This document shows, piece after piece, positions 1-40,532 of a DNA stretch of 40,532 nucleotides. The DNA comes from Candidatus Hydrothermota bacterium (GTDB taxonomy: Bacteria; Hydrothermota; Hydrothermia; B15-G9; DRBW01), in the NCBI GenBank assembly GCA_021158525.1, contig JAGGUL010000052.1:1-40532 (forward strand), read 5' to 3'. Position 1 is the stretch's first letter; every line of letters begins with the position of its first letter. The translations under genes were made by a program, and so were the position numbers. Under the pieces are notes generated by a model, which was not told where the DNA came from, searched no databases, and was given only the letters and a program-made list of their open reading frames with translations.

Positions 1-69
1 AGCCTCAGGAAAGAGATAAAGAAGCTAAAAGAACTCAAACTGGAAGAAAAATCAAAGGCCCGGATATAG
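1..69 (+). CDS. C-terminal tail of an unidentified upstream gene (partial)
   Basis: Reading from base 1, an open frame of 22 codons ends at the TAG at 67-69. The residues are mostly Lys, Glu, Leu and Arg (it begins SLRKEIKKLKELKLEEKSK), which looks like a charged helical or coiled-coil tail. The start and nearly all of the protein lie outside the window, so no function can be given. The frame could be open by chance, although 22 codons running from the edge to a stop just before an intergenic gap with a promoter is a sensible gene end. Confidence 0.45.
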   Translation, partial: SLRKEIKKLKELKLEEKSKARI

Positions 70-147
70 AATGGCGATGTGAGGCGGAGGAGAGAGACCC
101 CCGATTCTCTGAATAGGGCATTTCCTATCTCCCTATCCCGCCTTGGC

Positions 148-176
148 TTGACAGAAGGGAGAACCCGGATTAAGCT
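148..176 (+). promoter_or_regulatory. Predicted promoter of dxr, placed for a leaderless transcript
   Basis: TTGACA at 148-153 is followed after 17 bases by TAAGCT at 171-176. A start site 7 bases past the -10 box falls at 183, the G of the dxr GTG codon. The -35 is perfect but the -10 matches only 3 of 6. The surrounding gap (70-182) holds no other signal I can support. Confidence 0.5.
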
Positions 177-182
177 ATTGCG

Positions 183-1331
183 GTGAATTCGGCTACGAGG
201 AGGAAGAGAATAGCCCTTTTCGGGGCGACGGGCTCCATAGGGAAAAGCACCCTCGATGTCATCAGGAGATTCCCGGATCGTTTTGAGCTGTTCGCAGTGT
301 CCTGTCACAGCAACATCGGTGCCCTGGAGGACATAATCGACGAGTTCGGGCCGAAATATGCGATCGTCACCGGGGAAGGAAACCTCAAAAGGACCGATTT
401 AAAGGTCTTGCGAGGGAGAGAAGGGCTCGAGGAGGTCGCCGCTCACCATGAGGCCGACATAGTGTTGATAGCCACCCTCGGCACCATCGGCATCTTTCCC
501 ACCCTTGCCGGGCTGAGGGCGGGCAAGAGAATAGCCCTCGCCAACAAAGAGACCCTGGTTGCTTTCGGAAGTGTTGTCGTGAAGGAACTCGAAAACTCCA
601 GAGGAGAGCTCATACCGGTGGACTCGGAGCACTCGGCCCTCTTTCAGTTGCTTCTCGGCTGGAAAGACGACGCCGAAACGCTGATACTGACGGCCTCGGG
701 AGGACCGCTCAGAAAGCTCTCCCGGGAGGAAATGGAGAGGGTGCAGCTCGCCGATGTGCTCAGGCATCCCACCTGGAACATGGGAAAGAAGATTACCGTC
801 GACTCGGCCACCCTCATGAACAAGGGCCTCGAGGTGGTAGAGGCTCACTGGCTTTTCCGCTTTCCACCGGAGAAAATAGAGGTAGTGATACACCCACAGT
901 CGATAATCCACGGCCTTCTGAGGCTCAGGGACGGAGCTCTCGTAGCTCACATGTCCACGCCCGACATGAAAGTACCGATCCAATACGCCCTGACCTACCC
1001 CGAAAGGCTTCCCTCGGAGGTCAGGTCACCGGACCTGCCCGACCTCTCCTCGTTGACCTTCGAGTCCCCCGATTTCGACCGGTTTCCTCTCCTGAAACTC
1101 GCCTACGAAGCCCTCAAAAAGGGAAGGGGATTCCCCGCCGTCATGAACGCTACGAACGACATCGCAGTCAAGGCCTTCCTCGACGGCAGGATAGGCTTCC
1201 TCGATATAGAAAATACCGTTTTCACCGTGGTCAACGAATTCGAGGGCACCGAGGAAGACCTCGGCGCCCTCATCGAGGCAGACCTCTGGGCCAGAAGAAA
1301 GGCCAGGGAGGTTGTCGATTCCCTTGTATAG
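183..1331 (+). CDS. dxr: 1-deoxy-D-xylulose 5-phosphate reductoisomerase (Dxr/IspC)
   Basis: Converts 1-deoxy-D-xylulose 5-phosphate to 2-C-methyl-D-erythritol 4-phosphate with NADPH, the committed step of the MEP isoprenoid pathway, in the cytoplasm. The 382-residue length is normal. Visible motifs in order: N-terminal NADPH-binding GATGSIGKST (about 14-23), ALANKETLVAFG, PVDSEHSALFQLL with the metal-binding Asp/Glu, LTASGGP, TVDSATLMNKGLEVVEAHW with the third metal ligand, and IHPQSIIHG. Near the C-terminus NATNDIAV stands where many homologues have NAANE. GTG at 183 is the only start upstream of the NADPH motif; it has no Shine-Dalgarno sequence in front, and the promoter position suggests a leaderless mRNA. 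An AGGAGG at 198-203 lies inside the frame but is followed by ATA, not a usual start. The product feeds the prenyl synthase at 9858-10751. Confidence 0.95.
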   Translation: MNSATRRKRIALFGATGSIGKSTLDVIRRFPDRFELFAVSCHSNIGALEDIIDEFGPKYAIVTGEGNLKRTDLKVLRGREGLEEVAAHHEADIVLIATLGTIGIFPTLAGLRAGKRIALANKETLVAFGSVVVKELENSRGELIPVDSEHSALFQLLLGWKDDAETLILTASGGPLRKLSREEMERVQLADVLRHPTWNMGKKITVDSATLMNKGLEVVEAHWLFRFPPEKIEVVIHPQSIIHGLLRLRDGALVAHMSTPDMKVPIQYALTYPERLPSEVRSPDLPDLSSLTFESPDFDRFPLLKLAYEALKKGRGFPAVMNATNDIAVKAFLDGRIGFLDIENTVFTVVNEFEGTEEDLGALIEADLWARRKAREVVDSLV

Positions 1332-1352
1332 CCCTTCGGGCTCTCTTATAAT
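1324..1352 (+). promoter_or_regulatory. Predicted promoter of sucC, overlapping the end of dxr
   Basis: TTGTAT at 1324-1329 and a perfect TATAAT at 1347-1352 are separated by 17 bases. The expected start near 1359 leaves a leader of about 19 bases that contains GAGAGGAGG, a strong ribosome site for sucC. A small AGCCC/GGGCT hairpin at 1330-1342 lies between the two boxes and begins in the dxr stop codon. Confidence 0.55.
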
Positions 1353-1377
1353 CTTTCCCTGAAGAGAGGAGGAAAAG

Positions 1378-2529
1378 ATGAAGCTTCTCGAATACAGCTC
1401 AAAAGAGGTAATGAAGGAATTCGGGATAAATGTTCAGCCCGGTTTTCTCGCTAGAAACATGGAAGAAGTGAGGCAGGCGATCGACAAGCTGAACTTCCCG
1501 GTCGTGATAAAAGCCCAGGTTCCGGTGGGCGGAAGGGGGAAAGCGGGCGGAATTAAACTCGCTTCGAACAAAGAAGAGGCTCTGGAAAAGGCCGAAAAAA
1601 TCCTCAGCATGAAGATAAAGGGGATACCCGTGAAGAAAGTTCTGGTCTCCGAGGCGATTGACATCGACAGGGAATTCTATCTCGGGATCGTCATAGACAG
1701 GAGGAGCGGCAAGGCAGTGGTGATGGCATCGGCAGAGGGCGGGGTTGATATAGAGGAAGTGGCGAGGACAAAACCGGAGGCCATACACAAACTGGAAGTC
1801 ACCCCCCGGTGGGGGCTCAGGCCTTTCGAGGCCCGGGAGCTGATGTTCAAAATCTTCGATGACAAGAAAACAGCCCTTAAAGCCTCTGGTTTCCTCCTCA
1901 AACTTTACAGTTGCTTCGCCGAAAAGGACGCCCAGCTCGCCGAGATAAATCCCCTCGCCCTCGACAAGCAGGGAGAACTCTGGGCCGTCGACGCAAAAAT
2001 ACTGATCGACGACAATGCTTTGCCCAGACACCCTGAGCTGGAATCCCTGAGGGACATGGATTACGCAGACCTTAAGGAGCTCGAAGCGAAAGAGGCCGAC
2101 CTCTCCTTCGTGAGTCTCGACGGTTACATTGGCTGCTGCGTCAACGGTGCGGGGCTTGCTATGGCGACCATGGACATTATCAAGAAATACGGAGGCGAAC
2201 CGGCTAACTTCCTGGACATAGGAGGAAGTTCTCGCCCGGAAAAAGTCCGAAAGGCAATGGAGATAATCCTCAGGGATCCCAAGGTCAGGTCGATTTACTT
2301 CAACATCTTCGGTGGCATAACTCGCTGCGATGATGTCGCAAAGGGCCTTATCCAGGCCTTCAAAGAGCTTAACGTCAAACAGCCGGTTATAATTCGCCTG
2401 ACCGGAACCAACGAGGACATAGCGAGAAAAATGCTCGAGGAATCGGGCCTTCCCCTTCATCCCGTTAAAACGATGAGGGAAGGGGCCATCAGGGCAATTG
2501 AAATGGCGGGTGAAAAACCCCTCATTTAG
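1378..2529 (+). CDS. sucC: Succinate-CoA ligase, beta subunit (SucC)
   Basis: ATP-grasp subunit of succinyl-CoA synthetase, which interconverts succinyl-CoA and succinate with formation of ATP or GTP in the TCA cycle. At 383 residues the length is typical. The N-terminus (MKLLEYSSKEVMKEFGI) and the glycine-rich GGRGKAGGIKLA near residues 44-55 are characteristic of the ATP-grasp fold. The CoA-ligase domain shows NGAGLAMATMD, NFLDIGGSS and FNIFGGITRCD. The ATG is preceded by AGGAGG. The alpha subunit (sucD), usually the next gene, is absent; a DUF1573 gene follows after 9 bases, so sucD must lie elsewhere or the enzyme may pair differently. Confidence 0.95.
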   Translation: MKLLEYSSKEVMKEFGINVQPGFLARNMEEVRQAIDKLNFPVVIKAQVPVGGRGKAGGIKLASNKEEALEKAEKILSMKIKGIPVKKVLVSEAIDIDREFYLGIVIDRRSGKAVVMASAEGGVDIEEVARTKPEAIHKLEVTPRWGLRPFEARELMFKIFDDKKTALKASGFLLKLYSCFAEKDAQLAEINPLALDKQGELWAVDAKILIDDNALPRHPELESLRDMDYADLKELEAKEADLSFVSLDGYIGCCVNGAGLAMATMDIIKKYGGEPANFLDIGGSSRPEKVRKAMEIILRDPKVRSIYFNIFGGITRCDDVAKGLIQAFKELNVKQPVIIRLTGTNEDIARKMLEESGLPLHPVKTMREGAIRAIEMAGEKPLI

Positions 2530-2538
2530 GAGGTCGTC

Positions 2539-3219
2539 ATGAGAAAAATCATCTTCCTGCTTTTTTCGACCCTTCTCTTCGCAGAACCCAAGCTCGATGT
2601 CTCGAGCGAGACCTGGGACTTCGGCACGCTGAAGGAGGGAGAAAAGGCGGAACACGTTTTCATTCTCAAAAACGTCGGCGACGACACCCTCGTCATCTCC
2701 AAAGTCAGAGCGACATGCGGCTGCACTGCCACCCTCCTCGAGGACAGCATAATACCTCTTGGCGGCGAGACGAAGCTAAAAAGCTCCCTCCGCACAATGG
2801 GCATGTCGGGCGTATTCCACAAATATATCTACGTATATTCCAATGACTTCGAAAACCCTCGCATCTCTCTCGTGCTCACTGGGAAAGTTCAGAGGGAGCC
2901 GGCTCCCCGAATCAGGGTTTGGCCCACCATAGTGAGGTTGAACCGGATATCCCCAGGGGACGAGGAGAGATTCGTCGTATCGGTGCAAAACTACGGGGAG
3001 CTTCCTCTCTATATCTATGAGGTGAAAACGAGTCCGGGTATCCAGCTGGAATTCATGCCCGAGGATTCGATACCCCCGAAAAGCAGCATAAACCTCAACT
3101 TCAAGTATGTCCCGACTGAGCCCGGACCGATAGAGGAGCTCATCACCATCAGAACCAACGATCCCAGGATCTCCAAAATATATGTTTTCGTGAGGGACAA
3201 GGAAGAAAAGAGGGAATAG
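2539..3219 (+). CDS. Secreted DUF1573-family protein
   Basis: A 226-residue exported protein. A short signal peptide (MRKIIFLLFSTLLFA) is followed by a DUF1573 domain with the hallmark ATCGCTA cysteine motif near residues 60-66 and the opening WDFGTLKEGEKAEHVF. A second Ig-like beta domain covers roughly 120-220 (RVWPTIVRLNRISPGDE, then PGPIEELITIRTNDPR). Such ASH/Ig-like modules are common in secreted proteins of FCB bacteria; no enzymatic role is known. AGGAGGT precedes the ATG, and the gene follows sucC by 9 bases, so they are probably co-transcribed. It ends 18 bases from the convergent ferritin-like gene. Confidence 0.85.
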   Translation: MRKIIFLLFSTLLFAEPKLDVSSETWDFGTLKEGEKAEHVFILKNVGDDTLVISKVRATCGCTATLLEDSIIPLGGETKLKSSLRTMGMSGVFHKYIYVYSNDFENPRISLVLTGKVQREPAPRIRVWPTIVRLNRISPGDEERFVVSVQNYGELPLYIYEVKTSPGIQLEFMPEDSIPPKSSINLNFKYVPTEPGPIEELITIRTNDPRISKIYVFVRDKEEKRE

Positions 3220-3237
3220 CGATCTTCGCCCGGAAAC

Positions 3238-3762
3238 TCAGCTTCTGCCCTCCACGCTGAACTCGGGGATTCCGAACCAGAAACCAGTCCCTCTTATAAA
3301 GTCGAGCTGGGCCTGTATAAGGTCGTAATGGGCCTGTTCCATCTCCGCGAGAGTTTCAAATAACTGCTTGACCTCGGGGTGATCCGCCTTCTGTGCCTGT
3401 TCCCTGTAAAAATCCCTCGATTTCTTCTCCTGCTCAAGCGCTGCCTTAAGGGCATCGATCTGGTGCGCTTCAGCCCTTCTCGTGGATTTTCTCTTCTCCA
3501 TGCCTTTCAACCTGGGCACAAGTTCGGAGAGCTTTTTCTCCTCGACTTTCAGTTTGCCTATCGGCATATGAGCGGCCTCCTTTTCAAGCAGATCCTCGAG
3601 AAGTCGCATGTGCTCAAACTCCTCTCCGGCAAGCCATACGAACATACTTTTGCCGGTATCGTCGGCGGTCTTCTTCGCGAGATCGAGATAAGTCTTGAGC
3701 CCCATCTTCTCGAGCTCAATTGCAAATTTCAGCGCTTTGATCATCTCTTCGTTTTTGGACAT
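3238..3762 (-). CDS. Ferritin-like di-iron protein (rubrerythrin-type, no rubredoxin domain)
   Basis: A 174-residue protein built from two helical hairpins, each offering a Glu and an ExxH motif: E16 or E18 with E48-x-x-H51 (AGEEFEHMRLLED), and E110 or E112 with E142-x-x-H145 (EMEQAHYDLIQ). This is the ligand pattern of ferritin-like/rubrerythrin di-iron sites. No C-terminal CxxC rubredoxin module is present, so it would need another electron donor. A role in peroxide or iron handling is inferred from the family. The start is MSKNEEMIK, because AAGGAGA stands directly upstream; a longer reading to 3885 would run into transketolase sequence. It lies 31 bases after transketolase on the same strand and is probably in its operon. 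Confidence 0.85.
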   Translation of the reverse strand: MSKNEEMIKALKFAIELEKMGLKTYLDLAKKTADDTGKSMFVWLAGEEFEHMRLLEDLLEKEAAHMPIGKLKVEEKKLSELVPRLKGMEKRKSTRRAEAHQIDALKAALEQEKKSRDFYREQAQKADHPEVKQLFETLAEMEQAHYDLIQAQLDFIRGTGFWFGIPEFSVEGRS

Positions 3763-3793
3763 ATCACATCTCCTTTCAGCGGGATGCCTTACA

Positions 3794-5707
3794 TCATCCC
3801 AGATCTTTGAGGATCTCTTCCGCCACCCTTTCCGGAGAGAGACCCATAAACTCAAAAAGGTCCTCCGCCTTGCCCGAAGGGGCATAGCTGGCCAGACCGA
3901 ATTTCCTGAACTTCGCGGTCCATCCCTTTTCCATGAGGACGTCGGCGATTATTGAGCCCAGGCCGCTTTTGACGTTGTGATCCTCGTAAACCGCTATGTA
4001 CCCCGTCTCCGCAGCTTTTTTGAGGACATCGACGTCGGGATCCAGGACCGAAGCCATATTGACCACCATGATGGTGACGCCTCTCTCCCTGAGTATCTCC
4101 CAGACCTTCACGCCCCTCCAGGCTGTCTGCCCGTAAACTATGAGGGCACCTTTATCCCCTTTTCTGAGTATATCAGCCCTGCCGTACTCGAAACGATAAT
4201 CGGCATCGAAGAAGGGACTGCCGTCCTCACGGGTAATGACAGGAGTCTTCGACCTTCCCACGCCGAGGGCATAATTTCCGCTTTGAGACAATATATACCT
4301 CGTAGCCCTGTCTGTCTGGTTGGGATCGGCCGGGACTATGAGCCTGAAACCATACAAATTCCTCAGCACCCCCACGTAGTCAATACAGTGGTGGGTCTTG
4401 CCGTCCTCACCGACATCGATGCCAAGATGGGTCGACGCGACCTTCAGATTTGTCATGTTTATGTCGTTAAGCCTCTGCTGATTGTAGGTCTCATCGATGT
4501 TGAAAACGCCGAAATCGCCCCAGACGGCCAGAACGCCTTGAGAGGATAGCGCTCCCGCCACTGTCGCCGTGTTGTGTTCCTGAACCCCGGCCTCAAAGAA
4601 ATTCTCGGGGAATTCCCTGGCGAAACTGTCGACTTTGACCGAGGAAGCCAGATCGCAGTCAAAAACGGCGATGGGGGTCCGTCCTTCCACCCCGACATTT
4701 GCCCTGCCTATATCGGCCAGGGCGTTGCCGAAAGCAGACCGATTATCGAGTCTGTCCTCAGATGTGTACACCCGCGGAGTTCCGGGGTCTATGTTAATCT
4801 CGTATTGAACGGAGATTCTTTCCGTCGGCTTTACCTTCTCGCGCAACTCTCTGTATCGATCGAGATCGCTGGACAACCCAAGCTCCTCCAGGGCTTTTTC
4901 GAGTTCATCCTCGGTGAGGGGCTTGCCGTGATACTTCTCTTTGCCCTCCATAAAGGATATGCCCTTGCCTATGGTCGTATAAGCCAGAATGGCCACGGGA
5001 GAATCGAGGGAAAGGCTGTTCCTTATGGAGAGATAGAGTTCCTGGAAATCGTGTCCGTTGACCTCGATGACCTCCCAGCCATCGGAGAGGTAATTCTCCT
5101 TGATGTTCACAGGCATGATATCGAAGGTATTGCCGCTTATCTGCTTCCTGTTGTAATCTATGACCACCGTGATGTTGTTGAGGCCGTATTTTCTGGCAAA
5201 ACGCCTCGCTTCCGCCACCTGGCCCTTTGCCTGTTCGGCGTCGCTCATGGCCACGAAAACGTGAAAATCCTTGCTGAGAAGCCTCGAAGCCAGAGCAAAG
5301 CCACAACCTGCCGATAACCCCTGTCCGAGATTGCCCGTGTCCCATTCCACTCCCGGAACCTTCCTCTCGACGTGACCCTCGAAAAGGGTCCCCGCTTTCC
5401 TGAACCCTGCAATAGCTTCATCGATGTCGAAAAACCCGAGTCTGCCGAGAACCGCGTACACGCCGGCTGATGTGTGCCCGTGACTCACGACGATCCTATC
5501 CCTATCCGGGTCCGCGGGGTTTTTCGGATTCACGTTGGCAAAGGAATAGAGGATAAGGAAAATATCGAGGGAAGAAAGGGCACCTCCGGGGTGCCCCGAT
5601 CTGGCAAGGGTTGTCATCTTTAAAATGTCACCCCTCGCGAGTTTTTCGAGTTCCTTTAGCCTCTCAATGTCGCTGCTTTCCAGTTTCTCCTTGACAAAAC
5701 GAGCCAT
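3794..5707 (-). CDS. tkt: Transketolase, single-chain
   Basis: Thiamine-diphosphate enzyme that transfers two-carbon ketol units between sugar phosphates in the non-oxidative pentose phosphate pathway. At 637 residues all three domains are present. N-terminal marks are ARSGHPGGALSSLDI, VVSHGHTSAGVYAVLG and GNLGQGLSAGCGFALASRL. The middle Pyr domain shows GVQEHNTATVAGAL, carrying the catalytic Glu, and GEDGKTHHCID. The TPP/Mg motif is unusual: where the family has GDGE and EGQVWEA it reads SDAEQAKGQVAEA, keeping the Asp but losing both glycines; the later DYNRKQISG keeps the Asn. The start is MARFVKEKLESS, behind AGGAGG; the open frame extends 36 codons further without a ribosome site. Substrate range could differ from classical transketolase. 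Confidence 0.88.
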   Translation of the reverse strand: MARFVKEKLESSDIERLKELEKLARGDILKMTTLARSGHPGGALSSLDIFLILYSFANVNPKNPADPDRDRIVVSHGHTSAGVYAVLGRLGFFDIDEAIAGFRKAGTLFEGHVERKVPGVEWDTGNLGQGLSAGCGFALASRLLSKDFHVFVAMSDAEQAKGQVAEARRFARKYGLNNITVVIDYNRKQISGNTFDIMPVNIKENYLSDGWEVIEVNGHDFQELYLSIRNSLSLDSPVAILAYTTIGKGISFMEGKEKYHGKPLTEDELEKALEELGLSSDLDRYRELREKVKPTERISVQYEINIDPGTPRVYTSEDRLDNRSAFGNALADIGRANVGVEGRTPIAVFDCDLASSVKVDSFAREFPENFFEAGVQEHNTATVAGALSSQGVLAVWGDFGVFNIDETYNQQRLNDINMTNLKVASTHLGIDVGEDGKTHHCIDYVGVLRNLYGFRLIVPADPNQTDRATRYILSQSGNYALGVGRSKTPVITREDGSPFFDADYRFEYGRADILRKGDKGALIVYGQTAWRGVKVWEILRERGVTIMVVNMASVLDPDVDVLKKAAETGYIAVYEDHNVKSGLGSIIADVLMEKGWTAKFRKFGLASYAPSGKAEDLFEFMGLSPERVAEEILKDLG

Positions 5708-5729
5708 AAACTGACCTCCTTGGCTTCTT

Positions 5730-5758
5730 ATTTTAATGTAGAGGCTATCCCTTTTAAA
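5730..5758 (-). promoter_or_regulatory. Predicted promoter of transketolase operon
   Basis: On the minus strand TTTAAA (5758-5753) is followed after 17 bases by TAAAAT (5735-5730). The start would be near 5723, giving a leader of about 16 bases with AGGAGG. The boxes match 4 of 6 and 5 of 6. Confidence 0.45.
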
Positions 5759-5793
5759 GTTTTTTCGCCCAAAGCAATGCAAAATTTCATCTC

Positions 5794-5822
5794 TTGACAA
5801 ATGGACATAAGCCAATTATCTT
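5794..5822 (+). promoter_or_regulatory. Predicted promoter of the C39-like peptidase gene, with a 5' hairpin
   Basis: TTGACA at 5794-5799, 17 bases, then TATCTT at 5817-5822. The expected start at about 5829 coincides with the first base of a GAGGG-AGTT-CCCTC hairpin (5829-5842), which is followed by GAGGAGGT and the ATG at 5855. The transcript would therefore begin in a small stem-loop directly ahead of the ribosome site. Confidence 0.5.
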
Positions 5823-5854
5823 GAGTATGAGGGAGTTCCCTCGAGGAGGTCGTT

Positions 5855-6967
5855 ATGAGCAGAATTCTTCTCTCCCTTCTGTTAGCGGCAGGGTTCCTCG
5901 GAGCCGGACAGGTTCAGCCCCCGGGAATATACAGAGTCATAAGCGGTGTCCCTGACTGGAATCAACCGCCGGCGTCGAATTCCACAAATTACTGCGCCCC
6001 AGTTGCCGCGCTGAATATCCTCGATTACTGGCAGAATGTGATGAACTCTCAACCTGCCTCAGGGCTCGTTGACCCGAACGATGCCAACGTCTACCCTTCG
6101 GGCTCCAACACCGCTGACCTTATAGGCTATTTTATGGGGACGAACGGCGCGGGTAGCGGATGCAGGACAAACAACGCGGCCAATCCGATGCCGGGAACCT
6201 ATGTCTCCGATCAGGACACAGGGCTCGAGGAATACATCGCCTGGAATTCGGCAAATCAATTCTGCCCCGGAGATCCCGCACCGCCGCCGTGGAAGTCCGG
6301 CCATCAGGGCTGGATCGTCTCCACTGACCTCGCCGGGGTTTTCGGGAATCACACTCAGGCGATCAGTGCAGGGCTTCCCGATAAGATAGACTTCAACTTC
6401 TGGAATCCCGTCTATACCGGAAACTATTTCGTTGACACCATCTACTTTTCTCCTCCCGAGACAGTTTACATCTATTCGTGGGGCGACAGCGTCAGCTCCT
6501 CCACTAACCCCCAGGAACAGTGGGGCTACGATATAGGCCACGCGACCACGGGGGTTGGATACGCGATGAGCAACGATTCGATATACGCCATAGTCCACGA
6601 CAACTGGCCATCGACACACACAAACGTGATGATACCATGGGCTCACATAATGGCAGTGCTCTATGTGACCCCTCCCCCCACCCTGATCTCCGAATCCGGC
6701 TCCGGCGATGAACCCAACTTTCTAAGAGTCACAGGTAAAGGCAAAAGCCTCACTTTCTCCTTTAACTTAAACGAAAGCTGTAGTGCGGAACTGACTCTTT
6801 ATGATATAAGCGGAAGGTCGATAGAGAACATAACGTCGGCCAATTTCGGAAGGGGCAAGCATGCGATAAGCTGGGACGCCTCAGAACTGAGAAGCGGGAT
6901 CTACTTCGCCCTCCTTAAAATCAACGGCCGGAAAGAGATAAGTACGAAATTCGTCTACATTCGATAA
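5855..6967 (+). CDS. Secreted C39-like cysteine peptidase with C-terminal sorting-type domain
   Basis: A 370-residue exported protein. The signal peptide covers about residues 1-18 (MSRILLSLLLAAGFLGAG). A papain-fold C39-like domain follows: catalytic Cys47 in TNYCAPVAALNILDYW, His229 in GHATTGVGYAM and Asp249 in AIVHDNW. The last 75 residues or so (ELTLYDISGRSIENI through GIYFALLKINGRKE) form a FlgD-like Ig/T9SS type A sorting module, normally removed during export in FCB bacteria. It probably acts at or outside the outer membrane; the substrate is unknown, and C39-like members are not all proteolytic. It is preceded by a good promoter and GAGGAGG. The peptidase at 31219-33495 shares this architecture at twice the size. 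Confidence 0.8.
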   Translation: MSRILLSLLLAAGFLGAGQVQPPGIYRVISGVPDWNQPPASNSTNYCAPVAALNILDYWQNVMNSQPASGLVDPNDANVYPSGSNTADLIGYFMGTNGAGSGCRTNNAANPMPGTYVSDQDTGLEEYIAWNSANQFCPGDPAPPPWKSGHQGWIVSTDLAGVFGNHTQAISAGLPDKIDFNFWNPVYTGNYFVDTIYFSPPETVYIYSWGDSVSSSTNPQEQWGYDIGHATTGVGYAMSNDSIYAIVHDNWPSTHTNVMIPWAHIMAVLYVTPPPTLISESGSGDEPNFLRVTGKGKSLTFSFNLNESCSAELTLYDISGRSIENITSANFGRGKHAISWDASELRSGIYFALLKINGRKEISTKFVYIR

Positions 6968-6981
6968 AGACGAGAAACCTG

Positions 6982-7779
6982 TTAGCGCAAGGTGGGAAAA
7001 TAGTGCCGCACTGCCTCCAGTATTTCGGCGTGGATGTGGGGATTGGCGGCCACCACGTTCCCTGTATCGAGGTAATCATCGCCTCCTTGAAAATCGGTAA
7101 TAATCCCGCCTGCTTCCTTAACGAGGAGGCAGCCGGCAGCTATATCCCATTTAGATAGGCCTATTTCGAAAAAGCCTCCGAAAGTTCCAGCAGCGACATA
7201 GGCGAGATCGAGGGCCGCGGAACCGGCCCGCCTTATGCCCAGAGTCTTTAGAAACAGATCCCTGAAAGCATCGAGATAGGGGCCTATTTTTTCCCTCGCC
7301 CTGAAAGGGAAACCCGTGGCGAGCATTATCTCCTCCAGCCTGCGAGATGGGTTTACCTGAATCCGCCGATCGTTCTTGAAGGCACCGCCGCCCTTTACCG
7401 CCGTGAACAGGTCGTCCCTCAGGGGATCGTATATGACCCCGGCAAGCACGGTGCCCGATTTCATCAGAGATATGGACACGGAAAAGAAAGGAAAAGCGTG
7501 GATATAATTTGTCGTGCCGTCGAGAGGGTCGATTATCCAGAGGAGAGATCCGTCGCCGGAGGAACCCGATTCTTCCGCCAGGAAGGAGGATTCGGGGAAT
7601 CTATCCGTTAAAAAGGCCTTTATCGTCTCCTCGGAGAGCCTGTCCACGTAAGTCACAAAGTCATTGAGGGCCTTTTGACCCACGTCCTCCCTCTTTATCT
7701 TCCCGAAGTGCTCCCTGAGCACCGATCCCCCGAGAAGAGCTGCCTTTTTTGCCGCTTCGAGATAAGGATTCAGGTCCAT
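6982..7779 (-). CDS. Inositol monophosphatase family protein (SuhB-like)
   Basis: A 265-residue Mg-dependent sugar phosphatase of the IMPase/FIG fold. Metal ligands are visible in LAEES (about 68-71) and WIIDPLDGTTNYIHAFPFF (D84, D87), with the second conserved block KWDIAAGCLLVKEAGG. The family hydrolyses inositol 1-phosphate, fructose 1,6-bisphosphate or related phosphates; the sequence alone does not decide which. The chosen ATG forms a TGATG overlap with the fabH stop and sits 6 bases behind GAGGTG; the ATG three bases earlier (7782) is an equally legal start. It is the last gene of the five-gene operon that begins with the prenyl synthase. Confidence 0.87.
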   Translation of the reverse strand: MDLNPYLEAAKKAALLGGSVLREHFGKIKREDVGQKALNDFVTYVDRLSEETIKAFLTDRFPESSFLAEESGSSGDGSLLWIIDPLDGTTNYIHAFPFFSVSISLMKSGTVLAGVIYDPLRDDLFTAVKGGGAFKNDRRIQVNPSRRLEEIMLATGFPFRAREKIGPYLDAFRDLFLKTLGIRRAGSAALDLAYVAAGTFGGFFEIGLSKWDIAAGCLLVKEAGGIITDFQGGDDYLDTGNVVAANPHIHAEILEAVRHYFPTLR

Positions 7780-8762
7780 CATCCCCACCTCATCAGGACT
7801 GCCCCCCATGTGAAGCCAGCCCCAAAGGAAACCAGAAGCACGATATCGCCCTTCTTGAGCAGTCCTTTTTCCTGCATCTCCGAAAGGGCGATTGGAATCG
7901 AAGCGGCGCTCGTGTTTCCGTACTTATCTATGTTCACATAAACCTTTTCGGGGGGAAGGCCGAGCTTCTCCCTCGTGGAATCGATGATCCTGATGTTGGC
8001 CTGGTGCGGTACGAGCCAGGTTATATCCTCGGGGCTCATGCCGGCTTTCTCCAGCACTATTAGCGCTGACTGCTGCATCCACTGAACTGCATGTCGGAAA
8101 ACCTCTCTCCCCTTCATCTTGAGATAATGCTGCCTGTTTTTGATCGTTTCCTCCGAGGTAGGCATCCGAGAGCCGCCAGCAGGAAGATACAGGAGGTTGC
8201 CCAGCTCGCCGTCTCCTCCGAGATAAGTCGATATTATCCCGAATTCGCTGTCGTCCTTTACGAGCACCGCAGCCCCGGAGCCGTCTCCGAAAAGGACGGC
8301 GGTGTTCCTGTCCAAAGGATCCATTATTCTAGTGAGCACCTCCGTCCCTATAAGCAGTCCAGTCCTGTAAGTATCGCCAAGGGAAAGAAGGCCTCTCATT
8401 AACTCGAGGCCATATATAAAGCCGGGACAGGCGGCCTCCATGTCAAAGCAAGGCCTTTCCCTTATCCCGAGTCTCGCCTGAACGAGGCAGGCTGTGGCCG
8501 GAAAGCTCATATCCGGGGTAACTGTGGCTACAACGATGACGTCGAGATCCTGCGGCCGTACTCCAGCCCTGGCCAGGGCGACCCTGGCTGCCTCATAGGA
8601 AAGATCCGAGTTCGCCTGGTCCGGCGATGCATATCGGCGCTCCTTTATTCCCGTCCTGGTGACTATCCACTCATCGGAAGTATCCATTATCTTTTCCAGA
8701 TCCTGGTTGGTGACCACCTTATCCGGGACATAGTGGCCTATCCCGATTATCCTGACTCCCAT
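7779..8762 (-). CDS. fabH: 3-oxoacyl-ACP synthase III (FabH)
   Basis: Condenses acetyl-CoA (or a branched acyl-CoA) with malonyl-ACP to begin fatty acid synthesis. The 327-residue length is normal. The Cys-His-Asn triad is visible: Cys112 in MEAACPGFIYGLE, the His in WLVPHQANIRIID and the Asn in GNTSAASIPIAL. The N-terminus (IIGIGHYVPDKVVTNQDLE) and TSDEWIVTRTGIKERR are typical. AAGGAGGG precedes the ATG. It lies between an M50 protease and an IMPase-family gene, with the usual fab neighbours (fabD, acpP, plsX) absent. Confidence 0.95.
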   Translation of the reverse strand: MGVRIIGIGHYVPDKVVTNQDLEKIMDTSDEWIVTRTGIKERRYASPDQANSDLSYEAARVALARAGVRPQDLDVIVVATVTPDMSFPATACLVQARLGIRERPCFDMEAACPGFIYGLELMRGLLSLGDTYRTGLLIGTEVLTRIMDPLDRNTAVLFGDGSGAAVLVKDDSEFGIISTYLGGDGELGNLLYLPAGGSRMPTSEETIKNRQHYLKMKGREVFRHAVQWMQQSALIVLEKAGMSPEDITWLVPHQANIRIIDSTREKLGLPPEKVYVNIDKYGNTSAASIPIALSEMQEKGLLKKGDIVLLVSFGAGFTWGAVLMRWG

Positions 8763-8780
8763 TTTTCCCTCCTTATGAAT

Positions 8781-9413
8781 CTATACTCCAAACAAGCCGA
8801 AAAGGATCTTAGAAGAAAACGACAGCATTCCCTTCAGGTAAATCGAAAGGGGATCGATTCCCACGAGCCTCGGCAAGAGAATCAGAATGAGAATAAAAAT
8901 AGGCCCCATCCTCTCGATGTTGTAGAGGGTATAGCTCGGCCGTGCGAAGCCGGTAACTATCCTCCAGCCATCGAGAGGAGGGATGGGAAGCAAGTTAAAA
9001 AATGCCAGAAGCAGGTTTATGAAAACCATCGTGTAAAGAAGGGAGCGAAGGGAACCGGCAAAAGCGGCCGGAAAAAAGCCAGAGGGTATGAACTTCATCA
9101 GAACCGCCGATCCTATGGCAAGCAGAAAGTTGGACACCGGCCCCGCCAGGGCCACAAAGACTATATCCTCCCTCCTTCTCAAGTAGTTGGGATTTACCGG
9201 CACAGGTTTGGCCCATCCTATCCTTATCACATAGAGCATGACGAGGCCCAGAGGATCGATATGCTTGAGCGGATTCAGAGTCAACCTCCCCGCGAGTTTG
9301 GCTGTAGGATCGCCGAATTTATAGGCAACCCACCCGTGGGCGTATTCATGAACGGTCAAAGCGAGCAGTATGACCGGTGTGAGTAAGATAACCTGTGTGA
9401 AGAAATCTCCCAC
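8781..9413 (-). CDS. Site-2 protease family (M50) membrane metalloprotease
   Basis: A 210-residue multi-pass membrane protein with the zinc motif HEYAH (H22, E23, H26) in the first transmembrane segment and the second conserved motif FNLLPIPPLDGW (N140 to D148), which supplies the third zinc ligand. No PDZ domain is present, so it is the short M50B/rhomboid-like-architecture type and not the RseP type, even though dxr is also in the window. It cleaves within membranes; the substrate is unknown. It starts with GTG, chosen because AGGAG stands 6 bases upstream, one base after the DUF212 gene stop. Confidence 0.87.
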   Translation of the reverse strand: MGDFFTQVILLTPVILLALTVHEYAHGWVAYKFGDPTAKLAGRLTLNPLKHIDPLGLVMLYVIRIGWAKPVPVNPNYLRRREDIVFVALAGPVSNFLLAIGSAVLMKFIPSGFFPAAFAGSLRSLLYTMVFINLLLAFFNLLPIPPLDGWRIVTGFARPSYTLYNIERMGPIFILILILLPRLVGIDPLSIYLKGMLSFSSKILFGLFGV

Positions 9414-9414
9414 C

Positions 9415-9858
9415 TCAAACTCCTATGAGAAGGGCTATAGCCACGCCCATGAAGGCGCCGACGAAGACCTCGAGGGGCGTATGTCCCAGAAGCTCTCTCA
9501 GCCTCTCTTCCCTTATCCTGTGTTCGATCTGTAACTCGTCGATCATCCTGTTGATAACCTCAGCCTGTTTCCCCGCAGCTCTTCTCACTCCGGCTGCGTC
9601 GTACATAATTATAAAGCTTATGATCAGTGTCACGCCGAAAAGGGCCGAGTTAAACCCTTCTTTAAGGCCGACCATCGTGGAAAGCGCCATGACCGTTGCC
9701 GAATGTGAGCTCGGCATGCCGCCCGTCCTGATGAACCACCTGACATCGGGCCTGCCATCTCTGAGATAATAGAGAAAGAACTTGAATAGCTGGGCGAGCA
9801 TTCCCGTGAGGGCAGGAACCCATAAAACCCTGTTGTCGAAAATGCCGCTGAACCCCAT
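9415..9858 (-). CDS. Divergent PAP2 family (DUF212) membrane protein
   Basis: A 147-residue protein with about four hydrophobic segments. The family signature is clear: TGGMPSSHSATVMALS, a relic of the PAP2 phosphatase SRxxxxxH-like motif, and YDAAGVRRAAGKQAEVIN. The short coiled-coil-like ELQIEHRIREERLREL precedes HTPLEVFVGAFMG. Function is not established; a role in lipid or prenyl phosphate handling is plausible because the gene overlaps the prenyl diphosphate synthase stop (TAATG). The start is MGFSGIFDNR; an earlier start would fall inside the synthase. Confidence 0.85.
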   Translation of the reverse strand: MGFSGIFDNRVLWVPALTGMLAQLFKFFLYYLRDGRPDVRWFIRTGGMPSSHSATVMALSTMVGLKEGFNSALFGVTLIISFIIMYDAAGVRRAAGKQAEVINRMIDELQIEHRIREERLRELLGHTPLEVFVGAFMGVAIALLIGV

Positions 9859-10751
9859 TACTCGCTCCTCTCCACTATGTAATCGGCAAGCTCCACGAGA
9901 ACCCAGCCTTTTTCCTCGCCGATTTTCTCCCTGATGAGCTCCTTGATCCGATCCCTCAGAGCCCTGGCATCTGAAAGGGCGGCCTCCACTCCCTTCAACC
10001 TCACGTAGGTGCACTTGCCTCTCTCCAGATCCTTTTTGACGCCCTTCCCCATCTTCTCTTTCTCACCGATCTCGTCCAGGATGTCATCGGTGATCTGGAA
10101 GACGAGCCCCAGCTCGGCCCCCACCTGGCGGAGCGTCGACAGGAGATCCTCCCCTGCCCTGCCGACTATACCTCCCACGGCGAGGGAACAGGAAATCAGG
10201 GCGGCTGTCTTCCTCCTGTGGATGTCAATGACAAGGCCTTCGCTCGGCTCCACGCCCTCGGATATCAGGTCGAGCACCTGACCGCCCGTGAGGCCCTCGG
10301 GTCCCGTAGCCCTTGTGATCTCGCGGATGACCGCTACTTTCACCTCTGCGGGAGCATCCGCCTCAGCTATCAGGCGAAAGGAGTGAGAAAAAAGCGCATC
10401 ACCGGCCAGTATGGCCAGCCCCTCGCCGAAGACCTTATGGCTCGAAGGCTTGCCCCGCCTCATGTCGTCATCGTCCATGGCAGGCAGGTCGTCATGGATA
10501 AGGGAAAAGGTGTGTATCAGTTCAAGGGCAGCGGCAAAAGGAAGGACCTCGGAAATATCTTTCCCTCCGGCTATCTCGTACCCGACTATGGCGAGGATCG
10601 GCCTCAACCTCTTGCCTCCGGCGAAAAGGGTGTATCGCATGGCCCTGTGAAGTATCGGGGGAAAATCGGATTCCCCTGGAAGGAGAGCGTCCAGAGCCCT
10701 ATCCACCAGGTCCTTTCTCTCAGTCCAGTAGCTTTTAAGTCGCCCCTTCAT
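9858..10751 (-). CDS. ispA: Polyprenyl (farnesyl/geranylgeranyl) diphosphate synthase
   Basis: Trans-prenyltransferase that condenses isopentenyl diphosphate onto allylic diphosphates to make C15 or C20 chains for quinones, undecaprenyl phosphate or other isoprenoids. At 297 residues it has the normal length. The first Asp-rich motif DDLPAMDDDDMRRG (D87 onward) has the two-residue insertion and the aromatic residue five positions upstream that mark type II bacterial FPP synthase. The second, QITDDILDE, begins near 220; GGKRLRP (45-51) is the IPP-binding site. Product chain length cannot be fixed from sequence. It heads an operon whose promoter lies at 10786-10814; the ATG has only a weak AAGG upstream. 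Confidence 0.92.
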   Translation of the reverse strand: MKGRLKSYWTERKDLVDRALDALLPGESDFPPILHRAMRYTLFAGGKRLRPILAIVGYEIAGGKDISEVLPFAAALELIHTFSLIHDDLPAMDDDDMRRGKPSSHKVFGEGLAILAGDALFSHSFRLIAEADAPAEVKVAVIREITRATGPEGLTGGQVLDLISEGVEPSEGLVIDIHRRKTAALISCSLAVGGIVGRAGEDLLSTLRQVGAELGLVFQITDDILDEIGEKEKMGKGVKKDLERGKCTYVRLKGVEAALSDARALRDRIKELIREKIGEEKGWVLVELADYIVERSE

Positions 10752-10785
10752 AGCAAAGTGCCTTTTTCTCCCATATCACGGAGCA

Positions 10786-10814
10786 ATTTTAATGAAATGT
10801 GCGAAAGAGGTCAA
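10786..10814 (-). promoter_or_regulatory. Predicted promoter of the prenyl synthase operon
   Basis: Minus-strand TTGACC (10814-10809), 17 bases, then TAAAAT (10791-10786). The transcript would start near 10779, about 28 bases before the ATG at 10751. It would serve the synthase, DUF212, M50, fabH and IMPase genes. Confidence 0.55.
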
Positions 10815-10968
10815 TCTGCCGGGAGATAAGCAAAAACTGAGAGAACCCTGAGCCGGCTTTGATATTTGTCCTATTCCGGACGGTATTGCTCTCCAGCGAA
10901 GCAGTCAGCCTGAGTGGGCCACTTAATGGAAAGGAGAACGCTCTTGCCACTGAAACAAAGGCCAGCAA
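10789..10968 (-). other. Possible small secreted protein or gene remnant, start unclear
   Basis: The gap between the OmpA-like gene and the prenyl synthase holds a minus-strand open frame whose first residues (ISAFLLAFVSVARAFSFP) look like a signal peptide; about 45 further residues follow before a TAA at 10791-10789. There is no ATG or GTG ahead of the hydrophobic stretch. Only a TTG at 10968 or a CTG just after AAAAGG could start it, neither with good spacing. It may be a decayed gene, a very small secreted protein, or chance. Confidence 0.2.
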
Positions 10969-10979
10969 AAACGCACTGA

Positions 10980-11864
10980 TCAGCCTTTTCTCAGTTTTAT
11001 CTCGATAAACCTTTTGCCCGCGAGATCCCCTGTGGGGAACCTGTTTTCGGCCCTTATATAATCCTCCTTGAGGGCGATCCCCGACTTGATCATGTCCAGC
11101 ACGACTCCCGCACAGTCCCCGGCCACATCAGCCCTGTCATCGTAAACAACTATATCTATCCCGCTGACGAACTCCTCCCTGGCCATGTTCATGGCCTCCC
11201 TCAACACATCGTTCCCCCAGGGAGTGAGCTTGAAAAGTTCGGGATCATAAGCCCTGGAGGCTTCGATCCTTATGACGATCTCGCGCCCCTTTCTAAATGC
11301 AAAAGCGGGAACATTGATGTGCTCCAGCATAAGGGTCACGGTATCCTTATCCACCACATCTAACATGCAGGCATAGGGAGTGCCTATCTCCAGCAACTTC
11401 CCGTCATCGGTGAGGCCGTCCCACTCGATCTTTTCGGGAGGTCGCCCCTTCCCGCTCAAGGTCTTCACGGGAGTTCCCGCAGGATCTATTATCCTCAGCC
11501 GCCAGAACCTGTACCTGCGCCTCACTTTCCCGGGAAGTTCTATCGTTATCCTGTCGACAAGTTTCTTCGAGGGCAGAGGTTCTCTCAAAAATCCCGAGTG
11601 CTGCACGATCCCGGGGAAAAGGGCCACTTTCATTTTACGGTCGAACTCACCCTGTACCTTAATCTCCTTGCCGACGAGAAGGGTATCGAGGGCCTCGACG
11701 GGATCGAGCCAGAGTCCGAGAAGGGGCTTGGGCTCGTCGATCTTGATCTCAGCCTGCGCCTCGATCACCTCTTTCCTCACGATTTTTCCGCTGTCAGGCT
11801 CCTGACCCGCAAGGGCCGAAGCCAGACAGAAGACTGCAAAAATCAAACTCACCGAATCTCTCAT
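10980..11864 (-). CDS. Periplasmic protein with FlgD-like and degenerate OmpA-like domains, in the Ton operon
   Basis: A 294-residue exported protein with signal peptide MRDSVSLIFAVFCLASALAG. The middle part reads like a FlgD-type Ig domain (WRLRIIDPAGTPVKTLSG then IEWDGLTDDGK, about 145-185). The last 85 residues follow the OmpA/Pal layout: FKLTPWGNDVLREAM, then GIDIVVYDDRADVAGD, DMIKSGIALKEDYIRAE and a final beta strand. The usual peptidoglycan-binding Asp/Arg pattern (NxxLSxxRA) is not recognisable. Position as last gene of the TPR-ExbB-ExbD-ExbD-TonB operon recalls Pal in Tol-Pal clusters. The start is ATG at 11864 behind GAGGTGG; the frame extends upstream only to a GTG inside that ribosome site. 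The function is inferred. Confidence 0.7.
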   Translation of the reverse strand: MRDSVSLIFAVFCLASALAGQEPDSGKIVRKEVIEAQAEIKIDEPKPLLGLWLDPVEALDTLLVGKEIKVQGEFDRKMKVALFPGIVQHSGFLREPLPSKKLVDRITIELPGKVRRRYRFWRLRIIDPAGTPVKTLSGKGRPPEKIEWDGLTDDGKLLEIGTPYACMLDVVDKDTVTLMLEHINVPAFAFRKGREIVIRIEASRAYDPELFKLTPWGNDVLREAMNMAREEFVSGIDIVVYDDRADVAGDCAGVVLDMIKSGIALKEDYIRAENRFPTGDLAGKRFIEIKLRKG

Positions 11865-11874
11865 TTCCTCCACC

Positions 11875-12819
11875 TCATTTTAACACGAATTTGACCACGA
11901 GAATTCCCCATTGTATCTTATCTTTCAGAGCCTCCGGCAGGGGCTCGAACCGCCATCTCTTCAAAGCATTGATGACGGCATCGTCCAGCTCAGGATATCC
12001 CGAGCTGGATTCCACGAAAATACTCGAGCCCTTTACTTCTCCAGACGGCAACACCAGAAATCTCACGACCACCGTACCCGAAATGCCCTTTCTCTTCGCC
12101 CTGACAGGGTACTCGGGCAGCACCTTTCTCAAGATTTTCCTGTCCTTGACCTCGCCCCCTATGGAGAGGCTGGACTTCGCCTTCCTCTGGGCCGGCAAAG
12201 GCTTGAGCTGCTTTTTCTCCTCGATCTTTATTTCCTTTTTCTTCTCGGGCACATAGGTTTTTTCGAGCTCTATTTTTTTCTCGATGCCGGCCTGCCCGGA
12301 AAGAGAAACCAGGCCACCGCTTCCAACGGGGGCAGTTCTCTTCTCCAATTTCACCGGCTCTTCCTTCAATATCTCCGCAGTGCTCTTCAATTTGCTCTCA
12401 TCGGTGCTGAGGGCTATCACGTCCTCCACAGGTATGCCGGCCACGGGCTCAACTTTCTCGAGATCGATGAGGGCCTGCGTCTCCAGTTTCTTGTGACCGT
12501 CAAGGTCGATCTTCGGGGTCTCTATCGGCTCCGGAGCCGTCTCCTCGGCAACATGGATCTTCTCGATGGCAGGAGGGGGAGCCTCCTTCTCCTCGGAGCG
12601 TCCTGCCAGCAACGAGAGGATGTCGGGGTTCTCAGAAACTATCGGCGACTTTTTAATCACCTTCTGAGCACTGGGGGGATAGCTCATATCCACAAAGGTG
12701 ACCTCCCTTATTTTCTCCGCCTCGGCCTCCTCCTTCCTGCTGTCAAGGTAGGCGATCAGGGCGAGGTGGATCAGAACCGAAGCGGCTATTGCCAGGTAAA
12801 GGGAGATCCTTCCGTTCAT
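11875..12819 (-). CDS. tonB: TonB-family energy transducer
   Basis: Transmits proton-motive energy from ExbB/ExbD to outer-membrane receptors. The 314-residue protein has an N-terminal anchor (about 6-24), a long charged, proline-containing periplasmic stretch (30-220) and a TonB C-terminal domain (about 225-314) with LPEYPVRAKRKGISGTVVV, SSSGYPELDDAVINALKRW and FEPLP. It overlaps the second exbD by 4 bases (ATGA). The BtuB-like receptor at 19490-21217 is an obvious client. The presence of a true TonB C-domain argues against TolA, although the operon also recalls Tol-Pal. Confidence 0.93.
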   Translation of the reverse strand: MNGRISLYLAIAASVLIHLALIAYLDSRKEEAEAEKIREVTFVDMSYPPSAQKVIKKSPIVSENPDILSLLAGRSEEKEAPPPAIEKIHVAEETAPEPIETPKIDLDGHKKLETQALIDLEKVEPVAGIPVEDVIALSTDESKLKSTAEILKEEPVKLEKRTAPVGSGGLVSLSGQAGIEKKIELEKTYVPEKKKEIKIEEKKQLKPLPAQRKAKSSLSIGGEVKDRKILRKVLPEYPVRAKRKGISGTVVVRFLVLPSGEVKGSSIFVESSSGYPELDDAVINALKRWRFEPLPEALKDKIQWGILVVKFVLK

Positions 12820-13223
12820 AATCTCTTCTCTTTTTTCTTCACGGTGGCAAAGGCTATCCTCTTTGCACCGAGAGATTTAACTACAGACAAAAGATCGATA
12901 ACCTTGCCGAAATGTTCCTTCTTGTCGGCCCTGATAATGGTCAGCCTGTATGGATCTTTCTCGTAGTACTGCTTGAGCCTGGCTTTCAGGCTATCGGGCG
13001 ATATGGGGCGATCGTTGAGGGTGAGGAGGCCTTCGGGCGTGATCGTGATGCTGAGGTTCTCCTCCAATTTCGTCTCCGCCGTTCCGGTCTCCGGCAAATT
13101 CACCTTTGTGCTGGAATGGGTCAAAAGCACTGGTGCTGTCACCATCAGCATTATCAGCACAAGCATGGCAACGCCGGCCATGGGAACGATCGTCTCCGAA
13201 ACGGTATCTTTGAAGTGATTCAT
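12816..13223 (-). CDS. ExbD/TolR-family protein lacking the proton-carrying Asp
   Basis: A 135-residue single-pass protein with a short cytoplasmic N-terminus, one transmembrane helix (about 12-34) and a periplasmic ExbD domain (STKVNLPETG, LTLNDRPISPDSL). Aligned with ExbD/TolR, the helix reads IVPMAGVAMLVLIMLMVTAP, where the family has VP-x-x-D-V. The invariant Asp (Asp25 in E. coli ExbD) is therefore Gly17 here. The neighbouring ExbD at 13220-13633 keeps it. The protein probably works as the non-protonatable half of a heterodimer. It overlaps both neighbours by 4 bases. Confidence 0.88.
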   Translation of the reverse strand: MNHFKDTVSETIVPMAGVAMLVLIMLMVTAPVLLTHSSTKVNLPETGTAETKLEENLSITITPEGLLTLNDRPISPDSLKARLKQYYEKDPYRLTIIRADKKEHFGKVIDLLSVVKSLGAKRIAFATVKKKEKRL

Positions 13224-13633
13224 CCTCTCCTCCTCAAAATCACAAGTTCTGCCGCTCCCTTCTCTTTTGAAAGGTCGAGGATTTCTATCACCCTCTCGTA
13301 GTCAACCGACGTATCGGCGGAGACGATAACTTTTCTGTCGGCACTCCGCTTCAGAAGCTCGGGGAGCAACTTCCCCAGTTCTTTCCTGTCGACGGGCTCG
13401 TCGTTCAGAAGGATACTTCCGTCGGACTTCAGGTAGATGTTGACCTTTATATCGCTGGAGGGTTTTCCCTTCGTCGCGGCCACCCCTGGGGCATTCACGA
13501 AAATGCCCGTCTCAAAGACAAAAGGAAGGGCCACCACAAACATTATAAGAAGGGAAAGGGACACGTCCACAAGAGGGACTATGTTGACCTTCCCCCGTCG
13601 TATTCCCTCGTATTTCCTCTTACCTCGCCTCAT
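13220..13633 (-). CDS. exbD: Biopolymer transport protein ExbD
   Basis: A 137-residue ExbD with a basic N-terminus (RRGKRKYEGIRRGK), a transmembrane helix containing NIVPLVDVSLSLLIMFVVA and the essential Asp at residue 23, and a periplasmic domain with ILLNDEPVDRKELG and VSADTSVDYERVIEILD. It carries protons through the ExbB pentamer and drives TonB. It overlaps exbB by 14 bases and the second exbD by 4, implying coupled translation. Confidence 0.93.
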   Translation of the reverse strand: MRRGKRKYEGIRRGKVNIVPLVDVSLSLLIMFVVALPFVFETGIFVNAPGVAATKGKPSSDIKVNIYLKSDGSILLNDEPVDRKELGKLLPELLKRSADRKVIVSADTSVDYERVIEILDLSKEKGAAELVILRRRG

Positions 13634-14264
13634 CGCTGGCTCTGTGGTGAGACCCCACGAGGAGATAGAGCAGTTTAGACTTCATCGCCTCCATCTCATT
13701 TACCGTGTCCAGGGCCTTATTTGCGAAGTAGTTATAGAAAACCACAACGGGAATCGCGATGATAAGTCCGAAAGCCGTCGTGAGGAGCGCTTCAGCTATG
13801 CCCGAGGCGACCACAGCAGGCCCTCCCGATCCCGTCACAGCTATGTTGTGAAAGGCCTTGATGAGGCCGACAACGGTTCCCAGAAGTCCGAGAAGGGGTG
13901 CAATAGTGCCTATGGACCCCAGGGCTCCCAGATACCTCTCCATCGCCCTCCGTTCATCGAGAACCGTGCTCTCGAGCAGTTCGTTCATGCCATCTTCGTC
14001 GAGGTCGTCGTTCTCCAGCGCTATCCTGATGAGATTGGACACAGGATCTTTCCTGCCCCTGAGCAGTTCGAGGGCCTCTTCCTTCCTTCCCGAACGCAAC
14101 AGGTTCTTTATCCTGTTGAAAAGCTTGCCCCCGCTCTTCCTGCGCCTCAGCCAGAAAACATATCTCTCGATCACGAAGGCCAGAGCCATAATCGAGACCA
14201 GTAAGAGCAGGTCCATAACCCAGCTGGACTTAAATATCTGAAACAGGCTGCTTCCCAACACCAT
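13620..14264 (-). CDS. exbB: MotA/TolQ/ExbB proton channel protein
   Basis: A 214-residue inner-membrane protein with three hydrophobic segments: one near 17-35 and two in the conserved channel region, ALGSIGTIAPLLGLLGTVVG (about 114-133) and GIAEALLTTAFGLIIAIPVV (about 155-174). Together with ExbD it forms the ion channel that energises TonB. Only 2 bases separate it from the end of the TPR gene upstream. A TolQ assignment is possible from sequence alone; the TonB in the same operon favours ExbB. Confidence 0.92.
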   Translation of the reverse strand: MVLGSSLFQIFKSSWVMDLLLLVSIMALAFVIERYVFWLRRRKSGGKLFNRIKNLLRSGRKEEALELLRGRKDPVSNLIRIALENDDLDEDGMNELLESTVLDERRAMERYLGALGSIGTIAPLLGLLGTVVGLIKAFHNIAVTGSGGPAVVASGIAEALLTTAFGLIIAIPVVVFYNYFANKALDTVNEMEAMKSKLLYLLVGSHHRASDEAR

Positions 14265-14266
14265 CT

Positions 14267-17089
14267 TTATTTACCTCCTTGAATTGATTTGAGATAAGCG
14301 ATCTTATCCTCCAGGGCTTTCCTTACCCCCTCATCGGAAACCAGCTCGAGCATCTCTCTGTAAACAGAAAGGGCGTCTGAGTAAGCGCCTTCTTTCTCGT
14401 AAATGGCGCCGAGATCGGCCATCGCGCGGAGCCAATCGGGATCCTGGCTCCTGTATCTCCTGGCCCGGCTGTAGTATTCCTTGGCTTTGACAATGTCACC
14501 CTTTTCCCTGTATGCCTTCCCGAGAAGGTAGTAGTACTTGAGTTTTTCCACTTTTCCTCTCGGTGGATTTATGAGAAGCATATCGATGGCCTTGTCGTAG
14601 TCTCCACCCTCAATCAGCATCCTCGCGGCTTCTGCCTTCATCTCGAAACCCCCGCCCGAGGATGAGCCCAGGACCTCCACGGCCTTCTCCCGTTTACCGA
14701 GCCTCTTGTAAACGAGGGAGAGATACTTCCTGGATTTCTCCGCATATTTACCATCAGGGAAACGTTCCTGGAGCTCCTCGAAAGTCCTGGCCGCCTCCTC
14801 CAGCTTGTTCTGGTTATACTGCGCCACTCCCAGGTTGAAGAGGGCGAGGGGCTCGTCATCGGAGCCGGGGAAATATTCGAGAAACTTCCTGTAGCCTTTC
14901 TCGCTCTTATCCCATTCACCGAGAAGAGCATAGCACTCGGAATAAAGAAGCTGAGCCTTGGGAGCCAGATCGCTATCGGGAAATCGCATGACAACCTTCT
15001 CGAATTCACGGGCTGCCTCCCTGTATTTCTCATCATCCATAAGGTTTCTCGCCAGCTTAAACTGTGCCTCAGCAGCTATTTCCAGGTCCTTAAAGTTCTC
15101 CGCCAGAGCCCTCAGGGCCGAAGTATCGCTCTCCCCTTTCATGTAGAGGCACATGGCCAGGCCCTCCCTTGCAGAGCCTTTCCTCTTGTCGTCCGGATAA
15201 AGCTGAAGGAACTTGGTGAATTCCTCGATTGCGCGATCAAAATCCTTCATGTTGTAGTAGGCCTGGGCCATCAGAAGCTGAGCAGTACGTGATACCTCAT
15301 TGTCCGGGTAATGCTGAGTCAGCCAGCGGAAAAGGGCGATAGCCCTGTCGTACTTGCCGGCCTTGTAATAGGTATCACCGGCTTTAAGGGCTGCCATGGG
15401 AACTTTCTCGCTCTCGGGATATTCCTCGAGCAATTTCTCCCAGCTCTCTATCGCCTGAAGATAGTACTCGAGCTGATAATAGCTCAATCCAGCATAATAA
15501 AGGGATTTAGATGCGAGGTCGGCCCTTTCAGGGTAGTCCCTGTGCAGGCTCTCGAAGAAGCTCAGGGCTTTCTCGTAATCTCTCAGATTGAAGTACACGA
15601 CGCCCAATCCGAAGCGGGCCAATGGAGTTCTTATTGAGTCATCTGGAAACAGCTCCAGCACATGTCTGAAAGACTTCTCTGCCTCCTCATAGCGACCCAC
15701 GTGAGCCAGAGTGAAACCGTAGCCTATCTCCGCAAAGGAAGCTATCTCATCGCCCGGATAATCCAGAAGAACCCGGTGATAAAGTTTTTCAGCCTCCGGG
15801 AAATCGCCATGGTAGTAGTAAGCCTCGGCAAGGTAATAGAGAGCGCGCGGGAAATAAGGGCTCTCTATCTCTTCATGCTCCGCGAGAAAGCCTGCCCCCG
15901 CCGCTATCGCCCGGTCGTATTCGTCGGCCCTGTCGAGAGAATTGAGGAGCATGGCGAAGCTCAGGCCCAACAATTCACCGTCTCTTGATGCCTGGAGCAC
16001 CTTCTCGAAATAGGAGGCTGCCTCTTTAAATTCACCGGAAGCGTAATAAAGGGCCCCCGTGAGGTAATCTCCCATGCCCTCGAGGCCATAATTGCCCTCC
16101 TCCCCTGACAGCCTCGATGCTATTTTCATGGCTTCCTCCACGTTCCCCTTTTCGGCGAGGGCCTCAGCTGACCTCATAAGAGAAAAGGGATAAAAGCCCG
16201 AGCGCCCGTAGGTGTCAGCCACTTTTCTGAAAAACCTGATGGCCCCTTCGCTGTTGCCGAGCTCCAGTTCGCATTCCCCCATATAATAGTAAGATGCTGC
16301 CGCCAGCGCTTTGTCACCCGATTCCGATGAAGCCCTGAACAGCGAGAGGGCTTCGTTATACCTCTTATCTCTCAGGAGACAAAAGCCCGCCAGAAACTGC
16401 GCATAGGGTTTTAACTCGCCTTCGTAATCCTTGAGATAGGTTTCAAACCGGTCATAAGCCGCATCCATGTCACCGTTTAGAAGAAGGGCCTGTCCCTGGG
16501 AAAAAAGGCTCAGCCCCCTGAGGGAAGTGTCGGGGGATTCCCTGAGGACCTTCTCGAAAAGCGGAAGCGCCTCCCGAGGGCGGTTGAGCTTGAGAAGCGC
16601 TCTACCCCGGAGGTAAAGGGCAATCGGGTCCTCCTCGTTCTCCGTTCTCGAAAAAACAGCCCTGTATTTGCCAGTTTTATAGTATAGAAGTGCAAACCCA
16701 AGTCTGGCCCTCTCTGCTCCTCCCCACGTCACCAGAGATTCCAGCCGCTCAAAGGAATGCCTGGCTCGAGCGGTATCCCCTGCCATAAGCGCTGAAAGGC
16801 CCAACATATAGAGAACCTCAGTCTCCAGGTAAGTCCCTCTGCTTTTTCTCAGGAGATTCTCGAAGATCTCGAGGGCCTTCACGGGATCGCCCGAATTGAA
16901 GTAACATTCCCCGATCCTGTACTCGAACTCCCTGGCGAAATCCGGCATCTCCCTGGTCAGTTTTTTCAGCTCCTTGATCGCGCTCCGATAATCTCCGCCT
17001 TTTATGTGTTGAACGGCGAGATTATAGCGCTCCACTGGGCTTGCCTTTCCGCCCAACAAGATGGAGACGGCGATGACAACGGAGATCAT
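14267..17089 (-). CDS. Large exported TPR-repeat protein heading the Ton operon
   Basis: A 940-residue protein with a short hydrophobic leader (MISVVIAVSILLGG) followed almost entirely by tetratricopeptide repeats; more than 20 units are recognisable, for example YRIGECYFNSGDPVKALEIF, YMLGLSALMAGDTARARHSF and YYAGLSYYQLEYYLQAIESW. Spacing is typical of YbgF/CpoB- and BamD-like repeats with LYP or YP at unit ends. It is probably periplasmic. As first gene of the exbB-exbD-exbD-tonB operon it may organise that machinery, much as the TPR protein CpoB accompanies Tol-Pal; that role is inferred. The leader region carries a promoter and a palindrome. Confidence 0.88.
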   Translation of the reverse strand: MISVVIAVSILLGGKASPVERYNLAVQHIKGGDYRSAIKELKKLTREMPDFAREFEYRIGECYFNSGDPVKALEIFENLLRKSRGTYLETEVLYMLGLSALMAGDTARARHSFERLESLVTWGGAERARLGFALLYYKTGKYRAVFSRTENEEDPIALYLRGRALLKLNRPREALPLFEKVLRESPDTSLRGLSLFSQGQALLLNGDMDAAYDRFETYLKDYEGELKPYAQFLAGFCLLRDKRYNEALSLFRASSESGDKALAAASYYYMGECELELGNSEGAIRFFRKVADTYGRSGFYPFSLMRSAEALAEKGNVEEAMKIASRLSGEEGNYGLEGMGDYLTGALYYASGEFKEAASYFEKVLQASRDGELLGLSFAMLLNSLDRADEYDRAIAAGAGFLAEHEEIESPYFPRALYYLAEAYYYHGDFPEAEKLYHRVLLDYPGDEIASFAEIGYGFTLAHVGRYEEAEKSFRHVLELFPDDSIRTPLARFGLGVVYFNLRDYEKALSFFESLHRDYPERADLASKSLYYAGLSYYQLEYYLQAIESWEKLLEEYPESEKVPMAALKAGDTYYKAGKYDRAIALFRWLTQHYPDNEVSRTAQLLMAQAYYNMKDFDRAIEEFTKFLQLYPDDKRKGSAREGLAMCLYMKGESDTSALRALAENFKDLEIAAEAQFKLARNLMDDEKYREAAREFEKVVMRFPDSDLAPKAQLLYSECYALLGEWDKSEKGYRKFLEYFPGSDDEPLALFNLGVAQYNQNKLEEAARTFEELQERFPDGKYAEKSRKYLSLVYKRLGKREKAVEVLGSSSGGGFEMKAEAARMLIEGGDYDKAIDMLLINPPRGKVEKLKYYYLLGKAYREKGDIVKAKEYYSRARRYRSQDPDWLRAMADLGAIYEKEGAYSDALSVYREMLELVSDEGVRKALEDKIAYLKSIQGGK

Positions 17090-17130
17090 AATGGCAGTTT
17101 CCTCCCTATTTTCTTAAATTCAGAGATGTA

Positions 17131-17146
17131 TGAGAACTCGTTCTCA
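17131..17146. repeat. Perfect 7-2-7 palindrome in the Ton operon leader
   Basis: TGAGAAC-TC-GTTCTCA is a perfect inverted repeat about 37-52 bases downstream of the predicted start site and 42 bases before the TPR start codon. Its symmetry suits a dimeric repressor, and in RNA it could form only a strained hairpin. It does not match the Fur or classical LexA consensus that I know. Confidence 0.5.
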
Positions 17147-17189
17147 CTGAAAAACACCTCTACAAGAAAATTCCCCTGATTATTTGAAT

Positions 17190-17218
17190 TTTATACAGGT
17201 TCCCGGTGATATTTTCAA
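17190..17218 (-). promoter_or_regulatory. Predicted promoter of the TPR-exbB-exbD-tonB operon
   Basis: Minus-strand TTGAAA (17218-17213), exactly 17 bases, then TATAAA (17195-17190): 5 of 6 matches in both boxes. Transcription would start near 17183, giving a leader of about 94 bases that holds the palindrome at 17131-17146. Confidence 0.65.
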
Positions 17219-17232
17219 CACGATATCCCCTG

Positions 17233-17255
17233 AAAAGCTGTGGTATTAAGCTTTT
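17233..17255 (-). terminator. Weak stem-loop after rimI
   Basis: AAAAGCT and AGCTTTT form a 7-bp stem with a 9-base loop, just after the rimI stop (minus strand) and before the Ton operon promoter. The T-run is inside the stem and none follows it, so termination would be weak. Confidence 0.3.
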
Positions 17256-17269
17256 TCGGACTTCACATT

Positions 17270-17716
17270 TCACTGAAGGGGAAGGACATAAAGCAAAGCA
17301 TCCTCGAAATCGGGCCTGTAGTAGCCTCGAATTACCCTCAGCACCCTGAATCCTTCGCTCTCATAAAGTTTCCTTGCGGCTATGTTGGATCTCCTGACCT
17401 CCAGGCTCAGCAGTTTTTTGTCCCTCTTTTTCGCGATAGCTATCGCCTTTTTCAGAAGGGCCCTGCCTATGCCCTTCCTCCTCAGCTCCGGCTTAACTGC
17501 GATATTTGCGAGGTGCAGGCTCTCGCCCATATCCCAGAGTATCACATAACCTGCCACTTTTCCCTCTTTCAACACAACGAGCGGAATGGAGGAGGGGTTG
17601 CTGAGCTCGGCTTCCATAAATTCCCGTTTCCAAGGCTGTTTGAAGGAAGCCCTCTCGATGGCCATGACCTCGCCTATATCCCCCTCTTCCATCCTCTTTA
17701 TCTTAAGGTCTTCCAT
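17270..17716 (-). CDS. rimI: Ribosomal-protein-S18 alanine N-acetyltransferase (RimI-type GNAT)
   Basis: A 148-residue GNAT acetyltransferase. The acetyl-CoA motif A is clear (IAVKPELRRKGIGRALLKKA, about 73-92) and the C-terminal NIAARKLYESEGFRVLRVI is typical of RimI. It overlaps tsaB by 14 bases; tsaB-rimI pairs are widespread, which supports the assignment. The substrate (the S18 N-terminus in E. coli) is transferred from the family and has not been shown here. Confidence 0.88.
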   Translation of the reverse strand: MEDLKIKRMEEGDIGEVMAIERASFKQPWKREFMEAELSNPSSIPLVVLKEGKVAGYVILWDMGESLHLANIAVKPELRRKGIGRALLKKAIAIAKKRDKKLLSLEVRRSNIAARKLYESEGFRVLRVIRGYYRPDFEDALLYVLPLQ

Positions 17717-18356
17717 GCTTCTTGATGTCGGGCAATTTCATGTAAAAGGGTTCCAGTTTGACCGGATCGTCCCTCTCTCCTGATAAAAACCTCTCAAGTC
17801 CTAACGCCGCAACTGTGAGCCCCGAGGGAAAATCGAGGCAGGGCTCCGGAAGACGTTGGAGTACATCCCGAAATTTTATCGCCCCGCTTCCGACAAAAAG
17901 GGCCTTCTCCTCCCTGACCTCCCGAAGCCTGAGAAGGGCTGGCTCCCTTTCCCTCATAGTCTCACCTTTCACCTTACGATATTTCGCAGCATATAGAAAA
18001 TCCTTCTGCGCTTCTACGAGGGCGATCACAGGCATATCCACGTCAGGAGCCTGGCGGGCGAGTGCGTCGAGGGTGTTGACCGAGATTAGGGGGATCCCGA
18101 GGGAGAAGGCGAGAGCCTTCGCGAATGAAAGCCCGACCCTGAGGGCTGTGAAGTACCCGGGCCCCACGGATACAGCGATCAGATCGATAGAAGATGGGGA
18201 AAGCCCCGTCTGCTTCATGAGGATCTCGAAAAGCACGTTTATCATCTCGGAGTGCGCGAAGGGCCTCTCCCGGTAATTGAGTTCTTTCTTGTTGCTGCCA
18301 TCTATGAGGCCCAGAGAGGTATAGGGGCCCGAGGTATCAACGCCGAGGACGATCAT
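17703..18356 (-). CDS. tsaB: tRNA threonylcarbamoyladenosine biosynthesis protein TsaB
   Basis: A 217-residue ASKHA-fold partner of TsaD, needed for t6A37 in tRNAs that read ANN codons. Visible marks: VLGVDTSGPYTSLGLID at the N-terminus, ISVGPG-type VSVGPGYFTALRVGLSFAKA (about 68-87) and ISVNTLDALA. TsaB normally lacks the metal-binding His pair of TsaD, as here. The start is MIVLGVDTSG at 18356, forming an ATGA overlap with the glycosylase gene; an upstream start would lie inside that gene. TsaC, TsaD and TsaE are not in the window. Confidence 0.92.
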   Translation of the reverse strand: MIVLGVDTSGPYTSLGLIDGSNKKELNYRERPFAHSEMINVLFEILMKQTGLSPSSIDLIAVSVGPGYFTALRVGLSFAKALAFSLGIPLISVNTLDALARQAPDVDMPVIALVEAQKDFLYAAKYRKVKGETMREREPALLRLREVREEKALFVGSGAIKFRDVLQRLPEPCLDFPSGLTVAALGLERFLSGERDDPVKLEPFYMKLPDIKKHGRP

Positions 18357-19150
18357 CTCTGACACTCCGGACAGAAAAAGGTACCCCTCTCGCCCTCGTA
18401 AACGGCTTTGATGATCGCTCCGCAGCGAGGGCAAGGCTGCCCCTCCCTTCTGTGTACCTTGAGGTGCTCGCGATATTCGAAGGAAGGAAGACCTTCACCG
18501 GAGACCTCCTCGAGAACGGAGATCGCGCTATCGAGAACACTCCTCACGGCTCGAAAAAGCTCCTCTACCTCGCTTTCATCCAAATCGGCGCAAATTCGGA
18601 AGGGAGAGAGCCTTGCCTCCCACAATATCTCGTCGGCATAAGCATTTCCCACTCCCGCTATAATCTTCTGGTCGACCAGAAAGGCCTTCAGCCTGTCTTT
18701 TCTCTCCCCCACAGCCCCAGCAAGATAATCGATAGTAAATTCTTCCGAGAGCGGGTCGACGCCCAATTTCTTCATGAAGCTCAGCCCCTCCAGCTTCCTC
18801 ACGATATATAACCCTGCCATCCCCTTATTTTCGTACTCTATAAAATAAAGTTCCCTGCCCCCTTCGAAGCTCAGCCTCAGGAGCGGGGCAGCTTCGCCGG
18901 GGACCTCGAAGGAAACCCACCCCTTAAGAAGCGGCTGAAAAAGAAGCTTGAAACCCGAGTGAAACTCCAGAATGAGATTTTTGCCCTTTCGGCTGACTTC
19001 CCTGAGAATCCCTTTTTTCAAAACCGCCGGCTTGAAATATCGAGTTTTCAGGGCCCTGTCGTTCAAGACCTCGATGTCGAGAACCCTGCTTTCCAGAAGC
19101 CCCTCTCTGAGCCTTCTTCTGAGGACTTCAAGGTCAGGAAGTTCAGGCAT
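18353..19150 (-). CDS. mutM: Fpg/Nei-family DNA glycosylase/AP lyase
   Basis: A 265-residue base-excision repair enzyme. Present: catalytic N-terminus MPELPDLEV (Pro after Met removal, then Glu), the conserved Lys in SRKGKNLILEF, the helix-two-turn-helix DQKIIAGVGNAYADEILW (about 158-175), and a zinc finger CPRCG with CPEC near the end, including the Arg of GERGTFFC. Absent: the Met-Arg-Phe intercalation triad of classical Fpg. The regions read FQPLLKGW and EYENKGMAG where Fpg has HLGMSG and DPRRFG. It may be an Fpg/Nei relative with altered lesion preference. No Shine-Dalgarno sequence precedes the ATG. The promoter is so close that the mRNA would have about 2 leader bases. First gene of mutM-tsaB-rimI. 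Confidence 0.87.
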   Translation of the reverse strand: MPELPDLEVLRRRLREGLLESRVLDIEVLNDRALKTRYFKPAVLKKGILREVSRKGKNLILEFHSGFKLLFQPLLKGWVSFEVPGEAAPLLRLSFEGGRELYFIEYENKGMAGLYIVRKLEGLSFMKKLGVDPLSEEFTIDYLAGAVGERKDRLKAFLVDQKIIAGVGNAYADEILWEARLSPFRICADLDESEVEELFRAVRSVLDSAISVLEEVSGEGLPSFEYREHLKVHRREGQPCPRCGAIIKAVYEGERGTFFCPECQR

Positions 19151-19158
19151 GAAAAAAT

Positions 19159-19186
19159 CTTATAGTAGGGACAAAAAGCCTGTCAA
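19159..19186 (-). promoter_or_regulatory. Predicted promoter of mutM-tsaB-rimI, near-leaderless
   Basis: Minus-strand TTGACA (19186-19181), 16 bases, then TATAAG (19164-19159). The start would be at about 19152, two bases ahead of the ATG at 19150, and there is no ribosome site. Confidence 0.65.
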
Positions 19187-19210
19187 CCAATTGAAACAAA
19201 AAGCGGAATG

Positions 19211-19239
19211 TTGAAATCGATCGGGGGATACATTAAACT
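19211..19239 (+). promoter_or_regulatory. Predicted promoter of the riboswitch-btuB transcript
   Basis: TTGAAA at 19211-19216, 17 bases, then TAAACT at 19234-19239. Transcription would begin near 19246, a few bases ahead of the riboswitch P1 stem. It is back-to-back with the mutM promoter. Confidence 0.55.
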
Positions 19240-19256
19240 ATGTCCAGTTAATTGAT

Positions 19257-19415
19257 GCTCAGGAAGCCCAGGGAACCGGGTGAGAATCCCGGGCTGCCCC
19301 CGCAACCGTGAGGAGTTCGGGCTTCCAGGTGCCACTGGCAGGTACGGTCTTCGGGCTGTCCTGCTGGGAAGGCGGAAGCCTCAATGCTCCGAGCCGGGAG
19401 ACCTGCTTCCTGAGT
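19257..19415 (+). ncRNA. Cobalamin (B12) riboswitch
   Basis: All core elements of the Rfam cobalamin class are visible in order: GAAGCCC and GGGTGAGAATCCCGGGCTG (P3 region), CCCCGCAACCGTGAGG, the J6/3 core GTGCCACTGG, and the closing GAGCCGGGAGACCTGC. P1 is a perfect 9-bp helix, CTCAGGAAG (19258-19266) with CTTCCTGAG (19406-19414). It lies 75 bases upstream of the BtuB-like start and should lower its expression when adenosyl- or methylcobalamin is abundant. The 339-base gap 19151-19489 is fully explained by two promoters, this element and its expression platform. Confidence 0.95.
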
Positions 19416-19458
19416 CTCTAAACCGCCCCCGGGGGTAAGGGGTGAGGTTGAGTATCGA

Positions 19459-19487
19459 CTCCCTCGCATCCCGGGCAGCTCGAGGAG
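19459..19487 (+). promoter_or_regulatory. Candidate Shine-Dalgarno-sequestering hairpin (riboswitch expression platform)
   Basis: CTCCCTCG (19459-19466) can pair, with one bulged C, with CGAGGAG (19481-19487), the ribosome site of the BtuB-like gene; the loop is 14 bases. The GC-rich CCCCCGGGGG and GGGGTGAGG tract at 19426-19446 could compete for the same pyrimidines. No terminator with a T-run is seen, so control at translation is favoured. This is inferred from base pairing by eye. Confidence 0.4.
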
Positions 19488-19489
19488 AG

Positions 19490-21217
19490 ATGAAGCTGCT
19501 TATACTGCTATTACTTGCCATATCGAACTCTCAGGAAGCATGGGGCCCTTTCTATCTTAAGGAAGTCCTCGTCACGGCATCCAGATACGGAGACGAGTTA
19601 TTCACAGCCCCCTTCTCTTCGGCAGTACTTTACCCACAGGAAGACAGATGGCATAGCTCTTTCCTCGCATATCCCGGGCTATCCGTCCGCGATTACGGCA
19701 ACCTGCTTCAGATATCGAGGCGGGGAACTGCCTCTGAAGAAAACCTCCTTTTGCTCGAAGGCGTCCCCCTCAACTCTCCTCAGTCGGGAACCGTCGACCT
19801 TCAGCTCATTCCCCCCTCCTTTATAGATAGGGTCGAAATCAGGAGCGGCGGTTCCTCTCTCTTGGGCCCGGGAGCAATGGGGGGTGCCCTCGCCCTTTCT
19901 CTCCTGGGCACAGGGGGAAGATTCAGCGGTAGCCTTTCTGCAGGTAATTTTTCTCGAAGAGGAATCTCATTCACAGGAAGAAAATCTATCGGGGGATTCG
20001 CCCTGACTTTTGCGGCAGATGCCTCAGGGGAAAAGGGAAATTATCCCTATAAAGACACGTGGGGGAAAATGCGCTTCAGGGAGAACAACGACAGCAAAAG
20101 GCTGGCTGCGGCGCTGAAGCTGACCTCGGTCAATTTCGACGGTTTCTTCATGATGTCGAACCTGGAGTGCGGCGTCCCCGGACCAGTGGGCAGCCCGATG
20201 AGATCAAGAAGGCTTGAGAGCCTGACGGTAGCCAAACTAGGGTTAAAAAAAGATCCCTGTGAGTTAAGGGTCTTCCTCAGCAGGGATTACCTTGAATACC
20301 TGGGAAAACCTTCTACTGAGAAAATCCTGGGAAATATCCTGGGATTCACTGCTGCTGTGGCTTCGCCATTCCGTATCAGGGGAGGAGCCACGCTCCAAAG
20401 CGGCAGTTCCACACGAACAGGGAAGAAAAAGAAACTCGATCTCTTTTTAACGGGGGGACAGAAGGTCATTCTCGGCCCTCTAAAGCTGACTCCGGAGTTC
20501 TACCTGAGCACGACGCCTCCCGATCCTCCACTCCTGACTTATTTTCTGGGTGCAGGCCTTTCTGCGGCGAAAGACGTGTTCCTTTATGCCAATTTCTCGA
20601 CTAACCTCAGAAGGCCCACTTTCAACGAGCTCTACTGGCAGGGAGATCCCTTCGCCAGCGGGAATCCCAATCTGAGGCCCGAAAAGGGTTGGCTGACGGA
20701 GGGAGGTATCAGGATGAGAAATTCCCGCCTCTCCTTCGATATCTCTTTCTATACGGGGGAAAACCGCGATATGATAGTCTGGGAGCCGACAGAGGATGGG
20801 CTCTGGAGCCCCAGGAATAAGAAAGAAGTGATCCTGATGGGCAATGAAACTCATATTTACTTCAAATTCAAATTCCTCTTGCTGTATTTGTTTTACGGCC
20901 TCAATAGCATAACCTCCGAAGGAAGGCAGCTCATGCTTCGTCCTCTTCACAGCGGAAGGCTCGAGGTCAGTGCCCCTTTTTTCAAGGCCAGGCTTAATTT
21001 TGTCGGAGAGAGATATGAGAGGCCCTCGGGGCCAAAAAAAATGCCCTCTTTCCTGACTTTCGACATCCTTTTTAGATTCGAAAGAAATTTCGATTTTGGC
21101 GACATAGGAGTGGAATTATGCATCTATAACGTCTTCGACAGGCAATACGAACTTGTAAGGGGATATCCCCTTCCCGGGCGTTATTTTAACCTGAAGGTCA
21201 GTGCAAACATATTGTGA
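19490..21217 (+). CDS. btuB: TonB-dependent receptor, BtuB-like (vitamin B12)
   Basis: A 575-residue outer-membrane beta-barrel receptor. The signal peptide is MKLLILLLLAISNSQEAWG; a TonB-box-like LKEVLVTAS follows; the plug domain runs to about residue 140 (YPGLSVRDYGNLLQISRRG, LLLEGVPLNSP, IDRVEIRSGGSSLLGPGAMG). Barrel strands follow, with the conserved RRPTFNELYWQGDPFASGNP and NLRPEKGW and the C-terminal YNVFDRQYELVRG. The barrel is short for the superfamily and ends in Leu, not the usual Phe. Cobalamin specificity is inferred from the riboswitch directly upstream. The start is ATG at 19490 behind CGAGGAG; an upstream GTG at 19442 has no ribosome site. The propeller lipoprotein follows 13 bases downstream. 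Confidence 0.92.
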   Translation: MKLLILLLLAISNSQEAWGPFYLKEVLVTASRYGDELFTAPFSSAVLYPQEDRWHSSFLAYPGLSVRDYGNLLQISRRGTASEENLLLLEGVPLNSPQSGTVDLQLIPPSFIDRVEIRSGGSSLLGPGAMGGALALSLLGTGGRFSGSLSAGNFSRRGISFTGRKSIGGFALTFAADASGEKGNYPYKDTWGKMRFRENNDSKRLAAALKLTSVNFDGFFMMSNLECGVPGPVGSPMRSRRLESLTVAKLGLKKDPCELRVFLSRDYLEYLGKPSTEKILGNILGFTAAVASPFRIRGGATLQSGSSTRTGKKKKLDLFLTGGQKVILGPLKLTPEFYLSTTPPDPPLLTYFLGAGLSAAKDVFLYANFSTNLRRPTFNELYWQGDPFASGNPNLRPEKGWLTEGGIRMRNSRLSFDISFYTGENRDMIVWEPTEDGLWSPRNKKEVILMGNETHIYFKFKFLLLYLFYGLNSITSEGRQLMLRPLHSGRLEVSAPFFKARLNFVGERYERPSGPKKMPSFLTFDILFRFERNFDFGDIGVELCIYNVFDRQYELVRGYPLPGRYFNLKVSANIL

Positions 21218-21230
21218 AAGGAGGTATGTC

Positions 21231-22247
21231 ATGAAAAAGTGGTTCCTGGTGGGGCTTCTCGCCCTCACCGCGTGCTCTGAGAAGGAAGAAACCGGAATGT
21301 CGTCGGCGGGAAACAGAATCTATGTCCTTCAGGGCATATCTGAAACCGTCTCTATATACGACATCGATAACGACACCCTGCTAAAGGACGTATTCATAAC
21401 CGGAAACACGCCCAATTACCTCGTCTTTCACGGAGATCACGGGTACATAGTGAATTCCGGCTTCACGGGAGATGCATCTATAACCCTTTTTGATCCCTCT
21501 ACGAACAAAGAGATAACAGATTTTCCGCTTCCGGCTGGCTCGAACCCTTATGCAGCAGCGGTGGCCAACGACAGGCTCTTTGTCACCCTCTTTCTCAAAA
21601 ACATGGTTTATGTCCTCGATTGCGAGACCGGCGATCCTATCGATTCCATCCCGGTGAAAAGCGGCCCCGAGGGAATAATATCAGCCAACGGAGCAGTCTA
21701 CGTGGCCTGTACCGGCATACAGCCCGATTACAGTTACAGCGATGCCTGGGTTTTAAAGATAGACCCAGAAACTCCCGACGTAATCGACAGCCTGAAGGTA
21801 GGAATAAACGTACAGGCCCTCGCTGTGGACTCCAATGGTAGGCTTCATGCCCTCTCCACTGGAGATTATTCGGGAAGGGAAGGAGTTGTTTATGTAATCG
21901 ACCCCGATGGCCTTATTCTCCTAGACAGCGTTTTAATCGGTGGATACCCGGGAAATATCGCCATAAACGGAGATGACATTGCATATCTTGTCGACTGGAA
22001 TCTCGGCTTACTGTCCTATGATGCCGGCGCCCTCACGATTATTCACGGCACGGAGGACCCGATCCAGGTCGGGACAGGCTCTATGGGGATCGATGTAGAC
22101 GGCGAAAACAGAATTTACGTGACGCTCTACTCTGCCTCTGATACCAACTGGATGAAAGTAATATCAGGCGATTCAATCCTGACCACGATAAACCTGGGTA
22201 CGGCCGTCGGGGCCTCTGCCCTGAGGTTTCGTCCGGCGGAGCCTTAG
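21231..22247 (+). CDS. Beta-propeller lipoprotein, BtuG-like candidate B12 binder
   Basis: A 338-residue lipoprotein: signal peptide MKKWFLVGLLALTAC with lipobox LTAC and Cys15, then a Ser/Gly linker and repeated YncE/NHL-like blades (NRIYVLQGISETVSIYDID, GYIVNSGFTGDASITLFDP, RLFVTLFLKNMVYVLDCET, ENRIYVTLYSASDTNW). The NSG-x-x-GDASITLFDP blade recalls the NxG...NasLsyYdp element of DUF5074/BtuG proteins. In Bacteroides, BtuG is a surface propeller lipoprotein encoded beside BtuB that captures cobalamin and cobinamide. Here the gene follows the riboswitch-controlled receptor by 13 bases, behind AAAGGAGGT. The B12-capture role is an inference; a generic YncE-like propeller remains possible. Confidence 0.75.
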   Translation: MKKWFLVGLLALTACSEKEETGMSSAGNRIYVLQGISETVSIYDIDNDTLLKDVFITGNTPNYLVFHGDHGYIVNSGFTGDASITLFDPSTNKEITDFPLPAGSNPYAAAVANDRLFVTLFLKNMVYVLDCETGDPIDSIPVKSGPEGIISANGAVYVACTGIQPDYSYSDAWVLKIDPETPDVIDSLKVGINVQALAVDSNGRLHALSTGDYSGREGVVYVIDPDGLILLDSVLIGGYPGNIAINGDDIAYLVDWNLGLLSYDAGALTIIHGTEDPIQVGTGSMGIDVDGENRIYVTLYSASDTNWMKVISGDSILTTINLGTAVGASALRFRPAEP

Positions 22248-22450
22248 CCTCTGCGGGATTCTATTTTCTCTTCCAGCCTCTTTATAGCCCTGCGGACCCT
22301 CTCGATCTTCCTGTGAGGGTCCTCGTGGCCAAGGCCCACCTTTTCCCTGAGCTCACCTCCCGCCCAGGGGGTGAGCAGCAGGGTCAGAACTGCCCCGAAG
22401 GTCATTCCTATCAGCACAGTGCTTATAAATACGCCTAAATTGCTCCTCAT
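22244..22450 (-). CDS. YtxH-like small membrane protein
   Basis: A 68-residue protein with one transmembrane segment (LGVFISTVLIGMTFGAVLTL, about 5-24), the TPWAGGELREK junction that resembles the LAPKSGKETRE of YtxH-domain proteins, and a basic helical tail (KIERVRRAIKRLEEKIESRR). Function unknown. It overlaps the NrnA-like gene by 4 bases (ATGA) and its stop overlaps the stop of the convergent lipoprotein gene. Confidence 0.7.
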   Translation of the reverse strand: MRSNLGVFISTVLIGMTFGAVLTLLLTPWAGGELREKVGLGHEDPHRKIERVRRAIKRLEEKIESRRG

Positions 22451-23433
22451 CTCTTCTCCCGAAAGAGCCCTGCGAGCTCCATGTGTTTTCTCAATACGTC
22501 GAGAACCCTCTCTCTAACTCCGTCCATATCGCCCTTAATTCTGGCCCCCGATGCGTTGAAATGCCCCCCACCTCCGAGCTCCAACGCCACTTTGGAAAGA
22601 TCTACCTTTCCCTTCCCCCTGAAGCTAATTCTCCAGATATCTCCGTCTTCCTCTTCAAATTTCAGACCTATCTCCACTCCCTCGAGGGAAAGGGGATAGC
22701 TAACAAAGCTCTCGGCTTCGATCCTCGATGCTCCGGTTTCCTCCAGATCCCTGTTAAGAACGGTGATGTAGGCCACGAGCCCGTCAAAATCCAGTTTCAA
22801 GCTGGAGAGAACTCTAAGGAGAAGCCTGTAGGTCGTCAGGTGCTTTCTCATGTAGACCATCCTGGAAACCTTCGACGGATCTGCTCCCAGCTCAACCAGC
22901 TCAGCTGCGTCGATGAAGGCCTTTTCATTGGCATTGGAATACCTGAAAGAACCTGTATCGGTGAGAACCGCCGTGTAGAGGCAGGTGGCAATTAATTCAT
23001 CTATGGCGTCCCTGTCCCAGGCTTTCAGGAGATCGTAGATGATGTTGCCGGTACTGGGAGCTTCGGGGTCGAGGATGTCGTATTCGCTATAATCCTCGCC
23101 GACCAGGTGGTGGTCGATCCTGATAATCTCACGAAAGGGATAAGGCTTTTCGAGTCCTGACCTCTCCACGCGGCTGGCATCGACGAGCACGGCGAGGTTT
23201 GCCATGCCGGAGTAGCTCGTGATAACTTTCCCGGCGCCTGGCAGGAAGTTATACATATAGGGAACTCCGTCTATCGACAGAAACTGCGCTTTTTTTCCTT
23301 TCTTTCTGAGAAAATGAAGAAGTGCAAGCCCCGATCCCATGGAATCTCCATCAGGAGCTTCGTGAGATAGGATAAGGATCTCTCCCTTTTCCCTCTCAAG
23401 CCTTTCTATGAGGACAGCGATCTTCTCGTCCAT
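22447..23433 (-). CDS. DHH/DHHA1 phosphoesterase (NrnA-like oligoribonuclease / pAp phosphatase)
   Basis: A 328-residue cytoplasmic enzyme that degrades short oligonucleotides and, in many members, 3'-phosphoadenosine 5'-phosphate or cyclic-di-AMP products. The DHH motifs are in order: SHEAPDGDSMGS (I), AVLVDAS (II), IIRIDHHLVGEDYSEY (III), TAVLTDTGSFRYSN (IV), and DHHA1 ends with ELGGGGHFNASGARI. The start is MDEKIAVLIERLE, which matches the family N-terminus. It has no ribosome site, and -10-like TAATATAAA (minus strand, 23452-23444) lies so near that the leader would be about 4-7 bases. Bidirectional gap with pilB. Confidence 0.88.
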   Translation of the reverse strand: MDEKIAVLIERLEREKGEILILSHEAPDGDSMGSGLALLHFLRKKGKKAQFLSIDGVPYMYNFLPGAGKVITSYSGMANLAVLVDASRVERSGLEKPYPFREIIRIDHHLVGEDYSEYDILDPEAPSTGNIIYDLLKAWDRDAIDELIATCLYTAVLTDTGSFRYSNANEKAFIDAAELVELGADPSKVSRMVYMRKHLTTYRLLLRVLSSLKLDFDGLVAYITVLNRDLEETGASRIEAESFVSYPLSLEGVEIGLKFEEEDGDIWRISFRGKGKVDLSKVALELGGGGHFNASGARIKGDMDGVRERVLDVLRKHMELAGLFREKR

Positions 23434-23525
23434 TGTCAAGGTTTTTATATTACCACAATTTTTCAAAAAGGTAAAGGCTGAAATACGCTTTCCTTTGATA
23501 TATCGTGAACTTCGGCCTGCGGTTA

Positions 23526-23554
23526 TTGACAAAAACTATTCCCCCATTGAAAAT
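23526..23554 (+). promoter_or_regulatory. Predicted promoter of the pilB operon
   Basis: A perfect TTGACA at 23526-23531, 17 bases, then GAAAAT at 23549-23554 (4 of 6). The start near 23561 leaves about 24 leader bases with AGAAGGAGA before the GTG at 23585. Confidence 0.45.
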
Positions 23555-23584
23555 ATAGATGTGGGTAAAGAAGGAGATACAAGA

Positions 23585-25282
23585 GTGATAAGCGAAAAGG
23601 GGCTCCTGAACTCCCTTTTAAAGGCTGGTGTGGTCAAAGAGGAAAACTTGGAAGCCATCGAGAGGGAGCTCAAGAACGCCGGTGGTCCCCTGACTACCGT
23701 GCTCGAAAGACTGGGGATAGCCACCGAGCAGGAAGTCCTCGATGCGCTCTCCAGGCACTACATGATCCCGGCAATTGATCTGCTCAATTACGAGATAGAT
23801 GAGAGCGCCGTGGACCTCATCCCCGCAGACTTCGCGCGTAGACATCTGATAGTGCCCTTGAGGAGGAGGGGCAGAATTTTAACCGTAGCCATGGCTAATC
23901 CTGGCGATCTAAACATACTGGACGACCTGAAATTCATCACCGGATACGATATAGAACCGCTCCTCGCCTCCGATACGGCTATCCTCAAAACCCTTGACAA
24001 ACTTCTCGGCAACGAAGATGTGATGTCCCAGATACTCGAGAGCCTGGAGGAAGAACTGGAGATCGTTGAGGAAAAGGAGGAAGAACCCGATCTATCGGAG
24101 CTGACAAGTCTCATCGAGGAGGCTCCCGTAGTCAAGCTCGTCAACAGCATAATCACCGAAGCTGTGCGAAAGGGGGCCAGCGATATCCATATTGAGCCTT
24201 ACGAGAAATTCATGCGGGTGAGGATAAGGATTGACGGCGTGTTGCACGAATTTATGCCCATCCCTCAGAAACTGCGGAGAGCCGTCGTATCGAGGATAAA
24301 GGTAATGGCGAAGCTCGACATCGCCGAAAGGAGACTGCCTCAGGATGGCCACATCAAGATGAAACTCCCAGGCAGGACAATCGACCTCAGGGTATCCACT
24401 CTGCCCACCCTCTTTGGCGAGAAGGTGGTGATGAGGATCCTCGACAAAACAAACCTCACCCTTGATCTCAACAAACTCGGCTTTGAACCCAAGCCCCTTG
24501 AGGACTTCATCTATGCGATAACAAGGCCCTACGGTTTGATCCTCGTCACAGGCCCCACAGGGAGCGGTAAGACCACGACCCTGTACTCGGCCATAAATAT
24601 GTTGAACACGCCGGAGGTCAATATCCTCACGGCTGAGGACCCGGTTGAGTATGACTTTCCCGGGGTCAACCAGGTTCAGGTCAAAGAGGAAATCGGCCTG
24701 ACCTTCGCCTCGGCCCTCAGATCCTTTCTTAGGCAGGATCCCGACATAATACTTGTGGGAGAGATTCGCGATCACGAGACAGCATCCATCGCCATAAAGG
24801 CAGCCCTCACCGGGCACCTCGTGCTCTCCACACTTCACACCAACGATGCTCCGAGCGCGGTGAGCAGGTTGATAGATATGGGGATCGAGCCTTATCTCGT
24901 CGCTGCGTCGCTGAATCTGGTGGTTGCCCAGAGGCTCGTGAGAAAAATATGCAGTCACTGCAAGGTGCCCGATAATCCAAGCCCCGAGGCCCTCAAAAGG
25001 CTGGGCATAACGGAAAAGGACCTCGAGGGCGTCACGCTCTACAGGGGCGAGGGCTGCCCCAAATGCAATAACACCGGCTACTCGGGAAGAGACGGAATTT
25101 TCGAAGTGCTTCCAATCAGCCCCGAACTGAGAGAAATGATAATAAGGAATGCACCCCTGCACGAACTCCGGGCGAGGGCAGTGGAAGAGGGTATGATAAC
25201 CCTGAGAGAAGCGGCTGTCCTCAAGTTATTGCGGGGAATAACAACAGTAGATGAAGTTATAAGGGTAACAGCGGAAGAATAG
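23585..25282 (+). CDS. pilB: Type IV pilus assembly ATPase PilB (GspE/PulE family)
   Basis: Hexameric ATPase that drives pilus extension. From the GTG at 23585 the protein is 565 residues, the usual PilB length. The N-terminal MshEN/GspE-N domain spans about 1-150 (RLGIATEQEVLDALSRHYMI). The ATPase domain has Walker A GPTGSGKTT from residue 323, the Asp box EDPVEYDFPGVNQVQV, Walker B DPDIILVGEIRD, a His box (LSTLHTNDAPSA) and the tetracysteine zinc site CSHC/CPKC near 455-488. GTG was chosen for AGAAGGAGA 8 bases upstream; the open frame extends 59 codons further without any ribosome site and would cover the promoter. First gene of pilB-pilT-pilC and the two-component pair. Confidence 0.93.
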   Translation: MISEKGLLNSLLKAGVVKEENLEAIERELKNAGGPLTTVLERLGIATEQEVLDALSRHYMIPAIDLLNYEIDESAVDLIPADFARRHLIVPLRRRGRILTVAMANPGDLNILDDLKFITGYDIEPLLASDTAILKTLDKLLGNEDVMSQILESLEEELEIVEEKEEEPDLSELTSLIEEAPVVKLVNSIITEAVRKGASDIHIEPYEKFMRVRIRIDGVLHEFMPIPQKLRRAVVSRIKVMAKLDIAERRLPQDGHIKMKLPGRTIDLRVSTLPTLFGEKVVMRILDKTNLTLDLNKLGFEPKPLEDFIYAITRPYGLILVTGPTGSGKTTTLYSAINMLNTPEVNILTAEDPVEYDFPGVNQVQVKEEIGLTFASALRSFLRQDPDIILVGEIRDHETASIAIKAALTGHLVLSTLHTNDAPSAVSRLIDMGIEPYLVAASLNLVVAQRLVRKICSHCKVPDNPSPEALKRLGITEKDLEGVTLYRGEGCPKCNNTGYSGRDGIFEVLPISPELREMIIRNAPLHELRARAVEEGMITLREAAVLKLLRGITTVDEVIRVTAEE

Positions 25283-25284
25283 CC

Positions 25285-26358
25285 ATGGTAACGATACAGA
25301 CATTGTTGGAAGAAATGGTGTTGAGAGGTGCCACTGACCTGCACCTCCTGGCAGGAGCTCCTCCCTATTTCAGAATAGATCAGGAGCTCGTGCCACTGGA
25401 GTACAACGTGCTTACTCCTGCGATGACCAGAAGCCTGGTTTACAGCCTCCTCAACGACCAGCAGAAAAAGCGGCTCGAGGAAGAGATGGAACTCGACTTC
25501 GCCATATCACTGGAAGGCCTCAGCCGATTCAGAGGTAACGCATATATACAGAGAGGCTCGGTGGCTTGCGCCATCAGAAGAATTCCCTTTGAGATCCCTG
25601 CCCTTCAGGAACTGGGATTGCCCGACGTCGTTGAGACGATAACTCAAAAAACTCAGGGGTTCATTCTGGTCACCGGCCCAACAGGCAGCGGAAAATCCAC
25701 GACCCTCGCGGCGATGATCAACAAGATAAACGACGAAAGGGCCTGCCACATAGTTACCATCGAGGATCCCATCGAATACCTGCACAAGAACAAAATGGCC
25801 ATCGTATCCCAGAGAGAGGTCGGCCAGGATACGAAATCCTTCGCTCAGGCTCTCAAATTCGTCCTGAGACAGGATCCCGACATCATAATGATAGGAGAGC
25901 TCAGGGACCTGGAGACGGTCTCCGCTGCCCTGACTGCCGCCGAGACAGGCCACCTGGTCTTCGCTACCCTGCATACGGATTCGGCCATTGAGTCGATAAA
26001 CCGAATAATCGACATATATCCTCCGCATCAGCAGGGTCAGGTGAGGGTTCAGCTCTCCCAGGTGCTGGAGGCGGTCATAACTCAGCGGCTACTTCCCAGG
26101 GCAAAGGGCAAGGGAATGATACTGGCCAGCGAGATCATGATAGCTACTCCTGCCGTGAGGACCCTGATAAGGGAATCCCGCGTGCACGAGATTTACGGGG
26201 TGTTGCAGACATCTCAGAGGTTCGGGATGAGGACCATGAACATGTCCCTCTTCGATCTCTTCAAGAAGGGACTTATAACATGGCAGACGGCCCTGCTGGT
26301 CTCGCCCAATCCCGAGGAGCTCAAAAGGATGGGCAAAGAAGTAGGAGTGTTAATGTAA
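25285..26358 (+). CDS. pilT: Type IV pilus retraction ATPase PilT
   Basis: A 357-residue ATPase that powers pilus depolymerisation and twitching. The sequence shows the PilT N-terminal PAS-like domain (GATDLHLLAGAPPYFRID), Walker A GPTGSGKSTT from residue 131, EDPIEYLHKN, IGELRDLETVSAALTAAETG and FATLHTDSA. The C-terminal AVRTLIRES corresponds to the AIRNLIRE motif that separates PilT from PilB. It starts 2 bases after pilB and overlaps pilC (TAATG). Confidence 0.94.
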   Translation: MVTIQTLLEEMVLRGATDLHLLAGAPPYFRIDQELVPLEYNVLTPAMTRSLVYSLLNDQQKKRLEEEMELDFAISLEGLSRFRGNAYIQRGSVACAIRRIPFEIPALQELGLPDVVETITQKTQGFILVTGPTGSGKSTTLAAMINKINDERACHIVTIEDPIEYLHKNKMAIVSQREVGQDTKSFAQALKFVLRQDPDIIMIGELRDLETVSAALTAAETGHLVFATLHTDSAIESINRIIDIYPPHQQGQVRVQLSQVLEAVITQRLLPRAKGKGMILASEIMIATPAVRTLIRESRVHEIYGVLQTSQRFGMRTMNMSLFDLFKKGLITWQTALLVSPNPEELKRMGKEVGVLM

Positions 26359-27572
26359 TGCCCGTTTATACGTGGAGCGGAAAGACATCGACGGGAAGGC
26401 CTGTAGGCGGAGAACTCAAGGCCAAGAGCCTTGAGGAAGCCATGACCTCGCTTCAGAACAGGGGCATTATCGTAACGGAGGTAAAGAAAAAGTCGAGAAG
26501 TTTCAAGATACCTCTTCTTTCCTCCATTTTCGGCAGGGTGGGCCTCAAAGATCTGACGGTTTTCACCCGGCAGTTCGCCACGATGATCAACGCAGGGATA
26601 CCCATAGTGCAGTGCCTCGCCATCCTGGAGGAACAGACCAACAAAAAACGATTTCAGGAAATTCTCCACAGGATCAAGAAAAACGTGGAGGCCGGGAAGA
26701 CGCTGGCCGAAAGCATGAACGCCTATAGAAAGGTCTTCGGCAACCTCATAATAAGCATGGTCGAGGTGGGAGAGACGGGCGGCGTTCTCGGAGCGACTCT
26801 GGCGCGGATCTCGGATTACCTGGAGAAAGTCATGAACCTCAGAAGAAAGGTCAAGTCCTCCATGGCCTATCCGGTCATCGTGCTGATCTTCGCGACAGCC
26901 CTGACCCTCGGCCTTCTGATCTTTCTGATACCCAGATTCGCGAGCCTTTACGAGTCGGCCAACATGTCCCTCCCAACTCCCACTAGGATAGTGATGTCCG
27001 TCTCCTTTTTCCTCAAGAGGTACATCGTTCTCATCCTGATCGGCCTTGGCTTTCTTTTCCTGGCCTTCAGAAAATACACCAAGACGTCCAAGGGGAGGAA
27101 ACTCTATCACGGATTCCTCTTGAAAATTCCCTTAATAGGTAGTATAACAAGGAAGGCCGCGATATCGAGGTTTGCTCGCACTCTGGGGATATTGGTGAGA
27201 AGCGGGGTGCCTATTCTCGATGGACTTCAGATAACGGCGAGGACGACGGGCAATGCGATCGTCGAGGAAGCCATTATGAAGGCACGTAAAAGTATAGGGG
27301 AGGGTAAAACTATAGCAAAACCTTTGAGGGAGAGTGGGGCTTTCCCGCCACTGGTGGTTCACCTCGTGGCCGTAGGAGAGCAAACCGGGCGTCTGAGCGA
27401 TATGCTCGACAAAATAGCCGATTTTTACGAAGACGAGGTGGACAACGCCGTTGGGACTCTCGCCACGGTCATCGAGCCCGTGATGTTGATTGTGGTGGGT
27501 ATAATGATCGGCGGGATACTGATTTCCATGTACCTGCCGATATTCAACCTCGCATCTACCCTCGGAAAGTAA
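26358..27572 (+). CDS. pilC: Type IV pilus inner-membrane platform protein PilC (GspF family)
   Basis: A 404-residue platform protein contacted by PilB and PilT. It has two GspF domains: the first around LTVFTRQFATMINAGIPIVQ and the second around ISRFARTLGILVRSGVPILD. Hydrophobic segments lie near 170-190, 215-240 and 375-400 (MLIVVGIMIGGILISMYLPI). The start is MPVYTWSGKTSTG, sharing a TAATG with the pilT stop. No pilin, PilM/N/O, PilQ or PilD gene lies in the window. Confidence 0.94.
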   Translation: MPVYTWSGKTSTGRPVGGELKAKSLEEAMTSLQNRGIIVTEVKKKSRSFKIPLLSSIFGRVGLKDLTVFTRQFATMINAGIPIVQCLAILEEQTNKKRFQEILHRIKKNVEAGKTLAESMNAYRKVFGNLIISMVEVGETGGVLGATLARISDYLEKVMNLRRKVKSSMAYPVIVLIFATALTLGLLIFLIPRFASLYESANMSLPTPTRIVMSVSFFLKRYIVLILIGLGFLFLAFRKYTKTSKGRKLYHGFLLKIPLIGSITRKAAISRFARTLGILVRSGVPILDGLQITARTTGNAIVEEAIMKARKSIGEGKTIAKPLRESGAFPPLVVHLVAVGEQTGRLSDMLDKIADFYEDEVDNAVGTLATVIEPVMLIVVGIMIGGILISMYLPIFNLASTLGK

Positions 27573-27582
27573 GAGAAGAGGT

Positions 27583-29247
27583 GTGAGAGCTCTTAAAAAG
27601 GAATATCTGTTGTTGACCCTGTTCCGGGGCATCACCATCACGGTGGTGGTGGGAGTGGGGATATATTTTCTCAGAGGCTATGGGGAACTTCTCAGGCCTC
27701 TTCTCGGGCTCGTCCTCCTGACTTATCTCACCTCTTATATCTTCTGGATCTCCTTCAAATCGGGGATTAACCTCAAATTTTTGATCTATGTCCAGCTCAT
27801 TCTCGATATATTCATTCAGACCGCTTTAATCCATTACACTGGCGGCATTCTGAGCGAGTTCACCTTCCTTTATTTCTTCACAATAATGCAGGCGAGCCTT
27901 TTCTTGCTCCTCAAAGGAGCGGTCGTGACGGCCACACTGGCGAGCATCGTCTATAGCACCCTTCTGATTCTCGAACGAAACGGCAGGATAATTCCCATCC
28001 TCAATTACAGCACTGCCGTGACGAGGGAGGGCGGTTTCTTCCTCCTGAAGCTTTACATCCACATACTGTTTTTCTACCTCGTGGCTTTTCTCACCTCCTA
28101 CGTTTCGGAGCAGCTCGTCAAGAGCGGGAGGGAACTCGAGATAACGAAAAGGGTCTTGAGGCAGGTAAAGCTGGACACCAGCGCTATTCTCGAGAACATA
28201 CCGAGCGGCCTTGTCGCGCTGGATATGTGGGGCAACATCCTCTACTTCAACAGGGCGGCGAAGAAGATCCTGGGATTCTCGGGAAGACCTCACCTGATGG
28301 ACATGATGGAAGAGGTCCCCGAATTTGCCGCCGAGCTCACAAACATCCTTCTCGGGCAGGAGAGGCAAAAGAGAAGGGAGATAGAGGTGAAAACTGCCGA
28401 TGGCAAGGAAAAGCCCATCGGCTTCAACCATGCCTATCTCTACGATGAGTCAGGGGCAAAGAGGGGCGCCATTGTGGTATTTCAGGATTTGACTGAGGTA
28501 AAAGAGCTCGAGTGGGAAGTCAGAAAACTCGACAGGCTGGCCGCCATAGGTGAGTTCTCCGCCCATCTGGCTCACGAGATAAGGAATCCCCTCACCTCTA
28601 TCCGGGGATCCATCGAGCTCCTCAAAGAGGTCAACCTCGACGGCGATGCCCGAAAACTCATGGAGCTCATAATAAAGGAATCCGACAGGCTCAACAGAAT
28701 AGTGACCGATTTCCTGGAGTTCGCCAAGTTGCCTCCCCCTAAAAAGGAGGAAATCGACCTCGTGGCGACCCTCAACAGGATACTTGACCTCGTCTCGAGG
28801 AGCGTGAGCATAGACAAGAAGGTCAGATTTATCAAGGAATTCAACGACACACCTCTCCACCTCCACGCCGATGAGAGTCAGCTCGAGGAGGTTTTCCTGA
28901 ACCTAATCTCCAACGCCGTGGATGCCGTTCAGACGGAGGGAGAGATATACATCAGGGTGGCCCCTCCTGGAGCTGAAATCATGAGGCTTAACGGGGACAT
29001 CGCGAGGGTCCCGGAAGATCGCGTGGCCGTGCAGATACGGGACACGGGAGTTGGAATCGACGAGTCTCAGGTCAAGAAGATCTTCGAACCTTTTTTCACG
29101 ACCAAGGCGGAGGGAGTGGGCCTCGGACTTTCCATAGTTCAGAGGATAATAGGCAATCACGGCGGCGAGATAAAAGTGGAAAGCGTGAAAAATAGGGGAA
29201 CAATCTTTACAATATATCTGCCACGGGAAAACTCAGAAAATGGATGA
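27583..29247 (+). CDS. Sensor histidine kinase, PilS-like
   Basis: A 554-residue membrane kinase. Six hydrophobic segments occupy about 1-190 (for example LLGLVLLTYLTSYIFW and FFLLKLYIHILFFYLVAFLT), followed by a PAS domain (ILENIPSGLVALDMWGNILY), the HisKA phospho-acceptor H331 in AHLAHEIRNPLTS, and an HATPase with NLISNAVDAV, DTGVGI and GVGLGLSIVQRI. It probably senses a membrane or pilus signal, as PilS does for pilin level, and phosphorylates the regulator that overlaps it by 8 bases. It starts with GTG 10 bases after pilC; GAGG lies closely upstream. The PilS name rests on topology and neighbourhood. Confidence 0.87.
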   Translation: MRALKKEYLLLTLFRGITITVVVGVGIYFLRGYGELLRPLLGLVLLTYLTSYIFWISFKSGINLKFLIYVQLILDIFIQTALIHYTGGILSEFTFLYFFTIMQASLFLLLKGAVVTATLASIVYSTLLILERNGRIIPILNYSTAVTREGGFFLLKLYIHILFFYLVAFLTSYVSEQLVKSGRELEITKRVLRQVKLDTSAILENIPSGLVALDMWGNILYFNRAAKKILGFSGRPHLMDMMEEVPEFAAELTNILLGQERQKRREIEVKTADGKEKPIGFNHAYLYDESGAKRGAIVVFQDLTEVKELEWEVRKLDRLAAIGEFSAHLAHEIRNPLTSIRGSIELLKEVNLDGDARKLMELIIKESDRLNRIVTDFLEFAKLPPPKKEEIDLVATLNRILDLVSRSVSIDKKVRFIKEFNDTPLHLHADESQLEEVFLNLISNAVDAVQTEGEIYIRVAPPGAEIMRLNGDIARVPEDRVAVQIRDTGVGIDESQVKKIFEPFFTTKAEGVGLGLSIVQRIIGNHGGEIKVESVKNRGTIFTIYLPRENSENG

Positions 29248-30625
29248 GAGAATTCTTATAGTTGACGACGAAGCTTCGGTGGGACAGTTCCTCTCCATAA
29301 TGCTGGAGAGGGAGGGATACAAAGTCGAAGCGGTTCTCAGCGGGAAAGAAGCGCTGGAGAAAATAGCTGAGAACCCGCCTCAGGTCGTCCTCGCCGACCT
29401 CAGAATGCCCGAGATGGATGGAATCGAGCTTCTGACAAGGATAAAGGAGGAGGACCCCCGAATCGCTGTGGTCATCATGACCGCCTACGGTTCCCTGGAA
29501 TCGGCCGTGGAAGCCATGCGAAAAGGTGCCTTCGATTACGTGATGAAGCCCTTCCAGATAGAGGAGATAAAGCTCGTCATCAAGCGGGCCATCGAGGAGA
29601 GGAAGCTCCGAGAGGAAAACCTGGAGCTGAAGAGAAGGGTGAAGCAATATGAGCTCAAGGAGATCGTCGGCAAAAACGAGAAATTCCAGAGGGTGCTCGA
29701 GCTGGCCAAAAAGGTGGCGCCGACCGATTCCACAGTCCTCATTCGGGGAGAATCGGGAACGGGCAAGGAACTCATCGCAAAGGCGATCCACAACATGAGC
29801 CCCAGGGCGAACAACCCCTTCATAGCCATAAACATGGCCGCACTGCCCGAAGAACTCCTGGAAAGTGAGCTTTTCGGGTACACAAAGGGAGCCTTTACCG
29901 GCGCCACGAAGAACAAGGAAGGGCTCTTCAAGGCTGCCGAGGGCGGTACCATCCTCCTCGATGAGATCAGCGAGGCATCGCCCCGAATCCAGGTGAAAAT
30001 CCTGAGGGCCCTTCAGGAAAAAGAGATAACCCCCGTTGGAAGCACAAAAACCATCAAGGTGGACGTGAGGATAATCGCATCGACCAACGCCGACCTGGAG
30101 AAAATGGTGGCGGAGGGCAGGTTCAGAGAGGACCTCTACTACAGACTGAATGTCGTCTACATACAGCTTCCACCTCTGAGGGAACGAAAGGATGACATCC
30201 CACTTTTAACAAGTCATTTCCTCAAAAAATACACATCGCTCTATAACCTGCCTCCGAAAAAGATATCGGACGAGACGATGAAGATACTCCTCGAGTATAG
30301 CTGGCCTGGGAACGTCAGGGAGCTCGAAAATGCGATAGAAAGAGCTGTAATACTATCTGAGGGCGAGGTCATAAAGCCCGCGGACCTGCCGGAGAAAATA
30401 CGCAACAGGTTTTCCGTCAAGGTGTCTGATCAGGTGAACCTGTCGGGGCTCACGCTGGAAGAACTCGAGAGAAGGTACATATTGCAGGTCCTGGATGAGA
30501 CAGGCTGGAACAAAAACAGAGCCGCCCAGATCCTGGGGATCGATCCCTCCACGCTTTACAGAAAGCTCCAGCGTTATGGACTGAGCAAAAGCGGAAGCGT
30601 CAGAAAGGAGACTACTGACGGGTAA
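29240..30625 (+). CDS. Sigma-54-dependent response regulator, PilR/NtrC type
   Basis: A 461-residue activator. Receiver domain 1-120 with phospho-acceptor Asp53 (VVLADLRMPEMDG) and Lys103 in VMKPF; AAA+ domain from about 140 with Walker A GESGTGKE (170-177), the sigma-54-contact loop GAFTGA (217-222), GGTILLDEISE and the arginine finger region FREDLYYRLNVV; C-terminal Fis-type helix-turn-helix (NKNRAAQILGIDPSTLYRKL). It therefore needs RpoN, presumably at pilin promoters outside this window. I found no -24/-12 sigma-54 promoter here. Its 3' end overlaps the convergent small gene by 14 bases. Confidence 0.92.
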   Translation: MDERILIVDDEASVGQFLSIMLEREGYKVEAVLSGKEALEKIAENPPQVVLADLRMPEMDGIELLTRIKEEDPRIAVVIMTAYGSLESAVEAMRKGAFDYVMKPFQIEEIKLVIKRAIEERKLREENLELKRRVKQYELKEIVGKNEKFQRVLELAKKVAPTDSTVLIRGESGTGKELIAKAIHNMSPRANNPFIAINMAALPEELLESELFGYTKGAFTGATKNKEGLFKAAEGGTILLDEISEASPRIQVKILRALQEKEITPVGSTKTIKVDVRIIASTNADLEKMVAEGRFREDLYYRLNVVYIQLPPLRERKDDIPLLTSHFLKKYTSLYNLPPKKISDETMKILLEYSWPGNVRELENAIERAVILSEGEVIKPADLPEKIRNRFSVKVSDQVNLSGLTLEELERRYILQVLDETGWNKNRAAQILGIDPSTLYRKLQRYGLSKSGSVRKETTDG

Positions 30626-30935
30626 GACTCCCGAGAGGCGTCAGGTATCTGAACCTCGCACTGAATTTCAGGAAGCCCAGATCTTTCTGGTAGAAAACGT
30701 CGAACAAACCGAGATTCCCCCGACCTAAGGACTTCTGCCGTCCGAAACCCGCATAATTTATCAGGCCCAGCGTCAACCTGAAACCCTTCTTTTCGGGAAA
30801 TGAGATCTCAGTATTAACCGCCATAAACCCGCGGGAAGAATAAAAAGTAGAGATGCTATAATTCGGCCTGAAATTCCACGAGTTATTGAAAGTCCTCAGC
30901 GGCAGTAAGGCAAATAAAATCATCAAAAATCCCAT
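30612..30935 (-). CDS. Small secreted beta-rich protein, unknown function
   Basis: A 107-residue protein with a hydrophobic leader (MGFLMILFALLPLRTF) and alternating aromatic/polar residues (SISTFYSSRGFMAVNTEISF, FRLTLGLINYAGFG, LKFSARFRYLTPLGSL) that suggest outer-membrane beta strands. I recognise no family; it could be a very small barrel, a subunit, or a truncated barrel. The ATG has no ribosome site, but TTGACA (30970-30965) and TAACAT (30947-30942), 17 bases apart, predict a transcript starting exactly at the ATG. Its end overlaps the response regulator gene on the other strand. Confidence 0.65.
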   Translation of the reverse strand: MGFLMILFALLPLRTFNNSWNFRPNYSISTFYSSRGFMAVNTEISFPEKKGFRLTLGLINYAGFGRQKSLGRGNLGLFDVFYQKDLGFLKFSARFRYLTPLGSLTRQ

Positions 30936-30941
30936 GTTTAA

Positions 30942-30970
30942 ATGTTACGTCAGCGCCCCCATGCTGTCAA
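30942..30970 (-). promoter_or_regulatory. Predicted leaderless promoter of the small beta-rich protein gene
   Basis: Minus-strand TTGACA (30970-30965), 17 bases, TAACAT (30947-30942). Seven bases on is 30935, the A of the ATG. Confidence 0.55.
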
Positions 30971-31168
30971 CCGTTTTCCGGGAACTTAAATCGCCCGCCG
31001 ATTCAGCTCCGAACCCTTTCTAACACTGTTCCGAGGCCTGACATGCCGACCGCATTGGAGGGCACCGCCGGTTTCTGAAAGCGGCTCCTTCCCTTCCTTA
31101 ACTTCTCAGCCAGAGGAAAACGCGGAAGTCAAAATTCCGCTTCACTGCTGGCAGATAGACGCTCAACG

Positions 31169-31197
31169 TTGATAACACGGGCTTTATGTTGTATTCT
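31169..31197 (+). promoter_or_regulatory. Predicted promoter of the large C39-like peptidase gene
   Basis: TTGATA at 31169-31174, 17 bases, TATTCT at 31192-31197. The start near 31204 leaves a 15-base leader containing AAAAGGAGAAA. The rest of the gap 30936-31218 holds one GCGGAA/TTCCGC stem (31122-31140) and no other signal I can support. Confidence 0.5.
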
Positions 31198-31218
31198 CCC
31201 CTTAAAAGGAGAAAAAGT

Positions 31219-33495
31219 ATGTACGGGATTAAAATTTTGATCGTCCTTTTGCTGGCCGCGGGCAAAGGGTTTCCCGTGGATCCAGCTACGGCAGAAGCAA
31301 TAGCTGAGGCCCGAATCAAAGCCCAATGGGGTGGGCTTCCACAACTCCTGTCCCGGAACACGTTCTACAGGCCTGACGGGCAGGCATCTGCCTATTACTT
31401 TCAGTACTCGGACGGAAAGGGAAGGGCTTATGCAGTTGTATCGGCGGATATGAATAATGTGCCGATCCCGGAATTCGGCCGAGGGGTTCCCTTCTTCATC
31501 GAGAAAATGCCGGCCTATCGCCAGATGGCAGCCAAAATCCTCGGAGGTGACGCAGAGCTTCACAGGATTTTTTACGTGAGCCCCTTCGAAGTCTATCTGT
31601 CATTCCAGAGGGGCGGAGAAAAAATCCTGATCGATGCCCTCACATTGCTCCATGGCAAGGAGGAAGAGCTGGTCAGAGTGAGGAGAAAGAGCCCTCGCGA
31701 TAAGAACCGACTGGCACGCGCCTATTGGAAAACTCTGACCGAAAAAGTCAGTGAAGGGTCGGTCAGGGACTTTTTCTGTAAGAACAAATCGGAAAACAAA
31801 GTAGAGGGCGTGCCCTTCTACATCTGGAGCTACGGCTGTTCACCCACTGCTTCCGCGATGGTGCTCGGCTTCTGGGACAAAAACGGCTACGGCAGGTTCG
31901 TCGATTACCGATTCGATCACTGGGATGTAGTGATAGCCGAAGCCTGCGACACTGGCTGGATTTACAATGTCCCCAACGTGCAGAGAGAGCTGGCAATTGC
32001 CATGGAAACCGACACGACCTCAGGAGGTACCTACGTCGACATGATAGCGCCCGGACAGAGCCAGGTCGCTTCGGAAAACGGATACAACTTTGACGCAGAG
32101 GGTTTCTGGGGAGACGAAACCAACGGCTGGGAGTTCGACGTGGTGAAGGACGAGATCGACTACGGCCGACCCTTTAACTGGGGAGCCATGAACTATTACT
32201 ACATCGGCCCTCACCACGGTTTCATCGATACGATGACGATTTACCACTCGGTGACGGCAGTTGGATATCTGGACGGCGGGAATTATTCCGACGACTATGT
32301 CCTCGTCCACGATACGTGGAGCTCCACCGAGAGGTACTGGGCCCTCTATACCTTCCATGACGGCGAATACTCCAACGCAACCATAGCCACCTTCGTCCCC
32401 TCCACGCCGCCGACCAGCACTATCGCTCTGCTCTATCCCTCTGATGGAGACGCCTTCTTCGCGGGCGATACCCTTCTCATCAGGTGGAGCACTTCGGCCG
32501 CCTGCATCACTGAAGTCAGCCTCTATTACACCCTCGATGATGGCCAGGAATGGCTGACGATCACTGAAAGCCTGCCTGCCTCGAGAGAAACCCTCACCTT
32601 CGTCCTTCCCGATACCACCTCGGAGAAACTGAGATTCCGGGTAAAGGGATTCAACGCCTCTTCGGACTACGTTGCGGGCACTACGAGCGGCGACAATCTG
32701 TTCCTTTACGGAAGCGCCCTGACAGGAATCGACACTCTTTACTACGAGAATTACAGTCCATTTTACGTGGAGCCCATCGAAACGACGGGCTTTGACCTTC
32801 CCTCGGTCAGGTTTACAGCCCCTGATTCTCTCTCTCTGCTCGGAGCCAGGTTTCTCTTTCACATGAAGAGAGGCTCGCACTGGACTCTCAGGGTCTTCGT
32901 TTTCCGGGACCAGGAGGGTTTCCCGGGCGATACCTTCGGATATGTCGACCTGCCCGAGGATGAAGTCAACACTCGCGAAGAGGGAACGGGATGGACTTAC
33001 GTTGACCTCACGCCGATAAAAGCCATGTTCCCCATAGGGAGCGAATTCCACATAGGATGTACGGTCCTGGGCTGCAGCATGGACAGCCTTCTATTGACTG
33101 CAGACTACGGGAACAGCAGCAGGAGTTCGGTGTATCGAGATGGCAGCTTTATCGCCCTCGACTCCCTGCTGGGGCTCGGCAAAAACTTCTTCATCGAGGC
33201 GGTCGTGCAAAACGGTTATGTCCTGACAGAAGAGGGAAGCGATCATTTTTCCGACAGGCCTCTCTCCCCCAATGTAGGCAAAGTGCTGAAATTATCACTG
33301 GAGGAGATAGGCGGCGTTGCCGCTCGAATTGCCCTTTACAACGCGGCGGGCCGTCTGGTACGGGAGCTGGAGGTTTCGCCGATGAAAAGAGAAGTCTCTC
33401 TGGATCTCGAAGGCCTGCCCAGGGGCAACTATCTCTACAGGATCGAGGGGGAAAAAGGACTTCTTGAGACCGGTAGATTTCTTCTCATTTACTGA
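31219..33495 (+). CDS. Large secreted C39-like cysteine peptidase with pro-domain and C-terminal sorting module
   Basis: A 758-residue exported protein. Signal peptide: about 1-18 (MYGIKILIVLLLAAGKG). Residues 20-150 resemble the inhibitory pro-domain of C10-type peptidases (TAEAIAEARIKAQWG, GKGRAYAVVSADMNN). The C39-like core has Cys207 in WSYGCSPTASAMVLGFWD, His343 in YHSVTAVGYLDGG and Asp365 in VLVHDTW. Beta-sandwich domains follow (for example TLLIRWSTSAACITEVSLYY), and the end (IALYNAAGRLVRELEVS, GNYLYRIEGEKG) is a FlgD-like/T9SS type A module. The start follows AAAAGGAGAAA; the frame extends 11 codons further without support. It is related in layout to the gene at 5855-6967. Its 3' end overlaps the convergent HypE-like gene by 7 bases. 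Confidence 0.82.
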   Translation: MYGIKILIVLLLAAGKGFPVDPATAEAIAEARIKAQWGGLPQLLSRNTFYRPDGQASAYYFQYSDGKGRAYAVVSADMNNVPIPEFGRGVPFFIEKMPAYRQMAAKILGGDAELHRIFYVSPFEVYLSFQRGGEKILIDALTLLHGKEEELVRVRRKSPRDKNRLARAYWKTLTEKVSEGSVRDFFCKNKSENKVEGVPFYIWSYGCSPTASAMVLGFWDKNGYGRFVDYRFDHWDVVIAEACDTGWIYNVPNVQRELAIAMETDTTSGGTYVDMIAPGQSQVASENGYNFDAEGFWGDETNGWEFDVVKDEIDYGRPFNWGAMNYYYIGPHHGFIDTMTIYHSVTAVGYLDGGNYSDDYVLVHDTWSSTERYWALYTFHDGEYSNATIATFVPSTPPTSTIALLYPSDGDAFFAGDTLLIRWSTSAACITEVSLYYTLDDGQEWLTITESLPASRETLTFVLPDTTSEKLRFRVKGFNASSDYVAGTTSGDNLFLYGSALTGIDTLYYENYSPFYVEPIETTGFDLPSVRFTAPDSLSLLGARFLFHMKRGSHWTLRVFVFRDQEGFPGDTFGYVDLPEDEVNTREEGTGWTYVDLTPIKAMFPIGSEFHIGCTVLGCSMDSLLLTADYGNSSRSSVYRDGSFIALDSLLGLGKNFFIEAVVQNGYVLTEEGSDHFSDRPLSPNVGKVLKLSLEEIGGVAARIALYNAAGRLVRELEVSPMKREVSLDLEGLPRGNYLYRIEGEKGLLETGRFLLIY

Positions 33496-34493
33496 AAGAG
33501 CTTTGTGATCTCGTCCTGAGGATAGGCGGGGAGGGGAGAAATCTCCCCTCCCCGCCTTATCATGAAGCCGAAATCCTCCTTCCTGAACTCTCCGACAACC
33601 CTCGCCTCTATGCCCTCCTTCCGGAGGATAGCCAGCAGATCTTTGACATTTTTCGGAGGAACTGACAGGAGCAGCGAACCCGATCCTATGAGCCCGAGGG
33701 GATCCAGGCCGAAGAGCTCACAGAGCCTTCTGGTCTCACCGTAAACGGGAAGTTCATCACCGTAAACAAGAAGCCCCACTCCCGAAGCCATGGCCATCTC
33801 CCTCGCCCCCATCGCGAATCCGCCTTCGGTTATGTCGTGCATGGCGTTCACGAGTCCCGATCGGGCTGCCGCGAGAGCCTCCTTCACAACGCTAATCCCA
33901 GGGTCTCTGTTAAAACGAACGGCCCTCTCGAGAAACTCGCGCCCGAGACTCCTTTCAATCTCTTCCCTCCTCTCTCGGGCGATTATCGAGGTTCCCTCTA
34001 TGGCAATCCCCTTCGTCATGATGAGATAGTCCCCGCGACGGGCACCTCCGGAAGTGTAATAACGTCCACTCTCTATATAGCCAAGCATTGTGCCCATTAT
34101 GATGGGTCTACCGATCCCGGGAGTTACCTCGGTGTGCCCTCCGAGCAAAAGCACGCCCATTTTTCTCGCTTCGGAGGCAAGATCGCGAAATATTCCTTCC
34201 ACCTCGGCCTCGTCGATGCCCGGAGGCAGAAGTAGTGTCCCGAGAAAGAACTCTGGTCTGGCACCCATCACGGCGACGTCGTTGGCATTTACGACGATCG
34301 CATAATAGCCGAGCTCTTCTGTCACAAAGGTTATGGGATCGCTGGCGGCGACAAGATATCCATCTCCCAGTTTTACCACGGCTGCATCCACCCCCGGCTC
34401 AGGCCCCACTTCCACCCTCCCATCAGGCCTCCTCAATATCTCCAGAAGCTCGCTCAAGAATTCGGGGTCGAGCTTTCCCTCTTTGAGTCCCAT
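33489..34493 (-). CDS. HypE-like AIR synthase family protein
   Basis: A 334-residue ATP-binding protein of the PurM/HypE/ThiL/SelD superfamily. It shows DAAVVKLGDGYLVAASDPI, ELGYYAIVVNANDVAVMGA (the typical N-domain Asp/Asn block), LLGGHTEVTPG and a C-domain with VNAMHDITEGGFAMGAREMA. HypE carries a C-terminal Cys (PRIC-type tail) that receives the carbamoyl group; this protein ends in DEITKLFQ and has no terminal Cys, so it is unlikely to be a working hydrogenase maturase. The substrate is unknown. No other hyp genes are nearby. The ATG lacks a ribosome site, and its promoter predicts a 2-base leader. Confidence 0.8.
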   Translation of the reverse strand: MGLKEGKLDPEFLSELLEILRRPDGRVEVGPEPGVDAAVVKLGDGYLVAASDPITFVTEELGYYAIVVNANDVAVMGARPEFFLGTLLLPPGIDEAEVEGIFRDLASEARKMGVLLLGGHTEVTPGIGRPIIMGTMLGYIESGRYYTSGGARRGDYLIMTKGIAIEGTSIIARERREEIERSLGREFLERAVRFNRDPGISVVKEALAAARSGLVNAMHDITEGGFAMGAREMAMASGVGLLVYGDELPVYGETRRLCELFGLDPLGLIGSGSLLLSVPPKNVKDLLAILRKEGIEARVVGEFRKEDFGFMIRRGGEISPLPAYPQDEITKLFQ

Positions 34494-34501
34494 CGCTGAA
34501 A

Positions 34502-34530
34502 AGACTAAAACCTCATTTCCCTTCTGTCAA
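34502..34530 (-). promoter_or_regulatory. Predicted near-leaderless promoter of the HypE-like gene
   Basis: Minus-strand TTGACA (34530-34525), 17 bases, TAGTCT (34507-34502; 3 of 6). The start would be near 34495, two bases before the ATG at 34493. Confidence 0.45.
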
Positions 34531-34596
34531 GCCCGCATCTGGGGGACGGCATCGCTGACTCTCAGGGAAGCACGCGGAGCGAGCGCCGGGAGGGAC

Positions 34597-34625
34597 TAGA
34601 AACTGCGGGAATTTTGTAATAATAT
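34597..34625 (+). promoter_or_regulatory. Predicted promoter of trmFO-xer, with a 5' hairpin
   Basis: TAGAAA at 34597-34602, 17 bases, TAATAT at 34620-34625 (a better -10, TATATT, lies at 34623). The start near 34632 falls at the first C of CCCCC-AC-GGGGG (34632-34643), which sits directly ahead of the AAGGTGAG ribosome site. Confidence 0.4.
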
Positions 34626-34655
34626 ATTAAGCCCCCACGGGGGAAGGTGAGATAA

Positions 34656-35957
34656 ATGGACGAGATAATCATAATCGGAGGCGGCCTGGCCGGAAGCGAA
34701 GCTGCCTGGCAAATTGCCAGGAGAGGCGGCAAAGTGATCCTCTACGAGATGAGGCCCACCAAGGGAACCCCTGCTCACAAAACGGGGAACCTGGCCGAAC
34801 TCGTGTGCAGCAACTCCCTCAAATCGAAAGACCTCTTCAACGCCCACGGCCTCCTCAAGGAGGAGCTCAGAAGGATGGGGTCCCTCATAATTGAGGCCGC
34901 TGAAGAGGCAGCTCTGCCCGGGGGCAAGGCCCTCGTCGTCGACAGGGAGATCTTCTCGAGGTACATAACGGAAAAGCTCGAAAGCCACCCGAGGATCAGG
35001 GTTGTCAGAAAGGAAATAAGAAAGATCCCCCAGAACGGCCTGGTCATCATGGCAACCGGCCCGCTGACCTCCGGGTTCCTCGCCAGCAACCTCCAGAGGC
35101 TCACTGGAGAGGAAAACCTGGCCTTCTACGACGCCATATCGCCCATTGTCGATGCATCTACCCTCGATTACACCAAGCTCTACTTCAAGGACCGCCACGG
35201 ATGGGATGACGATTCCTATCTCAATGCTCCCCTCGACGAGGAAACATATTATCGATTCTGGCAGGCCCTCGTGAAAGCTGAAGTTTACGCTGGCCATGAA
35301 TTCGACAAGATTCCCTATTTCGAAGGTTGCTTGCCCATCGAAGTGATGGCTGCGAGGGGCGTGGACACCCTGCGCTTCGGCCCTCTGAGGCCCGTAGGCC
35401 TTCCCGATCCGAAAACCGGAAGGGAGCCCTTCGCTGTCGTTCAGCTCCGTCCGGAGAACAGAGAGAGGACCGCATACTCCCTCGTTGGCTTTCAGACAAA
35501 ATTGAGGATCAAAGAGCAGATCAGGATTTTCAGAATGGTACCGGGACTCGAAAAGGCCGACTTTCTCCGTTACGGTGCCGTTCACAGGAACACCTTCCTC
35601 AATGCTCCCAAACTGTTAAATCGGACGCTCCAGCTTCGAAACCTCCCCCATCTACTCATAGCAGGGCAACTTGCAGGAACCGAGGGGTACGTCGAAGCCG
35701 CAATGGGAGGCCTCGTTGCCGGAATCAACGCTCTCAGGATGGCCCAGGGGTTGGAACCTCTGGAGTTCCCTGCCGAAACCATGACCGGGGCCCTCCTCAA
35801 GTACCTTGAGACGGCCGATCCCCGTTACTTCCAGCCTATGAACGCAAACTTCGGCCTCTTTGAGGATGCCCCAAAAATGAAAAAAATGGAAAAAAGGCGC
35901 TATCTGGCCAGTCGGGCCCTCGAGGTCCTCAAAAGATGGATAAAAGAAGCCCTTTAG
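34656..35957 (+). CDS. trmFO: tRNA (uracil-5-)-methyltransferase TrmFO (folate/FAD-dependent)
   Basis: Methylates U54 of tRNA using methylenetetrahydrofolate and FADH2. At 433 residues it has the standard length. N-terminal FAD site: IIIGGGLAGSEAAW (about 5-18). TrmFO marks: YEMRPTKGTPAHKTGNLAEL, VCSNSLKS with one conserved Cys, LVVDREIFSRYIT, YFEGCLPIEVMAARG with the second catalytic Cys, RPVGLPDPKTG and AGQLAGTEGYVEAAMGGLVAG. TrmFO replaces SAM-dependent TrmA in many Gram-positives and deep lineages. It overlaps the Xer gene by 22 bases, a common trmFO-xerC arrangement. Confidence 0.95.
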   Translation: MDEIIIIGGGLAGSEAAWQIARRGGKVILYEMRPTKGTPAHKTGNLAELVCSNSLKSKDLFNAHGLLKEELRRMGSLIIEAAEEAALPGGKALVVDREIFSRYITEKLESHPRIRVVRKEIRKIPQNGLVIMATGPLTSGFLASNLQRLTGEENLAFYDAISPIVDASTLDYTKLYFKDRHGWDDDSYLNAPLDEETYYRFWQALVKAEVYAGHEFDKIPYFEGCLPIEVMAARGVDTLRFGPLRPVGLPDPKTGREPFAVVQLRPENRERTAYSLVGFQTKLRIKEQIRIFRMVPGLEKADFLRYGAVHRNTFLNAPKLLNRTLQLRNLPHLLIAGQLAGTEGYVEAAMGGLVAGINALRMAQGLEPLEFPAETMTGALLKYLETADPRYFQPMNANFGLFEDAPKMKKMEKRRYLASRALEVLKRWIKEAL

Positions 35958-36829
35958 AGCAATTCCTGGAATTCCTTCGGGACAGAGGCCTTTCCCCCAA
36001 CACGGTGGATGCTTACAGGAGAGACCTCGAACAGTTCCTTGAATTCGCCCAGGAAGCCCTCGGAAGAACCGATCCCTTAACCTATGGCAGAAAGGAGATA
36101 CGGAACTATATTTCGGCCCTTATGTCGCATGGCTTCAAAAGAAAAAGCGTACAGCGAAAGCTATCAGCTCTCAGAAGGTTCTATAACTTTCTTCAGCGCC
36201 GCGGGCTTATAGAGAAAAATCCGGCAACGGGCATCGGGCCGATCAAGGCAGAGAAAATCCTGCCGCAGGTGATCCCGGAGAAGAAACTTCAGGAGATGCT
36301 CGACACATGGGATCCCTCATCCCCGCTGGAGAAAAGGGACAAAGCCCTGATAGAACTCCTCTACTCCTCGGGGCTCAGGGCATCAGAGATAACGGGGCTC
36401 AAACCCGATGATCTCGACATGAAAACAGGCGAAGTCAGGGTCTTCGGCAAGGGAAACAAGGAGAGGATTCTCCCCCTTGGAAGCCGCGCCAAAGGCGCCA
36501 TTACAGAATATCTCGAGGTCAGGGACAGCCTGAAGCCCCGCTCTGACTACATCTTTGTCAACAAAAACGGCACGAAGCTCGGGAGGAGGGGCCTCTGGCT
36601 CATTATAAGGAAGAGATTCGAGAGGCTGGCGCTTCTCTTCAACGTCCATCCCCACACTCTACGCCACTCCTTCGCCACACACCTTCTGAACAGGGGGGCC
36701 GATCTGCGCTCCATACAGGAGCTTCTCGGCCACTCTAGTATAGGCACGACCCAGGTCTACACGCACCTCTCGGGCGAGGAACTGAAGAAAATCTACAGGC
36801 GTACCCACCCACGGGCTACGACTTCTTGA
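35936..36829 (+). CDS. xerC: Tyrosine recombinase XerC/XerD-like
   Basis: A 297-residue site-specific recombinase that resolves chromosome dimers at dif. The N-terminal SAM-like core-binding domain spans about 1-90 (RGLSPNTVDAYRRDLEQFL). All catalytic residues are present: Arg148 (SSGLRASEI), Lys172 (FGKGNKERILPLG), His240 and Arg243 (HPHTLRHSFATHLL), His266 (ELLGHSSIGTTQ) and nucleophile Tyr275 (VYTHL). Overlap with trmFO and normal length favour a housekeeping Xer over a mobile-element integrase. A single Xer may serve alone or pair with one elsewhere. Confidence 0.92.
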   Translation: MDKRSPLEQFLEFLRDRGLSPNTVDAYRRDLEQFLEFAQEALGRTDPLTYGRKEIRNYISALMSHGFKRKSVQRKLSALRRFYNFLQRRGLIEKNPATGIGPIKAEKILPQVIPEKKLQEMLDTWDPSSPLEKRDKALIELLYSSGLRASEITGLKPDDLDMKTGEVRVFGKGNKERILPLGSRAKGAITEYLEVRDSLKPRSDYIFVNKNGTKLGRRGLWLIIRKRFERLALLFNVHPHTLRHSFATHLLNRGADLRSIQELLGHSSIGTTQVYTHLSGEELKKIYRRTHPRATTS

Positions 36830-36854
36830 AAAAGACCTCATCGAGTGATAAAAT
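36826..36854 (+). promoter_or_regulatory. Predicted leaderless promoter of the formate dehydrogenase operon
   Basis: TTGAAA at 36826-36831, exactly 17 bases, TAAAAT at 36849-36854: 5 of 6 matches in both. Seven bases on is 36861, the G of the GTG start codon. The -35 box touches the end of the xer gene. Confidence 0.65.
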
Positions 36855-36860
36855 GAGACA

Positions 36861-38891
36861 GTGGATGTCCTCACTGTTTGTCCGTACTGCGGAGTCGGCT
36901 GCGGAATCTACCTCAGGGTGAGGGGAGGCCGTGTAGATGCAGTATTTCCATCACTCAACCACCCCGTAAACAGAGGCAGTCTCTGTGCAAAAGGCTGGAG
37001 CGTTCCCTTTTTCCTCAATCACCCCCACAGGGCGCGGCATCCTCTGATAAGGAAGGGGAACCGTTTTGTAAGGGCAAGCTGGGATGAGGCCCTCGATTTC
37101 GTAGCGGAGAAACTCTCCGAAATAAAGGAGAAGTACGGGCCTGATGCCATAGGCGTTCTGGGCTCGGCCAAATGCACCAACGAGGACAATTACCTGATAC
37201 AGAAATTCGCCAGGGCTACCATCGGGACCAACAACGTCGATCACTGCGCCCGGCTCTGCCACGCCTCCACAGTGGCCGGCCTCATAAAGGCTTTCGGGGC
37301 GGGAGCCATGACCAACTCCATCGTGGAATTTCCTGAAGCCGACGTCATATTGATAACGGGTTCCGATACGGCCAATCAGCATCCAGTAATAGCCAAGTGG
37401 ATAGTCAGGGCGCAGAAAGGTGGCACCAAGATAATGGTTGTCGACCCTCGCAGAAACCCGCTGGCACAGATAGCGGATCTCTACCTGCAGCACAGGCCTG
37501 GTACCGACATCGCCTGGATCAACGCCTTCCTCAAGATCATCATAGACGAAAAACTTTACGACAAAAATTTCATTGAGGAAAGGACCGAAAATTTCGAGAA
37601 GCTCGTGGACTCGCTCAGGGATTTCAGCCTCGATTGGGCCTCAAAGGTGACTGGCATTCCCCTCTCCCTTCTCAGGGAAGGCGCAAGGCTGTATGCGAAA
37701 GCCGACAGGGCCTCCATAGTATATGCGATGGGGATCACCCAGCACGTTTCTGGCACTTACAACGTAATCTCCCTGGCCAACCTCGCCCTCCTCACCGGAA
37801 ACGTCGGAAAGAGGGGAACGGGGGTCAATCCACTGAGGGGTCAGAACAACGTCCAGGGTGCCTCTGACCTGGCCGTCCTTCCCGATGTCCTGCCCTGCTA
37901 TCAGCGAGTCGATGATCCCTCCGTCAGGAAGAGGTACTCAGAGCTCTGGGGCGTCGAGATCCCCTCAAATCCCGGTCTGACTGTGACGGAGATGATCCAC
38001 AGCGCCGGGGAGAAAATAAGAGCCATGTACATAATGGGGGAAAACCCTCTCCTCAGCGACCCGGATATCAACACGGTGAGACGGAAAATGGGAGAACTCG
38101 ATCTGCTCGTGGTGCAGGACATCTTCTTCTCGGAGACGGCTGAGCTGGCGCACGTCTTTCTGCCTGCGGCTTCTTTCGCCGAGAAAGACGGCACTTTCAC
38201 CAACACCGAGAGAAGGGTCCAGAGGGTGAGAAAGGCCATCGAACCGCCCGGCGAGGCGAGGGCTGACTGGCGTATAATCGCGGACCTCTCTGCGAGGCTG
38301 GGCTATCCAATGGATTACTCACATCCATGTGAGATCCTCGATGAGATCCAGAGGGTATGTGGAATATATTCAGGAATAACCTGCGAGCTCCTGGAGGAGA
38401 CCTTCGGCGTCCGCTGGCCCTATGACGGAAAAAGCAAAGAGGGAACATCGTTCCTGCACGGGGAAAAATTCAAGACAAAAAGCGGAAAGGGAATATTTCA
38501 CGCCGTCGATTATCTACCTCCCCCCGAAGGGCCCGACGACACATACCCTCTCGTCATGACCACGGGCAGAAGCGGCTTCCAGTGGCACACCGGAACAATG
38601 ACCCGGAGAACCCCTAACCTCGAGAGAGAGGCGCCGGAGGCTTACGTCGAGATAAACCCAGAAGACGCATTTCCTCTCGGGATAAAGGACGGAGACAGGG
38701 TAAGGGTCTCCTCGAGGAGGGGCGAGATAGAACTCAAAGCGAGGGTAACCGAGGGAATAATGCCGGGAGTTGTCTTCATTCCATTCCACTACAGGGAAGC
38801 AGCTGCAAACCTCTTAACCGGCCACTTCCTGGACCCGATCTCAAAGATACCGGAGCTTAAGGTCACCGCAGTGAGGGTGGAAAAATGCTGA
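36861..38891 (+). CDS. fdhA: Formate dehydrogenase alpha subunit (molybdopterin oxidoreductase, Cys type)
   Basis: A 676-residue Mo/W-bisMGD enzyme. The N-terminal [4Fe-4S] ligands are Cys7, Cys10, Cys14 and Cys42 (VCPYCGVGC, SLCAKG). Lys44 matches the electron-relay Lys of E. coli FdhH. The Mo/W ligand position is Cys133 followed by His134 (DHCARLCHASTVAG), corresponding to the Sec-His of FdhH and typical of FdhA and not of nitrate reductase. GQNNVQGASDLA and the C-terminal molybdopterin-binding domain (TGRSGFQWHTGTMTRR, IPFHYREAAANLLTG) are clear. There is no NuoG-like N-terminal ferredoxin extension, so electrons must leave through the next two gene products. The GTG is the first in-frame start after a TAA at 36849 and has no ribosome site. 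Confidence 0.9.
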   Translation: MDVLTVCPYCGVGCGIYLRVRGGRVDAVFPSLNHPVNRGSLCAKGWSVPFFLNHPHRARHPLIRKGNRFVRASWDEALDFVAEKLSEIKEKYGPDAIGVLGSAKCTNEDNYLIQKFARATIGTNNVDHCARLCHASTVAGLIKAFGAGAMTNSIVEFPEADVILITGSDTANQHPVIAKWIVRAQKGGTKIMVVDPRRNPLAQIADLYLQHRPGTDIAWINAFLKIIIDEKLYDKNFIEERTENFEKLVDSLRDFSLDWASKVTGIPLSLLREGARLYAKADRASIVYAMGITQHVSGTYNVISLANLALLTGNVGKRGTGVNPLRGQNNVQGASDLAVLPDVLPCYQRVDDPSVRKRYSELWGVEIPSNPGLTVTEMIHSAGEKIRAMYIMGENPLLSDPDINTVRRKMGELDLLVVQDIFFSETAELAHVFLPAASFAEKDGTFTNTERRVQRVRKAIEPPGEARADWRIIADLSARLGYPMDYSHPCEILDEIQRVCGIYSGITCELLEETFGVRWPYDGKSKEGTSFLHGEKFKTKSGKGIFHAVDYLPPPEGPDDTYPLVMTTGRSGFQWHTGTMTRRTPNLEREAPEAYVEINPEDAFPLGIKDGDRVRVSSRRGEIELKARVTEGIMPGVVFIPFHYREAAANLLTGHFLDPISKIPELKVTAVRVEKC

Positions 38892-39907
38892 AGATAGACA
38901 TCCAGAACCTGAGAAAAATAACGAATGCCTTCCTCGAAGAGGGAAAAGCAGTATATGCCCCAAGGCCCCTGGGGATGGGCGATTTCGCCTTTGACAGGAT
39001 AGAAAACCACGAAGACTTTCAGATCGAAGGATTTGTGAACACACTTCTGCCTCCGAAGGAGATATTCTTCAGGCAGATGGAGACAATCGGCCGCTTCGGC
39101 TGGAAGAAAAAGGGTCTTTGCGAGGATGTGGAGCCAGAGATCGAGGATAAGGTGCTCCTCGGGATCAGGCCCTGTGACCTGGAGGGGCTCCTCCTCATAG
39201 ACGCCTTTTACGACAGGGTCGGCGCTGACATGCCCTACAAGAGGAGAAGGGAAAAAACATTCATAATTGCCTATGCCTGCCCTGAGCCTGCTGACACCTG
39301 TTTCTGCGTCGAGACCGACTCGGGACCCTGGGCTAAAAGGGGATTCGACTGGCAGCTACATTGGCTTGACGAAGGCATCTATCTGCTTGAGGTCGGGAGC
39401 GAAAAGGGAAAAGATATGGCCGACAGATTCGCCGATCTGATGGAAAAGGCCGGTGAAGATGACTTCAAGCTCCTGGAGGTCAAAAGAAAAGAAACCCTCG
39501 GCAAATTCAAGAACAGGCCCTACGTCAAAAAGGGCATCGGGAACATAACGAAGGTCGGCGGCGAGGTCTACCGTTACCTGGGGGAAAGGTGTTTCAGGTG
39601 CGGGGGCTGCAATTACCTGTGCCCCACCTGTACATGCTACAACGTGGCCGACATAGGTGCCCGGGAGGGAGAGAGGGTATTGTTCTGGGATTCCTGCCAG
39701 TTCGAGGGTTACAGCAGGCTGGCAGGGAACTTGAACCCCCGCCCAGACCAGGGGAGCAGGCTGAAGTTCAGGTTCGAGTGCAAACTGGCGGAGTGGAACG
39801 TGGAAACGTACGGCAGGATAAGGTGCACGGGGTGCGGCAGGTGCATCTACACCTGCATAGGGGACGCCGACATAGACCTCTTCCTTAAAAAGGCATCTGA
39901 GACATGA
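38885..39907 (+). CDS. Iron-sulfur subunit, sulfhydrogenase beta / AsrA-like
   Basis: A 340-residue electron-transfer protein of the HydB (sulfhydrogenase I beta)/anaerobic sulfite reductase A family. Conserved parts are LGIRPCDLEGLLLIDAFY, IIAYACPEPADTCFC and two C-terminal [4Fe-4S] sites: CFRCGGCNYLCPTC (about 237-250) and CTGCGRCIYTC (near 317-327). It overlaps fdhA by 7 bases and the next gene by 4, so the three were probably made together. In this setting it should pass electrons between the formate dehydrogenase subunit and the flavin subunit. Confidence 0.88.
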   Translation: MLKIDIQNLRKITNAFLEEGKAVYAPRPLGMGDFAFDRIENHEDFQIEGFVNTLLPPKEIFFRQMETIGRFGWKKKGLCEDVEPEIEDKVLLGIRPCDLEGLLLIDAFYDRVGADMPYKRRREKTFIIAYACPEPADTCFCVETDSGPWAKRGFDWQLHWLDEGIYLLEVGSEKGKDMADRFADLMEKAGEDDFKLLEVKRKETLGKFKNRPYVKKGIGNITKVGGEVYRYLGERCFRCGGCNYLCPTCTCYNVADIGAREGERVLFWDSCQFEGYSRLAGNLNPRPDQGSRLKFRFECKLAEWNVETYGRIRCTGCGRCIYTCIGDADIDLFLKKASET

Positions 39908-40532
39908 AGTTAACACGAATGAGCCACAAAACTCTGAAGGCGGAGATCGTCGAGATAAAAGACAAAGCAGAGGACATAAAGAGCTTCTTCATCCGACCCG
40001 ATGAGGAGCTCAAATTTCTCCCCGGCCAGTTTTTTACGCTCTCGCTTTGCGGCGTGGGAGAGGCCCCCTTTTCCGTTGCCTCGGCTCCCCACGAGGGACT
40101 GCTCCGTTTCACGATAAGGAAGACCGGAAAGGTGACCTCCGCGCTTCACCGGCTTAAAGCCGGTGACATACTGGGCATCAGGGGTCCCTACGGCAACGGT
40201 TTTCCTCTCGATCCGGGCGGAACAGCGGTCATAGTCGGCGGGGGGATCGGCATGGCACCTGTCCGTTCGCTCCTCTTTCACCTGCAGGAAAAGGGCATTT
40301 ACGACCTCTGGGCCTTCAACGGGGCGAGGAGTCCGCGGCACATTCTCTATGTGGATGAGCTCCTCGGAATAAAGGGTCGGACAAAAATCATACTGACAGT
40401 CGACAGGGTGACTCCCGGCTGGAAATACGATGAAGGGGTGATCACGATGCCCATGGAGAAATATATTCCGAAAATAGAGAGAGGCACGGCATACCTCTGC
40501 GGCCCCTCCGTCATGTTCAAGTACGCCGTGAA
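39904..40532 (+). CDS. FAD/NAD(P)-binding subunit, sulfhydrogenase gamma / AsrB-like (partial)
   Basis: The gene starts at the ATG overlapping the beta-subunit stop (ATGA) and runs open off the window after 209 codons. The ferredoxin-NADP reductase fold is visible: FAD site APFSVASAP, phosphate loop GPYGNGFPLD, NAD(P) site VIVGGGIGMAPVRSLLFHL and YLCGPSVMFKYAV. Family members (HydG of archaeal sulfhydrogenase, AsrB) end with a cysteine-rich [2Fe-2S] tail, which would lie beyond the edge. It probably reduces NAD(P)+ with electrons from formate, or the reverse. Whether hydrogenase delta/alpha genes follow cannot be seen. Confidence 0.88.
   Translation, partial: MKLTRMSHKTLKAEIVEIKDKAEDIKSFFIRPDEELKFLPGQFFTLSLCGVGEAPFSVASAPHEGLLRFTIRKTGKVTSALHRLKAGDILGIRGPYGNGFPLDPGGTAVIVGGGIGMAPVRSLLFHLQEKGIYDLWAFNGARSPRHILYVDELLGIKGRTKIILTVDRVTPGWKYDEGVITMPMEKYIPKIERGTAYLCGPSVMFKYAV

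Follow-up and report, generated by a model that had tools for sequence, protein, structure and literature searches.

The window analysed here (the whole stretch of 40,532 nucleotides) holds two adjacent genes for ExbD proteins, exbD1 and exbD2, of which only the first encodes the proton-carrying Asp. The pattern among relatives strongly supports a conserved design, and not a local accident, in which an Asp/non-Asp pair would leave a single protonatable ExbD. We put at roughly 0.7 the probability that the two proteins form a heterodimeric ExbB5-ExbD1-ExbD2 motor with one proton site that delivers force to a TonB-like protein; the heterodimer, its 5:1:1 stoichiometry, the proton path, the step size and the role in the envelope are features that we infer.

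Both proteins belong to the ExbD/TolR family by profile search, ExbD1 matching PF02472 over its whole length (79.6 bits against a cut-off of 25.4) and ExbD2 at 75.1 bits against the same cut-off. Alignments to PDB entries place Asp23 of ExbD1, within the N-terminal transmembrane (TM) helix, and Gly17 of ExbD2 in the column of E. coli ExbD Asp25 and TolR Asp23. Around Gly17 the ExbD2 helix has no Asp or Glu from -3 to +14, and the acid closest to that column is Glu10, at -7 and ahead of the helix, a position similar to one at which E. coli ExbD and TolR also carry acids. An AlphaFold model of ExbD2 of moderate confidence (mean pLDDT 73) found only ExbD and TolR as significant PDB matches in Foldseek (E 1.9e-5), and its predicted fold is the periplasmic fold of ExbD. 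ExbD2 is an ExbD homologue by descent that lacks the proton-carrying Asp. The preliminary description had set Asp23 and Gly17 in one column, had seen no other acid in the ExbD2 helix and had placed the pair at 12816-13633 with an overlap of 4 bases; all of this is borne out, the family alignment that it proposed finding no substitute for the Asp, and the overlap being a shared ATGA at 13220-13223.

Table 1. Genes of the operon containing the exbD pair, in operon order, with positions in the window
Gene	Positions	Strand	Length	Features
TPR protein	14267-17089	(-)	940 aa	first gene of conserved operon
exbB/tolQ-like	13620-14264	(-)	214 aa	PF01618, E 4e-34; Thr148, Thr181 and Glu176 retained (E. 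coli numbering)
exbD1	13220-13633	(-)	137 aa	Asp23 present (GAC 13565-13567); contains KVNIVPLVDVSLSLLIMFVV
exbD2	12816-13223	(-)	135 aa	Asp-less, Gly17 (GGC 13173-13175); contains ETIVPMAGVAMLVLIMLMVTAPV
tonB-like force transducer (putative)	11875-12819	(-)	314 aa	PF03544, E 4e-17; TM helix with S-x-x-x-H
OmpA-like, operon-end gene	10980-11873	(-)	297 aa	signal peptide, FlgD-Ig-like domain, OmpA-like C-terminal domain

The genes of the operon are tightly spaced and, from their layout, translationally coupled: exbB overlaps exbD1 by 14 bases and the tonB-like gene overlaps exbD2 by 4. The order TPR-ExbB-ExbD1-ExbD2-TonB-OmpA-like is common to nearly all asymmetric loci, and in the alignment the pore threonines of ExbB (Thr148 and Thr181) are retained at every locus. 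The TonB-like protein possesses a TonB_C domain, and the S-x3-H of its TM helix reads SVLIH; in E. coli TonB this motif contacts ExbB (PMC12215075). Domains of the last protein in the operon were assigned through Pfam matches of its relatives and a fold search; its sequence, judged by eye, has no lipobox. Its relatives carry a motif of the type 'YSxxExLSxxR' in place of the usual OmpA signature, and many of them have a longer paralogue of this FlgD-Ig/OmpA-like protein upstream of the TPR gene. No TolB-like gene was found among the operon genes matched in Pfam. On the opposite strand, 2.4 kb from the operon, lies the gene for a 591-aa TonB-dependent receptor-like protein (19442-21217, (+)), which accounts for one of the six Plug domains in the window's genome and is followed by a frame for a surface beta-propeller-like lipoprotein (21201-22247).

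A narrow-alignment collection search identified close relatives in candidate division WOR-3, Ca. Stahlbacteria and TA06, together with one 'uncultured bacterium' record, and a scan of candidate phylum WOR-3, to which the window belongs, returned an ExbD match to ExbD2 in 138 of 147 genomes. Sixty WOR-3 loci were read and 49 tandem exbD pairs tallied, the D/D pair of the window's own genome included: one Asp per pair is found in 41, two in eight and none in 0. The one-Asp pairs occur in both orientations, with the non-Asp residue in second place in 28 of the 49 (Gly in 12, Cys in 9, Ala in 6 and Asn in 1) and in first place in 13 (Asn in 11, Ser in 2). The preliminary description had proposed a D/G pair with one protonatable ExbD and had named conservation of the Gly as a test of that idea. 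The Gly is not conserved, being replaced by Asn, Cys, Ala or Ser in relatives, and the Asp-less subunit is not always the same one; what stands is the Asp/non-Asp pairing itself, so the Gly test goes against the original proposal, yet the wider pattern strengthens the case for one Asp. Altered coupling, which the same description had named as a possible effect of a D/G heterodimer, may follow from such a pair.

Four of the two-Asp pairs (L061, L071, L075 and L080) sit in the same type of operon, which shows that the system is not tied to a single Asp; three of these four (L071, L075 and L080) have two ExbBs, each beside its own ExbD, and may represent two ordinary motors each. In 53 distinct Asp-less helices the key column holds Asn (16), Gly (13), Cys (10), Ala (9) or Ser (5) and nothing else, Pro at -3 is retained in 52, and Ala at +13 with Pro at +14 is mostly kept. 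Drift at a site within the membrane should have brought in Leu, Ile, Val or Phe, whereas the restriction to these five residues points to a helix still of ExbD type. A substitute acid elsewhere in the helix was sought and rejected, the only instance among the 53 (L059) lying at +13, where the helix nears the periplasm. At one locus with a lone Asp-less candidate (L031) the partner is frameshifted with its Asp helix intact. One split operon (L072, G064:C138, 5935-6342) has an Asp-less ExbD2 and a TonB after an SPFH/stomatin-like gene; the partner of this ExbD2, an Asp-bearing ExbD1 with an ExbB, is on another contig (L239).

The history of the pair was examined in an unrooted tree built with the trait column masked. 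All ExbD1s fall into one clade (45 rows, SH-aLRT 100), comprising 28 with Asp beside an Asp-less ExbD2 (the window type), 13 with Asn or Ser beside an Asp-bearing ExbD2 and four with Asp beside Asp. Their ExbD2 orthologues form a mirror image: the 17 that accompany the second and third groups have Asp, and those of the window type a non-Asp residue. By parsimony two changes explain the whole Asp pattern. A single origin of the Asp-less ExbDs was rejected by forcing them into a single clade (AU p 4e-5). On a plain reading, with the direction of change deduced from an unrooted tree, an ancestral Asp/Asp heteropair existed in which one or other subunit gave up its Asp, probably ExbD2 in the window's lineage and ExbD1 in the sister lineage. 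The Asp-less state is retained in every window-type ExbD2 orthologue read, and is thus more than a chance feature. That both subunits never lose the residue rests on few independent events, about two Asp losses within WOR-3 plus those in other phyla.

One-Asp pairs also occur in at least four phyla beyond WOR-3. Since Asp-less proteins served as the queries there, the surveys favour such proteins and speak of existence and not of frequency. The phylum of G354 has one-Asp pairs of types D/S, D/N and D/A in six species, with all three types in a single genome (G391); a D/N pair occurs in the phylum of G262, D/S and D/N pairs in that of G218 and G408, and an N/D pair in G288, which lies outside these sets. 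Ordinary two-Asp tandem pairs exist outside WOR-3 as well (L149, L153, L156 and L248), and the unpaired ExbDs read in these surveys all bear Asp except one at a contig edge (L218), a lone Asp-less candidate whose contig ends before any partner position. A search of plasmids gave a single annotated ExbD per cluster in the three regions opened.

A hint on stoichiometry comes from seven loci (L053, L058, L066, L069, L074, L077 and L081) at which open frames of 363-377 aa join an additional ExbB to ExbD1. Each has a separate ExbB gene just upstream and an Asp-bearing ExbD2, and in every case the ExbD within the fusion is the one that lacks the Asp. Given a pentameric ExbB and no more than two ExbD helices per pore, a motor built from four free ExbBs and one fusion would have room for one copy of each ExbD, and the fusions thus fit a motor with a single copy of each. 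A second correlate lies in ExbB itself: at the position of Glu176 all 21 ExbBs from loci with two Asps or a single ExbD have an acid, and 23 of 48 from asymmetric loci have Val, Ile, Gln or Thr, on several separate branches. Post hoc, and with counts that ignore phylogeny, this suggests altered pore chemistry once one Asp had gone.

An ExbD that has lost a residue held essential in E. coli could simply be a decaying paralogue. Within the genus, however, dN/dS is 0.028 for ExbD2, as low as for ExbD1 (0.024), with ExbB at 0.016; ExbD1 and ExbD2 are equally constrained and under purifying selection, ExbD2 is conserved across most of the phylum, and its modelled fold appears uneroded. Decay was rejected on the dN/dS value and the conservation, and we give it next to no credence. 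A second possibility is a mixed population of D/D, D/G and G/G motors in which the ratio of ExbD1 to ExbD2 tunes output and Asp-less subunits serve as built-in brakes. Neutral ion-site mutants of related motors are usually inactive, and on that ground G/G motors would be dead. The D25N variant of ExbD is itself called inactive (PMC11658791). Translational coupling through the 4-base overlap nevertheless points to about equal output of the two subunits, and a pairing that is fixed in most of the phylum suggests that the partner is obligate, making such tuning improbable in our view.

More credible, though still unlikely, is an arrangement in which ExbD1 homodimers with two Asps are the motor and ExbD2 is an accessory that sits beside it, binding peptidoglycan or TonB or acting as a gate, and can do without a proton site. 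The complete periplasmic ExbD fold predicted for ExbD2 would suit such a protein, its Asp-less state then reflecting a non-motor role. Against this, in one lineage it is ExbD2 that lacks the Asp and in another the ExbD1 orthologue, which is difficult to square with a single paralogue being the motor; ExbD2 retains the pattern of the pore helix, with nothing but small or isosteric residues at the key column; and in the fusions it is the Asp-less ExbD that is tethered to ExbB. The one-Asp heteropair, by comparison, is supported by the preponderance of one-Asp pairs and the absence of no-Asp pairs in the WOR-3 tally, by reciprocal loss, by the retained helix pattern and low dN/dS, and by the kept ExbB threonines, the translational coupling, the fixed gene order, the fusions and the occurrence in further phyla. 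Homodimers of ExbD1 and of ExbD2 could both form as well.

In the heterodimeric motor, ExbD1 and ExbD2 would be two unlike halves of the axle in one ExbB5-type inner-membrane machine, with the protonatable Asp on ExbD1 only. At the corresponding position of ExbD2, a residue fixed as neutral (Gly in the window, and Asn, Cys, Ala or Ser among relatives) would stand in for an Asp that is always protonated. A neutral residue is known to mimic a protonated Asp, for example D22N in MotB (PMC9389320). Reviews and structures describe a 5:2 machine with two essential Asps, and according to a 2025 structural paper (PMC12215075) every published rotary model takes 36 degrees as the step for each proton and lets the channel alternate between the Asps. 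By symmetry, a D/neutral dimer with one working site would be expected to advance 72 degrees for each proton, in five steps per turn in place of ten of 36 degrees, or to perform a non-rotary, back-and-forth stroke. The TonB-like protein would receive the force, and links from the motor to the outer membrane and cell wall would be made by the TPR and OmpA-like proteins. We regard as an even bet the fuller proposition of a one-site motor of 5:2 type that turns or strokes with a single Asp on about half the protons per turn, that evolved repeatedly and reciprocally, and whose stoichiometry is in some cases set by ExbB-ExbD fusion.

Compared with ExbBD-TonB of E. coli, the system shares ExbB Thr148/Thr181, the ExbD fold and helix, and the Ser16-x3-His20 motif of TonB, and differs in having two unlike ExbDs, one of them Asp-less, instead of a homodimer, and in an operon that has genes for TPR and OmpA-like proteins but lacks one for a receptor. 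The combination of a TPR gene, a TolQ-like and a TolR-like protein, an S-x3-H transducer and an OmpA-fold protein in one operon recalls TolQ-TolR-TolA/Pal/CpoB; here, however, TonB_C replaces the C-terminal domain of TolA, there are two TolR-like proteins, no TolB is seen in the operon, and the OmpA-like protein lacks both a lipobox and the usual OmpA signature. Relative to 5:2 ion-driven rotary motors in general, the ExbB pore threonines are conserved and the putative axle has one ion-binding Asp instead of two. In the window's own genome, a second locus (L005, G000:C93, 2354-7526) encodes an ExbB, two tandem ExbDs, a TonB and, after these, a SusC-like receptor whose start is carboxypeptidase-regulatory-like; it differs from the asymmetric operon in that both ExbDs bear Asp ('TASMADIAFLL'), its TonBs lack S-x3-H and a receptor gene is adjacent. 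As the two-Asp pair adjoins this receptor, the asymmetric operon may be left free for another job, candidates for its envelope role being Tol-Pal-like tethering and Ton-like import.

Two further systems combine one TolQ-like protein with paired TolR-like proteins. In AglR-AglQ-AglS, the gliding motor of Myxococcus, the two TolR-like proteins likewise come from adjacent genes; unlike the pair described here, both AglQ and AglS are reported to have the Asp, and whether they form a heterodimer is stated as unknown (PMC9389320). The PVC group has TPR-TolQ-TolR-TolR-vWA clusters, whose tolR-like pairs have been remarked on as heterologous, with a vWA transducer there where TonB is found here. In the open-access literature searched, AglQ/AglS and the PVC pairs are the nearest described systems. 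That literature, outside which lie most subscription papers and all preprints, nowhere described an Asp-less ExbD with an Asp-bearing partner, so a prior account is possible.

Should motors throughout a phylum work with one Asp each, the assumption of 36-degree steps and two-Asp alternation would not be general, and if the one-site motor is real, this motor family can do work without alternating between two Asps. Pairs of ExbD1 and ExbD2 offer natural material on which step size, protons per turn and directionality can be tested. The pair would also represent a clear division of labour between paralogues within a tiny rotary machine, and reciprocal loss would mean that either half can yield its ion site.
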